Assembly (NCBI GenBank): GCA_903850425.1 | Contig: CAINLR010000011.1 | Coordinates: 1 to 64,000, forward strand | Length of the DNA stretch: 64,000 bases | Source of the DNA: an uncultured Verrucomicrobia subdivision 3 bacterium | Lineage (GTDB): Bacteria > Verrucomicrobiota > Verrucomicrobiia > Limisphaerales > UBA11358 | Direction of reading: 5' to 3' | Shown here: in pieces, positions 1 to 64,000 of the stretch | How the letters are laid out: each line of letters starts with the position of its first letter | Numbering within the stretch: position 1 is the stretch's first letter | Program-made: the position numbers and the translations under genes | Notes under the pieces: model-generated | What the model was told of the DNA's origin: nothing | Seen by the model: the letters and a program-made list of their open reading frames with translations, nothing else | Databases searched by the model: none

Positions 1-370
1 CGCAGGTTGTCGGATATTTTCAGGTCTTCTTCACGCTTTCAGGTTGGCGGATGATTCAGCGCGCTGTCCGGCGTTGAACTCCTCGTCGCTAACGCTCCTC
101 GTCGTGGGTTGGTCGGTCATGCTTCCGGCAGCGTGACCGAAGGCCGCGAGACTACGTCCGGCCACATCCAGCATTATGTCCCAGGCTTCACCGAGCCGAC
201 ACTTATACTCGTGCCTCGCATCAAGTATCGGCACGGTTCAGCCAGTGCCCGCTGCCTGACTCGACATTTTCCGCCCGCTCCATTCGCTGCCGCGATCCAC
301 TTCCGGCAGTGGATTGCTTCCACTCATTCCGACAGTCGCAAATTGCCGAGACAGGCATGGATTCAGGCGG
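1..370. repeat. Diverged non-coding direct repeat, copy 1
   Basis: This gene-free stretch aligns with 2222-2580. The first 65 bases match 2222-2286, sharing TTCAGG and GGCGGATGATT blocks. A second block from about 208 (CTCGTGCCTCGC) matches one from about 2430 and ends in TGCCGAGAC. Identity is roughly 70 to 75 percent by eye, with indels between the blocks. A short module (142-164, GGCCGCGAGACT then CGTCCGGCCA) is also shared with 2593-2615 but in a different order. The repeat may continue left of the window. Its function is unknown. Confidence 0.6.
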
Positions 371-666
371 GCACTCCCGTTGGAGAATGATTGGCTCCCT
401 ACGGTCGGGGACAGTTTGCTCGCGTTGCTCGAAAAATAATGGGTTGGTTTTTTGTGAAGGCCGCTTCGTTTTCAAGTCCTTTTTCCACTGCTCACTAAAA
501 CCCCTCTCGCGTGCGGTCGCCTTGTCACGGCCTCGCCTAAAACACCAGCCCGCCATTGCGCGGCTCCTTCTGAAGACTACTTCCACGCAGGAGGGCTGGA
601 GGCTCGGCTTTTTCGCGAACAAGGCGACCGACGGATGAGGGGCGAGCAGTGCATAAAAAAAAGACT

Positions 667-1092
667 ATGAAAACTACATCACAAAAAAAATCGAACAGGC
701 TCCCTCAAGAATCGAAGCTAGTAGTGCCGCAGGCGCAGACACCGGAGGCTGGTGGCCAGACCGGCACGGTCAAGCAAGACACGCGTTTGCCGATTGATTC
801 GGAAGCGCGGATGAAGAATCGCACCATGCCCACCGACAAGGTTTTGGCCTTGTTGCACACGGTTAATCCCGACCTGTTCAATCTCGCCGAGGTTGTCGGC
901 AAGTGGATTTGGGTGCAGTTCAAAGACCAGCCCGCCGCGACGCTCCGGCAGCAGTTGGCGCAGATTGGCTTTCATTGGAACCGTGAGCGGCAGGCGTGGC
1001 AGCATCCGTGCGGCGCGTTTCGTTTGCGCGGCGCAGGCGACCCGCACGAGAAGTATTCGAGTTACTACCCCGGCGACCAGAAACCTGCCTGA
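667..1092 (+). CDS. Conserved-looking hypothetical protein of the mobile element
   Basis: A small protein of 141 residues from the ATG at 667; a GTG at 649, preceded by a GAGGGGCGAG purine run, would add six residues and has the better ribosome site. The first 55 residues are polar and look disordered. The C-terminal half is a compact segment with VVGKWIWVQF, LAQIGFHWNRERQAWQHPCG and a terminal Tyr-rich stretch, a Trp-rich pattern I associate with small uncharacterised proteins of integrative elements. No catalytic motif is visible. It is followed 39 bases later by a sigma-like gene in the same direction, so the two may be co-transcribed. Function unknown. Confidence 0.65.
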   Translation: MKTTSQKKSNRLPQESKLVVPQAQTPEAGGQTGTVKQDTRLPIDSEARMKNRTMPTDKVLALLHTVNPDLFNLAEVVGKWIWVQFKDQPAATLRQQLAQIGFHWNRERQAWQHPCGAFRLRGAGDPHEKYSSYYPGDQKPA

Positions 1093-1131
1093 CACCTACA
1101 CGGGCACGGTGACAGCGTGCCCACCTCTTTT

Positions 1132-1815
1132 ATGACTTCTCTTTCCGATACTTCCGCCCAGCCCGCCGCCCGCAAGCATGATGGCGAGATCATCACCGCC
1201 CGCAACCAAGCCGCTTGGCTTTCATTCGAGGCAGGTATTCACCAGAACGACGCCTTGCGCGCCCGTATTTCGCGTGCCCTAGACCGCTTTGGTTTAGGCA
1301 GCAGCACCGCCACCGTTGACGAGGCGCTTGACTATCTCATCAACAAGGAGCTTGGCCAGTCGGCCAGATATTTCAACCAGACAGCCAAGCCCCAGTTCAA
1401 CCAGCAGCAAATCACGCACGCCGTCCTGTCCTTCATGGCAGGCAAGGAGCAGCAGCGACACATGACCGACCTTGCCATTCACGAGGAAGACCATGACGAC
1501 GCCAGCCCTGATGGTGTCCGCGCTTGTCACTTGGCCGACCCCGGACACATCCGGCCCGACGAATACGCCGCCCGCCGTGACACCTTGCGCGCCATCGCCG
1601 CCATGATTCCCGAACCGGAGCGCGAGCTTTACGACATCATGCTTGCCGTCCGCGAGCCAGGCACACTGGCGCGGATTCACAGCTACGCCGACAAGCACGG
1701 CATCGGCCAGAGCACCGTTTATTTCCGCATCAAGAAATTGGCGGAGGCAATCCAGCTCCACCCGTGGTTTGAAGAAATCACCGCCTCATTCCGCACCATC
1801 CGCCGGCCAGCCTAG
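1132..1815 (+). CDS. Sigma-factor-like / HTH regulatory protein
   Basis: A 227-residue protein from the ATG at 1132 (a GTG at 1117 would add five residues). The N-terminal part, ARNQAAWLSFEAG onward, resembles helical region-2-like sequence. The last 75 residues read like sigma region 4: a helical run RDTLRAIAAMIPEPERELYD, then a probable helix-turn-helix around YADKHGIGQSTVYFRIKKLA. The middle is acidic and His-rich. I infer a DNA-binding or sigma-like role, but the similarity is structural impression only and no family signature is decisive. A strong terminator-like hairpin follows the stop codon. Confidence 0.6.
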   Translation: MTSLSDTSAQPAARKHDGEIITARNQAAWLSFEAGIHQNDALRARISRALDRFGLGSSTATVDEALDYLINKELGQSARYFNQTAKPQFNQQQITHAVLSFMAGKEQQRHMTDLAIHEEDHDDASPDGVRACHLADPGHIRPDEYAARRDTLRAIAAMIPEPERELYDIMLAVREPGTLARIHSYADKHGIGQSTVYFRIKKLAEAIQLHPWFEEITASFRTIRRPA

Positions 1816-1829
1816 CCGGCCACACACAC

Positions 1830-1897
1830 GCCCGGTGCCAAAAGGTGCCGGGCTAAAATTTTTTCGCGGCTTCGCCTTGATGACTCGCCGCGATTTT
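1830..1897 (+). terminator. Tandem terminator-like hairpins after the sigma-like gene
   Basis: The first hairpin pairs 1830-1839 with 1844-1853 (GCCCGGTGCC / GGTGCCGGGC, two central mismatches) and is followed by TAAAATTTTTT. The second pairs CGCGGC (1865-1870) with GCCGCG (1887-1892) and is followed by ATTTTTTC. Two further short stems follow at 1904-1920 (GGGGAT/ATCCCC) and 1932-1951 (CCAAAGG/CCTTTGG). Confidence 0.6.
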
Positions 1898-2221
1898 TTC
1901 ATCGGGGATTTCGCATCCCCGAACCCCAACGCCAAAGGTCGTGCCCTTTGGAATCCGATTCGTTCGCCCAAAGCTCGCAAACTCGCCCCGCCTCAATCGC
2001 CGGCCAGGCTAATGCAAATAGTGTTCGCGTTACTCAATAGTGACGGCCGCGCAACTCTTCACGGTCTCCACTCACGATGATCATCGCCGCGCGCGGTTGC
2101 CGACGCTCATGCTGGCGGCGGCGGCTAACGCCACCGCAACGCCAGCACCGGGCCGCCATCGCAGGTTTGCGAATGGTTTCTCACGGCGGCCCTTTCGCTA
2201 CCCCGCGCGCGATCTGGGCGT

Positions 2222-2580
2222 CGCGGGTTGTTGAATGGTTTCAGGATTATCCAACACTTCAGGTAGGCGGATGATTTTGGCGCGGGGTCGGCAAGAAAAG
2301 TTAGTGGATTGCTGACTCGTCACTTCGTTCCTCGCGGCGGCGAACGCTCGCTATCACTCACGTTCGCCTTTTCATGGTGGCCAGTGCGGCACGCACCCCG
2401 GCGTCACAGCGTCAGCGCTTAAGCTCGTGCCTCGCTTCAAGTGCCGACCCTGTTCCGCCTGCGGCCTGGCCGGACTCACCAGCTTTCCGACCGCTCCACT
2501 GCACTGCCGCGAACCGCTGCGCGGACGCTATCGTTTCGTTCCGACGGTCGAAAACTGCCGAGACCGGATGAAACCGGCCG
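2222..2580. repeat. Diverged non-coding direct repeat, copy 2
   Basis: Second copy of the repeat that opens the window. It shares the TTCAGG...GGCGGATGATT block at its left end and the CTCGTGCCTCGC...TTCCGAC...TGCCGAGAC block from about 2430 to 2570. The two copies bracket the two plus-strand genes at 667-1815, so the arrangement looks like a repeat-bounded module. Confidence 0.6.
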
Positions 2581-4051
2581 CGCCCCGAACATGGCCGCGA
2601 GACTTCGTCCGGCCAGAAAAAAAATTAGCCCGCGATGCTGCGCACGGGCAAGACGCTGCAATACGGCGCGAGGCGTTGCCTATCGCCGAAGACAAAAGCA
2701 ATAGCACCGCGTGGCTTCGCCCGGTGCAAGCCACCAGCATTATCCGTGAGACCGGCCATTTCTGCACCGCCTCCATTTCGCAAGCTACATTGCGGCGGAC
2801 AGAAACAACCGAACTCACTGCGAAAACCAATTTAGACCGACACCCCGGCGCTAGGCTTCGCGGCCTGCTGTCTCAGGTTTGACCCTGTCGCCCGCAAACT
2901 GGCCATCATTCCGCTACGCTCCAGCGGCGGGGAGTCGGGGAATCATGGCATCGCGCTGGCGCGACGATGCCAGGAACGAGTCCAGACGCCCCGACAAAAT
3001 CGCGTGAGCTTCGCGGTGGTGATGGCATGAAGGAACGGCGAGGCTGACGGTGCTCGTGCCTGCGCGCCTGTGGCCTCGCCTTGCTCCCCCGGACAAAACA
3101 CAAGAGCAGTTATATTCAATGCCGCCCCTAAAACCGGTGTCCGCAAGCGGAGCCTCCGGTTTTGGGTCCCCGCCGTCTCCCCGCGCGACCCCGCGACCGA
3201 CGGCCCGGTTCATCGAGATATAACTGCGTCTTGTGTTCAATCCGGCGGCTGCATTGTCACCCCGATAGCTCCGGCGTCCCCGCCGGTCGCGCCATTCCCC
3301 ATGGCGCTGCTATCGGTGCGCCAACTGGCCGGCATCCTGCACGCCAACTCAGCCGCTCCGCTGTTTTGAAAAATGGTCGGGGCGTCTTTCCCCAATGCTC
3401 GCCAGTGCGGCTCGCACCCCCCGCCCATCCCCCCGATGCTCGTCCCCCCTTCCTTCCCCAAGGGGGGACTGCGCTGGCACGCTCACCAGCGGCTCGCTTA
3501 TGTCTGCCACAGACAGACGGCACGCTCCGCTTTTGTCTTCGCTGACAGCTCAGACGCACACGCGAAAGACGCGCTCTTGTGTTCCACACTCACGCGGCCA
3601 CCGGCTGCTTTTGTGCGCGGCTCGCGCCTTGCACCGCACGCTTGCCTTCGGCAGGTGGCGCTGCCACCGCGCTTTTGTCCACCAGAGGCGGACGGCTTCT
3701 GTCCTCATGCGCCGGACGGGCGTGGCACAACGTCCTCCATGTGTTGCGTCAGCCGACCGCGTAACCACACCGTAGCTTTTAGAGTGAAAACTGGTTCGGC
3801 GTTAAAAAACGCGCAACTTCCGTGCGTGATGGCCCGTGCCTTCGTCGCCATCAGGGGAAAAGTCCGGTTGAAATTGTTTTTAACCGACCGGTGCTGTCGG
3901 ATGTGTATTCAACCAGTCGAAATCTTCCGACGCGTCCTGGCTCGTTTTAAGCCTCCAAACCGCCTACCGGCAGGCGTTAAAAAAACAACCTACACCTGCC
4001 AGTAGTCGGCCATGGCTGGCGGTCTCAAAGGTGCCGGTCTGGATAAAACAT

Positions 4052-4084
4052 GAACTCTTGAGGAACTTTTGAGGAACTCCTGGC
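4052..4084. repeat. Three tandem 11-base repeats
   Basis: GAACTCTTGAG (4052-4062), GAACTTTTGAG (4063-4073) and GAACTCCTGGC (4074-4084) stand head to tail. A related 20-base pattern, ACTCTTG-N5-CTTTTG, recurs at 4165-4184 and 4268-4287, about 105 bases apart. They lie just beyond the 3' end of the replication-like operon. Spacing is not a multiple of three, so they are not a coding repeat. They could be iterons for a replication or partition protein; this is inference. Confidence 0.45.
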
Positions 4085-4436
4085 CCAACTCGGCCCATGA
4101 ACGCCGTTTTCTGTAAAACCGTAACTTTACCCCAGTTCCGCCCACCCTTTCGGCCAAACTGTTACACTTCTGTGCCACTTTTGTATAACCGTCAGAAAAA
4201 ACCCCGGCTGCCAGATACACCCCACTCTTACCCCACTCTTGCCTAACCGGTCCGGCCAGAATGGTATACTCTTGGGCTACTTTTGGACTACTGATGATCC
4301 AATCGGCAGCGGCAAACTACGCGTGCCACCGCGAACCATTCCACCATGGTGGACATTTCAGCTTCACGTTCGAAGGGCACAATTGTGCACCTACTACGGA
4401 CACCATCTGTGTCAGGCACCCGGAAACGGCTACCTG

Positions 4437-4868
4437 TCACAGCCCGTGATCATCACTGGTGGCGGGTTGGACTCCCTCCCATCGGTTCAACATTTCAGTC
4501 GCGGCGGCAACGATGCGGCGGAGCGTCACAACCTCGTTGTCGGCAATTCCATTTTGGCAGACAGCTTTATCGGCACGGTTCAAAGCTTGCCAGGTCAAAG
4601 CCAGATCCCGTTCCAGCGATGTTCGTTCCGGTCGAAGTCCCTGTGGACGCGCTGGGTAGGTTTTTCCGTCCATGCCGATGCGCCGATCATCGGACGGCGT
4701 CGTGCCACGTGCCAAATGCCGATAGGCGGTGCGCAAACTGAGTTGGTGTTCGGCGGCCATGGCCTTCGCGGTCTGTGACAGGTTCGGACAAAACGACCCT
4801 GACTCAGAACTTTGTGACAGGCTAATGCTACCGCATCGTGACACGTTTTCTGAATTGAGTTCGCTCAT
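4437..4868 (-). CDS. Small helix-turn-helix protein, last gene of replication-like operon
   Basis: A 143-residue protein whose ATG overlaps the stop of the preceding gene (ATGA at 4868-4865), a sign of translational coupling. After a polar N-terminus, residues about 32 to 55 (TAKAMAAEHQLSLRTAYRHLARG) form a likely helix-turn-helix. The remainder is predicted helical and includes RDLALTWQALNRADKAV and VTLRRIVAAATEMLNRW. As the terminal gene of a primase/ATPase operon it could bind the iteron arrays at 5102-5338 or its own 5' region, which contains three TGTGACAGG-like repeats (4774, 4813, 4837). No named family recognised. Confidence 0.65.
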   Translation of the reverse strand: MSELNSENVSRCGSISLSQSSESGSFCPNLSQTAKAMAAEHQLSLRTAYRHLARGTTPSDDRRIGMDGKTYPARPQGLRPERTSLERDLALTWQALNRADKAVCQNGIADNEVVTLRRIVAAATEMLNRWEGVQPATSDDHGL

Positions 4869-5392
4869 ACAACTTCGCCCTTTCTGTCGGCAGATTCAGC
4901 TGCTTTGAACTGGTCGGCGCTCGCCGCCGCCATCCATGAACGCACCTCGGCGCGGGTTTGATCCACACTCTGCCCACCTTTCCACCAGTGATACTTCGGA
5001 TCGCTCGCGAATGGGATGGATAGATCGCCGCCGGGGGTGAAAAACGGCTTCGGCAACTCGGCGGGTGCAGCTTGGATCTCGGAAACGTTCGTATTTCCCT
5101 GATTCCCCCTGTCCCCCCTGTGGTCCAAATCATCATTCCCCCTGTAAAACCCTATATTCCCCCTGTGACCCCCTGAGGTTTCCACTTTTCCCTCTGTAGT
5201 GCATTTTTTTCCCTTTACCCCCTCTTCTGAAATAATTTCATTTTTTAACAAATATACAGAACTACAGGGGGCCACAGGGGGAATCAGCGTTTTTACAGCA
5301 TTTTCTCCCGGAGTGGCCTCAGGGGGATCAGGGGGAATAAGGGGTTTTTGAGTATTTTTCCGGACCGACTTGAGCCAATCAATTGAGTTCAT
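4865..5392 (-). CDS. Hypothetical protein encoded across an iteron-like array
   Basis: A 175-residue protein starting at MNSIDWLKS; I chose the ATG at 5392 because AAAGGA lies a few bases upstream and it overlaps the end of the ATPase gene by 14 bases. The N-terminal tail is a short amphipathic segment, the middle is low complexity with RGN repeats (HRGNIGFYRGN, HRGDRGNQGN), and the C-terminus holds a small conserved-looking block (FFTPGGDLSIPFASDPKYHW, RAEVRSWMAAA). The RGN repeats are the translation of DNA repeats listed at 5102-5338, so the central coding sequence may be constrained as DNA rather than as protein. Stop overlaps the next start. Confidence 0.6.
   Translation of the reverse strand: MNSIDWLKSVRKNTQKPLIPPDPPEATPGENAVKTLIPPVAPCSSVYLLKNEIISEEGVKGKKCTTEGKVETSGGHRGNIGFYRGNDDLDHRGDRGNQGNTNVSEIQAAPAELPKPFFTPGGDLSIPFASDPKYHWWKGGQSVDQTRAEVRSWMAAASADQFKAAESADRKGEVV
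5102..5338. repeat. Inverted iteron-like array around an AT-rich core (candidate replication origin)
   Basis: On the left are CCCCCTGT at 5105, 5114, 5138 and 5159 and CCCCCTGA at 5169. On the right are the reverse form ACAGGGGG at 5264 and 5274 and TCAGGGGG at 5319 and 5328. The extended 11-mer ATTCCCCCTGT is exact at 5102-5112, 5135-5145 and 5156-5166, and appears inverted as ACAGGGGGAAT at 5274-5284 and TCAGGGGGAAT at 5328-5338. Several spacings are near 10 or 21 bases, about whole helical turns. Between the arms, 5177-5262 is strikingly AT-rich for this GC-rich region. The array lies inside a coding sequence of the primase/ATPase operon. Origin function is inferred. Confidence 0.55.
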
Positions 5393-6785
5393 AGTTATTT
5401 CCTTTGCCGTAGATTTCGTAGAACGAGATGTTGTGGCCATTGCCGCTGGTGCTGATGCGCGTGTCGCGCACCACCCGGAAGTTGCCGCCATCAAACGGGT
5501 ATTCGCCATCATTTGGAAACCGCGATTTCATCACTTTGCCCACCCGCAGTTTATTCTGCTGCTCATCACCGTCCAGCAAGCCGGCTTCGGCACCAATTTC
5601 CGCCAGGCTGGAAGCGGTCAATTCGCCGCGTGTTTCGCCTTCCGACACCACCCGGAATAAATTCCGCAGCAGATCGTGATTGGGATCGGCCAGACGTTCC
5701 TGGGCTTCTTGATGCGAAGCATCCAACAGCGGCAATCCCGGGAAATGATTTTCCAAGATCCACGCGCAGGCTTTTTCCCATTGCGTGAAGCGGAATCCCG
5801 TCAACTCTTTCCCGGCCGGCCGGCCTTGATCTGCCCAGTCTTTGACCAGGCTGAACACGGCACCGAGGTAAAGACGCATGTTGGCGACGAGGTGGTCTTC
5901 GATGCTGCCTTCGGCATATTCCGCAAACTTGTAGTCGGCTGGACGCTTCCGGATGTAAATCTTCACCGTGCGGCTCGCCAGATCGCGCGAAAACACCGCG
6001 CCGTTGCTTGATACCGCCAGCACCCGGCGCGTCACATCGGCTTCTCCGTGCAGATACGGTGCCCGGCAGTTGAAGATCGGTTCGGTGAGCAGCGATTCCA
6101 GTTCGGGCAGATTTTGCAGGCCTTTCCCACGCGCGTTGTCGAAGTAAATAAAACCGGCGCCGCTCAAGAGCAGCCGCGATATGTCCTCCACCGCCTTGTC
6201 CTTGTTGTCGAGCCGGCTGATCGGCTTGGGCTTCAACCCGTAAATCTGGCAGGCCAGGCGCAGCATGAGCGAGCCGCCGGTGCTGGCCTCGCTTTTCTCG
6301 ATCAGAAACAGTGGCACCCGTCCCTTTCCCAGAAAACCGCCTTGGGCCAGCGCCGGCGACAGCAATAACGAAATCGCCCGGCCCAGATCACCATTCGACC
6401 CAAAGTCGTAGTCGCCCAGCAAACGCACAATGATTTCCACCGCCTCCGCCGGCGTTGGCAGCGTCAACGTCTCCCCGTCGGCCAGGATGCGAAGTTCGCG
6501 GTCGTAGCGGTTGACCAACACCGCTTTTTTTCCGTCCCAAGCCAGCACCGGCACATTCGAAAACACATCCACCGTCCTGACCAAATCCGGCGAATTCGGT
6601 GCCGATGTGATAAACACCCGCGCATCCGCTTCCATGAAACTCGACCGCAACTCTTCACCCTTGCGGTTCTGCGTCATAAACCGGCACCGCTCCGGATGAT
6701 CCAAATACGAAACCATCGCCGCCGCATCCTGCGGATGCAGTCGGCCGTCATAGAGTCGGCATAATTGTTTGGAATAGCTATACAA
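5379..6785 (-). CDS. Helicase-like ATPase of mobile-element replication module, degenerate Walker A
   Basis: A 468-residue cytoplasmic protein. Residues about 155 to 180 (PLFLIEKSEASTGGSLMLRLA) stand where related element ATPases have GxxGTGKS; here the P-loop lysine is absent. About 45 residues on, GFIYFDNARG matches a Walker B-like hhhhDN. Then RRVLAVSSNGAVFSRDLASR matches the sensor/arginine-finger block with the SNN-DLxxR pattern of this class. The N-terminal 140 residues look like a separate domain. It follows the Toprim protein by 15 bases and overlaps the iteron-bearing gene. I infer a replication helicase or loader, possibly with impaired ATP binding; a non-replicative role is possible. 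Confidence 0.6.
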   Translation of the reverse strand: MYSYSKQLCRLYDGRLHPQDAAAMVSYLDHPERCRFMTQNRKGEELRSSFMEADARVFITSAPNSPDLVRTVDVFSNVPVLAWDGKKAVLVNRYDRELRILADGETLTLPTPAEAVEIIVRLLGDYDFGSNGDLGRAISLLLSPALAQGGFLGKGRVPLFLIEKSEASTGGSLMLRLACQIYGLKPKPISRLDNKDKAVEDISRLLLSGAGFIYFDNARGKGLQNLPELESLLTEPIFNCRAPYLHGEADVTRRVLAVSSNGAVFSRDLASRTVKIYIRKRPADYKFAEYAEGSIEDHLVANMRLYLGAVFSLVKDWADQGRPAGKELTGFRFTQWEKACAWILENHFPGLPLLDASHQEAQERLADPNHDLLRNLFRVVSEGETRGELTASSLAEIGAEAGLLDGDEQQNKLRVGKVMKSRFPNDGEYPFDGGNFRVVRDTRISTSGNGHNISFYEIYGKGNNYELN

Positions 6786-6800
6786 GGAATCGGCGACCGC

Positions 6801-7775
6801 TTACCACACCTGCCGAGTCCAAATTCCCGCCGGCTCATCGTGGTCGATTTTGCGACCGGTTTCCTCCGGGCTGTCGCCCTGGTTGCGGCGCGCGGCCAGC
6901 GCTTTTACCGCTGCCTCGACATCCTTGTTCAAGGCGCTCCGGCTCAGCCCCAGCTTCTTTTCCGCAAACTTCAGCACGCGGTCTTGGTCGAGCGCGTGCT
7001 GGTTGAAGGCCGCGGCCAGTTTCACCAGCCGCTGCTCCAAATCCCGTCGTGCCTTGCCGGTCAGGTTGACCATGGCGGTCGCCTCCCGCTCAAACAACTC
7101 CATCATCAGCAGCTTGGCATCCGCGTCGGGCTTAACCTCGATCGCTTGCGCGATCCGCTCGCGCCACCAATCATTGAATGTTGCACCCAACTTGGCGCGG
7201 CAATCGTCAGCGCCCTTGCCAGGGCCATCCAGCGGAATGCGCGGCAACAAAACCGGCAGCGGTTGCACTTGGTTCGCCAGACGAATCGCTGCAATGGGAA
7301 AGAAGTAATTCAGCGCCGTGTCCGAATCGCCGCAAAACAAAATGCGCGTCGGCTTGCGCCGCTCGATGACGGCGGCCAGTTCCGGCACGAAACCTCCGTT
7401 GTCTTTTTTGCCGAATCCATAAAAACCGGAAATGCCCACCGCCGGAAAACCCGCCTCCGTCTGCGACAACGATTTGAATTCGCCCTCGATAATAATTAAA
7501 TCGCCGCCAACGGTGGTGTCGTCAGCAACCGTCGGCGGCAGGTAGGCATGCACATTGGTGCCGGGTGCCTGATAATATTTCATGTCGCCGCGCGGCTGGT
7601 CCAAACGCAGTCGGCCATAATCCTTGTCGCCGTCGCGGATCACGCTGCCGGCGGCGTTACGATAGGGCAGCCACAGGCCGGACGAATCCAGTCCACAAAG
7701 GGCTTTGGCCTCGTCGGCGCTGACGTGCTGCACACCGGCGCGCGCCAGCATCTCGTTGGAAATTCCCGGTCGCAT
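6801..7775 (-). CDS. Toprim-domain primase-like protein (DUF3854 type)
   Basis: A 324-residue protein with a Toprim-like core: GGDLIIIEGEFKSL (residues about 91 to 105) supplies the acidic EGE strand and RILFCGDSDTALN (about 145 to 157) supplies the DxD motif. This combination, with the preceding LWLPYRNAAGSVI and YYQAPG segments, is typical of DUF3854/Toprim primase-like proteins of plasmids, phages and integrative elements. The C-terminal third is helical and resembles the primase-helicase linker. No zinc-binding N-terminus is seen. It sits upstream of the ATPase gene, so the two together probably make the element's primase-helicase unit. Confidence 0.7.
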   Translation of the reverse strand: MRPGISNEMLARAGVQHVSADEAKALCGLDSSGLWLPYRNAAGSVIRDGDKDYGRLRLDQPRGDMKYYQAPGTNVHAYLPPTVADDTTVGGDLIIIEGEFKSLSQTEAGFPAVGISGFYGFGKKDNGGFVPELAAVIERRKPTRILFCGDSDTALNYFFPIAAIRLANQVQPLPVLLPRIPLDGPGKGADDCRAKLGATFNDWWRERIAQAIEVKPDADAKLLMMELFEREATAMVNLTGKARRDLEQRLVKLAAAFNQHALDQDRVLKFAEKKLGLSRSALNKDVEAAVKALAARRNQGDSPEETGRKIDHDEPAGIWTRQVW

Positions 7776-7883
7776 AAGTTTTCACCTCAGTTGGTTGAAA
7801 GATTCGTCATATGGCAAATGGCGTGTCCCAATGCCGCATTAGGACACTTTTCGTTGGCGGTGTTGAATGACATTCCTGACATA

Positions 7884-8186
7884 TCAGTTCAAGCTGGGGT
7901 CCGAGGGCGGGTTTTGGAGATTCCGGCACAGCAGCGTTGCTGCCGGTAGGCGGCACGGCAGGGTCCGCGCCTGGAGAAATTTCTCCACCGCGGCGACCGA
8001 GTAAAAGACCGTCCCACCGCCGCGCTTTGCGGCGGGGTTGGATTTGAAGCGCGGGATGCGCGCCGTGTCGAACCAGCCCCGCAGCGTTTCATGGCTGGGG
8101 ACCGGCGTGAGGTGGGCTGGAATCAGGGTTTTAGCCAATTGATCCAGCGTGGCTAGACGGGCGGATTGAGTTTTGTTCGCATTCAT
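7884..8186 (-). CDS. Small HTH / excisionase-like DNA-binding protein
   Basis: A 100-residue basic protein, first gene of the minus-strand operon. SHETLRGWFDTARIPRFKSN followed by GTVFYSVAAVEKFLQARTLPC reads as a winged-helix of the MerR/excisionase kind, in which the second part inserts a small wing and recognition helix. It begins 15 bases downstream of a near-consensus promoter on the minus strand (TTGACA at 8229-8224, 17-base spacer, TATTAT at 8206-8201). Role as recombination directionality factor or replication regulator is inferred from size, fold pattern and position in an integrase-bearing element. A 108-base gap separates it from the Toprim gene. Confidence 0.6.
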   Translation of the reverse strand: MNANKTQSARLATLDQLAKTLIPAHLTPVPSHETLRGWFDTARIPRFKSNPAAKRGGGTVFYSVAAVEKFLQARTLPCRLPAATLLCRNLQNPPSDPSLN

Positions 8187-8199
8187 ACCAAAGTAGATG

Positions 8200-8243
8200 T
8201 ATAATAGGTAAAGCTGCCAATTGTGTCAAATTAAAGTTGATAC
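8200..8243. promoter_or_regulatory. Divergent promoter-operator between HTH operon and XRE regulator
   Basis: Minus strand: TTGACA (8229-8224), exactly 17 bases, TATTAT (8206-8201). Plus strand: a perfect TATAAT at 8200-8205. An inverted repeat GTGTCAA-N7-TTGATAC (8223-8243, one mismatch) overlaps the minus-strand -35 box and is a natural operator for the neighbouring XRE protein, which would then repress the replication operon. Binding is inferred. Confidence 0.6.
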
Positions 8244-8259
8244 CGTTCGCACATCGGGT

Positions 8260-8976
8260 ATGGTTGAATCAATGCAACGCTCACCTTTGCTTCATCCTTT
8301 GGCCATTCTGAGAAAGATCGTCGGCCTGACTCAAAAAGAAATGGGCGACCTCGTCAACCGCGCCGCTCGCACCATCCAATCCATCGAACTGAACAAGCTA
8401 CCCCTCACCGAAGAACTCGCTTTGCGGATTGCTGAAGCCACCGGTGTGGATGAAGCCTGGCTGTTCGCAGGCGATCCCAGTGTCCCGCCGCAAAAGGGCG
8501 TGACCCTGTTTAACACCGGGCGTGGGGATGGCGAATACACCAAGGCCGACTACGAATTTTACCGCGCCTATGTGGAGACCAAGTTGTGGGACGACAAAAC
8601 ATTCGCCGCAACTTTGAAAAAGGCTCAGGCGGAAGGTAAGCAAGCGGAGGTGGTTGAACTCATGGAAACCAAGGTGGATCTGATGGCCAGACAGCAGTGG
8701 TTCGTGGAAAACGCGGACCAGATTCTGATTACTGAGTTCCAGTTGATTTTGGCCGAAACCAAGTTAACCGACAACCAGCGGCTCGCGCGCTGGAAAATTC
8801 GCCGGTTCTTGGATGATCTCGCCAAAGAGTTTTCCATCAACATCCCCAAGTTGAAGACTTCCGTCGGCGTGAACGAATTCGCGAACTTCCCACCACCGGC
8901 CGGGCAAAATGCCGCCGAACCGGCGGCCAGTCCTGCACCCGCCAAGAATCCTGATCCCAAGTTGCCGCCAAGCTGA
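8260..8976 (+). CDS. XRE-family transcriptional regulator
   Basis: A 238-residue protein from the ATG at 8260; ATG 8272 is an alternative, and an upstream TTG at 8221 is unlikely because it lies in the operator. Residues 10 to 65 form an XRE helix-turn-helix (LRKIVGLTQKEMGDLVNRAARTIQSIE then LTEELALRIAEATGVDEAWL). The remaining 170 residues are helical and end in a Pro/Ala-rich tail. No protease or metal motif is seen, so this is not a classic LexA/CI self-cleaver. It faces the primase operon across the operator at 8223-8243 and probably keeps it off. It could also influence the restriction genes downstream. Confidence 0.75.
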   Translation: MVESMQRSPLLHPLAILRKIVGLTQKEMGDLVNRAARTIQSIELNKLPLTEELALRIAEATGVDEAWLFAGDPSVPPQKGVTLFNTGRGDGEYTKADYEFYRAYVETKLWDDKTFAATLKKAQAEGKQAEVVELMETKVDLMARQQWFVENADQILITEFQLILAETKLTDNQRLARWKIRRFLDDLAKEFSINIPKLKTSVGVNEFANFPPPAGQNAAEPAASPAPAKNPDPKLPPS

Positions 8977-9015
8977 ACTGGCTAAAAAATCAGCGAGGCT
9001 GGCGCGGCTTGCTCT

Positions 9016-9052
9016 GCGTCGGATGAATCACCCTGTCTGCCCCGTCCGACGC
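9016..9052 (+). terminator. Hairpin downstream of the XRE gene
   Basis: GCGTCGGA (9016-9023) pairs perfectly with TCCGACGC (9045-9052) across a 21-base loop. There is no T-tract, so it may be a weak terminator or only a structured 3' end. Bases 9049-9094 right after it are the CCCTCGCCC...GGGGTGAGGG type of low-complexity repeat often found between bacterial genes. Confidence 0.3.
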
Positions 9053-9236
9053 CACCCTCGCCCATCCGCTGGGAGAGGGGCTGGGGGTGAGGGTATCAGA
9101 GGAGGTCCCTGGGTTGTCGCCCCTACGAAACTCCGCCTTTCCAACCGCCGCCCGCCGCCGTAATCTCTCCGCGTTCTAAAAAACAAAACGACGATTATTA
9201 TTTAACCAAAAAATTTAGCGTAGCTACGGCTACGGG

Positions 9237-9352
9237 CTGCCCTGAAAACCGCGAATTTTCCAAGCCCGTCAAACGAACCGACCGAGCGCGCCCAAGTGGG
9301 CGCGGCTTGGCGTGTCTTCGTTTGACAGGCGCTTCGCGGTGCCTCAGGGCAG
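9237..9352. repeat. 116-base nested imperfect palindrome upstream of mod
   Basis: Four nested complementary arm pairs face each other in order: CTGCCCTGA (9237-9245) with TCAGGGCAG (9344-9352); CCGCGAA (9249-9255) with TTCGCGG (9333-9339); GTCAAACGAA (9268-9277) with TTCGTTTGAC (9317-9326); and CGCGCCCA (9287-9294) with TGGGCGCG (9297-9304). Nothing else is recognisable in the 440-base gap between the regulator and the methyltransferase gene. It could be a structured RNA, a miniature element, or a control site for the restriction operon. Confidence 0.6.
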
Positions 9353-9415
9353 GGCACGACGAGTTCGCGCCTTTTCTTTTTTAGATTTCCCGTGACTGGC
9401 TCGCCGCAGTCACAC

Positions 9416-11023
9416 ATGCCTACCCTCAACTGGATCGGAAAAGAAGCCGTCGTGAATCATCATCACGCCGTTCCGTTTCATTTGCTGCGCGATGTCCCGG
9501 ACCTTTCCGTTGGCGATCCCGGCAGTGGCAATCTCATCGTGCAGGGTGACAATCTCGTCGCGCTCAAGGCGCTGCTCCCTTACTACGCCGGCCAGGTCAA
9601 GTGCATCTACATTGACCCGCCCTACAACACAGGCAATGAAGGCTGGATTTACAACGACAACGTCAACAGCCCGCTCATCCGCGACTGGCTCGGCAAAACG
9701 GTCGGCAAGGAAGCCGAAGACTTATCCCGTCACGACAAATGGCTGTGTTTGATGTATCCGCGACTGGCGTTGCTCCGGCAATTCTTGCGCGACGATGGAG
9801 TTGTTTTCATCAGCATTGACGACAACGAAGTGCATTCACTCCGTTATCTCATGAATGAAATTTTCGGCGCTCAAAATTTCAAAGCGTGTATTACTTGGCA
9901 GCGAAAATACAGCGTAAGCAATAATTTCAAGGGAATCGCAACCATTGTTGACTACTTGCTTGTCTATTCAAAAACGCCCTCATTTCAAAATAATCTTCTG
10001 TCTCGCTCAGACGAGTCAATTGCCCGTTACAACAATCCAGACGATGACGCCCGTGGCCCTTGGAAGGCTGTGGATTATTTAAATCAGGCGACACCGGAAA
10101 AACGACCAAATTTATGTTACGACATAACCAATCCGAACACTGGCGAGATAATCAAAAACACAAAGAAAGCTTGGAAATATGAGCATTCGGTTCATCTCGC
10201 ACAAGTCGCTGAAAAACGTCTTTGGTGGGGAGCTAAAGGAACAAATACAGTTCCTGCTCTGAAACTTTTTTTGTCAGAAGTTCGGCAGGGCATGACTCCG
10301 CATAATTGGTGGTCGCACGACGAAGCTGGACACACAGACGAAGCAAAAAAAGAAATTGATCGTTTATTGGGTGAGCACGGATTTGATACGCCAAAGCCTA
10401 CACGCCTGATTGAACGCATTCTTCAAATTGCCACCAATCCCGGGGATTTGGTTTTGGATTCGTTTGCCGGCAGCGGCACGACTGGCCACGCAGTTTTGAA
10501 TTTGAACAAGGCAGACGGTGGCAACCGCAAATTCATCCTCGTTGAATTGGAATCCAAAATTGCGCGCGACATCACCGCCGAGCGCGTCAGGCGCATTGCC
10601 CAGGGATTTACAAACGCCAAAGGCGAGACGGTCAAAGGCATCGGCGGCAGCTTTCGTTTCTGCGAACTCGGCGAGCCGTTGTTTGACGAACACGGCCAAA
10701 TCAAACCATCTGTGCGGTTCGCGGATTTGGCGCGGCACGTTTATTTCACCGAAACCGGCGAGCCATTGCCGCGCGAGCGCGTGCTGAAATCGCCGTTGAT
10801 TGGCGAATGTCGCGGTGTCGGCATTTATCTTTTGTTCAACGGCATCTTGGGCGATAAGAGCGCGAACGGCGGCAACATTCTGACGCGCGCCGTGCTGGCG
10901 CAGTTGCCCAAGTTTGACGGCCAGAAAGTGATTTATTGCGCCGGCTGTCTGCTGGGCAAAGACCGGTTGCAGGCCGAGCGCATCATCGTCCGCCAGACGC
11001 CCTACGAAATCAAAGTGGCATGA
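9416..11023 (+). CDS. mod: Type III restriction-modification methyltransferase (Mod)
   Basis: A 535-residue site-specific DNA methyltransferase that modifies the recognition site and supplies specificity to the Mod-Res complex. CIYIDPPYNTGNEGW (residues about 63 to 77) is the catalytic motif IV DPPY of N6-adenine enzymes, and VLDSFAGSGTTGHAVL near residue 350 is the AdoMet-binding motif I, giving the beta-class order seen in Mod subunits. The central segment, about bases 9850-10430, carries the target-recognition domain and is much richer in A and T than either flank, as expected of a swapped specificity domain. I chose the ATG at 9416 over a GTG at 9392. The stop overlaps the res start (ATGA). 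Confidence 0.9.
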   Translation: MPTLNWIGKEAVVNHHHAVPFHLLRDVPDLSVGDPGSGNLIVQGDNLVALKALLPYYAGQVKCIYIDPPYNTGNEGWIYNDNVNSPLIRDWLGKTVGKEAEDLSRHDKWLCLMYPRLALLRQFLRDDGVVFISIDDNEVHSLRYLMNEIFGAQNFKACITWQRKYSVSNNFKGIATIVDYLLVYSKTPSFQNNLLSRSDESIARYNNPDDDARGPWKAVDYLNQATPEKRPNLCYDITNPNTGEIIKNTKKAWKYEHSVHLAQVAEKRLWWGAKGTNTVPALKLFLSEVRQGMTPHNWWSHDEAGHTDEAKKEIDRLLGEHGFDTPKPTRLIERILQIATNPGDLVLDSFAGSGTTGHAVLNLNKADGGNRKFILVELESKIARDITAERVRRIAQGFTNAKGETVKGIGGSFRFCELGEPLFDEHGQIKPSVRFADLARHVYFTETGEPLPRERVLKSPLIGECRGVGIYLLFNGILGDKSANGGNILTRAVLAQLPKFDGQKVIYCAGCLLGKDRLQAERIIVRQTPYEIKVA

Positions 11024-13704
11024 TCACACCGAAACCCTATCAAACGCGGGTGCTGGATTCGTTGCAGGATTTTTTCCGTCTCGCCGCGCGGGAGCAGAAT
11101 CCTGAGCCGGCATTTCGTGAAATCACCGCGCGCACGTTCGGCACGGCCACGCCTTATATTCCAGTGAGCGTCGCCGGCATGAAGCCGCAGATGCCTTATG
11201 TCTGCCTGCGCGTGCCGACTGGCGGCGGAAAAACCTTGCTGGCCTGCCATGCAGCGGGACTGGCCATGACAGATTTCATGCGCGCCGAGCGCGCGGTGGT
11301 GCTCTGGCTGGTGCCGAGCAACACGATTCTGGATCAAACCGCCGATGCCTTGCGCGATCCGCGCCATCCGTATCGCCGCGCCCTGGAACTGGCGTGCGGC
11401 TCGGTGGAAGTGGTGACGATTGAAGAAGCCTTGCGGCTGCCGCGCGCTACGGTGGATGGTCAAACCGTTGTCATCGTCTCGACGATCCAAGCTTTCCGCG
11501 CCGAGGATACCACCGGGCGGAAAGTGTATGACCAGAACGGAAGTTTCTCGGAACATTTGCTGAATGTGCCCGCCGACCGGCTGGCGGATTTGCTGCCGGG
11601 CGCAGACAGCAAACCCAAGCCGTCGCTGGTCAACATGCTCCGCCTGCGGCGGCCCATCGTCATCGTGGACGAGGCCCACAATGCGCGGACGGATTTGAGT
11701 TTTGCCACGTTGGGCAATGTGCTGCCGTCGTGCATCGTGGAATTCACCGCCACGCCCGCGCGCACCGGCCTCGCGCCCTCGAACATCTTACACCACGTTT
11801 CAGCGGCGGAATTGAAGGCGGCGGACATGGTGAAATTGCCGCTGCGCGTCATCACCCGCCATCCCAGCCAGAAGGATCAACTGCTGTCCGAGGCCATCGC
11901 CTTGCGCGGCGACCTGGAAAAAATCGCCATCGCCGAGGCGCAACAGACCGGCGAGTATTTGCGGCCCATCATGCTGATTCAGGCGGAACGCGTGGACGCC
12001 TGCGAGCCGTTGCGGGAACGGTTGGCCAGCGAGTTTGGCATCGCCAAAGACCAGGTGAAAATCTCCGTGGGCAATAACGACGAATTGCCAAGCGCGGAGG
12101 CAATCCGATCCGCCAAAGAACCGGCGGTGCGGTTCATCATCACCGTGCAGAAGTTGCGCGAAGGCTGGGATTGCCCGTTTGCTTATGTGCTATGCAGTTT
12201 GAAGGAGACCCGCTCGGCTACGGCGATTGAACAAATCGTCGGGCGCATTCTCCGGCTGCCCAGCGCCCAAGCCAAGCAGCATCCAGATTTGAATTGCGCG
12301 TATGCGTTCTCGGTTTCGGATTCGTTGCCGGAAGTTTTGAACGAGTTGCGCGAGGCACTGGAAAGCAACGGCTTCACGCGGGCGGAAGCCGAACGGATCA
12401 TCATCCCGGTGTCGCAAGGTTCGTTGCCGCTGGGCGCGCAGCCCAAGACGGTGCAGGTGTTGCCAGCGGACATTGACGTGACGGTGACAAAAACCCAGGT
12501 GCCGGCGCTGGCGGGCAAGGCGCGCATTGATACAACCAGCGGTGCCATCACCGTGCTGGTCCCGCTCGACCAGGTCGAGGCTGAAAAGCTGGCCAGTTGC
12601 GTCAAAACGCCGGAAGCCAAAGCCAAAGTCGCCGAAGCCGTTGAACTGGTGCGCGAGTTGGACAAGGCTTTTGGCGGCAGCGGGAAAACCCGCACGCCGT
12701 CGCCTTATGAATTGCAAATGGATTTCATCGTGCCGCTGCTCTGCGTGCGCGAGGCTGGAATTCTATTTGAGTTTGAAAGCACGTTTCTCCTGGAGCATCC
12801 GTGGAAATTGAGCACCAAGGACGCTTCGCTGGCCGACGGTTACAATCCGCTGAAACGTCCGGCAGGCAAGTCGGGCTTGGTGGACATTGGCACCAAAGGC
12901 GAGGTGCAAACGGAAATGTTGCAGGACAAAGCGGAAACAGATTTCGTGGCGACACTGCATCAGCAGGTCATCGCGCTGGGTGGTTCAGGCGATTGGAAGC
13001 TGGAAGATTTGGTCGGCTGGCTGGACCGGCACATTGACCATCAGGATATTCCCGCCGGCGAATCGGCGGAGTTTTTGCGGCAGGTCATTCGCGGCCTGAT
13101 GGCAAAATATGGCATCGCCGACATCGGCGTGCTGGCGCTGGACCGCTTTCGCTTGCGTGAACAAATTGAGGAACGCATTCAGCAGCACCGCGATGGCGAA
13201 CAGAAAACGGCGTTCCAACAATTCCTGCTGGCCGGTTCCGCCCTGACCGTCAGCGACGAGCGCACGATCAATTTCAAGACGATGAGCTATGAGCCGAGCG
13301 CGCTATACGAAGGCGGCTTCCAGTTCAAAAAACATTACTTCGGCCCCAAACCTGGCGAATTGCCTGAGCAGCGGGCCGATGGGACTCTGCGCGACGAATT
13401 CAAATGCGCGCAATTCCTCGATGGGCTGCCGGAGGTGAAATTTTGGGTGCGGAACCTAGCCAACAAAGCCAGTTCCTTCCGGCTGCAAACCTCGAAGCAT
13501 TGGTTTTATCCTGATTTTCTCTGCCAACTAAATGACGGCCGCGTGCTGCTGGTGGAATACAAGGGCGAACATTTGTTTGCCGATGCTGAAGAAAAGCGCG
13601 CCGTCGGCGCGGTGTGGGAAAGCCGCAGCGCCGGCCAATGCCTATTCGTGATGCCGGAGGGTAAAGACTTGGAAAAAATCCGGCAGAAGATCACCGCACA
13701 ATAA
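11020..13704 (+). CDS. res: Type III restriction enzyme helicase-nuclease (Res)
   Basis: An 894-residue ATP-dependent restriction subunit that cuts unmodified DNA together with Mod. The start MITPKPYQTRVLDSL overlaps the mod stop by four bases. Walker A is PTGGGKTLL (residues 66 to 74), the DEAH-type box is IVIVDEAHNAR near residue 215, motif III-like EFTATPAR follows, and a helicase C-terminal block includes REGWDCPFAYVLCSL and EQIVGRILRLP. The C-terminus has a PD-(D/E)xK nuclease: PD at 831-832 and ExK at 846-848 in LLVEYKG. All motifs are intact, so the system looks functional. As island cargo it probably defends against phage and stabilises the element. Confidence 0.92.
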   Translation: MITPKPYQTRVLDSLQDFFRLAAREQNPEPAFREITARTFGTATPYIPVSVAGMKPQMPYVCLRVPTGGGKTLLACHAAGLAMTDFMRAERAVVLWLVPSNTILDQTADALRDPRHPYRRALELACGSVEVVTIEEALRLPRATVDGQTVVIVSTIQAFRAEDTTGRKVYDQNGSFSEHLLNVPADRLADLLPGADSKPKPSLVNMLRLRRPIVIVDEAHNARTDLSFATLGNVLPSCIVEFTATPARTGLAPSNILHHVSAAELKAADMVKLPLRVITRHPSQKDQLLSEAIALRGDLEKIAIAEAQQTGEYLRPIMLIQAERVDACEPLRERLASEFGIAKDQVKISVGNNDELPSAEAIRSAKEPAVRFIITVQKLREGWDCPFAYVLCSLKETRSATAIEQIVGRILRLPSAQAKQHPDLNCAYAFSVSDSLPEVLNELREALESNGFTRAEAERIIIPVSQGSLPLGAQPKTVQVLPADIDVTVTKTQVPALAGKARIDTTSGAITVLVPLDQVEAEKLASCVKTPEAKAKVAEAVELVRELDKAFGGSGKTRTPSPYELQMDFIVPLLCVREAGILFEFESTFLLEHPWKLSTKDASLADGYNPLKRPAGKSGLVDIGTKGEVQTEMLQDKAETDFVATLHQQVIALGGSGDWKLEDLVGWLDRHIDHQDIPAGESAEFLRQVIRGLMAKYGIADIGVLALDRFRLREQIEERIQQHRDGEQKTAFQQFLLAGSALTVSDERTINFKTMSYEPSALYEGGFQFKKHYFGPKPGELPEQRADGTLRDEFKCAQFLDGLPEVKFWVRNLANKASSFRLQTSKHWFYPDFLCQLNDGRVLLVEYKGEHLFADAEEKRAVGAVWESRSAGQCLFVMPEGKDLEKIRQKITAQ

Positions 13705-13710
13705 ACGCGC

Positions 13711-14982
13711 CTACACCACCCCCTCGACCGCTGGGGCCCCCACATTTGTCGCCAGCTTGGCCGATTTTTTCACCCGTGTTTTTGGCTGTGGTGCTGCCAC
13801 CGGCCGCAGTGCATAAAACTGCTTCGTCTCCGCGCTTGTGACCCGCCCTTGGTAATGTTTCTTGATGATGCCCTCCGAATTGCCGAACTGCTCCGCCGTC
13901 CGCCCATAGCTGCCCGTCAGCCGGAAATAATGCGATATCGCCGTGTGGCGCAAAACATCCGGCACCCACGGCTTCAAGTCCGGCTGTTTCTCGTTCTTTG
14001 GCCCATACCCGGTGACGGCGCGCACTTTTTTGAGATCGGCATCATACGGCGAGCGATAAATCTCACCGGCCTTACGATACTTGGTCAACCACGCCTTGAG
14101 CGTCTTGGAAATCACCACAATCCGCCCCTTGCCGGTTTTGGTCTGCGTTCCCTTCAGGCGAATTTCACCATCGGCTAGATTGACCTGCTCCCACGACAAC
14201 CGCGCCGCCTCAAATGGCCGCAGCCCGCCAAATAGGCAGAGCGCCACATACGGCACGAGATGGCCTTTTTCAAAGTTCTCGGCCGCGCGCAACAGCGCCG
14301 CGCAGTCGTTCACCGGCAGCACCACCGGTTCGCGATCATCATCGCTCGTCAGCCCTTCAATCTCGACGGCGTAGCAAGGATTATTCACACACCAATGCCG
14401 CTTGCCCTTCATGCACCAGGTGAAGAAACTCGAAATCGCCCGGCAATCCGCATCCTTGGTGTTCGCCGACACATTGCGTTGGGCAAGATATTTTTCGATA
14501 TGCTCCGGCAACACATCCGTCACCCGCAGATTACCAACGTTGTTCACGAAGTGCGTCGCCCGGTTGCGTAGATGATATTTGGTCAGTATCCGCAAATCGG
14601 TGGTGGTGGCCAGCCAGTCCACATACGTCTTCAGCGCCTCGTCCAGCCGGGGTGATTCCTTGATGGTTTTAGGTTTGCCGGTCCGCAGCCAATGATCCAC
14701 GGCGGTGATCAAATCACCATCCTGCTCTAGCCGCTTGAAAGCGGCCTCGGCAATGCCTACTTGCTCATCGGTCAGCCGCGTCGCCCGCAATGCCGCCACG
14801 CCGTTGGCCGCATGATATTCACCTTCCAACTCCGTGTGCCGATACTGCGCCTCCTCCGCGCGGGCGAAGTTCTCGCGGATGCGTTCCCCGTTGCGGCGCG
14901 TGCCAGTGACCCGCCAGCTTGGGGTGCCCGTCCGGGGATTGGTGTAGGGCAAAATCTTGAATCGTGCCTTCGGTGCTTTCAT
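13711..14982 (-). CDS. Tyrosine recombinase / integrase
   Basis: A 423-residue phage-type integrase that would catalyse integration and excision of the element. I start at MKAPKARFKILPYTNPRTG (14982); an upstream frame to 15030 adds 16 unlikely residues. An N-terminal arm domain is followed by a SAM-like core-binding domain (ALKTYVDWLA onward) and the catalytic domain: box I arginine in FGGLRPFEAARLSW, a lysine in the GKGRIVVISK hairpin, box II DVLRHTAISHYF, and the nucleophile tyrosine in IIKKHYQGRV. The first His of HxxR is replaced by Asp, and GH of the third box by GN. It ends a few bases from res, converging with it, and lies at the element's right boundary. Confidence 0.9.
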   Translation of the reverse strand: MKAPKARFKILPYTNPRTGTPSWRVTGTRRNGERIRENFARAEEAQYRHTELEGEYHAANGVAALRATRLTDEQVGIAEAAFKRLEQDGDLITAVDHWLRTGKPKTIKESPRLDEALKTYVDWLATTTDLRILTKYHLRNRATHFVNNVGNLRVTDVLPEHIEKYLAQRNVSANTKDADCRAISSFFTWCMKGKRHWCVNNPCYAVEIEGLTSDDDREPVVLPVNDCAALLRAAENFEKGHLVPYVALCLFGGLRPFEAARLSWEQVNLADGEIRLKGTQTKTGKGRIVVISKTLKAWLTKYRKAGEIYRSPYDADLKKVRAVTGYGPKNEKQPDLKPWVPDVLRHTAISHYFRLTGSYGRTAEQFGNSEGIIKKHYQGRVTSAETKQFYALRPVAAPQPKTRVKKSAKLATNVGAPAVEGVV

Positions 14983-15130
14983 TGCCACCCAATATACCCG
15001 ATTTGAAAAGTATTGGCAACCGCAAGGCAACTATTTTTTACAGATTCATCTTATATGGCATATATGCATTTATATTGTGTCCCGTTGGGATTGTCGTAAT
15101 GCGGTTGCGACTTTTCAGATTCGGCACCCC

Positions 15131-15207
15131 CACGCGCCGGGCGGCGGCAGGAATTTCCGCCCGAATTTTTTCGCAATCTCCATCACGCGCGGGATGTCCT
15201 GCGGTTG
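15131..15207 (-). pseudogene. Gene-tail remnant A (cupin-like C-terminus)
   Basis: Read on the minus strand this gives PRVMEIAKKFGRKFLPPP before running to a stop, with an in-frame stop not far upstream. The pattern resembles the C-terminal tail of small cupin-type proteins (inference). It matches remnant B at 16080-16156 over the same 77-base length, about 80 percent by eye. It lies 150 bases from the integrase start. Confidence 0.45.
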
Positions 15208-15287
15208 TTGCGGGTCTTGGCAGACGGTCGCCTGCGTGCCACCTTGGGCTGGATCCAAGCGCGCCGCTCAAGTAAGTTCCGCAACCG

Positions 15288-16064
15288 ATGATGTTGCCGG
15301 ACATTCCCAACTGGCAGATGACCGTGTTTCTCCTGCTTGCGCTGGGAGTGATGGCGTTCGTGATGAAGCTGGTGGCGTTGCTGCTGCCGGCCAAACGCGA
15401 AATTGAGCGAAGCGCCGTGTCGTGGGTGTTGTTTTCGCCCGACTCGGTCATGCGCGCGCAACGGGCAACCGGCGCCGGGCCGGTGGGGCTGCGAATCCTG
15501 ATGCTGTTTGCCGCTGTGTGGTTGAGTTATTGGGCCTATTGGCAACTGGTCCGTGATTTTCAAATTCACGGAATTCTCCTGAGCTATCTGGCCGTGCTAC
15601 TTCTACTGCTGATCGGAGAATCGCTCGTGGCCATTATGAACCTGTTCCTGCTGCCCGGTGGCTGCCTGCTTCCCGCGCTGCATTGCCGTCCGTGGGCGGC
15701 GCGGAGCATTGCGGACTTTTGGGGCAACCGATGGAATCTATGGTTCAGCGACTGGTCTCGCTACGTCATCTTCGGTCGATTACGCCGTCGCCCCCTGTTC
15801 GCGCTGTTCCTGGTTTTTGCGGCTTCCGGCATCGCGCACGAATGCGTGATTAACGTCCCGCTTTACTGTGTCACGGGCAGAATTCTCTTCGGCACGATGA
15901 TGGTTTACTTCCTCCTTCAAGCGGCTGGCATCCTGGTGGAACGCCATTTTCTGAAAGGTTATCCGCGTTTGATGATGCTGTTTGTCTGGCTGGTGGTTTT
16001 CGTGCCATTGCCTTTGGTGCTTAACGAAGGATACCTTCGCGGGCTCCAGCTTTGGCCGGAATGA
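15288..16064 (+). CDS. Wax-synthase / MBOAT-like membrane protein
   Basis: A 258-residue integral membrane protein with about six to seven hydrophobic segments (for example FLLLALGVMAFVMKLVALLL and LLSYLAVLLLLLIGESLVAI). Residues about 143 to 185 contain DFWGNRWNLWFSDWSRYVIF and then FAASGIAHE, matching the FWGRRWN and SGxxHE(His) blocks of the wax-synthase/MBOAT_2 acyltransferase family, whose His is catalytic. It is shorter than usual family members (about 300 to 400 residues). It probably transfers an acyl group to a lipid or alcohol at the inner membrane; the substrate is unknown. It is flanked by two related gene-tail remnants. Confidence 0.7.
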   Translation: MMLPDIPNWQMTVFLLLALGVMAFVMKLVALLLPAKREIERSAVSWVLFSPDSVMRAQRATGAGPVGLRILMLFAAVWLSYWAYWQLVRDFQIHGILLSYLAVLLLLLIGESLVAIMNLFLLPGGCLLPALHCRPWAARSIADFWGNRWNLWFSDWSRYVIFGRLRRRPLFALFLVFAASGIAHECVINVPLYCVTGRILFGTMMVYFLLQAAGILVERHFLKGYPRLMMLFVWLVVFVPLPLVLNEGYLRGLQLWPE

Positions 16065-16079
16065 AACGAGATTTGTATT

Positions 16080-16156
16080 CACGCGCCGGGCGGCCCAGGA
16101 AATCCAGCCCGGATTTTTTCGCAATCTCGAGCACACGCGGGCGTGCCTGCGGTGGC
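16080..16156 (-). pseudogene. Gene-tail remnant B (cupin-like C-terminus)
   Basis: On the minus strand this encodes PRVLEIAKKSGLDFLGRP, clearly related to remnant A. It is not preceded by a credible gene: upstream of it is the palindromic element at 16160-16205. The pair A and B are direct repeats about 950 bases apart around the membrane protein gene. Confidence 0.45.
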
Positions 16157-16159
16157 TGG

Positions 16160-16205
16160 AGCGGCGCTCTATGACCGACGAAATCGGCGCTCACAGAGCG
16201 CCGCT
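16160..16205. repeat. Interspersed palindromic element
   Basis: AGCGGCGCTCT (16160-16170) pairs perfectly with AGAGCGCCGCT (16195-16205) across a loop containing CGACGAAATCGGCG, itself partly self-complementary. It sits just beyond the rsgA stop codon and abuts gene-tail remnant B. It looks like a REP-type or miniature mobile element; other copies were not found in this window. Confidence 0.5.
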
Positions 16206-16214
16206 ACAAAGCTA

Positions 16215-17273
16215 CTAATCCTGCTTGTTGAAGACGCGGTGCGCCACGCGGTCGCTCTTGCGGCGGGTTTGCCAGCCGGCTTGTTTCTCGGCTTCGTGCA
16301 GGTAGCTGATCTCGCGCTGAAGTTTGACGAAGCTTTCATGCCGTTCGCGCGCGAGCGTGCCGGCGGCGAGCGCGGTGAGCACCGCACAATTTTTTTCCTG
16401 CGTGTGCGTGCAATCGCGGAAATGGCAGCCGGTCGCCAGCGCTTCGATTTCGGGAAAGGTATCCTTTGCGCCTTCGCCCGCGCCCCAGAGGTGAAATTCC
16501 CTCATGCCGGGCGTGTCAATGACGACGCCGCCTTTCGGCAGGAAAATCATCTCGCGCCAGGAGGTCGTGTGCCGGCCTTTGGAATCCTGCGTGCGCACTT
16601 CGATCGTCGGCATCAAGTCTTCGCCGTAGAGCCGGTTGATGAGGCTGGATTTGCCGACGCCCGAAGTGCCGATGAAGGCGACGGTGTCGCCGGGCTGGAT
16701 CAGCGCGGCCAGCTTTTTCATACCGCGTCCGGTGAGCGCGCAGACGGCGAGCACCAGCGCGTCGCCCGCCGCGCGCGTGGCTTCGGCGAGCTTGGCTTCC
16801 AGGTCAGCGCACAAATCAATTTTGTTGAGGATGATCACGGGGCGCGCGCCGCTTTCGCGGCCCATGACGAGCATCCGTTCCAGGCGCGCGGTATTGAAGG
16901 TCGGGTCGGCGGCGGTGACGAGGAAAACGGTTTCGATGTTCGCGGCAAGGATTTGCGCGGCGGTATTGCGCCCGCTGGTTTTGCGGGTGATTTGGGTGGA
17001 GCGCGGCAGCACGGCCTGGATGGCGGCCTTTTCCTCGTTGGGGATGAGTTTCACCGCAACCCAGTCGCCGACCTTGGGAAGTTTCGCGTGATCGCCGCGC
17101 GCCTCGTGGATGAGTTTGCCGATGATCTGCGCCGTCAACTCGGCCTCCGAGGTCCAGATGCGATAAAAATGTTTGTCCTCCACCGCGACGCGCGCCGGCA
17201 GGAAACCTTTGGCGAGATACGGCGCGAACTGTTCGTCGCGCGCCGCATTCCAACCCAGCTTGGTCAGGCCCAT
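16215..17273 (-). CDS. rsgA: Ribosome small-subunit-dependent GTPase RsgA
   Basis: A 352-residue circularly permuted GTPase that acts in late 30S subunit maturation in the cytoplasm. I start at MGLTKLGWNAARDEQF (17273), the usual N-terminus; an upstream frame to 17396 adds Pro/Arg-rich sequence with no family match. The OB-fold comes first (VEDKHFYRIW, PKVGDWVAV), then the permuted G motifs in order G4 VIILNKIDLC, G1 GTSGVGKSSLIN, G3 VVIDTPGMREF, and a C-terminal zinc knuckle CHFRDCTHTQEKNC. The gene lies 150 bases behind the GH9 gene on the same strand and could be read through from it, but functionally it is a housekeeping gene. Confidence 0.93.
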   Translation of the reverse strand: MGLTKLGWNAARDEQFAPYLAKGFLPARVAVEDKHFYRIWTSEAELTAQIIGKLIHEARGDHAKLPKVGDWVAVKLIPNEEKAAIQAVLPRSTQITRKTSGRNTAAQILAANIETVFLVTAADPTFNTARLERMLVMGRESGARPVIILNKIDLCADLEAKLAEATRAAGDALVLAVCALTGRGMKKLAALIQPGDTVAFIGTSGVGKSSLINRLYGEDLMPTIEVRTQDSKGRHTTSWREMIFLPKGGVVIDTPGMREFHLWGAGEGAKDTFPEIEALATGCHFRDCTHTQEKNCAVLTALAAGTLARERHESFVKLQREISYLHEAEKQAGWQTRRKSDRVAHRVFNKQD

Positions 17274-17423
17274 AAGCAAAGGGAGGATGGCAGCCGGCGG
17301 CTCATCGGACAATCTTGCCCGACGCGGCGGTGGTTGAGGTGTGTGGCATTCCTGAAGCGTATCAATGGTGCCGCGCGCCATCAACGCGCGAATCAATCAG
17401 CAGTGGCCGGTTGGCGCCAGCCG

Positions 17424-19064
17424 CTACTCCGGCACAAATTCCGCCAGGGCGTAAATCAGCGCCGTGTTCCAGTTGACGGCGATTTCGTTGCGCGTGTAAT
17501 CGCTTTCCAAATCCACCCAGTCGGTGGCGCGTTGCCGGGGGCCGCCCACGAGCCGGCCGGGACACGGTCCGTCCAGATTCAGCGCGGCGGACAACCGGTC
17601 GTGCGGATGCAGCGGCGGTTCAAAACCAATGCCCGTCACAAATGAACGGCCATAGGAATTGCGGCCAAGCAGATAATGCACCGCGTCCAGTGCCGTCGCG
17701 CGGTAGGCGGGCTGGGGCGAAAGTTTTTCCGCCGCGTGCAAAACCACGGTCTGCCGCGCCACGGTGCCGTTGCCGCCCCAGGAATATCGATTGCCCAACG
17801 GCCGGGCGTAGCCGTGCGCGGCGGCGGTTGCCACGATGGCGTCCGCCGTCGCCAGCAAATTGCGGCGCAGCGTGGCCAGCAGGTTGGGGTCGCGTCCGCT
17901 GCGCGTGGAAAAAAGATAAGTCAGTTCGCCGAGATTCTTCACATTGCCGTAATCCCAGCCGGCATCAATCTGGCTGCCCGCTTGTTTGGCCCGCGTCTCG
18001 AAGTCGTGCAGGCATTCCGCATCCCCGGTGGCCGCCCACAATTCAGCGGCGGCCCACAGCCGCGCGTCGCGATCGCGGACGGCGTAAGTGCCGGTGGAAA
18101 ATTCACTTTGATCCGCCGGATGGTTCTCCGGATTCGCCATGAGAAACTGGTAGCTTTTTTGCGCGGCCTGCAGGCATTGCGTGGCGAAAGCTGGATCATA
18201 CTTTTGAAAATTTCGGGCGGCCATCGCCGTCATGGCCACAAAGTCCGCCGTGGCGGCGCTGCCCCAAGGCACGAAATAGCGCGGCGCGGGTTCTTCTTCG
18301 GGCAGGATGAAAGCGCCGAACTTAACGGTGGAAACTTTGTGGAAGACCGAGCCGTCCGGCGCTTGCATGGTGAGCAGCCAGTCGAGTTCCCATTTCACCT
18401 CGCGTAAAAAATCCGGGAGGCCGTCGCGGCTGGGCGGTAGCTGCAATTTTACCTTGGCCAGCGCGCCGCCGAAATCTTCCCACGCGCGCAGCATCACGCC
18501 CACGCTCACGCCGGCGTTGACGACATATTTGTTGTAGTCGCCCGCGTCGTGCCAGCCGCCGTTGGCGGCCCGGTTCGTGTGTCCGCCGCCGGCAAAATCC
18601 AGCCACGCATCGTTTGTGTGACAGGCGGCGTGGGCAAAGGTTTTGCCGCCGAACGTCGCCGAAACCGCCGTGCCGCAGCGCCACAAATACATGCCGAGCA
18701 GGGTCGTTCGATACGCTTCGGTGAACGCATTGGTGCCGATTTCAAAACGCGGTGAGCGGCCCACGCCGGGGACTTCGAGCTGGAAAATTCCCGGTTCGCG
18801 GCAGGCGGAGAAATCGGCGGCGAAGAGATTTTCGCCGGTGTCGGCGTTTAGTTTCGCGCCGCTGGTCGGGCCGCTGAAAATAATTTTACCATCGCTGGCG
18901 CGGATGATTTGGAAGTTGGTGCAACCGGCGGCGATGGACGCGACTTTGGGCAGCTCCGGCAAATAGCCCACGGTGTCGAGCCGGATGGGATTGGTCGCGG
19001 CGAGGCCGGAAACTGCGCAGCCGAGTGCGAGGATGATTAAAGATTTTTGAAAAATGGCCTTCAC
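17424..19064 (-). CDS. Secreted glycoside hydrolase family 9 (endoglucanase-type)
   Basis: A 546-residue enzyme with a signal peptide (residues 1 to about 22), an N-terminal Ig-like CelD_N domain (about 25 to 108) and an (alpha/alpha)6 GH9 catalytic domain. GGWHDAGDYNKY (169-180) carries the nucleophile-side Asp pair, LGRNSYGRSFVTGIG is the C-terminal GH9 block with the conserved HPHDR, and DYTRNEIAVNWN near residue 527 carries the catalytic acid Glu. It hydrolyses beta-1,4-glucans such as cellulose, mixed-linkage glucan or xyloglucan oligosaccharides. Only 17 bases separate it from the response regulator upstream, so kinase, regulator and enzyme are probably one operon. Confidence 0.9.
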   Translation of the reverse strand: MKAIFQKSLIILALGCAVSGLAATNPIRLDTVGYLPELPKVASIAAGCTNFQIIRASDGKIIFSGPTSGAKLNADTGENLFAADFSACREPGIFQLEVPGVGRSPRFEIGTNAFTEAYRTTLLGMYLWRCGTAVSATFGGKTFAHAACHTNDAWLDFAGGGHTNRAANGGWHDAGDYNKYVVNAGVSVGVMLRAWEDFGGALAKVKLQLPPSRDGLPDFLREVKWELDWLLTMQAPDGSVFHKVSTVKFGAFILPEEEPAPRYFVPWGSAATADFVAMTAMAARNFQKYDPAFATQCLQAAQKSYQFLMANPENHPADQSEFSTGTYAVRDRDARLWAAAELWAATGDAECLHDFETRAKQAGSQIDAGWDYGNVKNLGELTYLFSTRSGRDPNLLATLRRNLLATADAIVATAAAHGYARPLGNRYSWGGNGTVARQTVVLHAAEKLSPQPAYRATALDAVHYLLGRNSYGRSFVTGIGFEPPLHPHDRLSAALNLDGPCPGRLVGGPRQRATDWVDLESDYTRNEIAVNWNTALIYALAEFVPE

Positions 19065-19081
19065 GTTGTTTGCTTTTGAAA

Positions 19082-19714
19082 TTATTCCAAGTGAACAATG
19101 CCGTGGCGGATGGCGCTGATGGCAGCCTCGGTGCGGTCCTGCACGCCGAGTTTGGTGAACAGGGTCTTGAGATGATATTTCACCGTGTCTTCGGAGATGA
19201 ACAGTTCGGTGCTGATTTCCTTGTTGCTGCGGCCTTTGACGACGAGTTGGAGGACTTCGCGTTCGCGGTCGGTGAGCTCCGCGCGTTTGGCGCGTTCTTC
19301 GAGCCGATTCAGGACGCCGGGCGGGAGCTTGTTTTCGCCGCGATGCACGGCGCGGATGGTTTCGATGATCTGCTCGCGCGACATGTCCTTGAGCAAATAG
19401 GATTTCGCCCCGGCCTGCATGGCGCGATGGATGTCTTCATCCAAATCGTAAGTGGTCACCACGATGACGCGGGCGGCGGGAAATTCCTGGAGCAGCGTTA
19501 AAATGGTTTCCACGCCGCCGAGACCGGGCATCCGCAAATCCATCAACACCACGTCGGGCTTTTTCTGGCGGAACAACTCGATGGCGGCGCGGCCATCGCC
19601 AGCTTCGGCAATGACGCTCATGTCCGGCTGGCTTTCCACGAGCGCGGCCAGGCCCATGCGGAAGGTGGGATGATCGTCCACGAGGATCAACTTGATGAGG
19701 TCTTTGGCTTTCAT
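19082..19714 (-). CDS. NarL/FixJ-family response regulator
   Basis: A 210-residue two-component regulator. The receiver domain (1 to about 125) has the acidic pocket VDDHP, the phosphoacceptor Asp59 in VVLMDLRMPG, Thr in VVTTYD and Lys in SYLLKD. The LuxR-type helix-turn-helix (about 145 to 205) has LTDREREVLQLVVKGRSNKEIS and SEDTVKYHLKTLFTKLGV. It lies between its kinase (24-base gap) and the GH9 gene. Likely controls the adjacent cellulase gene and perhaps wider polysaccharide genes. Confidence 0.9.
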   Translation of the reverse strand: MKAKDLIKLILVDDHPTFRMGLAALVESQPDMSVIAEAGDGRAAIELFRQKKPDVVLMDLRMPGLGGVETILTLLQEFPAARVIVVTTYDLDEDIHRAMQAGAKSYLLKDMSREQIIETIRAVHRGENKLPPGVLNRLEERAKRAELTDREREVLQLVVKGRSNKEISTELFISEDTVKYHLKTLFTKLGVQDRTEAAISAIRHGIVHLE

Positions 19715-19738
19715 GATGGGAAAACTATGCTTGCCGGT

Positions 19739-21775
19739 CTAATCGTAGATCGGAATTTGCACGGTGACTTCCGTGCCGTGGCCGGGCGCGCTTTGCACCG
19801 CGAGTTTGCCGCCCAGTTGCGCGGTGCGTTCGCGCTGGCCGCGCAGTCCAAAATGGCTGCCGGTCGGCGGCTGCGCGGAATCAAAACCGCCGCCATCGTC
19901 GCGCACGGTGAGGGCAACCTGCCGGTCGGTAAACATGAGCACGACGGAAATTTTTTTGGCGTGCGCGTGTTTGACCGCGTTGGCGACCGCCTCCTGACCG
20001 AGGCGGAGCAGATTGTTTTCAATCACCGGCGCGAGCCGGCGCACGTTGCCGCTGGCGGTAAACTCGCCTTGGGTGGCCGTGCCGTCGGTGAGCTGGCGCA
20101 GGATGCCTTGCAGGGCCTCGGCGAGATCGCCGTTTTCCAGCACCTGCGACCGCATGTTCCAGATGGACTCGCGCGCTTCGGTGAGGCTCTGCCGCGCCAT
20201 TTGGTGGGCGATTTCAAGATGGCGTGCGACTTTGTCCGGCTCGCGACCCAACTGGTCCTTGACCATTTCCAAGTGCATGGAAATCGCGCCGAGCCCTTGC
20301 GCCAGCGTGTCGTGAATTTCCCGCGCGATGCGGTTGCGTTCCGCGAACATGGCGGAGAATTCCGCCTCGGCCATCGTGCGGCGCAAGGCCTGTTCCCGCA
20401 ACCGCTGCCGCGCGAACCACGCCACGACGGCGGCGGCGATCAACGAGCAGCCCGTGGCCAGCCCGAGCGCCAGGACGACGCGCTGCGGCGTCCACCACGG
20501 CGGCTTTTGCAGGACCAGCAGATCACCGGCCGACCGCAGCAGCAGTTGAAAATCCTGCGGTTCGCGGAGGCCGCCCGCCGAGGTGGGCCGCCCCGTCGCC
20601 ACCTGGCAAATGCCGGTGACGCGCACGCGGCTGCCCGGCTGCCAGTCCGTCGGCAGGGTTTGCGTTTCCGGCAGCGTGGCCCGCAACGAAGCGCCTTTCC
20701 AGTCGAGCGTGAGCAGCCAGCCGTTGACCGTGCGCGTGAGTTCCTGCAGTTCCGCTTCCAACTGGATCAAATCCGCGTCGTGCGCCAGCGCGGCGCTTTT
20801 TTCCGCGACCCGGAGCGGCTGCGGCGCGTTGGTCCCGGCGGAAATGTTTTGAAAAATGGCATCTTCCAAAATCGGCGTGAACTCGCCGCTGCCCGGAAAG
20901 CCCAGCGCCTCCACTTCATCGCCGGGCTGCAACGGCTGCGCCTGCCGCGTCTCCACGCGCAGGCCATGACCGGCATCGCGCAGCCAGAGCGTCGTGCCGG
21001 AAAGTTGGTGCAGCACCGTGCCCCGGACGCGCACGCGGTGGCGGCGGATGTCCTCCAGCGAAAACAGCATCAGGCTTTGCGGCTCGCGCAATGGGGCGGC
21101 GAAGGGCTTTTGTGGCGCGGGTTTTTCCACCGTCAACTGGGCGGCGCCGGGCACCATCAGGCGCGGACTTAAAATCTGGCGGCTGCGGTTGAACTGGTAG
21201 AAGCAGATGCCGCACAGCCGCACTTCAGAATCCACCAGCGACTGCACCGTGTTCGTGACGCCAAAGTATTGCACGGTCAACCGCGCGCTCCCGGCGGCGA
21301 GGATCAGCTTGAACTGATACGGCCCCACGGTTTCCACCTCGCGCACGATGCCGCTGATCTCCACCCATTGCGCATCGGCGAAACCGTTCGCCAGTTGATC
21401 GAAGGTGACGGGCCGGGGCGTGGGCACCGGTGCCGTGCCGATCTTGTGGATGGACGCGGGCCGCACGACGGGCGCGAATTCCCCGGGATCGCTCACACCC
21501 GCCACTTCCACCAGGTCGCCGCGTTTCAACCAGGAATAATCATTCGTGCCGGCATACAAATAAATTCCCATCGTCGCATCCTGGATCACGATGCCCGTCT
21601 TGCCTTCGCCGGTGACCACGCCCTGAAGCTGCACCGGCACGCGTTGGGCCGCCACCGTCACGCTCAACGCCTTCACCTGCGCGGCATTGGTCAAAACCCC
21701 CGGCACGTCCTGGCTGCGCGCCTTTGCCAGCGCGGCCAGGATCACCAGAAAAATAATGTGACTGGTCCGATTCAA
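19739..21775 (-). CDS. Sensor histidine kinase with OB-like extracytoplasmic repeats
   Basis: A membrane sensor kinase of about 678 residues. The start is uncertain: no ATG is available, and I use the TTG at 21775 because a signal peptide follows at once (SHIIFLVILAALAKARSQ); a TTG at 21904 would add 43 residues. The long extracytoplasmic part has repeated strands of the type VxLxGVVTGEG...IVIQDATMGIYLY and VRVRGTVL...LWLRDAGHGLRV, like tandem OB-fold units. After PPWWTPQRV comes one membrane helix, then a HisKA_3 domain with ERNRIAREIHDTLAQG (phospho-His near residue 488) and a HATPase domain with EAVANAVKHA and RDDGGGFD. Partner of the regulator 24 bases downstream. Confidence 0.88.
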   Translation of the reverse strand: MNRTSHIIFLVILAALAKARSQDVPGVLTNAAQVKALSVTVAAQRVPVQLQGVVTGEGKTGIVIQDATMGIYLYAGTNDYSWLKRGDLVEVAGVSDPGEFAPVVRPASIHKIGTAPVPTPRPVTFDQLANGFADAQWVEISGIVREVETVGPYQFKLILAAGSARLTVQYFGVTNTVQSLVDSEVRLCGICFYQFNRSRQILSPRLMVPGAAQLTVEKPAPQKPFAAPLREPQSLMLFSLEDIRRHRVRVRGTVLHQLSGTTLWLRDAGHGLRVETRQAQPLQPGDEVEALGFPGSGEFTPILEDAIFQNISAGTNAPQPLRVAEKSAALAHDADLIQLEAELQELTRTVNGWLLTLDWKGASLRATLPETQTLPTDWQPGSRVRVTGICQVATGRPTSAGGLREPQDFQLLLRSAGDLLVLQKPPWWTPQRVVLALGLATGCSLIAAAVVAWFARQRLREQALRRTMAEAEFSAMFAERNRIAREIHDTLAQGLGAISMHLEMVKDQLGREPDKVARHLEIAHQMARQSLTEARESIWNMRSQVLENGDLAEALQGILRQLTDGTATQGEFTASGNVRRLAPVIENNLLRLGQEAVANAVKHAHAKKISVVLMFTDRQVALTVRDDGGGFDSAQPPTGSHFGLRGQRERTAQLGGKLAVQSAPGHGTEVTVQIPIYD

Positions 21776-22032
21776 AATAAAAACTCGACCGCGCTGGGGC
21801 GGTCCGCTGCCGGCGAAATGCTTCCCCGTCGCAGCGACCGTCGCCTGGCGGATGTGCCGACGGTGGAATGGCTCATTTTGGCGGCACGGTGAAAAGCAAG
21901 TCAACCTCCAGCCCGCTGACTACCCGAAAGAGTTGAGGGTAACGACCAGGGGAGTGCCGGACGGAAAATAATAAATATAGCTTGAAACCGCGCGCCGTCA
22001 GTATTACACAGAAGGCCAGTTCCCATGCTTTT

Positions 22033-22980
22033 ATGAAAACTTCTCAACTCGCGGTCGCTCTGCAACCCCGCCGCCGTGGACCGAACGCTGGCTTCACCCT
22101 GATCGAGCTGCTGGTGGTGATCGCCATCATCGCCATTCTCGCAGCCATGTTGTTGCCGGCGTTGTCGCTGGCCAAGGAGAAGGCGCGCACAATTAGTTGC
22201 ACGAGCAACTTCAGCCAGCTGATGAAGGCGTGTTACATGTATACGGGCGATAACACCGAGTTATATCCGCCCAACCCGGATGATGGCACGACCCAGCCAG
22301 GCTACATCTGGGTGGCCGGCCAAGCGGGGGGATGGATGCCGAGTCTGGCCGTCGGCGGTTCGGCGGATGCCGGCAATGCGGCGCTCCTGAAGAACCCGGC
22401 CACGAGTCTGCTGGCCCCGTATCTGGCCGGCAACTCGGCCATTTTCAAATGTCCGGCCGACCCGCGCTACTGCACCTTTAACGGCCAAACGATTCCAGTG
22501 GTCCGCAGTTGTTCGTGCAATCAGGGCGTCGGCACCGTGGATCCCGGTTATGTTGCTAGCAACGGTAGCAGCCATTCGGGTCGGCCCACCACGCCGGTGG
22601 TCGGCCCGTGGCTCACCGGCAATCACAGTCAGTCCGCCTCGCAGTATGCCACGTTTGGCAAAGCGACCAGCTTCCGCAATGTCAGCCCGACGGACATCTG
22701 GGTGTATGTGGATGAAGATCCGTGGAGCATCAACGATGGCGGCATGGCGGTCATTGCCCAAGTCCCCGACGTCATTGATTATCCCACCTCGCGGCACCGC
22801 AATGCGTGCGGATTCGCCTTTGCGGACGGCCATGCCGAAGTTCACAAGTGGAAGAGCAACTTGTTTGTGCTGAACAGCACGCCGACCCGGAAAACAGCCA
22901 AGCCGGGGGCCGAGTATAACGACTGGTTTTGGTTCGCGTCCCACGCCACCCGCAGTCTCACGACCGGCTCTGTTCCGTGA
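22033..22980 (+). CDS. Pseudopilin-like protein with prepilin N-terminus (DUF1559/GspG type)
   Basis: A 315-residue protein beginning with a basic leader and the type II secretion/type IV pilin cleavage site [15 protein letters not shown], where prepilin peptidase would cut after Gly and methylate Phe. The rest resembles the large verrucomicrobial/planctomycetal pseudopilin-like family: [29 protein letters not shown], a CPADP metal- or fold-associated block, and a C-terminal [10 protein letters not shown] motif (H-X9-DG class). ATG 22033 is chosen so that the leader has normal length; a TTG at 21982 would lengthen it. Located in the envelope; role in a secretion or surface apparatus is unknown. 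Divergent from the kinase gene. Confidence 0.85.
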
Positions 22981-22997
22981 ACCATTCCATTCTCCAA

Positions 22998-23339
22998 ATG
23001 AAAACAACCACGTCTCTGCTTGCGCTCACCCTTGGCGGTCTGCTCGCTTTGGGCGGCACCGGCTGCCATCGGCAATCCGCCGCCTCCGCCGTCCCGCCCA
23101 AAACCCTGGAGGAAGGCGTCGCGCAATTAACCGCGACGCTCGCTGGCGCCAGCGCGGAAGTGCAAAGCAATCTCTACAACGGAGTCTTCTATAACATCCG
23201 CTATGGCAACCTCCCCAAGGCCGCGCTCGCCTTGCAGCAGGTGGCCACTGATCCGGGCCTCACCGCCGCGCAGAAGAAGCTCGTGAGCGATGTCGGCGAC
23301 CTGGTCAAACAGGCGGCGAGCCAGCCGAAAGCTCCCTAA
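22998..23339 (+). CDS. Small predicted lipoprotein
   Basis: A 113-residue protein starting at MKTTTSLLALTLGGLLAL with a lipobox LGGTGC, so it should be lipidated on Cys. The mature part is about 85 residues of Ala-rich helix (EGVAQLTATLAGASAEVQSN, KAALALQQVATDPGLTAAQKKLVSDVGDLVKQ). No family recognised. It begins 17 bases after the pseudopilin stop and is probably co-transcribed with it; a structural partner role is possible but unproven. Confidence 0.75.
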   Translation: MKTTTSLLALTLGGLLALGGTGCHRQSAASAVPPKTLEEGVAQLTATLAGASAEVQSNLYNGVFYNIRYGNLPKAALALQQVATDPGLTAAQKKLVSDVGDLVKQAASQPKAP

Positions 23340-23378
23340 CCCGCCACCAGTTGGTGGCGCTGCCCCCAGAATAAAGCC

Positions 23379-25850
23379 ATGCGGTGGCTGAAATTTTTTT
23401 TCATGCTCGCCGCGACGGCTTCATTGCGCGCGACGGAATTCTCCCTGACGGATTCGCCCGGCGCCGCCGACTTTGTTCTGACCAGCGATAAAATCGAACC
23501 CGCCTTTTTCATCGAGGCGACAGAGGTGTCCGCCGTGTTCCGCGCCGCTGGCGACTTGGCCGGGGATTTCGCCCGGGTCACGGGCGTAAAACCAAAAGTT
23601 GAAAAGCATTTTTCGCCGGCTGATAAAATCAACGTCCTCATCGGCACGCTCGGCCAAAGTAAAACGATTGACCGGCTCGCAGCGGAGGGAAAACTAACCA
23701 CCAACGGCGTCAGTGGCGAGTGGGAGAGCTACGTTTTGCAGGTCGTGAAAAATCCTTTGCCCGGCGTCGAACGCGCGCTGGTCATCGCCGGCAGCGACCG
23801 GCGCGGGACGATTTTCGGCCTTTATCAATTGTCGGAAATGATCGGCGTTTCGCCGTGGTCTTGGTGGGCGGATGTGCCGGTCAAAAAGAAAAACCGGCTC
23901 GCGCTGCACGGCGACATTTTCAAACAAGGTCCGCCCGCCGTGAAATATCGCGGCATCTTTTTGAACGACGAAGACTGGGGCTTGCGGCCGTGGGCGGCAA
24001 AAACTTTCGAGTCGGAGACGGGCAACATCGGGCCGAAAACTTGCGCAAAAATTTTCGAGCTGCTGCTGCGGCTGCGCGCGAATTATCTCTGGCCGGCGAT
24101 GCACCCGGGCACGGCGGCGTTTAATTCGTTTGCCACCAACCGCGAGATCGCCAATGAATACGGCATCGTGATGGGATCGTCGCATTGCGAACAGATGCTG
24201 CGCAACAATGTCAGCGAGTGGGACGAGAAAACTTTTGGCGAATATGATTTCGTCACGAATCCCGGCGGCGTCTTGAAATACTGGGAGCAGCGCGTTCGCG
24301 AAAATGGAAAATTTGAAAACGTCTATACGCTCGGCATGAGGGGCATTCATGATGGCGGCATGCCGGGCGGTGGCACGCAACGAGAGAAAGCGGCGCGGCT
24401 CCACACGATCATCGCCGACCAGCGCGACCTGCTCGCGCGCCTGGTGAACACGAACGTCGCGCAGGTGCCGCAGATTTTTTGTCCCTACAAAGAAGTGCTG
24501 CCGCTCTATCGGCTCGCGCCGGAGATACCCGACGACATCACGCTCGTCTGGCCGGATGACAATTACGGCTACGTCCGCCAGTTTTCCAACGCGCACGAAC
24601 GGTCGCGCCGCGGCGGGGCGGGCGTTTATTATCACGTTTCGTATTGGGGCAGCCCGCGCGATTATCTCTGGCTCTGCACCACGCCGCCCGCGCTCATCGC
24701 GGAGGAAATGACTAAAGCCTTTGATTATGGTGCGGACAAAGTGTGGATTCTGAATGTCGGCGATTTGAAACCGGCGGAGCTCGCTGCCGAATTTTTTCTG
24801 AAGCTCGCGTGGAATCCGCACGCGTGGAATGGCACGAACACCTACGACTTGCTGGCCCAACAACTCGCGCGGGATTTCGGCCCGGCGGCCGCGCCGGAAC
24901 TCACTTCGATGCTGGCCGAATACTATCGCCTGAATTTTCAGCGCAAGCCGGAGCACCTGGCGTTGCCGACGAACAACCTTTTTTCCAGTGCCGAGGTAGC
25001 GCAACGGCTGGCAGCCTGGCGCAATTTATCGGCGCGCGTTGACGTGGCGGAGCCGAAGCTGCCGCCGGAATCGCGCGACGCCTTTTTTGAACTGGTCGGT
25101 TATCCCGTCAAGGCCGCGGCGGCGATGAATGAAAAATGTCTCGCTGGATCGCAGCCGGCGGCGGAAGAAATTCACCGGCTCACGAAAATTTACAACGAGC
25201 AAACCGCCGGCGGCAAATGGCGGGAGATGATGTCAGACAATCCGCGCGGCCAGCTCACCGTGGCGGCCGGCGGCTCGCCCGCCGCTACGTTCAACGGCGC
25301 CGAATTCACGGAAGCCAATCACCGCGTGGTGATCGAAGCCGAACACGCTTCGGCTTTTATTCCGGGTCAGGATGCGCGCTGGCAAAAAATCATCGGCCTG
25401 GGCTACAACGGCGAGGCGGTTTCAGTTTTTCCGACGACCGTGGCGGTGCGGACGGAACCGCAGAAAATCTTGAAGGAGTCGCCGTGCCTGCAATTCAAAA
25501 TTGATTTTCAAAGTGCCGGCGATTGGAAAGTGACGGTGCGGGCGTTGCCGACTTTTTCCGTGGCGACCGGCCAACCGCAGCGTTATGCCATCGCGCTGGA
25601 CGATGCGCCGGTGCAAATCATCTCGCTGCCCTTGAGCCTGGACGAGCGCAACCGCCCGTGGCAGGAAAACGTGTTGCGCAACGCGGCGCTGACCACGAGC
25701 ACGCACACGGTGGCTGGCGCCGGCCGACACACGCTGAAAATCTGGATGGTGGATCCGGGCATCGTCCTTGACGCCATCGCGGCCGAAGCCGGCGGCGGAG
25801 AAAGACTGGGTTATATCTGGCCGGCGGAAACGCATGAACTCCAACAGTAA
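23379..25850 (+). CDS. Glycoside hydrolase family 115 (xylan alpha-glucuronidase)
   Basis: An 823-residue secreted enzyme with signal peptide MRWLKFFFMLAATASLRA. Family GH115 removes 4-O-methyl-glucuronic acid from internal xylan residues. Characteristic blocks are present: VIAGSDRRGTIFGLYQLSEM, GVSPWSWWADVPVKKK, VKYRGIFLNDEDWGL with the Asp/Glu pair expected at the active site, LRLRANYLWPAMHPG, NEYGIVMGSSHCEQM, and TLGMRGIHDGGMPG. The C-terminal 170 residues are beta-rich with IEAEHASAF, matching the accessory domain of GH115. It follows the lipoprotein by 39 bases. The length is normal and no motif is broken. Confidence 0.92.
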   Translation: MRWLKFFFMLAATASLRATEFSLTDSPGAADFVLTSDKIEPAFFIEATEVSAVFRAAGDLAGDFARVTGVKPKVEKHFSPADKINVLIGTLGQSKTIDRLAAEGKLTTNGVSGEWESYVLQVVKNPLPGVERALVIAGSDRRGTIFGLYQLSEMIGVSPWSWWADVPVKKKNRLALHGDIFKQGPPAVKYRGIFLNDEDWGLRPWAAKTFESETGNIGPKTCAKIFELLLRLRANYLWPAMHPGTAAFNSFATNREIANEYGIVMGSSHCEQMLRNNVSEWDEKTFGEYDFVTNPGGVLKYWEQRVRENGKFENVYTLGMRGIHDGGMPGGGTQREKAARLHTIIADQRDLLARLVNTNVAQVPQIFCPYKEVLPLYRLAPEIPDDITLVWPDDNYGYVRQFSNAHERSRRGGAGVYYHVSYWGSPRDYLWLCTTPPALIAEEMTKAFDYGADKVWILNVGDLKPAELAAEFFLKLAWNPHAWNGTNTYDLLAQQLARDFGPAAAPELTSMLAEYYRLNFQRKPEHLALPTNNLFSSAEVAQRLAAWRNLSARVDVAEPKLPPESRDAFFELVGYPVKAAAAMNEKCLAGSQPAAEEIHRLTKIYNEQTAGGKWREMMSDNPRGQLTVAAGGSPAATFNGAEFTEANHRVVIEAEHASAFIPGQDARWQKIIGLGYNGEAVSVFPTTVAVRTEPQKILKESPCLQFKIDFQSAGDWKVTVRALPTFSVATGQPQRYAIALDDAPVQIISLPLSLDERNRPWQENVLRNAALTTSTHTVAGAGRHTLKIWMVDPGIVLDAIAAEAGGGERLGYIWPAETHELQQ

Positions 25851-25995
25851 ATTATGCCGTGAAGCGCCGTCTGCGCCTGAGCTTCCTGGCGTCGGTGCCG
25901 GACGCTTCCGCCCAACTCAAAGAGCCTGACACGAAGGAGGAATCGTTTGAAGACCTGGTCAAGTCGGCGCAGGCGGCGGCGCTGGTTTGGTGCTT

Positions 25996-27078
25996 TCAAG
26001 TCTGATTGCCTTCCGCGTAGTAGCGGTAGCGGTTCACGCGATAGACCCAGGCCAGCACTTCGGCGACGGCGGCATAGAGGTTGGCGGGGACTTCACCGCC
26101 GACGCGGGCGTGCTTGAACAGCATGCGTGCGAGCGGTTTGTTTTCCATGATGGGGACCTGATGTTGCGCGGCAATCTCGCGGATTTTCTGGGCGTTCAGG
26201 CGGATGCCTTTGGCCACGACTTTCGGCGCCTTCATGGTCTTGCGATCATAACGCAGCGCGATGGCGATGTGCGTGGGGTTGGTGACGACGACATCCGCTT
26301 TGGCGACTTCGGCCAGTTCCTTGGCCTTGCTCGTCTTGCGCCGGCGACGCTGCGCATTCTTGACCTGCGGATTGGTCTCCGAGCTTTTGGCTTCTTCCTT
26401 CAATTCCTCCTTGGTCATCATCAGGTCCTGGCTGGTGCGCCAGAATTGGTAGCCGTAATCCACGGCTGCGATCACCACCAGCGCGGTGGTCACGCGCAGC
26501 AAGATGGCCAGCGCGGTCTGACCGAGAAACGCGGCGAGGCGGTCCACGCTGACCGCGGTGGAAAAAATCGGGTCCAGCATGACGCTGCGCATCTGCGAAT
26601 ACGACAGCGAAAAGACCACGGCGAATTTGACCATGCCCAGGGCCGTGGGCACCGCCGAGCGCATGGAGAAAAGACGTTTGAACCCTTCAATCGGATTGAT
26701 GCGGTTCCATTCCGGCGCGAGCACTTCGGAGGCGGTTTGAAAACGGTTTTGGATCCCGCCTGCGAGTAAACCCGCCAGCATCGTGGCGATCACGAGCGGG
26801 CCGACACATTTCAAAATCACCATGAAACCGGCCACCCCATATTGTTGGAGCGAGTTGGAGGAAACCGGCGTGTCGTAAAGATGGCCGAGAATCTGGATGG
26901 CGGCATTGCCCAGTTGCGACCAGGCTTCGTGGCCGCTGAAGCTCAGGGCGGCGATGGCACCGAACAGGACAAAGACCGTCTGCACCTCGGCGCTGCGCGG
27001 CGTCTGCCCATGCTTGATCGCCTCCTCCAGCTTGCGCTGGGTTGGTTGCTCCGTCTTTTCGCCCGTATCCTCAGCCAT
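25996..27078 (-). CDS. flhB: Flagellar export switch protein FlhB
   Basis: A 360-residue membrane protein of the flagellar type III export gate that switches substrate class from rod/hook to filament. The N-terminal half has four membrane helices; the cytoplasmic domain contains the self-cleavage site NPTH at 267-270 in VVVTNPTHIAIALRYD. The N-terminus EDTGEKTEQPTQRKLEEA is typical. It is the last gene of the flagellar operon, starting three bases after the fliR stop. The sequence between its stop and the GH115 gene (145 bases) holds no supported gene. Confidence 0.96.
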   Translation of the reverse strand: MAEDTGEKTEQPTQRKLEEAIKHGQTPRSAEVQTVFVLFGAIAALSFSGHEAWSQLGNAAIQILGHLYDTPVSSNSLQQYGVAGFMVILKCVGPLVIATMLAGLLAGGIQNRFQTASEVLAPEWNRINPIEGFKRLFSMRSAVPTALGMVKFAVVFSLSYSQMRSVMLDPIFSTAVSVDRLAAFLGQTALAILLRVTTALVVIAAVDYGYQFWRTSQDLMMTKEELKEEAKSSETNPQVKNAQRRRRKTSKAKELAEVAKADVVVTNPTHIAIALRYDRKTMKAPKVVAKGIRLNAQKIREIAAQHQVPIMENKPLARMLFKHARVGGEVPANLYAAVAEVLAWVYRVNRYRYYAEGNQT

Positions 27079-27081
27079 GAT

Positions 27082-27846
27082 TCAACGCCCTCCAATCAGA
27101 TGTCCGAACGACATCAAATCTTCCGGCACCCGGCCCAGATAGTTGGCGACATATTGCGCCGTGAGCTGCAACGTGAACCCGAAAACCACCAGGCCGGCGG
27201 CGATCTTGAAACCAAAGCTTTCACCGAAAACATTCATCTGCGGCACGGCGCGGCTCATCACGGCGAAGAAAACGGTGATGACAAACGACACCGCCATGAT
27301 CGGCGCGGCGATCTGCAAGGCGACGACGAAAATCTGCGCGGTGCGGCCGATCACCGCCTCGAACAGCGAGTGGTTCAACTGGCCGCCGCCGAGCGGCAGC
27401 ACGTCGAACGTCCGCGCAAACCCAAGCAGGATGCCGTGGTGCAAATTCAGCGTGAGCATCACCATGGTCGTCAGCAGATAGAGGATCACGCCCGTCACCG
27501 GCTGCGACTGCCGCGAGGAGGGGTCCATCAACATGCCCATGTTCAGGCCCAGTTCCGTGGCGATGATGGTGGCGGCCATTTCTGTGGCGAAAAAAATCAA
27601 CCGCCCGACAAAGCCCAGCAGCAGGCCAATGCACGTCTCGCGCACGATCAAACCGATGAGTGAAAACAGGCCCAACTGCTGGACGGGCAGCGGCGGCAGT
27701 TGCGGCGCAATCAACAGCGCCAAACATGCCGCGAGCGCGATGCGCATCGGGCGCGGAATGTTCACCGCCGAAAAAAACGGCAGCGCCAGCAGAAACGCGC
27801 CGGTGCGGATGAACACCAGGAACCAATTGTAGAAATCAAAGTCCAT
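27082..27846 (-). CDS. fliR: Flagellar export gate protein FliR
   Basis: A 254-residue polytopic membrane protein of the export gate, which assembles with FliP and FliQ into the substrate pore. Hydrophobic segments run throughout; RETCIGLLLGFVGRLIFFATEMA and GLNMGMLMDPSS are family blocks. The spacing to flhB is three bases. A 108-base gap with a palindromic element separates it from fliQ. Confidence 0.93.
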   Translation of the reverse strand: MDFDFYNWFLVFIRTGAFLLALPFFSAVNIPRPMRIALAACLALLIAPQLPPLPVQQLGLFSLIGLIVRETCIGLLLGFVGRLIFFATEMAATIIATELGLNMGMLMDPSSRQSQPVTGVILYLLTTMVMLTLNLHHGILLGFARTFDVLPLGGGQLNHSLFEAVIGRTAQIFVVALQIAAPIMAVSFVITVFFAVMSRAVPQMNVFGESFGFKIAAGLVVFGFTLQLTAQYVANYLGRVPEDLMSFGHLIGGR

Positions 27847-27859
27847 TCAAGGGGAAATT

Positions 27860-27944
27860 ATGAAGGATGAATTATGAAGGATGAAACAAGCAGCGAGGGA
27901 GTCGCCGCCTGGTTTTATTTCATCATTCATAATTCAACCTTCAT
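27860..27944. repeat. Palindromic repeat between fliQ and fliR
   Basis: Two 27-base arms, 27860-27886 and 27918-27944, are complementary at 25 positions. The arms consist of ATGAAGGATGA units (ATGAAGGATGAATT twice in part), separated by a 31-base GC-rich loop. Such ATGAAGGATGA palindromes are an interspersed repeat type I associate with verrucomicrobial and planctomycetal genomes. It fills almost the whole fliQ-fliR gap and would form a strong mRNA hairpin inside the operon. Confidence 0.75.
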
Positions 27945-27954
27945 CCGTCTTTTC

Positions 27955-28224
27955 TCACTGCACCATCTGCGGCATTTTCATGATGACCGCCGTGGTGAAT
28001 TCCATGAGCGTGCGGACGATCCACGGTAGCAGCAGCAGCATGATGCCGACGACGGCGAGCGCTTTGGGCACAAAGGCCAGCGTCTGCTCGTGAATGGTGG
28101 TGACCGCTTGAAACAGGCTGATGGCGAGACCGATGACCATGGCCGTGATCAGAATGGGCGCGGCAATCGTCAAGGATTCCAAAATCATGGTCTTCAGCAG
28201 GTCAATGGCGAATTCGGGATTCAT
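27955..28224 (-). CDS. fliQ: Flagellar export gate protein FliQ
   Basis: An 89-residue protein of two membrane helices (LTIAAPILITAMVIGLAISL and ALAVVGIMLLLLPWIVRTLM) joined by the conserved FQAVTTIHEQTLAFVPK loop, the normal length and pattern of FliQ. It starts three bases after the fliP stop. Four or more copies pack around the FliP ring in the export gate. Confidence 0.95.
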   Translation of the reverse strand: MNPEFAIDLLKTMILESLTIAAPILITAMVIGLAISLFQAVTTIHEQTLAFVPKALAVVGIMLLLLPWIVRTLMEFTTAVIMKMPQMVQ

Positions 28225-28227
28225 GCG

Positions 28228-29085
28228 TCACATGCCAAAACTCCGCACCAGCGACTGCACCACCAGCGTCCAGCCGTCCACGAGCACAAACAGCAGCAGT
28301 TTCAGCGGCAACGACAACGTCATGGGCGGCATCATCATCATGCCCATGCTCATCAGCACGGTGGCGACGACGATATCAATCAGAATAAAGGGAACGTAAA
28401 TCAGGAACCCCATTTGAAACGCCGTCCGCAGTTCACTGATGATGAAGGCCGGGGTGACGACGCGCAGCGGCAGGTCTTCGACGCGGGTCGGCGGCAATTT
28501 GGCCATCGAGACGAATAGCTCCACATCTTTGGGCCGCGTTTGCTTGAGCATGAAACCACGGAGATAGCCGCTCCCGCGGTCGAGCGCTTCCTGGCTCGTG
28601 ATTTTCTTTTCCTGATAGGGCGTGAGCGCGTTGGTGTTGATGTTTTCCCAGACCGGGGCCATGACGAAATAAGTGATGAAGAGCGACAGGCCGATGATGA
28701 TTTGATTGCCCGGCGAACCTTGCAGTTGCAGCGCGGAACGCACAAACGCCAGCACGATGGCGATGCGTGTGAAACAGGTCATCAACAGCAAAATGGAAGG
28801 CGCGAGCGACAGCAGCGTCATCATGAACAGAATCTTGATGCCGGAGTCGAGGTCGGGCGCGCCGTTGCTCGGGCCGATGGAAACGTTGAGCGGACCGAAG
28901 CTGGTGCCGGTGTTCGTCTGCGCCGAGGCGGAAAGACTGCCGAGCAGGAAAAAGAGAATCAGCGCGGCAAAAAAGCGGGGGCGAAGAAACGCCGAACATC
29001 CAACATTGAACCTCCAACAGCCAGTGCGGCGTGGCGATGCCGCTTGGGTGTTGGGTGTTGGATGTTGAATGTTGGAGGTTCCCAT
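28228..29085 (-). CDS. fliP: Flagellar export gate protein FliP with palindromic-element insertion
   Basis: A 285-residue protein forming the core pore of the flagellar export gate. Family blocks are intact: MTLLSLAPSILLLMTCFTRI, NQIIIGLSLFITYFVMAPVW, RPKDVELFVSM, and the C-terminal IDIVVATVLMSMGMMMMPP. The start at 29085 is well supported: AAAGGGAAA lies about ten bases upstream and fliO ends five bases before it. Residues 2 to 31, before the real signal peptide (FFAALILFFLLGSLSASAQ), are encoded by a 29-base inverted repeat (see 28994-29081), an in-frame insertion that the protein tolerates because the leader is removed. Confidence 0.94.
   Translation of the reverse strand: MGTSNIQHPTPNTQAASPRRTGCWRFNVGCSAFLRPRFFAALILFFLLGSLSASAQTNTGTSFGPLNVSIGPSNGAPDLDSGIKILFMMTLLSLAPSILLLMTCFTRIAIVLAFVRSALQLQGSPGNQIIIGLSLFITYFVMAPVWENINTNALTPYQEKKITSQEALDRGSGYLRGFMLKQTRPKDVELFVSMAKLPPTRVEDLPLRVVTPAFIISELRTAFQMGFLIYVPFILIDIVVATVLMSMGMMMMPPMTLSLPLKLLLFVLVDGWTLVVQSLVRSFGM
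28994..29081. repeat. Palindromic element inside the 5' end of fliP
   Basis: Arms 28994-29022 and 29053-29081 are complementary at 25 of 29 positions and are built from CCAACATTCAACATCC-like units. The loop contains a second small stem. The element is fully within the reading frame, adding SNIQHPTPNTQ and WRFNVGCS peptides. The SNIQHPTSNIQ translation is a repeat signature I have seen widely in verrucomicrobial sequence, so this is a member of an interspersed repeat family (recollection, not a search). Confidence 0.8.
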
Positions 29086-29090
29086 TTGAA

Positions 29091-29621
29091 TTATTTCCCT
29101 TTAAGCACCTGCTGCAACGCCTGGGCGAAGGGCATGGGCGCGGCAGATTTTTCGCCGGCCTCCGCCGACGCCGTTTCCGCATCCGGCAAGTGGCTGAGGA
29201 GATTCACGCCGGCGGGCGAGGTCGCCACCAGAAAGCGCTGTTGTTCATAAGCCACTACGAAGAGGGCTTGCCGCGCGCCGAGCGGACGGGTTTCGAGCAC
29301 GTTTAACTTGGGCGCATGGCCGCGTTGAATCGCCAGCCGCTGCCAATTCTTGTAGAGCCAGACGCCGCCGAGAAAAAGGCCGAGCACCAGCGCAAGCGAT
29401 CCCATCACGCGCAAAAAGGAAACGCCGGCACCAGGCAACAGTTCGGGAGCCGCGACCGCATTGGTGCCGTCGGCGAAGAGGTTTCCGGCGCTGAGCAGAA
29501 AAATCGAGCCCAGAAAAAAAAACCTTGTCCGCGGTCCTCGGCGCCAGCCTCGCAAACAAATAATAAAAACGAGGGGGGCCGCCGAGGACGCGGACGAAAT
29601 GCTGTTCAGCCCCGCGTTCAT
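29091..29621 (-). CDS. fliO: Flagellar biosynthesis protein FliO with palindromic-element insertion
   Basis: A 176-residue membrane protein that helps FliP ring assembly. After a cleavable or anchoring hydrophobic segment, the main helix is VMGSLALVLGLFLGGVWLYKNW, followed by the cytoplasmic FliO fold (KLNVLETRPLGARQALFVVAYEQQRFLVATSPAGVNLLSHLP). The start ATG overlaps the fliN stop (ATGA at 29621-29618), which fixes it. Residues 9 to 32 (SSASSAAPLVFIICLRGWR then RGPRTR) are encoded by a GC-rich inverted repeat and precede the normal leader FFFLGSIFLLSAG. The rest looks unaltered. Confidence 0.88.
   Translation of the reverse strand: MNAGLNSISSASSAAPLVFIICLRGWRRGPRTRFFFLGSIFLLSAGNLFADGTNAVAAPELLPGAGVSFLRVMGSLALVLGLFLGGVWLYKNWQRLAIQRGHAPKLNVLETRPLGARQALFVVAYEQQRFLVATSPAGVNLLSHLPDAETASAEAGEKSAAPMPFAQALQQVLKGK
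29527..29595. repeat. Palindromic element inside the 5' end of fliO
   Basis: Arms 29527-29552 and 29570-29595 (beginning GTCCGCGGTCCTCGGCG and ending CGCCGAGGACGCGGAC) are complementary with one bulge and few mismatches. The 17-base loop, 29553-29569, is almost pure A and T with C. The element is in frame with fliO and unrelated in sequence to the one in fliP. Confidence 0.8.
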
Positions 29622-29875
29622 GCGGTGACGGTCTGACCAAGGACCTCGGTGATTTTCACGCCGTAGCGGTCTTCGATCACGACAACTTCGCCCCGCGCAA
29701 TGAGCTTGCCGTTCACATTGAGTTCCACGGGCGCGTCGGCCGCCTTGTCGAGCTGCACGACGGAGCCGATGGTGAACTGGAGCACTTCGCGCATCGGGAG
29801 CTGGCAGCCGCCCAGTTCGATGGTGAGGCTGACCGGCACGTCGAGGACGAGATTCAAGTTGCTGGGATTTTCCAT
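29618..29875 (-). CDS. fliN: Flagellar motor switch protein FliN
   Basis: An 85-residue C-ring protein of SpoA fold. I start at MENPSNLNLVLDVPVSL (29875), the usual short FliN; a longer frame upstream overlaps fliM and is basic, low-quality sequence. VLQFTIGSVVQLDKAADAPVELNVNGKLIARGEVVVIEDRYGVKI is the complete SpoA core. The start lies within a few bases of the fliM stop and the stop overlaps the fliO start. Confidence 0.95.
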   Translation of the reverse strand: MENPSNLNLVLDVPVSLTIELGGCQLPMREVLQFTIGSVVQLDKAADAPVELNVNGKLIARGEVVVIEDRYGVKITEVLGQTVTA

Positions 29876-29880
29876 AGCGG

Positions 29881-30828
29881 TTATTGGGGAACGGAACTGG
29901 TCAGTTGGACGGCCCATTTGGCATCCGTGGTGCCGGGCCGGCCGATAAATTTGGGCACTTTGCCGAAGCGGACGAGCACTTGCGCGGCGCAGGCGGGATC
30001 GAGACTCAGCAGGTCGCCGGGCATCAGTCGCGTGATGTCGCCGGCGGACATTTTCAATCCCTGCCACTCGGCGGTGATGGCGACTTTCACTTCATCCAGG
30101 CCGCCATTCCAGCGCGGTTTGGTGGCCCGCGCCGGCGCGGCTTCGGTGCCGGGAATCGCGGGATTGATGAGCCGCATCAGGGGTTCGACCGTCGTGTAGG
30201 GGAACACAATTTGAAACGTTTCACTCTGCTCGGCAATGGTGGTCTGGATCGAAAGTGTGAGCATGGCCGTGTCTGGCGGCGACGTCTGGAGAAACGGGCT
30301 GTTGTTCTCGTGGCCGACGAGGATGGGATGCAAGTCGCGCAATTCCGGCCAGTGATTGCACCATTCGGCCAACACCAACGTGGCCACCTGGTCGGTGAGC
30401 GCCACTTCGATGTCGCTCAAATCGCGGGTCTCCGCTGGCATTTCCCCGCCGCCGCCGAGCAACCGGTCCACCAGCGTGAGCGCGAGCTTCGGCGGTATGA
30501 CCAGCAGGCCCACGCCTTTGAGCGGCTCGGTTTTGAACAGGGTGATGTGCGTGGGATTGGCCAGGCCCTCGATGAATTTCTGGTAGCTGACGATCTGCAC
30601 CTTTTCCAACTGGAGGCTGCATTCGAGCCGGAGAAAAATCGCGAGGCGCGCGGCCAGGGAGCGGACGAATTGATCATGCCGCTGGCGGATGCGGCGCAGT
30701 TCGCTCGCGGCCAGAAAACCGGACTGGCGAAAATCATGGCTGCGAATGGCGGCGGCGGGGCGGTAGGCCCGCACGCCGCGCTGGGTGAGGATCAGCACGT
30801 CCGCCGCAGATGGTTCGGGGGTTTCCAT
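29881..30828 (-). CDS. fliM: Flagellar motor switch protein FliM
   Basis: A 315-residue C-ring protein linking FliG to FliN. The middle domain shows the CheC-like blocks RHDQFVRSLAARLAIFLRLE, LVDRLLGGGGEMP and LTDQVATLVLAEWCNHWPEL; the C-terminal SpoA domain is WQGLKMSAGDITRLMPGDLLSLD. The extreme N-terminus METPEPSAADVLILTQRG is short and lacks an obvious LSQxEID CheY-binding motif, although ADVLILTQRG may be a divergent version. Gap to fliL is 14 bases. Confidence 0.94.
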   Translation of the reverse strand: METPEPSAADVLILTQRGVRAYRPAAAIRSHDFRQSGFLAASELRRIRQRHDQFVRSLAARLAIFLRLECSLQLEKVQIVSYQKFIEGLANPTHITLFKTEPLKGVGLLVIPPKLALTLVDRLLGGGGEMPAETRDLSDIEVALTDQVATLVLAEWCNHWPELRDLHPILVGHENNSPFLQTSPPDTAMLTLSIQTTIAEQSETFQIVFPYTTVEPLMRLINPAIPGTEAAPARATKPRWNGGLDEVKVAITAEWQGLKMSAGDITRLMPGDLLSLDPACAAQVLVRFGKVPKFIGRPGTTDAKWAVQLTSSVPQ

Positions 30829-30842
30829 TGAGCGGGGGCGGC

Positions 30843-31370
30843 TTATTGGATGCCGAATTCCGTGATGTAGATTTCCGAGATGGAGTTCTCGCCCAGGACG
30901 TTGTTGAATCCGTTGATCAATTCCGTGCGGATCAAATTGCGGGAGCCGGCTTTTTCCAGATCGGCCAGCGTCTTGACGGAGAGAATTCCCATGGCCACGT
31001 CGCGGAGCTGCGCGTCATTTTCCGTCATCTTGGCCTTGAACACCTCCCCGCCATTGCCGACCACCGTGAAGCTGCTCAGCAGATAACGCGAACCCATCGT
31101 GCCCGCGATGTTGACCAGCACCTTGCTAAACGGCACCGAGATTTTTTTCCCGTCCGCACCGGTTTTGCTCTTGGCGCTGTGGCCGCTCTCCGCCGTGTCC
31201 TTGATGCCGAGACTTTTTTGGAGCTGCGGCACGAGCACAAATTTGGTCATCCCAAACGCGAGCGCCGGCATGAGCACGAGGCTGAGAATGAGCGGCAGCC
31301 AGGCCTTGAGGCCACCGGGCGCGGCGGCCACTTCTTTTTCCTCCTCGGGTTTGGTGCGTTCTTCGGCCAT
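30843..31370 (-). CDS. fliL: Flagellar basal-body protein FliL
   Basis: A 175-residue single-span inner-membrane protein that surrounds or supports the stator. A charged N-terminus (MAEERTKPEEEKE) precedes the helix LPLILSLVLMPALAFGMTKF, then a periplasmic stomatin-like domain with VPFSKVLVNIAGTMGSRYLL and the C-terminal INGFNNVLGENSISEIYITEF. Stop and start spacing to fliM and flgE are 14 and 6 bases. Confidence 0.93.
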   Translation of the reverse strand: MAEERTKPEEEKEVAAAPGGLKAWLPLILSLVLMPALAFGMTKFVLVPQLQKSLGIKDTAESGHSAKSKTGADGKKISVPFSKVLVNIAGTMGSRYLLSSFTVVGNGGEVFKAKMTENDAQLRDVAMGILSVKTLADLEKAGSRNLIRTELINGFNNVLGENSISEIYITEFGIQ

Positions 31371-31376
31371 AAAAAA

Positions 31377-32198
31377 TTAGCGTTTCAGATTGTTGATCGT
31401 CTGTAGGATTTCGTCGCTGGTGGAGATGACCTTGGTGTTGGCCTCGTAGGCGCGCTGCGTGACGATGAGCGACGCGAGCTGGCCGGCGAGATCCACGTTG
31501 GACATTTCCAGCGCGCCGGCCTGGAGCGATCCCACGCTTGAATCCCCCGCCGCCACCGGGGCCGCGAGCGGTCCGGCATTGGCGAGGCCGCTGTAAAGGT
31601 TGTTTCCGGCCTTGAGCAGGTTTTGCGGGCTGGAATAATTCTGCAGCAGCACTTTCCCGCCGGCAAATGGGTCGCCGGTTGCCAGTTGAATATTTACCGT
31701 GCCATCATCGGCAAATTTGAAACTGGTGACGGCGGAAGTATTGCCACCCGGCGCCCCGGTGTTGTCAATGGGAATATCCCCCACCGTGGTGGACCCGGCC
31801 GCCGTGTAACCCTGCACGCGCATACCGGTGGCGGTGCAAAGAAAGCCGTTGTAATTTTGGAACTGGCCGTCCCGCGTCGCGAAGGTGGCCCCGGTGGCCG
31901 GATCGCGCACCGTAAAGAAACCGCTGCCTTGAATGGCCAGATCATTCGGCGCCCCGGTCGAGGAAACGGAGCCCTGCGTAAATTGGTTGGTGATGGACTC
32001 CGTGCCCACGCCCGTGCCCACCTGCTGCGAGCCCGCCGCGCCGCCGTTGCCGAGCGTCTGACTGAACGTGTCGGCAAAACTCGCGCTGGCGCTTTTGAAA
32101 CCGGTGGTGTCCACGTTCGCAATGTTGTTGGCGGTGACGTTGAGGCTCTGTTGGAACTGCTGCATGGCGCTGACGGCGGAATCGAAAGAAAGCATCAT
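31377..32198 (-). CDS. flgE: Flagellar hook protein FlgE-family, unusually short
   Basis: A 273-residue axial protein. The N-terminus AMQQFQQSLNVTANNIANVDTTGFK and C-terminus SNVDLAGQLASLIVTQRAYEANTKVISTSDEIL are the FlgE/F/G family ends, with NDLAIQGSGFFTV between. Position straight after flgD argues for the hook protein, but typical FlgE is 400 residues or more; this one lacks most of the surface domains and is the size of the rod proteins FlgF or FlgG. Therefore either a minimal hook or a rod protein in the hook position. The methionine pair at the start leaves a one-codon ambiguity. Confidence 0.85.
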   Translation of the reverse strand: MMLSFDSAVSAMQQFQQSLNVTANNIANVDTTGFKSASASFADTFSQTLGNGGAAGSQQVGTGVGTESITNQFTQGSVSSTGAPNDLAIQGSGFFTVRDPATGATFATRDGQFQNYNGFLCTATGMRVQGYTAAGSTTVGDIPIDNTGAPGGNTSAVTSFKFADDGTVNIQLATGDPFAGGKVLLQNYSSPQNLLKAGNNLYSGLANAGPLAAPVAAGDSSVGSLQAGALEMSNVDLAGQLASLIVTQRAYEANTKVISTSDEILQTINNLKR

Positions 32199-32227
32199 AA
32201 TTATTTTCGGTGATGGGTTGGGGTTGG

Positions 32228-32653
32228 TTAATTGCCTTTGTAGGGCATCACGGAGATCAACTGGCTCAGCTTGTATGTCAGGCCGTTAATGATGATCTGC
32301 GGCGTGCCGTTATCCATGGACACCCCGGAGACCTGGCCCGTGGCCACCGTGTTGTTGCTCGGATCCACCTGCACGGTGACCGTGCTGCCCACGAGACTAT
32401 TGGCCTGGAGCATCGAAAGCGATGAGGACATCTGGCTGGCCTGCTGCAACGAGGTGAACTGCGCCATCTGCGCCGCCATGTCCGTGTTCGACTTCGGATT
32501 CATGGGATCCTGAAATTGGATCTGCTTCACCAGCAGTTGCAGAAAATCATTCTGGTTCAACGTCTGCGCCGAACCGGTGAGGGGCGTGGCGGACTTGGCC
32601 AGGTTGGTGGTCGTCGCCGCATTGGTGTTGGATAGTAAAGAGATTGGAGTCAT
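32228..32653 (-). CDS. flgD: Flagellar hook capping protein FlgD
   Basis: A 141-residue scaffold that caps the growing hook. LNQNDFLQLLVKQIQFQDPMNPKSNTDMAAQMAQFTSLQQ is the conserved FlgD N-terminal block, followed by SLVGSTVTVQV. It is shorter than enteric FlgD (about 230) and lacks most of the C-terminal Tudor/FNIII part. I chose ATG 32653; a GTG at 32677 would overlap the fliK stop and add eight residues, with a GGGAAT sequence nearby. Confidence 0.9.
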   Translation of the reverse strand: MTPISLLSNTNAATTTNLAKSATPLTGSAQTLNQNDFLQLLVKQIQFQDPMNPKSNTDMAAQMAQFTSLQQASQMSSSLSMLQANSLVGSTVTVQVDPSNNTVATGQVSGVSMDNGTPQIIINGLTYKLSQLISVMPYKGN

Positions 32654-32667
32654 AAAATGATAAATGG

Positions 32668-34110
32668 TTAAGCCCACGATTCCCAGCCACCGACCGCCAG
32701 CCGCGCTGTCGCCCCGAGCGTCCGGCCCGCCAGCGCGAATTCCGCGAAGGCCGACGCCTTTTGCGCCTCCAGCTCCCGCGAAGATTCCTGTTGTTGTTTG
32801 AAACTGCTGCCACTGCCCGTCGAAAATTGCGCCTCGCCGCCCAACGGCGCGAGCTTGATGCCGCGCTGCTCCAGCCGCTGCTGCAGCTCCGGCCAGTGCT
32901 GGTTCATCAGTTGAAAATCACCGCGCGACAAAACCGCGTGCGCCTCGATGTCGCCGTTGCGGTGCCGCAATTCCAGCGACAATTCCGTGCCGGCCCCCGG
33001 CTTGATTACCACCGACAGCGTGTCGGTTTTCGCCTCCACCAACCGCACCGCGTGCAGCGCCACCATGTCGTGGGTGCGTTCCAGATTGCGCATCCGCGCA
33101 TCGGTCAACGACGGCAGGATCGCCAGGGTCTGGGCCGCCGAAAATTCCACCGACGAAAAGGTGTCCGGCAGCGTAAGATTAATATTGGTCTCGCCAGAAT
33201 TGCTTTCCGCCGCGCGCACCGGGCCGGCGAGCGCGGGCGTCGGCAATACTTTCTCGCGCGCCGACGCGGACGCGGCACCCGGCAAAACTGTTCCATCCAA
33301 CCCGGCAACTTTGTTCGTATTTGCGTTCTTTTTCATCGGCACCTCCACTGTTGCAACTCCTGTGCCACCATTTTCCGCCGCGGGCGCGGCGGCGGCAGTC
33401 GCCGCTGTTTCAATGGCTTTTGACTCCGCGCTGGCCATCGGTTTTGCAACGTCCACGGCGGCATCTTTCAACAGCGCATTCGCGTCCACCGCCGCTTCGG
33501 GCTGGGTGGTTTCGGATTTCGGGGCCGCCGGAATTTCGCCGGGGTGGGCGGGTGCCAGCTCGGCGGCCAGAGATTTTGTTTTTTCCGCCGCCGTCGAGTC
33601 CGCCTTGGTATTGGCCACCGTCACCGTCGGACCGGCTGCGCCTTCCGCCATCGCCATCGCGGCCACGCCGGAATTTTCTTTGGCCGCCGCCGAAAAATCC
33701 GCCACGGTTTGCGGAGAGACCAAACAACCCGATGGCGGCAGCGGCAGTTGCCACGCCAACAACGGGTCGGTCAAATCCGTCTGCGGCCACATCCGGGCGT
33801 CGGCATTGGGGGAAGTTGGCTCGGTCGAAGTTTGGGTCGCAGACGCCTCGGAATCCGGGCTGGGAATATTTCCCGGGGTGGAATCCTCGGAGTCACTTTC
33901 TGGCCGCCGAGAATTCCTGGCGGCGGCGGCGTGTTTCCGTTCCGCGCGCAACGCGAGTTCGCGGGGGGATTCTTTTGCTTTTGCCGACTGCGCCCGCTGC
34001 ATCAACCGGCCAAAGTCTTCCGGCGCGGCTTGGTCGTGATTTTTTTCGCGCTCCAACCTCACCTCGCCACCGGCCGTCGGTGCGCTCAGAATGCGTTCAA
34101 GGCTTTGCAT
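32668..34110 (-). CDS. fliK: Flagellar hook-length control protein FliK
   Basis: A 480-residue secreted ruler protein. The first 300 residues are low complexity, rich in Ala, Glu, Lys, Thr and Pro, as usual for FliK. The C-terminal Flg_hook domain (about 370 to 430) has LSVVIKPGAGTELSLELRHRNGDIEAHAVLSRGDFQLMNQHWPELQQRLEQRGIKL in pieces that match the family's strand-helix pattern. The start overlaps the end of the MotE-like gene by 14 bases. Interaction with the FlhB cytoplasmic domain is expected from the family. Confidence 0.88.
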   Translation of the reverse strand: MQSLERILSAPTAGGEVRLEREKNHDQAAPEDFGRLMQRAQSAKAKESPRELALRAERKHAAAARNSRRPESDSEDSTPGNIPSPDSEASATQTSTEPTSPNADARMWPQTDLTDPLLAWQLPLPPSGCLVSPQTVADFSAAAKENSGVAAMAMAEGAAGPTVTVANTKADSTAAEKTKSLAAELAPAHPGEIPAAPKSETTQPEAAVDANALLKDAAVDVAKPMASAESKAIETAATAAAAPAAENGGTGVATVEVPMKKNANTNKVAGLDGTVLPGAASASAREKVLPTPALAGPVRAAESNSGETNINLTLPDTFSSVEFSAAQTLAILPSLTDARMRNLERTHDMVALHAVRLVEAKTDTLSVVIKPGAGTELSLELRHRNGDIEAHAVLSRGDFQLMNQHWPELQQRLEQRGIKLAPLGGEAQFSTGSGSSFKQQQESSRELEAQKASAFAEFALAGRTLGATARLAVGGWESWA

Positions 34111-34708
34111 TGGCCAGGGTGTTGGTGGCCGGCACGCTTAACACATCTGTGAGGCGGTTGGCCAGGCTGGCGGCGCGGGCGGCGTGCGCCTGGCCCTGCC
34201 GGCTCATGGCATCCAGAATCGGCGCGGAAATATCCGGCTTCATCAGGTAGAGCAGCTTGGTCACTTCGTCATCCGGCAGCTCGTTGAACATGGTGGCGGC
34301 CCCGTCCGGCGTCATGCCCGCCACGACTTTAATCTGGCGTTTCAGGTTGTCCTTTTCCTGGTCCCGGAACAGCAAAACGCGCTTGTCGAAATCCATCTGC
34401 AGCTTGCTCACGATTTGCGTGACCGTGCTGATCTCGCGGCTCGTGGCGGCCAGGCGCGCCTCCCATTCCTTGAGCTGTTCGGTGCGCAGCGCGAGCGAGT
34501 CGCGTTCCTCCTTGATCTGCGCCACCCACTGATCCATTTCCAGGTTGCGATATTTCCACGACGGATTGTCTTCCGCCGCCACGGCCGGCCTGGCCGCAGC
34601 CGTGGGCGAACCCAGTTGGGCGGTTTGAAACACGGCGAACATGGTCAGGAAGAACAGCACGCCGCCCAGGAGGACCACCGTGCCGGGCGCTTGGAGAATT
34701 CGGTTCAT
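34097..34708 (-). CDS. MotE-like / MgtE-N-domain flagellar protein
   Basis: A 203-residue protein with one N-terminal membrane helix (VVLLGGVLFFLTMFAVF), a long coiled coil (residues about 50 to 125, WVAQIKEERDSLALRTEQLKEWEARLA) and a C-terminal MgtE_N-like domain with IKVVAGMTPDGAATMFNEL and LLYLMKPDISAPILDAM. This architecture matches MotE, the periplasmic chaperone of the stator protein MotB in some bacteria, and the gene commonly follows fliJ as here. Function is inferred from architecture and position. Confidence 0.8.
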   Translation of the reverse strand: MNRILQAPGTVVLLGGVLFFLTMFAVFQTAQLGSPTAAARPAVAAEDNPSWKYRNLEMDQWVAQIKEERDSLALRTEQLKEWEARLAATSREISTVTQIVSKLQMDFDKRVLLFRDQEKDNLKRQIKVVAGMTPDGAATMFNELPDDEVTKLLYLMKPDISAPILDAMSRQGQAHAARAASLANRLTDVLSVPATNTLANAKP

Positions 34709-34709
34709 A

Positions 34710-35174
34710 TCAGTTCAAACAGGGCGATTCCAGCGCGGGGGCCGACTGGCGCTGCACCGCGAGTTCATCAAATATTTTTTGTTCCGCCAACTGCGCCTCG
34801 TGGGCCCAGGCCCGGCGGGATTTTTCGTGAAAGCGGTCGAGCGCCTCGCGTTCGCGCACCGCCAGGGTGAGCGCCTGAAACGCCTGCGCCGCCGCGCGCC
34901 GGGCCTCCGCCAGCGCCGATTCACATTCGTGGCTGCGGACTTCCAGCACCACGCACCACGTCCGCAGACCGACGATGTGGCTCGCCGCCGCGCCATGCTC
35001 CAGTTCGTAAATCACCGCCGCGCGGCCCTCGGCCAGCTTTTCTTCCGCGACGTGCAGCTTGCGCGCGAGCGTGTCGCACTTGGTCAGCGCGCGTGCGTAA
35101 GCCTGCTGCGCCGTGCGTTCGCGTTGCTGGCGCAGCACGCGGATGGATTCAAGCGGAAAATGAAAGGCTTTCAT
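34710..35174 (-). CDS. fliJ: Flagellar export chaperone FliJ
   Basis: A 154-residue, almost entirely helical coiled-coil protein starting at MKAFHFPLESIRVLRQQRER. FliJ acts as the central stalk of the export ATPase ring and binds FlhA. Length, position directly after fliI (ATG overlaps the fliI stop region by four bases) and heptad pattern fit the family; sequence identity is always low in FliJ. Confidence 0.85.
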   Translation of the reverse strand: MKAFHFPLESIRVLRQQRERTAQQAYARALTKCDTLARKLHVAEEKLAEGRAAVIYELEHGAAASHIVGLRTWCVVLEVRSHECESALAEARRAAAQAFQALTLAVREREALDRFHEKSRRAWAHEAQLAEQKIFDELAVQRQSAPALESPCLN

Positions 35175-36520
35175 AATTTGGTGGCCGCCGGGTTGAGGGA
35201 TTGATTCAGCGCCGTCCAACTCTGGGCCGCCGCAAAACCTTCCGTGACGTTCTGCCGCAAAAATTGATTCAGCTTCGGATGCAGCGCGATGGACTGGTCA
35301 ATCGCGGCATTGCTGCCGGCGGGATACGCGCCGATGTTGATCAAATCCGCGTTCTTGCGGTGGGTGGCCAGATGCTCGCGCGCGGCGGCGGTCAATTTTA
35401 TTTTCTCCGGCGGCAGCAGATCGCGGTTCAAGCGGCTGACACTTTCGAGCACGTCAATCGCGGGATAGTGATTTTGGGTGGCGAGTTCGCGCGTCAGCAC
35501 CACATGGCCGTCGAGAATCGAACGCACGGAATCGGCAATCGGATCATTCATGTCGTCCGCCTCGACGAGCACCGTGAATAAGCCCGTGATGGAGCCCGTC
35601 TCGCCCGCACCGGCGCGTTCGAGCAATTGCGGCAGGAGCGAAAAAACCGACGGGGTGTAGCCGCGCGTGGTCGGCGGCTCGCCCACCGCCAGACCGATCT
35701 CGCGTTGCGCCATCGCAAAACGCGTGACCGAATCCATCATCAACAAAACATTTTGTCCGGCGTCGCGAAAATATTCCGCGATCGCCATTGCCAGAAACGC
35801 GCCTTTGACGCGGTTCAGCGCCGGCTCGTTGGACGTGGCGACGATGACCACGGATTTTTTGCGGCCGCGTTCATCCAGATCGCGCTCGATGAATTCGCGC
35901 ACTTCCCGGCCGCGTTCGCCGATCAGCGCGATCACGTTCACATCGGCTTCCGCCTGCGACGCCATCATGCCCAGCAACGTGGATTTGCCGACCCCGCTGC
36001 CGGCAAAAATGCCGAGGCGCTGACCGCGACCGAGCGGCACAAACGTGTCCAACGCCTTGATGCCGGTTTGAAAAACCGTGTCAATGCGCTGGCGTTTGAG
36101 CGGATGCGGCGGACGCAGGTTGAGTCCGACAAAATGTTCGGCGGCGATCGCGCCGCGATCGTCAATCGGATTGCCCAAGCCATCAATCACGCGGCCTTTG
36201 AGCGCGCTGCCGACGGCGACCCGCATCGGCGCGCCGGTGGCAATGACTTCGCTGCCGGGATGAATGCCGTGCAGTTCGCCCAACGGCATCAGGAGCAAAT
36301 GATGATTCCGAAAACCGACGACTTCCGCGAGCATGTCCGCCTTGCCGCGTTCGGACTGGATGCGGACCACTTCGCCGAGCGCGGCGAGCGGCCCTTCCGA
36401 TTCCACGACGAGACCGATGAGCTGCACCACGCGGCCGCAGGTTTCCGTGACGCGCGTTTCACGCACGCGGCGCAAGGCGCTTTGCATCCGGCTGGAAGAA
36501 CATGGAAACGCGGGAGTCAT
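35171..36520 (-). CDS. fliI: Flagellum-specific export ATPase FliI
   Basis: A 449-residue F1-beta-like ATPase that energises export. Walker A is GSGVGKSTLL near residue 178, Walker B lies in QNVLLMMDSVTRFAMAQRE, and LVEADDMNDPIADSVRSILDGHVVLTRELA is the hallmark FliI/YscN block. Start overlaps the fliH stop (ATGA at 36520-36517). All catalytic motifs are intact. Confidence 0.96.
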   Translation of the reverse strand: MTPAFPCSSSRMQSALRRVRETRVTETCGRVVQLIGLVVESEGPLAALGEVVRIQSERGKADMLAEVVGFRNHHLLLMPLGELHGIHPGSEVIATGAPMRVAVGSALKGRVIDGLGNPIDDRGAIAAEHFVGLNLRPPHPLKRQRIDTVFQTGIKALDTFVPLGRGQRLGIFAGSGVGKSTLLGMMASQAEADVNVIALIGERGREVREFIERDLDERGRKKSVVIVATSNEPALNRVKGAFLAMAIAEYFRDAGQNVLLMMDSVTRFAMAQREIGLAVGEPPTTRGYTPSVFSLLPQLLERAGAGETGSITGLFTVLVEADDMNDPIADSVRSILDGHVVLTRELATQNHYPAIDVLESVSRLNRDLLPPEKIKLTAAAREHLATHRKNADLINIGAYPAGSNAAIDQSIALHPKLNQFLRQNVTEGFAAAQSWTALNQSLNPAATKL

Positions 36521-37101
36521 GCCAGGATGGCGTTGCGGAGCTGTTCAATTTTCGTTTCCCGCCGCGCGTCCACAAGCCCGAAGCGCGTCTGCAAAATACA
36601 ACCGCCGCGGCTGACTTCGGCGGAATGGGCAAACCGCAGCGGCCCGATTTCCGGCAGGCCGGCGAGCAGCGGCGAATGATGTTCGCGCAATAACGTGAGA
36701 TCGTCGGGATGCAGTTGCACCACGATTTCCGCAGTGTCCTCGGCCTGACGCAGCGCCTCGCGGACGACCGCTTCCACGGCAGGCGCATCAATCGGCAGGC
36801 CGGCGACCATTTTGCCGGCGGCTTCGACCGCAAGCAAAAGCAAACTCGTCTCCGCTTCGTGCGCGACGTGCGGCAGGGTGCGCTGGAGGGAGTCTAAAAT
36901 GCCGCGCTGAAGCTCGATGGTTTCGTTGCGCTGGGTGAGCAATTGTTCGTTCAGGGCGCTTTGGCCCTCGCACCGGCCGCGTTCGAAAGCGGCGGCTTCG
37001 CGCTCGGTCAGAAACTGCTGCCAGTCCTGGGACGGTGACCCCACGAGCAGGCGGACGTCGCTCAAAGGCCGGTCGAAATTGATGGGTTCAGACCATTTCA
37101 T
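36517..37101 (-). CDS. fliH: Flagellar assembly protein FliH
   Basis: A 194-residue negative regulator and carrier of FliI, starting at MKWSEPINFDRPLSDVRLL inside the end of fliG. The central helix EREAAAFERGRCEGQSALNEQLL has the Ala/Gly/Glu-spaced pattern of FliH, and the C-terminal ATP-synthase-delta-like domain contains HPDDLTLLREHHSPL and the SRGGCILQTRFGLVDARRETKIEQL ending. A longer upstream frame fully overlaps fliG and is rejected. Confidence 0.92.
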   Translation of the reverse strand: MKWSEPINFDRPLSDVRLLVGSPSQDWQQFLTEREAAAFERGRCEGQSALNEQLLTQRNETIELQRGILDSLQRTLPHVAHEAETSLLLLAVEAAGKMVAGLPIDAPAVEAVVREALRQAEDTAEIVVQLHPDDLTLLREHHSPLLAGLPEIGPLRFAHSAEVSRGGCILQTRFGLVDARRETKIEQLRNAILA

Positions 37102-38137
37102 TTTCGGTGACGCGGGTTTCGTCGAGGTCAATTTCGCCCTCGGCCTCGAGTTTGCGGACGGCATCAATGATGCGGAACTGCGCCGCCTCCACATCGCGCG
37201 GCTTGACCGCGCCCATGAAGGCGATTTCTTCCTGCACCGATTCGGCGGCGCGGCGCGAGATGTTGGCGAGCAACAGTTTCTTGAGCGCCTCGCTGGCTTT
37301 CTTAAGCGAGACGGTGAGGTCGCGCATGTCAATTTCGCGCATGATGCGCTGGATGGCTCCGGGCGAGAGCAGCAGCAGGTCTTCGAACGTGAACATTTTC
37401 TTGCGGATGGAATTGGTCAGTTCGGGATTGCGATTTTCCAGACCGGTCAAAAATTCCCGGCTGACCGTTTTGTCCATCGCGTTGAGCACATCGGCCACGG
37501 TGGTGACGCCGCCGGTCTGCGACAGCGCACGCGTTTGCTTGACGCCGAGCCGTGTGTTGAGCACGTCCACCACTTTCTCCGCGACCTCCACCGGGGTCGG
37601 CGCGAGCGTGGCCAGCCGTTCAATCACCTGGTCGCGCTGGTCCGGCCGGAGCAGATTCAGCACTTGCGCCGATTTTTCCGGCGCGATGTGGCTGATGACA
37701 AAGGTGATCACCTGCGCCTGTTCGTCGCGGATGAGGTTGAAAATGTGGCGCGGATCCATGTCGGCGATGATCTGCATCGAGCCGAGCGGAGCCCGCGTCG
37801 TGGCGATGCGGCCGATCACGTCGCTGGCCTTGAATGCGCCGAGCGCCTTCTCCAGCGTATTCCGCGTCACGTCAATACCCGCGTAAATCGAGGTGCTGGC
37901 CGAGACGGCGATGGCGGAAAATTCCTGGAGAATTTGCTGCTGCTGGTCCCGCGAAATCAGATTAAACCGGGACATCTCACGCGAGATGGTCTCGATTTCG
38001 CGCGGCTGAAACTGGCGCAGCACCACGGCGGCGCTGTCCGGCCCAAGCATCACCAGCAAGGCTGCCAGCATCTGGGCCTTGGAAAGACTGCCGTTCTCGG
38101 CAGCGATGGAATCGGGATTGGCTTCAGCGGCGATCAT
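37088..38137 (-). CDS. fliG: Flagellar motor switch protein FliG
   Basis: A 349-residue C-ring protein that contacts the stator and sets rotation sense. Blocks: LSKAQMLAALLVMLGPDSAAVVL, the EHPQ-like RDEQAQVITFVISHIAPEKSAQVL, and the C-terminal charged segment MFTFEDLLLLSPGAIQRIMREIDMRDLTVSLKKA with the conserved charged residues of the torque helix. Start overlaps the fliF stop by 14 bases. Confidence 0.95.
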   Translation of the reverse strand: MIAAEANPDSIAAENGSLSKAQMLAALLVMLGPDSAAVVLRQFQPREIETISREMSRFNLISRDQQQQILQEFSAIAVSASTSIYAGIDVTRNTLEKALGAFKASDVIGRIATTRAPLGSMQIIADMDPRHIFNLIRDEQAQVITFVISHIAPEKSAQVLNLLRPDQRDQVIERLATLAPTPVEVAEKVVDVLNTRLGVKQTRALSQTGGVTTVADVLNAMDKTVSREFLTGLENRNPELTNSIRKKMFTFEDLLLLSPGAIQRIMREIDMRDLTVSLKKASEALKKLLLANISRRAAESVQEEIAFMGAVKPRDVEAAQFRIIDAVRKLEAEGEIDLDETRVTENEMV

Positions 38138-39758
38138 GGGTTTCCGTTTCCGTGGTATGGCCGCGGTTCATCCAATCACGGATGGCCTGGGTCATGTTGT
38201 TGGGATTGTCCTTGATGAGCTTGTTCAGCACATCCACCGTGACGACGCCGGGCTGCGGCTCAAAACTAAAGTCACCGAAGCGATTGTGGCCATTGCCGTT
38301 CCCGGTGGCGGTGCTCTTATAGCCGAGGCGGCCCACCGGCACACCAATGGGGATCTCCGGGACGGACGTGCTCTTGAACGCGCGCATCAAAACGAACAGC
38401 GCGACCAAGCCGAGTCCGGGATACATGAGACTGCGCGCGAGATTCATCCAATAATCACGCTTGGTTTGCTGGTCCATTTGCTGCGTCAGATCATTTGCGA
38501 ACTGGTCATTGAAGGGCATTTCTTCCAGCGCTACAATGTCGCCACGCGTCGTGTCCGCGCCGATCGCGCTGGTGGCGATGCGGCGCAGTTTCTCCATTTC
38601 CTCCGGCGTGCGCGCCACCATTTTGCGGTCGGCACCCGTGCCTTCCATCTGGCTGGCGACGGTGATGGCGGCCGTGAGCCGTTTCAACCCGCCGACCGCC
38701 TGGGTCACTTCGGTGTGCACCTTGCCGACCTCATATTCGATGGTCGAGACCGACTTGTTGTTTTTGGTGTTGTTCACCGGGGCCGCCGCCACGGCATTGT
38801 TGGTGTCGGCGGTGTTGGCGGAAATGCCCGTCGCCTGATTGTTGGCGGCGGTGGCCGAACTCAAACTGTCATCCGTCTTGGTCTGCATTTTGACAACCTG
38901 TCCATCCGGGTCATACTTGTCCTCGGTCTTGGTGCTGGTGTCGTAATTCACCTCCGCCGAAACGCGCACGATCGCCTGGCCGGGACCGAGGACTTTCTCG
39001 AGCATGTCCTGCGCTTTGCGCGCCAGATACAGTTCCAGGTTGCGACGCATCGCGAGCTGCGACGTGGACAGCCCGGTGATGGAATCGTCATCCTGATTTT
39101 CCGAAAGCACGTTGCCCAGATTATCCACCACCGAAACGTGGTTGGGTTTCAAGCCCTCGACGGAATTGGCGACGAGAAAGCGGATGGAATTGATGGCCTG
39201 CGCGGGCAGTTGCGAATTGCCGCGCACGCGCACGAACACGGAGGCGGTCGCAAATTTATTCTTGTCGAGCAGCAACCGGTTTTCCGGCAGCACGATCATC
39301 ACGCGCGCCGACTGGATCTCGTCCAACTGGCCGATGGTGCGGGAGAGTTCGCCTTGGAGCGCGCGGGTGTAATTGGCCCGCTGCACGAAATCGGAAATGC
39401 CGAAGTTCGGCTTGTCGAAAATCTCGAAACCTACGCCGTCGCCCTGCGGAATGCCCTTGCCCGCCAGATTCATCCGCATCGTATAAATTTTTTCGGTGGG
39501 CACGGAAATGGAACCGCCGCTGCTGACTTTGTAAGGCACCTTGGCGTCGTCGAGCGCGGCCGTCACCTTGGACGCTTCGGCGTCGGAGAGGCCGCCGTAA
39601 AGCAGCCCGTAGTCCGTGTGCGACGACCAGAGGCTGATCGCCGCGAGACCCGCGATCAGCACGAAGGTGGCGGCGGCCACACTGACCCGCTGGCTCGCCC
39701 CGAGCTGACCCCAGATGTCGGCCAGTTGCTTGCCGAGTTTGGAAAGATTTTGATTCAT
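38124..39758 (-). CDS. fliF: Flagellar MS-ring protein FliF
   Basis: A 544-residue protein that makes the MS ring. Two membrane helices bracket the periplasmic ring-building domains: VSVAAATFVLIAGLAAISLW near residue 35 and YPGLGLVALFVLMRAF near 445. YGLLYGGLSDAEASKVTAALDDAKVPYKV, ILLLDKNKFATASVFVRVRG-like and VEGLKPNHVSVVDNLGNVLS are family blocks. The cytoplasmic C-terminus binds FliG. Start 39758 follows fliE by nine bases. Confidence 0.95.
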   Translation of the reverse strand: MNQNLSKLGKQLADIWGQLGASQRVSVAAATFVLIAGLAAISLWSSHTDYGLLYGGLSDAEASKVTAALDDAKVPYKVSSGGSISVPTEKIYTMRMNLAGKGIPQGDGVGFEIFDKPNFGISDFVQRANYTRALQGELSRTIGQLDEIQSARVMIVLPENRLLLDKNKFATASVFVRVRGNSQLPAQAINSIRFLVANSVEGLKPNHVSVVDNLGNVLSENQDDDSITGLSTSQLAMRRNLELYLARKAQDMLEKVLGPGQAIVRVSAEVNYDTSTKTEDKYDPDGQVVKMQTKTDDSLSSATAANNQATGISANTADTNNAVAAAPVNNTKNNKSVSTIEYEVGKVHTEVTQAVGGLKRLTAAITVASQMEGTGADRKMVARTPEEMEKLRRIATSAIGADTTRGDIVALEEMPFNDQFANDLTQQMDQQTKRDYWMNLARSLMYPGLGLVALFVLMRAFKSTSVPEIPIGVPVGRLGYKSTATGNGNGHNRFGDFSFEPQPGVVTVDVLNKLIKDNPNNMTQAIRDWMNRGHTTETETHDRR

Positions 39759-39767
39759 TTAGATTCC

Positions 39768-40115
39768 CTAAATCTGCATCCGCATGATTTCCTGGTAGGA
39801 CTCCAGCAGTTTGTTGCGCACCTCGACCATGAGCTGGAACGAGACGCTTGCTTCCTCCATGCCGATGACGGCCTGATGCAACGGCACGTTTTGTCCGCTC
39901 TGGAGGGCATTGACCATCTGACCAGAAACTTGCTGCTTGGCGTTCACTTCCGAAACCATCTTGCCCAGCATCGAGGAAAAAACATCGCCGCCAATGGGCG
40001 TGCCGCTCGTGACCGGCGCCGACGCCGGCAACTGCGAGAGGTCGCGGTTGGTAAGTTCCCGGACCTGCGGCAGCGAACCGGCTGAATAAGCGGGGATGGA
40101 CGAGAGCGGTGACAC
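39768..40115 (-). CDS. fliE: Flagellar hook-basal body protein FliE
   Basis: A 115-residue adaptor between MS ring and rod. The C-terminal half VNALQSGQNVPLHQAVIGMEEASVSFQLMVEVRNKLLESYQEIMRMQI matches the whole FliE signature in segments. The start is GTG at 40115, with no good ribosome site, so the first 40 residues are uncertain; the gene lies 21 bases after flgC. Confidence 0.9.
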   Translation of the reverse strand: MSPLSSIPAYSAGSLPQVRELTNRDLSQLPASAPVTSGTPIGGDVFSSMLGKMVSEVNAKQQVSGQMVNALQSGQNVPLHQAVIGMEEASVSFQLMVEVRNKLLESYQEIMRMQI

Positions 40116-40136
40116 AGGTTAAGCGGGTTAAAGGGT

Positions 40137-40562
40137 TTAGTGCCGGCCCATCGCCAGCGTTTGCATGGCCATGGAACGCGCGTTTTTGACAACGGCGAGG
40201 TTCGCCTCATAGGTGCGCGAGGCCGAAATCATGTCGGCCATTTCCTCATGGATGTTGATGTTCGGCATCGCCACGTTGCCTTTCGCATCGGCTTCGGGAT
40301 TGGTGGGGTCGTGCAGTTGGAGCGGCGGACGCCGATCTCTTTCAATGCGGGCGACCTGCGTGGTGGGCAGCTCCGCCTGGCTGCCGTCCATGGCCGTCTT
40401 CAAAACCGATTCGAACACCACCACGCGCCGCTGATAAGGTTGGCCATTCACGTCGTGGGCCGTGTGCGCGTTCGCGATGTTTTGGGAAATGACATCCAGC
40501 CGCGTGCGCTCGGCGTCGAGCGCGGACGAGGTGTTCTGGATGCCGGTGAGAAGGTTGATCAT
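40137..40562 (-). CDS. flgC: Flagellar rod protein FlgC
   Basis: A 141-residue proximal rod protein. The N-terminus NTSSALDAERTRLDVISQNIANAHT and C-terminal INIHEEMADMISASRTYEANLAVVKNAR are diagnostic. Length is normal. It starts ten bases after the flgB stop. Confidence 0.96.
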   Translation of the reverse strand: MINLLTGIQNTSSALDAERTRLDVISQNIANAHTAHDVNGQPYQRRVVVFESVLKTAMDGSQAELPTTQVARIERDRRPPLQLHDPTNPEADAKGNVAMPNINIHEEMADMISASRTYEANLAVVKNARSMAMQTLAMGRH

Positions 40563-40572
40563 AACGGTTCAA

Positions 40573-40953
40573 TTATGATTTGCCCGTGATGGCCATGCGC
40601 ATTTTCGCCAACATGCCGCTGACCATCTGGGTTTCGAGCGAGTGCGTGATGGCATTTTGATTCATGCGCATCAATTCCGCCTCGAGATGCACCGTGTTGC
40701 CGTCTTTGCTGTTGGGAATCGAAGTCAAGTCCGCGGCCAAGGTGGGTTTGAGCGAAGCGAGTTGCGACGCATCGCCGGACGAACTGGCGCGCTGCAACTC
40801 CTGCTCGAACGACGGCGCGAGGTCCACGCGTTTGTAACCGGGCGTTTCGAGGTTGGCCAGATTGTTGGCGATGGCTTCCTGCCGGAGCGCCACCGCATCC
40901 AGCGTTTTCTTGGCTGTAAGATAGTTGGGCTGGGAGAACAGGGCTTCAATCAT
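40573..40953 (-). CDS. flgB: Flagellar rod protein FlgB, first gene of the operon
   Basis: A 126-residue proximal rod protein with ALRQEAIANNLANLETPGYKRVD near the N-terminus and NQNAITHSLETQMVSGMLAKMRMAI at the end. It is the promoter-proximal gene of the 20-gene flagellar operon. Its ATG (40953-40951) lies in the loop of a perfect 9-base-pair hairpin, and no Shine-Dalgarno sequence is visible, so its translation may be structurally controlled. Confidence 0.96.
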   Translation of the reverse strand: MIEALFSQPNYLTAKKTLDAVALRQEAIANNLANLETPGYKRVDLAPSFEQELQRASSSGDASQLASLKPTLAADLTSIPNSKDGNTVHLEAELMRMNQNAITHSLETQMVSGMLAKMRMAITGKS

Positions 40954-40965
40954 ACAATTGAAGCC
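40942..40965 (-). promoter_or_regulatory. Hairpin enclosing the flgB start codon
   Basis: GGCTTCAAT (40942-40950) and ATTGAAGCC (40957-40965) are perfectly complementary; the six-base loop holds the flgB ATG. In the mRNA the stem would sequester both flanks of the start codon. A sequence resembling a FliA-type -10 (GCCGATGG on the minus strand near 40985) lies upstream, but no convincing -35 partner was found. Confidence 0.5.
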
Positions 40966-41339
40966 TGAGAAGCAATGACGATGCCATCGGCAGAAAAGCG
41001 CGTAAAACCAAGGGTTTTCATCAGGCGCCGGCGGGGCCTGGGCAAATGTTACCGTGCGCCGCGAACCGACTAGGCAAGGTTGTCAGGGCAGACCCACACG
41101 CCGCCCGCCAACGCCTTCGGCTCTGGCAATGGCATAGCCGTCATGCCGGCGGGCTCAGGCGGTTGGCGGCGTTGGCCGCGCTCCGCGCTGGCAGCTTGGC
41201 GGCGGGCACCGGCAGACTGGCAGGAACACGATCCAGCCTTTCTTTCACCCGATTGCCGGTTTACGCACCAGACCCGTGTCGCCATGCTGGGCCGAGCGGG
41301 CGCATCCGGAATGTCCCCAAGTAAGGTCCTCTAAACACC
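40966..41339. other. Intergenic region upstream of the flagellar operon
   Basis: About 370 bases between flgB and the serine acetyltransferase gene. It must hold the flagellar operon promoter, but I see no clear sigma-54 or sigma-70 site. The open frames here are GC-driven, without ribosome sites. Confidence 0.4.
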
Positions 41340-42254
41340 TCAAATCTGAAAATCCAGCGCGGCGTTTTTTTCGGCTTTGCTCAGGACGCGCATGTCCAGG
41401 CCATCGTAAATCACCAATGAATTCGGCTGCACGCTGTCCATGATGAACACGTTGCCGCCGATGGTGCTGCCTGCGCCAATGATGGTTTCACCGCCCAGAA
41501 TCGTCGCGCCGGGATAAATCGTCACGCGGTCCTCAATGGTCGGATGGCGCTTCTTGCCTTTCAGCAGTTGGCCGCCGGCCGTGGATTTTGCGCCGAGCGT
41601 CGTGCCGTGATACATCTTTACATGGTTCCCGATGATGGCCGTCTCGCCGACGACCGTGCCAGTGCAATGATCCACAAAAAAGTGCGAGCCGATCTTCGCG
41701 CCCGGATGCAAATCCATGCCCGTGCGCGCATGGGCCCACTCGCTCATGATGCGCGGAATGAGTGCGACATCTTTCAAATACAGCTCATGCGCCAGCCGCT
41801 GCACGGAAATGGCCTCGACAAACGGATACGACACGATGATCTCTTCCTTGCTCGCCGCCGCCGGGTCGCCATCGAACGCCGCCTCCACATCCGTCTGCAA
41901 AATATCGCGGATGCGCGGCAGGCGGCCGAGAAATTCCACCGTCAACTGGTGAGCCGCGTGGGGAATCTCTTTTTTGACCAAGCCCGCCGGCGGCAGGTAT
42001 TCGAGGCTCTTGCGGATTTCGTCCTCCAGCTTTCCCAACACCGAATCCAGCAACGCCGCCGTCTCGACTTTGATCTCCGATGAGTGAATCAACTTCTCAT
42101 CGAAGAAACCGGGGAACAGCAGCCGCAACAAATCCTGCGCGATGGCGGTGACGACGCGCTTGGACGGCAGGTTTTTACCGTCGAGATGATTAATGCCGCC
42201 GGTCTTCGCGTAAGACGCGACCAGTTGGTTGGCAAGTTGAGTGACCGTTTCCAT
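41340..42254 (-). CDS. cysE: Serine O-acetyltransferase
   Basis: A 304-residue enzyme making O-acetyl-serine for cysteine synthesis. I start at METVTQLANQLVASY (42254); a longer frame to 42377 runs into the ilvN promoter. The N-terminal helical domain is the EpsC-like long form, then left-handed beta-helix hexapeptides: GAKIGSHFFVDHCTGTVVGE (with the catalytic His), IIGNHVKMYHGTTLGA, PTIEDRVTIYPGATILGG. The C-terminal tail is long enough for feedback control. It is divergent from ilvN. Confidence 0.9.
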   Translation of the reverse strand: METVTQLANQLVASYAKTGGINHLDGKNLPSKRVVTAIAQDLLRLLFPGFFDEKLIHSSEIKVETAALLDSVLGKLEDEIRKSLEYLPPAGLVKKEIPHAAHQLTVEFLGRLPRIRDILQTDVEAAFDGDPAAASKEEIIVSYPFVEAISVQRLAHELYLKDVALIPRIMSEWAHARTGMDLHPGAKIGSHFFVDHCTGTVVGETAIIGNHVKMYHGTTLGAKSTAGGQLLKGKKRHPTIEDRVTIYPGATILGGETIIGAGSTIGGNVFIMDSVQPNSLVIYDGLDMRVLSKAEKNAALDFQI

Positions 42255-42357
42255 AGCCGCCAATTTACACAAATCCACGAACGCAAAAAGTCTAATTTGG
42301 CGGCTGGGAAAAAGGCGTCCGCGCGCGCCGGCTAATTTTAATGAGCACGCCAGCTTA

Positions 42358-42396
42358 AATTTGCAAATTGACCACATTTCCTCGCGTTGCTAGGCT
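42358..42396 (+). promoter_or_regulatory. ilvN promoter with palindromic operator
   Basis: A perfect 12-base palindrome AATTTGCAAATT (42358-42369) merges into TTGACC (-35, 42368-42373), followed by exactly 17 bases and TAGGCT (-10, 42391-42396). The same arrangement with the same spacing stands before ilvC. Confidence 0.7.
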
Positions 42397-42420
42397 TGCC
42401 GTCCGTTCCAAACGGTTTTT

Positions 42421-42894
42421 ATGCGACACACCATTTCAGTTCTTGTGGAAAATAAGTTCGGCGTGCTCACGCGCGTGGCCGGGCTGTTCAGCGGCCGCGG
42501 CTACAACATTGACACGCTCAACGTCGGCCCGACGCACGATCCAGTTTTGTCGCGCATGACCATCGTCACGCACGGCGACGAGGCGACGCTGGAACAAATC
42601 GTCAAGCAACTCAACAAACTGCCGAACGTCATCAAGGTGCAGAATTTCAGCGAGGGCGAATATGTGGACCGCGAACTCGTGCTGGTGAAGGTCGGCGTGG
42701 ATTCCAAGTCGCGCGCCGAGGTGATGCAGATCACGGACATTTTCCGCGCGAAAATCGTGGATGTGCAGCCCAAGTCGCTCACGGTCGAAATCACCGGCAG
42801 CGGCAGCAAAGTGGAAAAATTTCTCGGCTTGATGCAGACGTTCGGCGTGCTGGAATTGACGCGCACCGGGCAGGTGGCGCTGCCCAGAAAATAA
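42421..42894 (+). CDS. ilvN: Acetolactate synthase small (regulatory) subunit
   Basis: A 157-residue regulatory subunit that binds valine and activates the large subunit in valine, leucine and isoleucine synthesis. The ACT domain is complete: MRHTISVLVENKFGVLTRVAGLFSGRGYNIDTLNVG, then SRMTIVTHGDE. The C-terminal domain ends in FGVLELTRTGQVAL. No large subunit (ilvB) is in the window; downstream are two small genes and then ilvC. Confidence 0.95.
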   Translation: MRHTISVLVENKFGVLTRVAGLFSGRGYNIDTLNVGPTHDPVLSRMTIVTHGDEATLEQIVKQLNKLPNVIKVQNFSEGEYVDRELVLVKVGVDSKSRAEVMQITDIFRAKIVDVQPKSLTVEITGSGSKVEKFLGLMQTFGVLELTRTGQVALPRK

Positions 42895-42947
42895 TTTCCG
42901 CCCGGCTGGTTGAGCGCCCGGCCGCATTGTTGTATGGTTGAATCGTG

Positions 42948-43229
42948 ATGAAAAAAATCACCGCATTAAAGGTTTTGGACAATTACCGCGTCTGGCTGCG
43001 TTTCAGCGACGGCGTGGAAGGTGAAGTGGATTTTTCTTCAAAACCGCGCACGGGCGTTTTTGCTTTTTGGAGCAGTTATGACAATTTCCTCAAAGCGCGC
43101 ATTGGTGATTTCGGCGAATTGGTTTGGAATGACCAGCTTGATTTTTGCCCCGATTCCCTCTGGCGGCAAGTGACCGGCGAAAATTCCAAAGGGTTATTGG
43201 ATCAAAACCCGCAACCTGTCCATGCCTGA
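42948..43229 (+). CDS. DUF2442-family small protein
   Basis: A 93-residue protein: MKKITALKVLDNYRVWLRFSDGVEGEVDF is the family's typical opening and VWNDQLDFCPDSLWRQV its end. DUF2442 proteins commonly stand next to DUF4160 proteins, as here (8-base overlap), in pairs thought to be toxin-antitoxin-like, though a biochemical role is not established. A GTG one codon upstream is an alternative start. Located between ilvN and ilvC. Confidence 0.85.
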   Translation: MKKITALKVLDNYRVWLRFSDGVEGEVDFSSKPRTGVFAFWSSYDNFLKARIGDFGELVWNDQLDFCPDSLWRQVTGENSKGLLDQNPQPVHA

Positions 43230-43482
43230 AATCAGCAGGTTTCTCGGGATTTCGATTCGGATGTATCGGGACGAACATCTGCCGCCGCATTTCCACGCGA
43301 TTTACAACGAGTTCGCCGCGCAAATTTCCATCCGGCATCCAGCCATCCTCAATGGTAAACTGCCGCCCCGCGTGCTCGGTTATGTGATTGAATGGGCTTC
43401 ATTGCACGAAAATGAACTGGCGCAATGTTGGGAGGCCGCGCGCGGCGACCAAGTGATTGGGAAAATTGAACCGTTGATCTGA
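43222..43482 (+). CDS. DUF4160-family small protein
   Basis: An 86-residue protein. MPEISRFLGISIRMYRDEHLPPHFHAIYNEFAAQISI carries the invariant HxPPHFH block of DUF4160, and VIEWASLHENELAQCWEAAR the C-terminal helix. It overlaps the DUF2442 gene by eight bases, so the two are translationally coupled. Its stop codon abuts the palindromic operator of ilvC. Confidence 0.88.
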   Translation: MPEISRFLGISIRMYRDEHLPPHFHAIYNEFAAQISIRHPAILNGKLPPRVLGYVIEWASLHENELAQCWEAARGDQVIGKIEPLI

Positions 43483-43520
43483 ATTTGCAAATTGACCGTA
43501 TTCAGTTGCATTGCTAGCCT
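43482..43520 (+). promoter_or_regulatory. ilvC promoter with the same palindromic operator
   Basis: AATTTGCAAATT (43482-43493) overlaps TTGACC (43492-43497); after 17 bases comes TAGCCT (43515-43520). The core and the following 45 bases are closely related to the ilvN promoter, giving a duplicated control region. Confidence 0.7.
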
Positions 43521-43543
43521 TCGCATCCGTTTCAACTAATTTT

Positions 43544-44566
43544 ATGGCAAAAGTCTATACCGACAAAGACGCCGATCTCGGCGTGTTCAAAAACAAAACG
43601 CTGGCGATCCTCGGCTTCGGCTCGCAGGGCCACGCCCACGCGCTCAACCTCAAGGATAGCGGCCTCAAGGTTCTCATCGGCCTTTACGAGGGCAGCAAGT
43701 CCATTCCCGTCGCGCAGGAAAAAGGTTTTGAAGTCGTCACCACCGCCGAAGCCGTGAAGCGTGCCGACGTCATCATGGTTGCGCTGCCCGACACCAAGCA
43801 GGCCAAGTGCTACCAGAAAGACATCGAGCCGAATTTGACCGCCGGCAAAACGCTGGTGTTCTCGCACGGTTTCTCCATTCATTTCAAGACCATCGTTCCG
43901 CCGAAGAATGTGAATGTCATCATGGTCGCGCCCAAAGGTCCCGGCCACACCGTCCGCCGCCAATACACCGAAGGCAAAGGCGTTCCCTCGCTCATTGCCG
44001 TCTATCAAAACCCCGGCAAGGACGCGAAGAAGATCGCGCTCGCCTGGGCCAAAGGCATCGGCGGCACGCGCGCGGGTGTGCTCGAAACCAATTTCAAGGA
44101 AGAGACCGAAACCGATTTGTTCGGCGAACAGACCGTGCTCTGCGGCGGCGCGAGCGCGCTCGTGCAGGCCGGATTTGAAGTGCTCGTCGAGGCCGGTTAC
44201 TCGCCCGAGATGGCCTACTTCGAATGTCTGCATGAATTGAAACTCATCGCCGACTTGATGAATGAAGCCGGCATCAGCGGCATGCGCTTCTCGATTTCCG
44301 AAACCGCCAAGTGGGGCGACGTCAGCGTCGGCCCGAAGATCATTGATGCCAGCGTGAAGAAACGCATGGCGGCGGCGCTGAAAGATATTCAATCCGGCAA
44401 GTTCGCCAAGGACTGGGTTGCGGAATATGAAGGCGGCTACAAACGCTACAATGCGCTGCTCAAAAAAGGCGAGCAGCATCCGATTGAAAAAACCGGCGCC
44501 AAGCTCCGCGCGATGATGCCGTGGATGAAAAAGCGTTCCATCAAAGGCGCACAGGCCGCTTACTAA
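43544..44566 (+). CDS. ilvC: Ketol-acid reductoisomerase
   Basis: A 340-residue class I enzyme converting acetolactate or acetohydroxybutyrate to the dihydroxy acid using NADPH and magnesium. Start [20 protein letters not shown] (43544); an upstream TTG frame is rejected. The Rossmann motif is [10 protein letters not shown], followed by [14 protein letters not shown] and [14 protein letters not shown]. The C-terminal knotted domain has [19 protein letters not shown], with the metal-binding Asp/Glu, and [13 protein letters not shown]. Confidence 0.97.
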
Positions 44567-44581
44567 TTCAAAGTTTGAAAC

Positions 44582-44616
44582 AAAAAAAGCCGCTGGAGCA
44601 ATCCGGCGGCTTTTTT
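44582..44616. terminator. Bidirectional rho-independent terminator after ilvC
   Basis: A-tract, stem GCCGCTGG / CCGGCGGC (one G-U pair), six-base loop, then TTTTTT. It stands 15 bases after the ilvC stop. Confidence 0.85.
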
Positions 44617-44620
44617 GTCC

Positions 44621-44772
44621 TTATACCAATTCTCAAAAACAAGCGGTGCCTTGGTAGGGCGTCGCGGCGGCGCCGCCAAGCGGGGAGGCCGAGCCGCAGC
44701 TCGGCCCGACCAGTAATGTGCCGGTTATCAGTGGGAAATGGTATTATACCAATTTTCAAAGCGAACCGGTGG
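44621..44772. repeat. Small REP/MITE-like element
   Basis: TTATACCAATTCTCAAAA (from 44621) is repeated directly as TTATACCAATTTTCAAAG (from about 44754). AAATGGTATTA just before the second copy is the near-inverse of the first. Between them is a GC-rich hairpin with GGCCGAGC / GCTCGGCC perfect arms. The pattern suggests a miniature element with terminal repeats. Confidence 0.5.
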
Positions 44773-44812
44773 AAGGCTCGGACCACCGATCACCCCGGTG
44801 CGTCCGGCAAAG

Positions 44813-44843
44813 AAAAACGCGGCAACCTTGCGGTTGCCGCGTT
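44813..44843 (-). terminator. Terminator of the pseudopilin gene
   Basis: A perfect 12-base-pair stem, AACGCGGCAACC (44816-44827) with GGTTGCCGCGTT (44832-44843), four-base loop. On the minus strand it is followed by T5, placed 18 bases after the pseudopilin stop. Confidence 0.85.
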
Positions 44844-44860
44844 GAATCGAACCGAAACTT

Positions 44861-45628
44861 TTAGTTCGGGAAGTTATACAGCGGGACGGTCACCGAAGCG
44901 CCGTTGGTGGCGTTCTGGAGCTGCTGTTGCAAACCGCTCACCGTGACCTGCGCCACGCTGCCGTCAGCGATGCCCAGGTTGCCCGCCTTCTGGTGCAGGT
45001 CATTCTGCGTCCAAGAAGAGGAGTTGTTGTAAAGCGCGGCCTGGCCCAAGCCGAGTCCGGTGGAGGTATTCGTCTTCAGCGCGGCAACCGTGGTGTTGAC
45101 GGCGACAGTGCCGATGTTGCGGTCGCCGGAGAGAACCATCTGGGGGTAAGCATCCGAGGCATCACCGCAGACGAAGTAGCTGAGACCCCATTGGCCGTTG
45201 GCGAGCGAGGTGCTGCCACCACCGGAGATGACTTGGGTGAAGTTGGTCGGGGCCACGCCGGCGTGACCGGAGCTGTCCGAGGTGCAATACAGGATCTTGG
45301 CTGAGCCGAGCTCGTTGGACATCACGCCGAACACGTTGGTGACGCCAAATTGGGTGACCTTGGCTCCGGCCGCGCCGTTCGCGTAAACGAATTCCGAGGA
45401 ACCGCCATTCTGCGAGCTAACGGACATCGGATATTTATCACCGTTGTCACCGCCCCAGATGCGGAAGGAGAGGCCGACCTGCTTGAGATTGTTGACGCAG
45501 TTGATGCGTTGGGCTTTGCGCTTGGCGGCGGCGAGCGCCGGGAGGAGCATGGCGGCGAGAATCGCGATGATCGCGATGACGACGAGGAGTTCGATAAGCG
45601 TAAACGCTTTTTTCTGGTTTTGTTTCAT
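44861..45628 (-). CDS. Pseudopilin-like protein with prepilin N-terminus
   Basis: A 255-residue envelope protein. [19 protein letters not shown] is a short prepilin leader with the cleavage site before Phe, and the hydrophobic stem runs to [33 protein letters not shown]. The C-terminal domain is variable, with [15 protein letters not shown] near the end. Smaller than the protein at 22033 and monocistronic, with its own terminator. Such single pseudopilin genes are abundant in Verrucomicrobiota; the specific role is unknown. Confidence 0.88.
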
Positions 45629-45793
45629 AATGGTTTTTGTTTTGTTGTTGCTTCCGGGACCGGCGCGGATTCCACGGGGAATCGCCGCAACGGTTGATCG
45701 GATTTCTAAATTAACCTTAGCAATGCCAATGCCAGTCTTGAATTGCTAAAAAACCCAATGATTTGCCCGCCGCCGCGCGCTCGGGCGGGCGAA

Positions 45794-45834
45794 CTGCGTG
45801 AAATTTTCACGCAGAGCGCGTGAGTTTCACGCAG
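45794..45834. terminator. Hairpin repeats downstream of the antiporter gene
   Basis: CTGCGTGAA (45794-45802) and TTCACGCAG (45806-45814) form a perfect stem; a further TTTCACGCAG follows at 45825-45834. They lie about 100 bases past the antiporter stop. A CTGCGTG/CACGCAG stem also closes the GH92 gene. Likely transcript ends. The rest of the 298-base gap (45629-45926) shows nothing else. Confidence 0.4.
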
Positions 45835-45926
45835 TGGCGGTAAAGTTGTTCACCGGAAAAGGTGGTTCCGGCGCAAGCGGCGGCGTGCGGAGCGGAAATG
45901 CGCCGATAGCGGAGTTCGCGCTGCAA

Positions 45927-47639
45927 TTACGGAATGACTTCGCTGCGGTCCTGCAAGAGCTGCTCCTGGGCCTGCCGTTTTTCGGGGAGCAGATTTTTTT
46001 CGGCCGATTCCAGCGCATGCAGCAGGTTGGCCGCTTCGAGCAGGCGCGGCGCGGTGACAAAATTGGCGCCGGCGGCGTAAAGCGGCGGGATGTCTGCCAG
46101 CAGTTCGGCGTGGACAATGATCTGGGCGTCGGCATTCAACTCGCGCAGTTGCCGCAACATCTTCAGATTGTCTGCGCCCTTGAGGACGGTGTTGGGCAGC
46201 GAGCAGATGATGATTTCCGCGTGCGAAGCGCCGGCGTGGTGCAGCACGTCGCGCGCGGTGATGTCGCCATAGACGGCGTGGATCTGGCGCTGCTTCAACT
46301 TCTCGTGGACGACAGGGTTGAAGTCCACGACCACGATTTCGGGCAATAAATCCGGGCGTTCCCGGCTGATTTCCGCCACCAGCGAGCTGGCCGTCCAGGA
46401 AAAACCGAGCAGACAGATCCGCCGGATTTTTCGTTCGCCGCCGGCATCGCCGGTGGTTTGGTCGAGGTCGCGGAGCTCGAGTTTATTCAGCCAGGGCGTG
46501 ATTTTTCGCAGGATGGAATTGTTGGCCAGGATCGCGTAAGTCGAGCCGACGGCGAGGAACGCAAACGAAAATGCGGCGATGCCGATGGAGTTTTCCGAGA
46601 CGTCCCCGCTGGTCCGGCCCAGCGCGAGCAGCACCAGCGACAGTTCGCTCAATTGCGACAGGTTGATCGCCGGCAACAGGCTGACGCGGTAGCCCTGCCG
46701 CAGGCGGTAGAGCACCGGAAACACCGTGACCAGCCGGCTGCCCACGAGGAACAGGCAGAAGAAAGCCGTCCAGAGCAGGTAGCTCCACGTCGGCAGCGGA
46801 ATGCTCATGCCGAGCGAAACGAAAAACAGCGTCACGAAAAAATCGCGGATGCTGGTGACCTTCGCGCTGACGTCGAGCGTGTAGGGAAACGTGGAGATCA
46901 TCACGCCGGCGATCAGCGCGCCCATGGCCGGGGAAAGTTTCAGATAATCCGCGAAGCCGGCCAGGGCAAAACACCACGCCAGCGCGCCGACCAGCACCAG
47001 CTCCGGCAGGCGCGCGATGAATTTGAAGACCGGCGGCAGCACGAACCGGCTGACCAAAAACGCCACGGCCAGCAGCAGGAGCACATGGCCAAACGCCTGC
47101 GCCAGCGGGCCGGCGGCGGGATTCTTCAGGTTCGGCTGGAGGGCGAGAAAGAGAATGACAAACACATCCTGCAACACCAGGACGCCGAGGGTGACGCGAC
47201 CGGCGAGCGTTTCCAGTTCGCGTTTGTCGTAAAGAATTTTGACGATGATGACCGTGCTGCTCATCGCCGCCGCCACGCCCAGGTAAAGCGCTTCGAGCCG
47301 GTTTTGCGCCAGGCCGCAACCGCCAAAGACGAGCCAGCCGAGCAGCACGCCGCCGACGATTTGCGCGATGGCGGTGACGGTGATGACCCGGCCGGCGTTC
47401 AGCATCCGTTTCAGGTCAATCTCCAGTCCGATCATGAACAGCAGCAGTGACAGGCCGATTTCAGAAATGGTCTGGATGTCGCGGGCGTCGGTGATGAACT
47501 TGAAGCCATGCGGGCCGATGGCGAAACCGGCGATGAGATACGCAAGCAGCAGCGGCTGCCGCGCCACCTGCGACCCCACCGCCACAATCCACGCGGCGAT
47601 GATGCAGATGGCGATTTCAGTGACAAGACCGTGCTCCAT
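45927..47639 (-). CDS. Monovalent cation:proton antiporter, CPA2 (Kef-type) with RCK domain
   Basis: A 570-residue inner-membrane antiporter. Twelve or so helices form the Na+/H+ exchanger domain: QPLLLAYLIAGFAIGPHGF, EIGLSLLLFMIGLEIDL, MGALIAGVMISTFPY. The cytoplasmic C-terminus has a TrkA-N/RCK Rossmann fold (ICLLGFSWTASSLVAEI, VVVDFNPVVHEKLKQRQIHAVYGDITARDVL). Probably potassium or sodium efflux controlled by nucleotide binding. The final 40 residues are a coiled coil. The glutathione-binding residues of true KefB/C cannot be confirmed. Confidence 0.88.
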   Translation of the reverse strand: MEHGLVTEIAICIIAAWIVAVGSQVARQPLLLAYLIAGFAIGPHGFKFITDARDIQTISEIGLSLLLFMIGLEIDLKRMLNAGRVITVTAIAQIVGGVLLGWLVFGGCGLAQNRLEALYLGVAAAMSSTVIIVKILYDKRELETLAGRVTLGVLVLQDVFVILFLALQPNLKNPAAGPLAQAFGHVLLLLAVAFLVSRFVLPPVFKFIARLPELVLVGALAWCFALAGFADYLKLSPAMGALIAGVMISTFPYTLDVSAKVTSIRDFFVTLFFVSLGMSIPLPTWSYLLWTAFFCLFLVGSRLVTVFPVLYRLRQGYRVSLLPAINLSQLSELSLVLLALGRTSGDVSENSIGIAAFSFAFLAVGSTYAILANNSILRKITPWLNKLELRDLDQTTGDAGGERKIRRICLLGFSWTASSLVAEISRERPDLLPEIVVVDFNPVVHEKLKQRQIHAVYGDITARDVLHHAGASHAEIIICSLPNTVLKGADNLKMLRQLRELNADAQIIVHAELLADIPPLYAAGANFVTAPRLLEAANLLHALESAEKNLLPEKRQAQEQLLQDRSEVIP

Positions 47640-47723
47640 GAGGGCGGGAACTTAAACGAGATAATGAATTAGGAAAGCAGGAATTTCCAGCCGCGCTTCA
47701 AACCGGCCAAGCGGCAGCGGTGG

Positions 47724-48407
47724 CTACTGCCGCGCGCCGAAGACGGCGTCAAGGATGACTTCCTTGGTTTTCCAGATCAGCGCCATGGTCATGGCCAGCG
47801 GCAGCAGCACAAAAAAGACCAGCAGCAGATGGCTGGCGCGTTCCACCACAACCAGCACCCAACCGATGGCTAGCGCGGGTCGGGGAATTTCCGATAGACC
47901 GATGAACCCGATCGCGAACAACAAGAGCGCGCTGAGCAACCAGCGGTTGAGCGCGCTGAACTGACGGGTTTCGTGCCGCAGCGTTTCGTCGGGTAGCATC
48001 GCGCCGAGGCGCTTGAGCACGAGGTTCAGATTGAACAGAAACAACACGGCGGAGATTTCCAGCAACATCATAGCGGCGCTGAAAAAAATCTGCCCGGGCA
48101 GCTTGTTGTGCCAGAAAATAAACGGGCACAAGCCGAGGTTGACAAGGCCGAGCAGCAGCGCGCGGTCGAGCGCGTTGCGCCAGGGACGCTCCTGCTTTTG
48201 GAAATCGGCCATCTGCCAGAGGCCATAGAGCAGCAGCGCGTTGACGGCGAGCGCGGGCAAAATGCCCAGCGGCTTGAGCCAGTCGGCGCGGGCGGTTTCC
48301 GCGCAGACGATCAGCGCGGCAGGCAAACCCCAAAACAGCGCGGACAGCCCGCGCGCCAGCCGGCCGAGCGAGCGGAGCAATTGCGGGTTGGGTATCGGTT
48401 CTGACAT
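47724..48407 (-). CDS. Predicted polytopic membrane protein
   Basis: A 227-residue protein starting at MSEPIPNPQLLRSLGRLARG with about five to six hydrophobic helices (LSALFWGLPAALIVCAE, ILPALAVNALLLYGLW, LGLVNLGLCPFIFW, WLLSALLLFAIGFIGLSE, HLLLVFFVLLPLAMTMALIW). No transporter or enzyme motif recognised. A longer frame to 48575 overlaps the GH92 gene on the other strand and is rejected. It may lie in one transcript with the antiporter 84 bases downstream. Function unknown. Confidence 0.7.
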   Translation of the reverse strand: MSEPIPNPQLLRSLGRLARGLSALFWGLPAALIVCAETARADWLKPLGILPALAVNALLLYGLWQMADFQKQERPWRNALDRALLLGLVNLGLCPFIFWHNKLPGQIFFSAAMMLLEISAVLFLFNLNLVLKRLGAMLPDETLRHETRQFSALNRWLLSALLLFAIGFIGLSEIPRPALAIGWVLVVVERASHLLLVFFVLLPLAMTMALIWKTKEVILDAVFGARQ

Positions 48408-48566
48408 CGGCGAAAGGATGACGGAAGAATGGCGAATGGAAAAACAAATTTGTGCGGCGCGATTTCGCGCCGCCGTAATCGCCGCCATGCAACCCATTCG
48501 GCGTCGGGTGAAAAAGTTCAAACGTAAAGTTTTACTGGCGGCAGAATAACCGCTAAACATTTGCCC

Positions 48567-50852
48567 ATGTTGCAACCATATTCGCCGAGCCAGGCCGTCA
48601 CCTTACTGCTGCTTGGCTTTTTCTTGGTCACGCCAGCTTTTGGACAATCGCCGGTGGACTATGCGAATCCGCTCGTCGGCACCGCTTCGCTGGATGATCC
48701 CGCGCTGCTCGGCAATGCGCCGCCGCCCGGCGAGGAAGCTTACTCCGGTTTTACTTATCCCGGACCGGCGTTGCCGCATCACGATATTATTCTCGGACCG
48801 ATCAACAAAGATCTGACCGAAGCGGCGGGCAATCACGGGATCATTTTTCCCTACGTCCATTCGCGCCGGACGATGCTGGGATTTTCCGCGCCGATGGGCG
48901 GGCTGACGATCATGCCCGTGGTGGGTGAATGGAATGTGCCGCCCGACCGCACTTACGCGTCGCCTTACGACAAGCAGACCGAAAAAGCTTCACCGGGATA
49001 TTATTCGGTGTTCTTTCCCGACAGCGGCATCAAGACCGAACTGACGACCACCGAACACACGGGCTATTATCAATTCACGTTTCCGAAAACCGAGCGGGGT
49101 GCGGTGTTGATTGATTTGGGTGCTGGAAATAACCGCATTGAAATCGTCGGCGATCACACCGTGCGCGGCACCAGCGAGCGGGGCGGACGCAGCTTTGTGG
49201 CGGAGTTTTCCAAGCCGTTCAAAGCGTTTGGAACCTTCCGTCAAAACCCGCCGCAACTCGAAGGCGCCCGCGTGCGGCGCGATGACTATGTGCGCACGGA
49301 GGCGCGCACGATGTCCGGCAGTTACGCGGGTGCTTACTTGAATTTTTCCACCACGGCGGGTGAACAAGTCCTCGTGCGCATTGCTTCCGCACGAACTTTC
49401 GAAGCGGCCCAGGAGCAGCTCGACACGGAATCACGCAGCTTTGATGAAATGCATCAGCGAGCCAAAAAACTCTGGAGCGCAAAGCTGAATTTGATTGCAG
49501 TCAAAGGCGGCACTGAAAAGGAACGCGAGCTGTTTTACTCCACGCTCTACAACTCACTGCTCACGCCGCGCCTCATCACGAAGAAGGGCGCTCCTCTGCG
49601 CGGACGCAATTCCGACGGCAGCATCGCCGAGTATGATCGCTACAGTCCCATTGCGTTTTGGGACACGGGGCGTAACCAAATTGTGCTACTCACGCTGCTG
49701 GAGCCGGACGTTAAGACCAATATCCTGCGCACGCATCTGGAGATGGCGCGCGAATCCGGCTGGATGCACACGTCGTTCTACGGCGACCATGCGGTGTTCA
49801 TGTATCTCGGCGATTGGGAGCGCGGCCTGCCGTTCGACTACGCTTCCGTCTATGAATACCTCCGCAAGAACGCGATGGACCCAGCGGGTCCGCGTGGCGA
49901 CCTCGCCGAGTATTTGAAAAATGGCTGGGTTCACGACGACTTCATGGAACATCCCAGCCCGCCCGAATCAGGCGGCCATGCCGGCGTGGACAAAACGCTG
50001 GAATACAGTTGGGACGATTATGCGCTCGCGTTGTTCGCCAAAAAACTCGGCAAGGATGACGACTACAAAATTTTCCTCGCCCGCGCGCACAACTACACCA
50101 ACGTCTTCGATGCCTCCACCGGCTTCATGCGCGGCCGTAATCCGGACGGTTCCTGGATTTCGCCGTATGATCCGTTCGAGCCTTACTATAACTACATGAG
50201 CAAAGAAGCCAGCGGCTGGCAAAATTTCTGGCTCGTGCCGCATGACGTGCAGGGCTTGATTAACTTGGTCGGTGGACGCGAAAATTTTGTGAAGAAGCTC
50301 GACACTTTTTTCAATACGCCTTACCAGCCCAAAGGCATCGCCCGCGACGTCACGGGCATGGTCGGCCTCTATTGCCAGGGCAATCAACCCGATCAACAAA
50401 CCGCTTACTACTACGATTACGCGGGCCAGCCGTGGAAGACGCAGGAACTCATCCGCAGAATTTTGAAAGAGATGTATGGCAGCGACCAATTCGGCCTCGC
50501 CTATCCCGGCATGGACGACCAAGGCTCGACCTCGTCGTGGTATGTATTGAGCGCGCTCGGTTTTTACACCGTAGATCCTTCCAGTCCGAATTATATCATC
50601 GGCACGCCGCTCTTTGACGAAGCCGTCGTTCATCTCGGCAACGGCAAAGACCTGATCATCCAAGCCCAGAACAACTCTGAAAAAAATCTCTATATCCAGT
50701 CCGCCACCTTGAACGGCCAGCCGTGGAACAAGCCGTGGTTCAGCCACTCGGACATCGCCAGCGGCGGCAAATTTGTTTTTAAGATGGGACCGCAGCCAAA
50801 TCGGAGTTGGGGCAGCGCGCCGGACGCCGCGCCACCGTCGATGTCGCGCTGA
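48567..50852 (+). CDS. Glycoside hydrolase family 92 (alpha-mannosidase)
   Basis: A 761-residue secreted enzyme with signal peptide MLQPYSPSQAVTLLLLGFF to AFGQ. GH92 enzymes are calcium-dependent exo-alpha-mannosidases. The N-terminal beta-sandwich opens with VDYANPLVGT; the (alpha/alpha)6 domain has LFYSTLYNSLLTPRL, AFWDTGRNQIVLLTLLEP, GMDDQGSTSSWYVLSALGFY (where the Glu/Asp acid pair of the NEDxG motif is read as DD) and FDEAVVHLGNGK. The MDDQ in place of the usual NEDD/NEDC is a departure that could affect activity or linkage preference. Confidence 0.88.
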   Translation: MLQPYSPSQAVTLLLLGFFLVTPAFGQSPVDYANPLVGTASLDDPALLGNAPPPGEEAYSGFTYPGPALPHHDIILGPINKDLTEAAGNHGIIFPYVHSRRTMLGFSAPMGGLTIMPVVGEWNVPPDRTYASPYDKQTEKASPGYYSVFFPDSGIKTELTTTEHTGYYQFTFPKTERGAVLIDLGAGNNRIEIVGDHTVRGTSERGGRSFVAEFSKPFKAFGTFRQNPPQLEGARVRRDDYVRTEARTMSGSYAGAYLNFSTTAGEQVLVRIASARTFEAAQEQLDTESRSFDEMHQRAKKLWSAKLNLIAVKGGTEKERELFYSTLYNSLLTPRLITKKGAPLRGRNSDGSIAEYDRYSPIAFWDTGRNQIVLLTLLEPDVKTNILRTHLEMARESGWMHTSFYGDHAVFMYLGDWERGLPFDYASVYEYLRKNAMDPAGPRGDLAEYLKNGWVHDDFMEHPSPPESGGHAGVDKTLEYSWDDYALALFAKKLGKDDDYKIFLARAHNYTNVFDASTGFMRGRNPDGSWISPYDPFEPYYNYMSKEASGWQNFWLVPHDVQGLINLVGGRENFVKKLDTFFNTPYQPKGIARDVTGMVGLYCQGNQPDQQTAYYYDYAGQPWKTQELIRRILKEMYGSDQFGLAYPGMDDQGSTSSWYVLSALGFYTVDPSSPNYIIGTPLFDEAVVHLGNGKDLIIQAQNNSEKNLYIQSATLNGQPWNKPWFSHSDIASGGKFVFKMGPQPNRSWGSAPDAAPPSMSR

Positions 50853-50885
50853 TCACAAATCATCGTTTCAGATTTCGGAATAATT

Positions 50886-50922
50886 CTGCGTGCGATTAGC
50901 GAATCCGTGTTTTCGCACGCAG
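50886..50922. terminator. Hairpin between convergent GH92 and speA genes
   Basis: CTGCGTGCGA (50886-50895) and TCGCACGCAG (50913-50922) are perfect complements with a 17-base loop, between two converging 3' ends. There is no T-tract. Confidence 0.5.
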
Positions 50923-50929
50923 CGGTGGG

Positions 50930-52882
50930 TTAGAAGGAAAGGTAAGTATAAGCCTTCAGCCCGCGCTCGTAATCATCCAGCAGACGCATGGCTTCGCTGG
51001 GTTTCATGCGGTCGGACTTGATGGCCTCGTCCATTTGCGCCTTCATCTTGCGCTTGAGTTCGTTCTCATCGTATTGCACGGCGGCGAGCGAGTGGATGAT
51101 CGTGTCGCCCTCGATAACTTCCTCGATGTAATAGCCGGTCGGCTCGTCGGGTTCGAGGAAGACGTGGACTTCGTTGACGCGGCCGAAGAGATTATGCAGG
51201 TCGCCCATGATGTCCTGATACGCGCCCATCAGAAAAAACCCGATGTAATACGGCTCAAGCTGGCCGTTGCCGTTGGTGTTGAGCTCGTGCAGCGGCAGCG
51301 TGTCGCGCACGTCGCGCAGGTCAATGAACTTGTTGATCGCGCCGTCGGAATCGCAGGTGATGTCCACGAGCGTGGCCTCGCGCGTGGGCTTTTCGTTGAG
51401 CCGGCCAATCGGCATGATGGGAAACAACTGGCCGAGCGCCCAGTGATCCAGCAGCGATTGGAACACGGAAAAATTGCAGAGATACTGGTCGGCCAGCGTA
51501 TCTTCGAGCTTCTGAATTTCATCCGGGATGTAGGCCTGGCCCTTGAAACTGGTCACGACTTCGCGGCTGATTTCCCAATACAGATTTTCAATCTTCGCCT
51601 TGTCCGGCAGATCGAGCAGGCCGAGCGCGAACATTTGCTGCGCATCTTCCTTGCGCTCCTGCGCGTCGTGACAGGCTTCCAGCTTGTTGAGCTTGGTGAG
51701 ATTTTTTTTGATGTCGAGCAGCTCGCGGACGAGCGCGTGTTCGTTGTCACCGTATTTTAGAAAATCGCCCGGCCGGATTTTTTCAATGGCGCCAAACACT
51801 TCGACGACAAGCACGCTGTGATGCGCGACGATGGCGCGGCCGCTTTCGCTGACGATATTCGGATGCGGCACCTTCTCGGCGTTGCACACGTCACCGATGT
51901 AATAAACGATGTCGTTGGTGTATTCCTGCAACGTGTAATTCGTCGAAGAATCAAACGCGCTGCGCGAGCCGTCGTAATCCACGCCGAGACCGCCGCCGAC
52001 ATCCATGAATTCAATCGCGAAACCCATCTTGTGCAGCTTCGCGTAAAACCGCGCGGCTTCCTGCACGGCTTTTTTCACCGTCAAAATATCCGGCACCTGC
52101 GAGCCGATGTGGAAATGCAGCAGCTTCAAACAGTGGCCGAGATTTTCCGCGCACAACATTTCCGTCGCCGCCAAAAGTTCCGCCGTGCTCAAACCGAACT
52201 TCGCATTTTCGCCGCCGCTCTCCGCCCACTTGCCTGCGCCTTTGCTCAGCAACCGCGCGCGGATGCCAACCTGCGGCTCGACGCCGAGCTGCTTCGAAAT
52301 GGAAATAATCTGCTTCAGCTCCTCCAGCTTCTCGACGACCATGATGACTTTCTTGCCGAGCTTGATGCCGAGCAGCGCCATCTTGATGAACTCCGCGTCC
52401 TTGTAGCCATTGCAGATAATCAAACTGCCCATTTGATTTTGCAGCGCGAGGCCGGCGAACAATTCCGGCTTGCTGCCGACTTCGAGGCCAAAGTCAAACG
52501 GCTTGCCCGCATCCAAAATTTCTTCCACCACTTCGCGCAACTGGTTCACCTTGATCGGAAACACGCCGCGATACTTGCCTTGAAAATTGAATTCGGTGAT
52601 GGAGCTTTGAAATGCTTTGTTAATCGCCTCGACGCGGTGCCGCAAAATATCTTGAAAGCGGATGAGCAGCGGAAATTTCAAGCCGCGACCTTTCGCCTCC
52701 TCGATCACATCGGTGAGATCCACAGCCACGCCCGTTTCCGGCAGCGGTGTGGCCACGACGTGTCCGGCGTCGTTGATGTCATAATATTTCGCGCCCCAGC
52801 GCTGGATATTGTAAAGCGTGCGGGCGGCTTCGATATTCCACGGCGGCGTGGCGGCGGCGGATGCGTCGGTAAATTGGCTCAT
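50930..52882 (-). CDS. speA: Biosynthetic arginine decarboxylase
   Basis: A 650-residue PLP enzyme making agmatine, the first step of polyamine synthesis by that route. Normal length. WNIEAARTLYNIQRWGAKYYDIN opens the family; FQGKYRGVFPIKVNQLREVVEEI contains the PLP lysine; HFHIGSQVPDI, FMDVGGGLGVDYDGS and VSESGRAIVAHHSVLV are the barrel motifs; DLTCDSDG is represented by DITCDSDGAIN, the substrate-binding Cys-Asp. Monocistronic and convergent with GH92. Confidence 0.97.
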   Translation of the reverse strand: MSQFTDASAAATPPWNIEAARTLYNIQRWGAKYYDINDAGHVVATPLPETGVAVDLTDVIEEAKGRGLKFPLLIRFQDILRHRVEAINKAFQSSITEFNFQGKYRGVFPIKVNQLREVVEEILDAGKPFDFGLEVGSKPELFAGLALQNQMGSLIICNGYKDAEFIKMALLGIKLGKKVIMVVEKLEELKQIISISKQLGVEPQVGIRARLLSKGAGKWAESGGENAKFGLSTAELLAATEMLCAENLGHCLKLLHFHIGSQVPDILTVKKAVQEAARFYAKLHKMGFAIEFMDVGGGLGVDYDGSRSAFDSSTNYTLQEYTNDIVYYIGDVCNAEKVPHPNIVSESGRAIVAHHSVLVVEVFGAIEKIRPGDFLKYGDNEHALVRELLDIKKNLTKLNKLEACHDAQERKEDAQQMFALGLLDLPDKAKIENLYWEISREVVTSFKGQAYIPDEIQKLEDTLADQYLCNFSVFQSLLDHWALGQLFPIMPIGRLNEKPTREATLVDITCDSDGAINKFIDLRDVRDTLPLHELNTNGNGQLEPYYIGFFLMGAYQDIMGDLHNLFGRVNEVHVFLEPDEPTGYYIEEVIEGDTIIHSLAAVQYDENELKRKMKAQMDEAIKSDRMKPSEAMRLLDDYERGLKAYTYLSF

Positions 52883-53310
52883 CTCAATAATGGTTCTACC
52901 CGCGAACTATAAAAAGCCTGCCGCAGAAATCAACAGGCACGTTGAAATAATTCAGTGAAGCCAGCGGACCGCTGAACGGCCTGGCGGCACCACGGCGGCG
53001 AAATTTCCAAAAAATGATGCGATCCAACCACGCTGCACGCGGTGAAAGCACGCAGTTCATCGCACTATCACAATTTCGTTCCTGCATCGGAACCAAGGCG
53101 CGCGGCATGTTCCGATCCTGTAACGGAACGCCGGAGCAATTGCTTCTGCCGATTTTCGAATCAGCCAATTGGTCTGTAAAAGCAATGGTTTCGTGAGGAT
53201 TCAGCCGGTTGGCATCAGCGTCGCTAAAGAGAGTCAACGCGTGAGTCGCCGGTGGCAGACACGGAACAACGGCTTGCGAAAAACCAAACATCACAACGAA
53301 AATAAAAACC
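52883..53310. other. Intergenic region with repeated GTTCC/GGAAC motifs
   Basis: No gene supported. CCTGCATCGGAAC (53081-53093) and CCTGTAACGGAAC (53117-53129) are direct repeats 36 bases apart, each with a GTTCC upstream that makes an inverted pair. AATCAGCCAATTGG (53159-53172) is shared with a perfect palindrome at 57957-57975. These could be control sites for the genes to the right. Confidence 0.45.
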
Positions 53311-53698
53311 ATGAAACTTCCATCTAACCTCCTCGCCCTCACCGTCGCCATGCGGCTTCATCGCCCAGCAATCCGTCCATGCCACGCAAACGGTCGTCGG
53401 TCCCACCGTCACGGTCGCGCCGGCGATCAGCGGCGCGGCACCGATGCGGCCCCCGGCTGAAGCAGGGGCACGTCACCAGCAGATGGTGAGACGGGTTTTC
53501 CCCCTGCTGGAAAGCGGCCTCATTCCCGGCGCCGTCTTCGCCCAATTGCGCTCCATGTCTGCTGACGATGTCCCGGACCAGGAACTCCACGGCGTCACTA
53601 ACTGGGCAGCGAACAAGTTGGCTTTGGCAAAGCTCGACCAGGCGGAACCAGCGATCACTGCCGAGAGTGCCAACGGGGGACAACAAGTTCTTCCTTGA
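53311..53698 (+). pseudogene. Frameshifted small secreted protein
   Basis: An ATG at 53311 begins a signal-like peptide MKLPSNLLALTVA, but the frame then becomes a basic nonsense peptide. One base later the reading continues in another frame as CGFIAQQSVHATQTVVGPTVTVAPAISGAAP and on through VRRVFPLLESGLIPGAVFAQLRSM to a stop at 53698. The simplest account is a single inserted base near 53350 (or an assembly error) in a gene for a secreted protein of about 129 residues. No family recognised. Confidence 0.45.
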
Positions 53699-53910
53699 TG
53701 CGACTATTCCTGACCGCACCGAGGCCGAGGTGATTTTGCCGGACAAAACCGATCAGGTGATAGCCGGCGCGCATCATTTCGAGTCGGCTTTCACACGATT
53801 TCCCTAGTGCCCATAGCGGAGCAAAGCAAATCGGCCCGACTGGAGTTCGCGAAAAATCAGTTCGTGATTTGCTCTGGACGCAAATGCAATTAATCTAAGA
53901 CAGCCAAGTC

Positions 53911-56900
53911 ATGCATGAGCCTGCAAAATTTTTTCTGTCCGCCGTTGTTTTGATGGCTTGTGGACTTGTGGCGACGGTAGGTGATGTTGTAACGAACCTT
54001 CCTGGCTTGCGCTGCCCGGAAACGGGCGAGGAAAAATTTTACCGCGACGTGCGGATCGAGGCGTTGGTTTGTTCCATCAGCCCGTCGAGTAAAGAGTTGG
54101 TGCTCGCAAATGATTCCGGTGGAGAGGTGGTGCGCGTGGATGCGGCTGCGCGAGTCAGGCCCGGTGACAATATTTTGCTCACGGCTGCGCACTGCCGCGT
54201 TCGGCAGGAAAGCTGGGGCGTGTCGCTGTCACCCTCGCCGCTGATTGACAATGACGGGCTGCACGGACCGGTGGAAAAATCCGCCAGCATTTTCTTGGAA
54301 TCGGGCCGCGTGCCGCTGCGTGTGGAATGGTTCAACGCGAGCCAGGGCAGCGCGCTGGAACTTTCCTGGCGCGTGCCCGGCGGCAAGCGTGAGAAAATTC
54401 CCGCCGCGAACCTGATGCGGCGCGACGGAAACGGTGTTTGGTCAAATGGCCTGCTCTGGCAGTGCTACGAAGGTTCATGGGCGGCATTGCCAGAATTTGC
54501 GAATTTGTCAGCGGCGGCTAACGGGACAGCGCCGGATTTCACACTGGATGTCGCCACGCGCCATGATTTTGTCGGTCTGGTCTTTGATGGTTTCTTGGAA
54601 GTGTCTCGCGGCGGCGAATACGAATTTTTCCTCAAATCCGATGACGGGGCGCAACTTTTTCTCGGAAACGCCGCGCTGAAGATTTCCGTCTTATCTCGAG
54701 GCGAACCGCCGGCGCCGTTGAGTGTGAAACCCGGCGCGGCCGGCGCGCAATTTCGCTGGGCGGAAGCGCGCGGCACCGTGCAGCAAATTTTGGAGCGCGA
54801 CGACGCCAAGGAAGTCATTTTAAGCACTGCCGATGGGCCGTTGCGCGTGCGGATTCCGGGCGTGGCTTCGCCGCCGGCACTTGCCCCGGAGACGCCGGTG
54901 GTCGTGCGCGGCGTCGCGCGCGATGCGTTTCGGACTGATGGCGCGCAAGGCTTTGGCATTTTGGAAGTGGCATCGGCGGCGGACCTGCGGGTGCAGTCCT
55001 TGGCGGGCGAAGGTTCTGATGTTTTGACCACCGCCGCCGATGTCGAGCGGCTTTCACGCGCGGAAGCGGAAGGCGGGCGGCGCGTGAAAATTCGCGGCGT
55101 CGTGACGTGTGACGCTCTGTGGCTGCATTACGGCAGCGTGCTCCATGACCGCACGCGCGGCATTTATTGTTCTTGGCCCATGACCAATGCCGAGACCGGA
55201 GAACTCCAACGCCGCCCGCGCTTCGGTGAATATTGGGAAATCACGGGCGTCACCGAGTCGGGAAGCTTCGCGCCGGATGTGCGGGCAAGCCGGATGTCGT
55301 GCCTCGGCGAGGGACAGCTTCCGGCACCGGTGTTGCCGACGTGGGACCAGTTGTTGAACGGCTCGCTGGACGCGCAGTGTGTCGAGTTACAAGGCATCAT
55401 CACGGGCGCGGATACGAACGGCGTAGTTCTGCTGACGCACGGAGGAAAAATTCGCGTCAACCTGACCCCGCCGTCGGGCTTGCAGTTGCAGTCCAAGAAA
55501 AATGCGCTCGTTCGGCTGCGCGGTTGCCTTCTCGCGATCTGGGATGCGAGCTCGCACCAAGTCAAACTCGGTGAAATCTGGTTGGGCAACGCCACGGCGG
55601 CCTTCGATCCGCTGCAGCCCGCCGACCCGTTCGACGCGCCGCGAAAAAGCGTGGAAGATTTGCTGCGGTTTGACGTTTCGGCCAGTTCGTTGCAGCGCGT
55701 GAAAATCGCCGGCCAAATCACCGAAAGACGCGGCGAGGAAATTTTCATGCTGGACGGCCAGCGCGGATTGCGGTTTGTGCCGCGTGATTCGGCGAATGTG
55801 CAATCCGGTGAATTCGTCGAGGTTTCGGGTTTTCCCGAACTCGACGGCCCGTCGCCGGTTTTGCACGAGGCTGTGGTGCGGCACACGGGATTCGGTCCGC
55901 TGCCCGAGCCGGTGCCGCTGAAACCGGACGAGCTGTTCCGTCCGCAGAACGACGGCCAGTATGTGCGGCTGGAAGCGATTTATAACGGCGCGCGGGCGGC
56001 GGCGGGCAAACCGCTCTTGGATTTGCAGGCGGGCGGAAATTTTTTTTCCGCGCGCTTGCGGGTGCGGCCCGCCGCGCTGCCGAAAATTGAGCCAGGCAGC
56101 CGGGTCGAGGTCACCGGCTTGTTTGCGGCCCTGTCGGCGCCGCATCGCAGCCCAGGCCAGCATTTGGGGTCGTTCGAGATTTTGTTGTCGTCACCCGCCT
56201 CCGTGCGGGTCCTTGCCACTCCGCCGTGGTGGACGTTACAGCGGCTGCTGGCGCTGACCGGCGCGCTGTTCGCGGTTTTGATTCTGGCCGCGCTGTGGAT
56301 CACGCAACTGCGGCACCGCGTGGAGGAGCGCACGGAACAGTTGCGACACGAAATTTCGGAACGCGAGCGCGCCGAGCAGTTGCGCATCGTCCAGGAGGAG
56401 CGCACGCGCATCGCGCAGGATTTGCACGATGACCTTGGCTCCAGCCTCACGGAAATCAGCGTGCTCGCCAGCGCGGGTCAGCGCGGGCCGGAAGCCACTG
56501 CGACCTCGCACGGAGTGTTTGAGGCCATTAGCGAGAAATCGCGCCGGCTGGTGTCCTCGCTCGACGCGATTGTGTGGGCCATTGATCCCAAGGAAAACAC
56601 GCTGCAATCGCTCGCGGACTACCTGGCCGGTTATGTCGAAAATTATCTTTCCACGAACGGCATTACCTGCCGTTTCAAGATGCCGGAGGAACTGCCTGCG
56701 GCTGTCGTGGAAGGAAGGGTGCGGCATGAATTGTTTTTGGTGGTGAAGGAAGCGCTGCACAACATCGTGCGCCACGCGCGCGCCACCGAAGTGGAATTTC
56801 ACTTGGACGTCACCGCGACCGGCATCGCAATCACGATTTGCGACCACGGCTGCGGCTTTGATGCCGCCGCGAAAAGCAGCGGGCACGGGTTGAAGAATTT

Positions 56901-57027
56901 CTCGAACCGGATGGCGCGGCTCGGCGGCGAATGCACGGTCAGTTCGCAAACCGGCGGCGGGACGACGGTGAAAATAAAATTGCCGCTGCCCGCGGCGAAT
57001 GAACCGAAACCCGGTGCCAGCCATTGA
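53911..57027 (+). CDS. PA14-containing sensor histidine kinase
   Basis: A 1,038-residue membrane kinase. After a signal peptide (to about residue 23), residues 115 to 165 look like the last half of a PA14 domain (ESGRVPLRVEWFNASQGSALELSW) and 185 to 255 like a PA14 domain (YEGSWAALPEF, RHDFVGLVFDGFLEV, GGEYEFFLKSDDGAQLFL). About 500 residues of OB-like strand repeats follow. The membrane helix follows PPWWTLQRL near 771. The kinase part is HisKA_3, RTRIAQDLHDDLGSS with His839, and HATPase with KEALHNIVRHARATE and CDHGCGFD. PA14 domains often bind carbohydrate, so a polysaccharide-derived ligand is likely (inference). Stop is followed 44 bases later by its regulator. Confidence 0.88.
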   Translation: MHEPAKFFLSAVVLMACGLVATVGDVVTNLPGLRCPETGEEKFYRDVRIEALVCSISPSSKELVLANDSGGEVVRVDAAARVRPGDNILLTAAHCRVRQESWGVSLSPSPLIDNDGLHGPVEKSASIFLESGRVPLRVEWFNASQGSALELSWRVPGGKREKIPAANLMRRDGNGVWSNGLLWQCYEGSWAALPEFANLSAAANGTAPDFTLDVATRHDFVGLVFDGFLEVSRGGEYEFFLKSDDGAQLFLGNAALKISVLSRGEPPAPLSVKPGAAGAQFRWAEARGTVQQILERDDAKEVILSTADGPLRVRIPGVASPPALAPETPVVVRGVARDAFRTDGAQGFGILEVASAADLRVQSLAGEGSDVLTTAADVERLSRAEAEGGRRVKIRGVVTCDALWLHYGSVLHDRTRGIYCSWPMTNAETGELQRRPRFGEYWEITGVTESGSFAPDVRASRMSCLGEGQLPAPVLPTWDQLLNGSLDAQCVELQGIITGADTNGVVLLTHGGKIRVNLTPPSGLQLQSKKNALVRLRGCLLAIWDASSHQVKLGEIWLGNATAAFDPLQPADPFDAPRKSVEDLLRFDVSASSLQRVKIAGQITERRGEEIFMLDGQRGLRFVPRDSANVQSGEFVEVSGFPELDGPSPVLHEAVVRHTGFGPLPEPVPLKPDELFRPQNDGQYVRLEAIYNGARAAAGKPLLDLQAGGNFFSARLRVRPAALPKIEPGSRVEVTGLFAALSAPHRSPGQHLGSFEILLSSPASVRVLATPPWWTLQRLLALTGALFAVLILAALWITQLRHRVEERTEQLRHEISERERAEQLRIVQEERTRIAQDLHDDLGSSLTEISVLASAGQRGPEATATSHGVFEAISEKSRRLVSSLDAIVWAIDPKENTLQSLADYLAGYVENYLSTNGITCRFKMPEELPAAVVEGRVRHELFLVVKEALHNIVRHARATEVEFHLDVTATGIAITICDHGCGFDAAAKSSGHGLKNFSNRMARLGGECTVSSQTGGGTTVKIKLPLPAANEPKPGASH

Positions 57028-57045
57028 ATCAGCCGAATGGCGGAT
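57027..57045. promoter_or_regulatory. Imperfect copy of the AATCAGCC palindrome
   Basis: AATCAGCCGAATGGCGGAT matches the perfect palindrome at 57957-57975 at 16 of 19 positions and lies between the kinase stop and the regulator start. Possibly a binding site of that regulator. Confidence 0.35.
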
Positions 57046-57071
57046 GGCGTGGCGCAATTTTTTTTGAGAGC

Positions 57072-57782
57072 ATGAAAAAACACATGGCTGTGGCTACTTC
57101 CAAAGCTTCGGAAAGTTTGATGACCGCGGTCGCGGTCGTTGAAGACAACGCCACGTTTCGTTCGTTTCTGGCGGATTTGATCAACCACACGCGCGGACAC
57201 CGCGTCGTTTGCACGTGCGGTTCGGCGGAAGAGGCGCTGGCGCAAATTCCCAAACACCGCCCGGACGTGGTGCTGATGGACATTCATTTGCCCGGCGAGA
57301 GCGGCATTGTTTGCACCGCGCGCCTGCGGGAAGCACTTCCGCAAACGCAGGTCATCATGCTGACGGTTTACAAGGACATCAAAATGATTTTTGAAGCGCT
57401 CAAGGCTGGGGCGTGCGGATATTTGCTCAAGCGCTCGAAGGAATCGGAAATTTTGGAAGCCATTGCCGAGGTGCGAGAAGGTGGTGCGCCCATGACCGGC
57501 GAAATTGCGCGGCTGCTCGTCCGCTCGTTCCGCGAACCGGCAAGCGCCAAGGCCGACAATGCGAATCTCTCCGCGCGCGAAAACGAAATTCTGGCCCAGC
57601 TTGCCGAGGGACTTTCCAACAAGGAAATCGCGGCGCGGCTATGCATCAGCGTGAGCACGGTGCGCTCGCATTTGCTGCACATTTACGAAAAGCTGCACGT
57701 CCGTGGACGCACCGAGGCCGCGGCCAAATTCTTGCGTGCCCGTCCCGCCGAGTCGCCCGCCCAGGCGGCGTTGCAGCATTAG
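57072..57782 (+). CDS. NarL/FixJ-family response regulator
   Basis: A 236-residue regulator from ATG 57072 (57084 is an alternative; a frame from 57024 overlaps the kinase stop). Receiver: VVEDN acidic pair, Asp70 in VVLMDIHLPGESG, Thr in IMLTVYKD, Lys in GYLLKR. HTH: LSARENEILAQLAEGLSNKEIAARLCISVSTVRSHLLHIYEKLHV in separate blocks, a complete LuxR-type domain. Partner of the PA14 kinase. The next genes are the repeat surface protein and the GH74 gene, its likely targets. Confidence 0.9.
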   Translation: MKKHMAVATSKASESLMTAVAVVEDNATFRSFLADLINHTRGHRVVCTCGSAEEALAQIPKHRPDVVLMDIHLPGESGIVCTARLREALPQTQVIMLTVYKDIKMIFEALKAGACGYLLKRSKESEILEAIAEVREGGAPMTGEIARLLVRSFREPASAKADNANLSARENEILAQLAEGLSNKEIAARLCISVSTVRSHLLHIYEKLHVRGRTEAAAKFLRARPAESPAQAALQH

Positions 57783-58131
57783 CCCTGGATGGTGGCCAGC
57801 TTCTGCGATGGAGAGCGGGTTTTCAGCCCGCTTCAATGCGTGTTTGCCATGCCATTCAAAGCCGCTTGAACCCCCGTCTTTGTAAATAAGCTGGCCGGAT
57901 TCCAGTTGGACCGTCGCGTTCGAGGCCATCGTTGCTTAGGCGACGCCGAACCCCAAAATCAGCCAATTGGCTGATACCAGCGTTCTCCGGCTTATGGCAC
58001 GATTTGGTTGAAACCTAATCGTCAAACCGAAATGAACTCATTCATGCGACCATTCAAGTCGTCTCGCGCCGCAATCCTGATCCTTGTTTGAAACTCATCT
58101 CCAACCGCAACAAAAGAACCAATCCGACAAT
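57783..58131. other. Intergenic region upstream of the repeat surface protein
   Basis: Contains a short stem AGCGGG/CCCGCT (57814-57832) just past the regulator gene, and the perfect 18-base palindrome ATCAGCCAATTGGCTGAT at 57958-57975 about 155 bases before the next start. No gene is supported on either strand. Confidence 0.5.
57957..57975. promoter_or_regulatory. Perfect 18-base palindrome, candidate operator
   Basis: AATCAGCCAATTGGCTGAT; bases 57958-57975 read the same on both strands. Its left 14 bases recur exactly at 53159-53172. It lies upstream of the large repeat protein gene and near a NarL-type regulator, whose family binds short palindromes. Confidence 0.5.
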
Positions 58132-61100
58132 ATGAAAATAAAAATCAGTTTGACCAGCCTGTGGACGTGCGTTTTAAGCGCGGCCTCTGCGCTTGGCTTG
58201 ATCGCCAGTGCCAATGCCGCCAACATCAATATGACTGGTAGCGATGGCTTTGGTGCCACTTCGTTCAATGCCGGCCTCAACTGGGCGGGTGGCCTGGCTC
58301 CCACGGCTGGCAACAATTATTTCACTGCCGGCTTTCTGCTGCGAACGCCAACCACATCCGGCAATTTTACTTTTGCAGGTGATTCGTTGACGTTTCAACC
58401 GAACAGCACTGCTAACAGCACAGCGATGAATTTGAAAGGTAGCAGCCCTTCAACGATCACTATTAATAACTGCACGAATGCCGGAGGCGTTATCGGCAAC
58501 GGCAACGGTGGCGCTACTTACACGTTGGCTGGCAATATGTTCATTAGCGCACCGACGGCATTCGGGTTGGGCGGTGACGGCGGACGGTTTCTTATCATTG
58601 GTTCAGCCTTGAGCGGCAGCGCCGCGATTACCAACGGATTCGTTGGCAACGGCTTGGGAACGATAACCTACACCAATAACAACACGGCTTTCACCGGGCC
58701 GATGGTCACGATTTTAGCCTCTACCAACCGAGCGGCTTCTCAAGCTAACCTCGGCGGCAATCCGGCGAGCTTCAACGCGCAGCAATTCGTGCTAGATAGC
58801 GGCACATTTGTTCCTACAGCGAGTTTCGCGATGAATAACCCAAACAGCGGTGTAACCATTGGCGCGGGCGGCGGTAATTTCTATGTTGGCACCGGGATCA
58901 ACTTCACCAACGCCAATCCGCTGGCCGGCCCAGGCACGCTGACCAAGAGCGGCGCAGGCACCATGGTGCAAAATGGGTCCGGTGCTAGTTTCACTGGAAA
59001 TGCGGTCATCAGCGCCGGCACACTTGCGATTGGCGCAAGCGGGTCGCTTTCCGGTTCGCCGGTCATCAATGTGGGTGGTGGTGCGGTCCTTGATGTCACC
59101 GCTGGCGGGTTGACGATGAGTGCAAATCAGCAGTTGATCGGCACTGGCACCATCAATGGCAACGTCACGGATGCTTCCGGCAGCACCATCAACGCGGCTG
59201 GTTCCTCCACGGTTGGCAATTTGACCTTCAGCAATAATCTCACGCTGGTCAATGGCGGCAATATCGTCGTGGACTTCGCTGCGGCCACCAATGATGTGAT
59301 CGTAGTTAATGGCGACCTTTCGCCCAGCGGCATCACCTATGTCAGCGTTGGTTCGGCTCCGCCCGGAGGGTTTGTGAACGGCACAAGCTACACCGTCATG
59401 AAAGTCAACGGCACGCTTGGCGGCACGGCGGCTAACTTCGCAGTGCCGGCGACGCTGCAGACGCGCCAGACCTTCCCGATTAGTTATGATGCGGTTAACA
59501 AACTGGTAAAATTAACGGTTGCAGGGAATCCTCCGGCAAATCTCGTCTGGCAGGGAGATGTGACCAATGGCGTCAACAATGCTTGGGACATCACGACTTC
59601 GCCGAATTGGCTGAATGGGGTCAACAGCGATGTGTATTATGATTTGGACGCGGTGGTATTCAACGACGCCGGAACGAATCAATCGGGCACCATCAATCAG
59701 CCCACTCTGGATGTTGTGGTAAATCCCAAGTCGGTCACCTTCAATGCGACCAACGATTACACCTTCGCTTCACCGACCGGCCTGGGTGCCATTGCCGGCA
59801 CCGCTAGTTTGACCAAGACCAATACCGGAACTGTTTCCATTCAGACGACCAACACTTACAACGGCGGCACGCTCATTAAAGGTGGCATTCTCCAAGCCTA
59901 CTCTGGCAGTGCGCTGGGAACCGGGAGCGTTACTGTGACGAACTCCGGCTCGTTGGATGTTTATGTCAATTCCGCCGGGACTGCGGTTTATAATCCGGCG
60001 CAAGCCCTGATTGTGAGCGGCACCGGCGTCGCCCCCAATATTGGTGCCATCTTCACGACCCATGGCATGGGCTGCGCGATTGGTTGCACGCCGTTTGGCA
60101 TCAAGTCGGTGCGGCTCGCCGGCAGCGTCGCGATGGGGGATGACGGCGCCACCTGGCAGATCGGTCTGGACGGCAACGCCAATGGCGGGGCCAACGTGGG
60201 TTCCATTGACGGCAAAGGCTTCAGTCTGACGAAAGTGGGCAACAATACGCTGGTGATCGAAGCGACCAATGTTTCGGCGTTGTCACAATTTGTCCTGGCT
60301 GGCGGCGGCGTTGAGCTTGCCAATACGGCCAATAATCCGTTTGGCAGTTCGGCCACACTGGTCATTTCCAACGGCACGTGGATCAATTCCTGGGACAATT
60401 ACGCGAATAGCGGCATCAACTTGGCGAATCCGATGGTCATCGGTGCCGGTGGCGGCCAATTGTGGAACACCCATGGGTTGTATTACAATCATGCCTGCTA
60501 CAATACTTACAGTGGCAATGTGACTTTAAGTCCGGATACAAATGTCAACAGCGGATTGACCATTTACAACACGGCGTTCTTTGGCGGCGCTCCGAACAAC
60601 CTGGCCACGTGGGGCACGATGACCTTCAGCGGAATAATTTCGGGCACGAACAACGTTGTTTGTGTCGGTCCGCAGTTCCAAAGAGGCGGTGGCAACAACA
60701 ATGCCTATGCCAACAATCCGGTCAATTTCACGGGCAACAACACATACAGCGGGCTGACGATCGTAAGTAATTATGTGGTGCTCAACACGACCACCTACAA
60801 CCAAAGTGGCGGCACCTACGACATCGTTGACTTCGGCGATTTGGATGTCATTCCTGTCAACGGGCGCCCGACGTTGCCGATGGCAAGCCTGCTGGCGGAT
60901 GTGCAGTTGTTGGGGCCGCCGAGCATCGGATTCAGCCGGTTGACGGCCATGCCAACCAGCCCGGTGATTTATGCCACGAATTTCACCATCACTTCGAGCT
61001 GCGACATTGTTCCGCCAAAATCAGGTTATAGTGTGGGACAGTTTCCGTTGATTAAATATGAAGGCGTCATTGGCGGCGCAGGCTTCGCTGGCCTGTCAAT

Positions 61101-63072
61101 GAATACCCTGCCTCGTGGCGTGGCTGCCACCTTGGTGGACAACAGCGCCAATCATAGCGTTGATTTGCAGGTGACGGCCGTCGGTTTGGAGTGGACCGGC
61201 GCCAACTCATCCGCTTGGGACATTGGCACCACCGAAAACTGGTATAATCCTCAATCCATGTCGCAAGATTATTACTATGATGGTGACACGGTGGTCTTCA
61301 ACGATATCACCAACAATTACACGGTTAGCATACAGCCGGCCAACGTGAGTCCCACCGGAATCACCGTGAACACCACCAACACCTACCTTTTCGCCGGTGG
61401 CACCGCGAATGGCATCATCGGCGCGGCCAGCCTTTTGAAGACTGGGACCGGCACTTTGATCATGGCTAATTCCAACAACGTTTTCACCGGTGGCACCACG
61501 ATCAATCAGGGCATCCTGCAACTGGCCGACCAGAGCTACTCTTATCCCTACAATGGCGGCGCGCTAAACAACAACGGTGGCGTGGTTACGGTCAATAGCG
61601 GTGCCACCTTTGATGTCAACAGCATCGAAGTTCCAAACTATCAAAGCTACGGACCGGACGGTTACAACGTCTATATCAGCGGCAATGGCGTTGGCGGCAA
61701 TGGCGCGTTGATCAACAGCACGACCAGCAACAACGACAATGCTGATCCAGGTTACCTTACCTTAACGGGTGATGCCACCGTGGGTGGCGCTGGCGATATT
61801 AATATTCGCCATGGTGCCTCACCAAAACTAAGTTCCCAGAGCGGTGCTTACACGCTGACGAAGGTGGGTGCCGGCCAGTTCCGCGTGCGTTATAACACGG
61901 TAGTCAGCACCAACTTTGGAAATATTAACATCCTGCAAGGCATCATAACTTATGAATCATCCAACACCAACGGCTTTGGCGATGCGACCAAGACCGTTTC
62001 TGTCGGAAATGGCGGCGGTTTTGCCTGGGGCACGGCCAGTGTGCCTTGCTACAAACAGATTATCGCAAGCAACGGTGCCACGTTGTATGGTTATAATACC
62101 ACGGCGAATGTTATTGCCAGCCCGGTCAAGTTGAACGACGGCACTGTCACGCTCAATGCCAATTACTTCAATGCGCTGACTTTTAGTAATGTTTTAAGTG
62201 GCGCGGGTGGCATCAGCGTCAGCTATAACTCCACGGTTACTTTTGCCGCCAGCAATACTTACAGTGGCAATACTTATGTGTCTGATTGCAACGCCAGTCC
62301 CGGCTCGGTTTTACGGTTGGTTGGCAACGGTTCCATCGCTAATTCGCCGAACATCACCCTGCAAGGTATTACCAGCGGTCAAGCATTCGCCGGCGGTTTG
62401 GACGCGAGCGCTCGGACCGACGGCACGTTGACGCTGCTCAATAGCCAGACCTTGCGCGGCGACAATGCTGCCTATGTGAAGGGAAATGTGGTTGCCACTT
62501 CCGGCACGACCATCACGCCTGGTGGTTTGAACAATGTGCAATCCATGAACTTCAGCAACAACCTGACACTCCAAGCGGGCAGCACCTATGTGGCTGATGT
62601 CGGCTACGACGGCGTTTCCGCCACTTCCAACGACGTTGCGAATGTTACTGGCACCTTGAGCTATGGTGGCGCCTTGACGGTTAATGCCATTGGCAGTCCC
62701 TTGGTGGCGGGTAACTCGTTCAAACTGTTCAATACCACCGGCACGCCGAGCGGCAGCTTTGCTACCACCAATCTCCCGGCCTTGGGCACCGGTTTGGGAT
62801 GGAATTGGAATCCGGCCACGGCTACTTTGGCAGTAGTCGCCGCGGTGAACACGAACCCGGCCACGGCCAATTTCCAGGCCACCTTCTCAAGCGGTTCGTT
62901 GCATTTCACTTGGGCAGCTGATCATCTAGGCTGGCAGCTTTACACGAATGCTATCGGCTTGAGCGCAACCGGTAGCTGGTTCCCGGTGTCGGGTTCCGCC
63001 GCTGTCACCAGCGAAACGATTCCCGCCAATCCGGCGGCTCCGCATGTGTTCTTCCAATTGCGGTATCCGTGA
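58132..63072 (+). CDS. Autotransporter-associated beta-strand-repeat surface protein
   Basis: A 1,646-residue secreted protein with signal peptide MKIKISLTSLWTCVLSAAS to SANA. Repeated Asn/Gly/Thr-rich beta-strand units of the PATR type are clear: TLTKSGAGTMVQNGS, SLTKTNTGTVSIQTT...YNGGTLIKGGILQAYSG, LLKTGTGTLIMANSNNVFTGGTTINQGILQL. Two related 90-residue modules open with LVWQGDVTNGVNNAWDITT (about residue 480) and LEWTGANSSAWDIGTTENW (about 1020). There is no beta-barrel translocator and no PEP-CTERM; the end FFQLRYP resembles other verrucomicrobial secreted proteins. Start ATG 58132 is preferred to a TTG at 58084. It probably forms a beta-helical fibre at or outside the cell surface. Confidence 0.88.
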   Translation: MKIKISLTSLWTCVLSAASALGLIASANAANINMTGSDGFGATSFNAGLNWAGGLAPTAGNNYFTAGFLLRTPTTSGNFTFAGDSLTFQPNSTANSTAMNLKGSSPSTITINNCTNAGGVIGNGNGGATYTLAGNMFISAPTAFGLGGDGGRFLIIGSALSGSAAITNGFVGNGLGTITYTNNNTAFTGPMVTILASTNRAASQANLGGNPASFNAQQFVLDSGTFVPTASFAMNNPNSGVTIGAGGGNFYVGTGINFTNANPLAGPGTLTKSGAGTMVQNGSGASFTGNAVISAGTLAIGASGSLSGSPVINVGGGAVLDVTAGGLTMSANQQLIGTGTINGNVTDASGSTINAAGSSTVGNLTFSNNLTLVNGGNIVVDFAAATNDVIVVNGDLSPSGITYVSVGSAPPGGFVNGTSYTVMKVNGTLGGTAANFAVPATLQTRQTFPISYDAVNKLVKLTVAGNPPANLVWQGDVTNGVNNAWDITTSPNWLNGVNSDVYYDLDAVVFNDAGTNQSGTINQPTLDVVVNPKSVTFNATNDYTFASPTGLGAIAGTASLTKTNTGTVSIQTTNTYNGGTLIKGGILQAYSGSALGTGSVTVTNSGSLDVYVNSAGTAVYNPAQALIVSGTGVAPNIGAIFTTHGMGCAIGCTPFGIKSVRLAGSVAMGDDGATWQIGLDGNANGGANVGSIDGKGFSLTKVGNNTLVIEATNVSALSQFVLAGGGVELANTANNPFGSSATLVISNGTWINSWDNYANSGINLANPMVIGAGGGQLWNTHGLYYNHACYNTYSGNVTLSPDTNVNSGLTIYNTAFFGGAPNNLATWGTMTFSGIISGTNNVVCVGPQFQRGGGNNNAYANNPVNFTGNNTYSGLTIVSNYVVLNTTTYNQSGGTYDIVDFGDLDVIPVNGRPTLPMASLLADVQLLGPPSIGFSRLTAMPTSPVIYATNFTITSSCDIVPPKSGYSVGQFPLIKYEGVIGGAGFAGLSMNTLPRGVAATLVDNSANHSVDLQVTAVGLEWTGANSSAWDIGTTENWYNPQSMSQDYYYDGDTVVFNDITNNYTVSIQPANVSPTGITVNTTNTYLFAGGTANGIIGAASLLKTGTGTLIMANSNNVFTGGTTINQGILQLADQSYSYPYNGGALNNNGGVVTVNSGATFDVNSIEVPNYQSYGPDGYNVYISGNGVGGNGALINSTTSNNDNADPGYLTLTGDATVGGAGDINIRHGASPKLSSQSGAYTLTKVGAGQFRVRYNTVVSTNFGNINILQGIITYESSNTNGFGDATKTVSVGNGGGFAWGTASVPCYKQIIASNGATLYGYNTTANVIASPVKLNDGTVTLNANYFNALTFSNVLSGAGGISVSYNSTVTFAASNTYSGNTYVSDCNASPGSVLRLVGNGSIANSPNITLQGITSGQAFAGGLDASARTDGTLTLLNSQTLRGDNAAYVKGNVVATSGTTITPGGLNNVQSMNFSNNLTLQAGSTYVADVGYDGVSATSNDVANVTGTLSYGGALTVNAIGSPLVAGNSFKLFNTTGTPSGSFATTNLPALGTGLGWNWNPATATLAVVAAVNTNPATANFQATFSSGSLHFTWAADHLGWQLYTNAIGLSATGSWFPVSGSAAVTSETIPANPAAPHVFFQLRYP

Positions 63073-63135
63073 TTGAAGAATTGGCGGCGATCGTCCCGGC
63101 CGGTCGCCGCATTTCTGACAGTCGGGTTTGGGGTT

Positions 63136-63174
63136 GCGGGGACGGCTAAGGGGTTGGCCGTCCCCGCTTTTTTT
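63136..63174 (+). terminator. Rho-independent terminator after the repeat protein
   Basis: GCGGGGACGGC (63136-63146) pairs with GCCGTCCCCGC (63157-63167), followed by seven T residues. Confidence 0.9.
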
Positions 63175-63201
63175 CTGGAAAACCTGTGCGAAGATCGAAC
63201 A

Positions 63202-64000
63202 ATGCTGCATCATAGAGTTGTGAATCTGGTTTCCCTTTGTGCTGAACGGCTCGGATTCCGGTTTGCAAGCCGGTCCTCCTCGGGGTTCGCGGCGACACTC
63301 TTGCGGGTGGCATTGGGGTTTTGCTTTATCGCATCGGTTCATGCGCAGACGTTTGGCAACGTCACGATGGGCGGCGGCGGTTATGTGACCGGAGTCATTG
63401 CCTGCCCCAGCCAGCAAAATCTTTTCTACGCCAAGACCGACGTCGGCGGGGCCTACCGCTGGAATGAAACCAATCAGTCTTGGATTCCGCTCTTGGACTG
63501 GAATTCCCAGGATGAAACCACTTATCAGGGTGTCGAAAGCCTGGCAGTTGACCCGCAGTCACCGGCGACATTGTATCTCCTGGCCGGCACTTCGTATTGG
63601 AACAGTGGCAAGACCGCCATTCTTCGTTCCTCGGATTACGGCAATACCTTCTCCATTACGGATGTCACGGCCAAATTCAAAGCGAACGGCAACGGCGCCG
63701 ATCGGCAGAAGGGCGAAGCTTTGGCCGTGGACCCGCACCTTGGCAGCATTCTATTTTGCGGCACGCGGGCGAACGGACTTTTCAAGAGCCTGGACTTTGG
63801 CACGAACTGGAGCGCCGTCGCCAGCTTGAACGCCAACCTGAATGTCGCCAGCGAGAGTATCAGCTTTGTGTTGTTCGACCAATACACCGGCATGAACGGC
63901 AGCCCCACTCCGCGCATCTTTGTCGGCGTCTTTCGCACGGGAACCAATCTTTTTGTCAGCAACGATGCGGGAACCAACTGGACGCCGCTGACGAACGGTC
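63202..64000 (+). CDS. GH74-type xyloglucanase, truncated by the window end
   Basis: The open frame from ATG 63202 runs to the end of the window (266 codons) with no stop. A long N-region with a hydrophobic stretch (LLRVALGFCFIASVHAQ) is the signal peptide; the true start could be a later codon. The mature part opens with FGNVTMGGGGYVTGVIACP and FYAKTDVGGAYRWNETNQSWIPLLDW, the GH74 opening, in which the Asp of TDVGGAYRW is the catalytic residue. Bladed repeats follow (ILRSSDYGNTF, LFKSLDFGTNW, LFVSNDAGTNW), typical of the seven-blade propeller. Degrades xyloglucan backbone; fits with the GH9 and GH115 genes. Confidence 0.9.
   Translation, partial: MLHHRVVNLVSLCAERLGFRFASRSSSGFAATLLRVALGFCFIASVHAQTFGNVTMGGGGYVTGVIACPSQQNLFYAKTDVGGAYRWNETNQSWIPLLDWNSQDETTYQGVESLAVDPQSPATLYLLAGTSYWNSGKTAILRSSDYGNTFSITDVTAKFKANGNGADRQKGEALAVDPHLGSILFCGTRANGLFKSLDFGTNWSAVASLNANLNVASESISFVLFDQYTGMNGSPTPRIFVGVFRTGTNLFVSNDAGTNWTPLTNG

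Follow-up and report, generated by a model that had tools for sequence, protein, structure and literature searches.

Layout of the locus

The window (the whole stretch of 64,000 nucleotides analysed here) begins inside an element whose genes and other features are collected in Table 1. Directly behind the ATPase gene, five CCCCCTG units (at 5105, 5114, 5138, 5159 and 5169) face four CAGGGGG units (at 5265, 5275, 5320 and 5329) across an AT-rich centre, just as the earlier note had described. The 89-bp core between the arms is 67% AT, compared with 42% over the neighbouring 1 kb of gene. Pairs with a spacing of 9 or 10 bp account for eight of the nine units, and the order and spacing of units is not the same in the left and right arms. 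The word occurs nowhere else in the element, and the 64-kb window holds only two copies outside the array, at 15791 and 53500. Across the whole 6.9-Mb genome, CCCCCTGNNNCCCCCTG without mismatches is found at two sites, both within the array, and the exact tandem pair with 10-bp spacing is absent outside it; with up to two mismatches, the CCCCCTGNNNCCCCCTG pattern is no commoner in this genome than a reversed control.

Table 1. Coordinates of the element's features in the window
Feature	Position	Strand	Basis or remark
Second array, non-coding, nine ACTYYT units	4053–4285	+	Element backbone, not origin
175-residue ORF	4865–5392	−	N-terminal half is the translated array; C-terminal part holds a conserved domain
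Left arm, five CCCCCTG units	5105–5175	.	Motif positions
Candidate unwinding element: AT-rich core of 89 bp (67% AT)	5176–5264	.	Base composition
Right arm, four CAGGGGG units	5265–5335	.	Motif positions
ATPase/helicase-like protein, putative initiator, homologous to pWTY27 RepA	5379–6785	−	Lacks the Walker-A lysine; has a Walker-B-like FDN
C-terminal winged-helix region of the ATPase (residues 367–460), predicted; candidate iteron-binding domain	5406–5687	−	AlphaFold model and structural match
Primase part, Pfam DUF3854	6801–7775	−	Fused to the ATPase in the sibling; stop at 6801–6803 here
Small HTH protein, presumably AlpA/excisionase-like by position	7884–8186	−	Matches Pfam HTH_17 below cut-off
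Phage-repressor-like HTH protein, divergent from the replication operon	8221–8976	+	
Type III restriction-modification pair, cargo between repressor and integrase	9392–13704		
Tyrosine integrase	13711–15030	−	

The array lies inside a coding sequence, as had been claimed, but not in the middle of the primase/ATPase operon: its ORF follows the ATPase gene and overlaps the 3′ end of that gene by 14 bases. The ORF list places the start of this frame further upstream; we use the ATG at which the sibling's ORF begins. The encoded protein is indeed of low complexity exactly where the DNA repeats lie, one arm being translated as IPPxPP and the other, in a different frame, as RGN/RGD. The conserved domain, TPGGxLxIPFxSDPKYHWWK..., is encoded at about 4868–5077.

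The order integrase, repressor, excisionase, primase, rep and ori is present apart from the cargo restriction-modification genes, where only its position marks the excisionase as such. Another genome carries a sibling element (L009, whose contig is evidently that of G430:C24/L062), which encodes an integrase, a repressor, an HTH protein and an 803-residue primase–ATPase fusion, followed by the same array, the same small ORF and then chromosomal-looking genes; by eye, no head or portal genes were seen in its ORF list. From this gene content and the candidate ends, we take the window element to be integrated, approximately 12 kb or more in length, and satellite-like or plasmid-like.

The relative G403 matches the right flank from about 15141 onward only, which suggests that the right end lies near this position, inside a dispersed repeat. 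We note that window 15131–15213 has copies of 79–92% identity at several places in genomes of the genus, and that the right flank appears to begin within this repeat. As for attachment sites, 10-mer matches between the two element ends are chance-like, and the 64-kb window holds no tRNA; since the contig begins inside the element, no empty site is demonstrable. At the other end, partial copies of window 1–734 (83–98%) occur on six contigs of the same genome (C47, C76, C112, C95, C136 and C2), three of which carry them near contig ends, with weaker copies elsewhere. This module has phage major head and portal genes for neighbours on C47 (L335), which C112 (L337) resembles in this part. The element may be a satellite that has a module in common with prophages, or a prophage end cut by the contig start.

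The second, ACTYYT array contains nine units where shuffles lead one to expect 0.5, all in a single orientation and 11 bp apart within groups. Its region is kept at 70–85% DNA identity in elements with different helicases and origin words (three units in L062, five in L063, eight in L064 and five in L065), and we therefore assign it to the element backbone; regulator, partition or integrase-arm sites are possible roles.

The putative initiator

No known SaPI/SCC Rep family (the SaPI Rep and Cch helicases are of the DUF927 and D5/Primase_Cterm families) was recognised for the window ATPase by Pfam or PDB sequence search, or for the fused protein of the sibling by Pfam or NCBIfam. Relatives of the ATPase give weak VapE-like, DUF5906 and primase_Cterm matches, all below cut-off, and PDB sequence searches with the window ATPase returned no relative. 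The AlphaFold model of the window ATPase is poor as a whole (pLDDT 49), while the ten-residue blocks spanning 371–460 reach pLDDT 72–86; only this C-terminal region was therefore used for fold assignment, and the absence of other folds is uninformative. Its best structural match is Zur, with a middling Z of 7.4 and an rmsd of 2.5 over 70 residues. The region is accordingly modelled as a predicted winged helix and is a candidate for the iteron-binding domain.

An in-frame stop at 6801–6803 splits the primase and ATPase frames in the window, whereas sibling L062 has a single 803-residue ORF. The Walker-A lysine (around residue 170) is missing in both the window and this 85% identical sibling, while the other 20 of 22 aligned members keep it. 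Because of the stop and the missing lysine, the window initiator may be weakened or dead; to judge from the sequences, this copy, perhaps with its lineage, may need a partner helicase or may be decaying. The same two lesions speak for a window copy that is a relic, in which the array is or was an origin and now stands unused beside a broken initiator. However, all nine units are intact in the window, and the sibling keeps both the fused frame and nearly all iteron bases. In addition, the ATPase differs between window and sibling by a pS of 0.42 and a pN of 0.08 (pN/pS about 0.19), a ratio that argues for purifying selection until recently. We hold a relic to be a serious possibility, at somewhat less than even odds.

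Recurrence of the layout behind related ATPases

The ATPase was matched in 23 of 387 genomes searched from the phylum and in 10 of 49 from the family, both sets containing the window's own genome. These matches gave 36 loci including the window and its 85% sibling; the others are 23–41% identical. For 34 of the 36, enough sequence lay behind the ATPase match for a strict detector, which demands that an exact 6-mer of at least three letters occur as a pair at 8–12 bp spacing in both orientations, inside a span of 350 bp. In 18 of these 34 Verrucomicrobiota loci, or 16 of 32 once the window and its sibling are set aside, an array was found between −100 and +1400 relative to where the ATPase match ends, in the helicase gene or shortly after it. 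By comparison, none of 680 dinucleotide shuffles contained one, the remaining ~0.5 Mb of the same loci gave seven matches, and among control loci an array accompanied 2 of 30 integrase genes and 1 of 30 chromosomal dnaB genes. The layout is thus linked to this helicase family.

The strict detector fails at 16 of the 34 loci. Four of these (L047, L068, L069 and L071) fail by its rules and have arrays visible by eye; others, for example L052, L055, L066 and L067, have clear ATPase homology and no array by detector or eye. A second detector match lies downstream in L062. In the sibling contig as L009, a further mirrored array (5768–5930; word GGGACG/CGTCCC) lies in non-coding DNA about 0.8 kb behind the first, and is possibly a second or former origin. 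Very short inverted arrays, with spans below 60 bp, also occur as dispersed intergenic hairpins, which makes the shortest case in the family (L056, 63 bp) uncertain.

The core is AT-richer than the gene in 28 of the 28 loci with a definable core, out of 32 tried. By eye, we also observed a TACCCC/GGGGTA element beside the inner iterons, independent of the word, in several cores (L063–L065, L068, L069, L054, L209 and L218). In one relative (L060, G056:C2), the mirrored array lies inside a 1497-residue ORF, between a helicase part and a part that by eye resembles family-A polymerases, and is translated as GHVGHLGHL and VPNVPKVP.

Beyond these genomes, all three viral-contig relatives carry the layout. 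The single window ATPase as query found no match in viral contigs and, in genome contigs, only the sibling (84%); L065 as query found none in phages and three plasmid-collection records, NBC_01335 among them. Nine of the 14 named plasmid and phage records examined have an array, starting 8 to 518 bases behind the gene. These include all four records matched in the helicase part (pWTY27, NBC_01335, S. cyaneofuscatus and S. rubiginosohelvolus) and five of the ten matched in the primase part only (pSR11, pSR14, pSR31, a Roseomonas plasmid and, weakly, phage M8CR30-2, with four units at +518).

Among these records, the Streptomyces theta plasmid pWTY27 provides the experimental precedent. The published account reports that a 300-bp region behind repA is needed for replication, that a 149-bp part of it is insufficient, and that RepA binds and protects inverted repeats (PMC3583192). 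RepA is homologous to the window ATPase family (hhalign probability 99.7, E 2e-25), and the plasmid's gene order is HTH, primase/polymerase, RepA and then the 300-bp region. Our detector finds 10 units at +52 to +283, five of them GTGGGAAC and the other five reversed.

The word follows the helicase

The words differ nearly everywhere: we found CCCCCTG, CCCCCGA, TGCGCCT, TGCGGCT, TTCCCTA, ACCCCGT, GCGGCAG, CCGCAGC, CCACCCA, TTGGTAG and others. The spacing of neighbouring units peaks at 9 bp (75), 11 bp (32) and 10 bp (24), which is partly a selection effect, as part of the seeds came from the detector demanding 8–12 bp, and near-palindromic words (pSR14, pSR31) are counted twice. Alignment A1 has 22 members, of which 18 were compared after four that lack a word had been set aside: the same 7-mer is shared by 5 of 5 helicase pairs above 60% identity and by 0 of 148 pairs below. 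L049 and L050, with 57% helicase identity, have words one base apart.

One element, L063, separates the helicase from its surroundings. Its integrase (86% amino acid identity), HTH protein (75%) and ORF 649 (64%) resemble those of the window, while its ATPase shares only 35% identity with the window's and no match to the window primase was found in it. The L063 ATPase has 89% identity with its counterpart in L064 and 85% with that in L065; the integrases of these two elements reach only 25–27% identity with the window's, and their word, CCGCAGC, is also that of L063. The C-terminal domain of the array ORF is common to the window, L062 and L063–L065 (55–81%), while the repeat-encoded half has no match in L063–L065. 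With a window-like integrase and the ATPase and word of L064/L065, L063 shows that the word goes with the helicase. On these sequence comparisons, word and helicase are co-inherited and carried along at module exchange between elements.

This linkage bears on what binds the array. The earlier note had named the 143-residue HTH protein encoded at 4437–4868, yet the sibling that keeps the same word has no homologue of it. The more likely binder is the ATPase, since the homologous RepA of pWTY27 binds an inverted array behind its own gene. The array could also be an operator for a regulator of the element, the candidates being the repressor, the AlpA-like protein and the 143-residue protein. Autoregulation of rep by iteron arrays is common, and two HTH-like proteins are encoded upstream, with a third in the earlier note's account. 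An operator is nonetheless very improbable, as the 143-residue protein has no homologue in L063–L065 either, the word is found nowhere else in the element and follows the helicase rather than the HTH/integrase backbone, and the array lies behind the operon rather than at its promoter.

DNA structure and peptide

The inverted arms, together with the G5 tracts of the window word, raise the possibility that the array acts as a DNA structure (a cruciform, a long hairpin or a G-quadruplex) or is a dispersed repeat; folded stem-loop recognition was in fact proposed by the authors of the pWTY27 study (PMC3583192), and hairpins of similar periodicity are dispersed in the window's genome. However, words of other members (AGGCGCA, ATATTCC, TTGGTAG) have no G tracts, the arms differ in the order and spacing of their units, and the units are phased at 9–11 bp, approximately one helical turn (partly an effect of detector selection). 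A dispersed repeat is further opposed by the absence of the exact tandem pair elsewhere in the genome. We consider a purely structural or dispersed-repeat explanation very unlikely, and since so many words are without G tracts, the G-quadruplex is rejected as a conserved feature. As a separate observation, short intergenic hairpins of similarly spaced repeated units lie between phage structural genes in L335 (1480–1528) and L337 (1201–1256); in two stretches that apart from this are 88% identical, the words at the corresponding position are not the same.

Comparison of the window with its sibling reveals substitutions at 2 of 63 iteron bases and 34 of 176 spacer bases (Fisher p = 0.0016; iteron sites defined on the window sequence). 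The spacer changes fall 10/13/11 over the codon positions and thus carry no codon-position signal. Across the array, pS is 0.155 and pN 0.148 (pN/pS near 1), compared with a pS of 0.58 and a pN of 0.22 in the C-terminal part of the same ORF. With so few iteron changes relative to the spacers and no codon-position signal, it is the DNA that is conserved, not the peptide. Of 29 arrays, counting those from named and viral records, 16 can be read from end to end in an open sense frame, where shuffles give 7.1 expected, and 13 have none; translation of the array is therefore common but dispensable. Array peptides are wholly different between relatives (RGN/IPP in some, QQPQQP/CCGGCG in others), so that relatives keep the DNA layout and lose the peptide, the opposite of the outcome that the earlier note had named as refuting. 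Selection on an RGN/PP-repeat peptide with the DNA repeats as a by-product, which could draw on the excess of open frames, is rejected as scarcely credible, given the pN/pS ratio, the even spread of spacer changes over codon positions, arms read in different frames, the dissimilar peptides and the 13 arrays without an open sense frame.

Arrays beside other helicases

A 17-mer back-translated from a peptide motif (TDKTDK/FVSFVS) and matched exactly in viral contigs gave at least 120 stretches. Among the matches listed, a mirrored array lies near the 17-mer in 45 of 80 loci examined; at L120 the array uses a different word, and the choice of loci by the 17-mer itself ensures that one arm has its tandem pair. 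In L098 the array is the tail of a DUF3987 protein (E 1e-62), and in L122 it follows an ORF that is DnaB-like by eye. These two loci have the same word (TGACAAAAC) beside different helicases, which is unexplained if the helicase itself reads the word.

In Verrucomicrobiota genomes, an array accompanies 5 of 24 DUF3987 loci (two of the 24 being pieces of one gene). For VapE it accompanies 3 of 12 loci; G139 and G165 were already in the ATPase set, and G139 is among the three. Both rates are above those of the controls and far from universal. The enzyme of pSR11 belongs to the P4/primase_Cterm family. With DUF3987, DnaB-like and P4/primase_Cterm cases all carrying it, the layout is not tied to one helicase family.

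Comparison with known replication systems

Classical iteron plasmids of the RepE/TrfA kind use a Rep_3-like winged-helix initiator without an ATPase and direct iterons of about 20 bp on one side. In contrast, none of the nine element proteins scanned matches Rep_3, and the array consists of mirrored 7-mers. In lambda, the iterons lie on one side of the AT tract and inside the initiator's own gene, whereas the window has two mirrored arms in a separate downstream ORF. Lambda is nevertheless described as having iterons and an AT-rich tract within a coding sequence, that of gene O (PMC7466680).

The closest likenesses are with pWTY27 and with the PICI/SaPI satellites. Similar to pWTY27, the window has a homologous ATPase, mirrored short iterons directly behind its gene, and a small HTH protein and a primase upstream. 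However, the word is different, the pWTY27 array lies in non-coding DNA rather than in an ORF, and pWTY27 is a free plasmid and not an integrated element. Its primase partner is moreover the bifunctional primase/polymerase RepB; because the partner in the window is DUF3854, we do not class the element as a pWTY27-type replicon.

PICI/SaPI origins are described as an AT-rich region between two sets of iterons, placed directly 3′ of rep, in elements with the order integrase, repressor, excisionase, primase, rep and ori (PMC6092414). The window array shares the two iteron sets around an AT-rich region and the place immediately 3′ of the putative initiator gene, and a PICI-like origin layout is also found in Streptomyces and Salinibacter plasmids. 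On the other hand, the window ATPase matches no SaPI Rep family at threshold and its presumed origin is translated; PICI satellites are induced and packaged by helper phages, whereas the window element is known here from its sequence alone.

Finally, the SCCmec helicase Cch2, perhaps self-loading, is reported to bind repeats directly downstream of its gene through its C-terminal domain, in a manner that needs direct repeats (three iterons) and not inverted repeats (PMC7581432). The location of the repeats is the same here, but Cch2 is a helicase of the D5/Primase_Cterm family bound via direct repeats, and the window array is mirrored. In kind, the array resembles PICI/pWTY27-type origins. Among titles and abstract openings, in a search that left subscription papers mostly outside, we found none on lineage-specific origin words inside coding sequence.

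Proposed function and implications

The earlier note had read the array as an iteron-type replication origin. The recurrent layout, the linkage between word and helicase, and the RepA precedent of pWTY27 support this reading by comparison. We therefore propose, with a probability of roughly 85%, that the array is the origin of an integrated mobile element, or in this copy has descended from one, with the upstream primase/ATPase as its initiator and a helicase-specific word.

In such an origin, ATPase molecules would attach by their C-terminal winged helix to the phased 7-mers of both arms and open the AT-rich core. The ATPase would then load as a helicase in both directions, and the primase would start synthesis; the window copy might itself still be active in this way. 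Selection would hold the DNA of the array and not the encoded peptide and, because the origin lies within an open frame, the array would be translated as a meaningless linker ahead of the conserved small domain. Each helicase lineage would have its own word, carried along when replication modules are exchanged.

A broader proposal, to which we give even odds, is that such self-specified origins span the phylum. Each initiator-helicase lineage would possess a private word of 7–8 bp, set out in phased, mirrored arrays behind or inside its gene and moving with the helicase as a cassette. The array could be translated as a linker, even between the helicase and polymerase-like parts of one protein, as in L060. 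The same grammar would have been taken up by helicase families that are unrelated to each other (D5/P4 primase_Cterm, DUF3987 and the unnamed family of pWTY27 RepA). If word and helicase do form one cassette, many replicons could share a cell without cross-talk.

In sum, the PICI-type origin layout, which has been called unique to PICIs, appears from these comparisons to reach far beyond them, and some of the proteins in annotations appear to be translated origins. An odd low-complexity peptide would thereby become a landmark by which the origins of unstudied mobile elements may be found from sequence, and the many helicase/word pairs would form a natural data set for decoding how a winged helix chooses its word.
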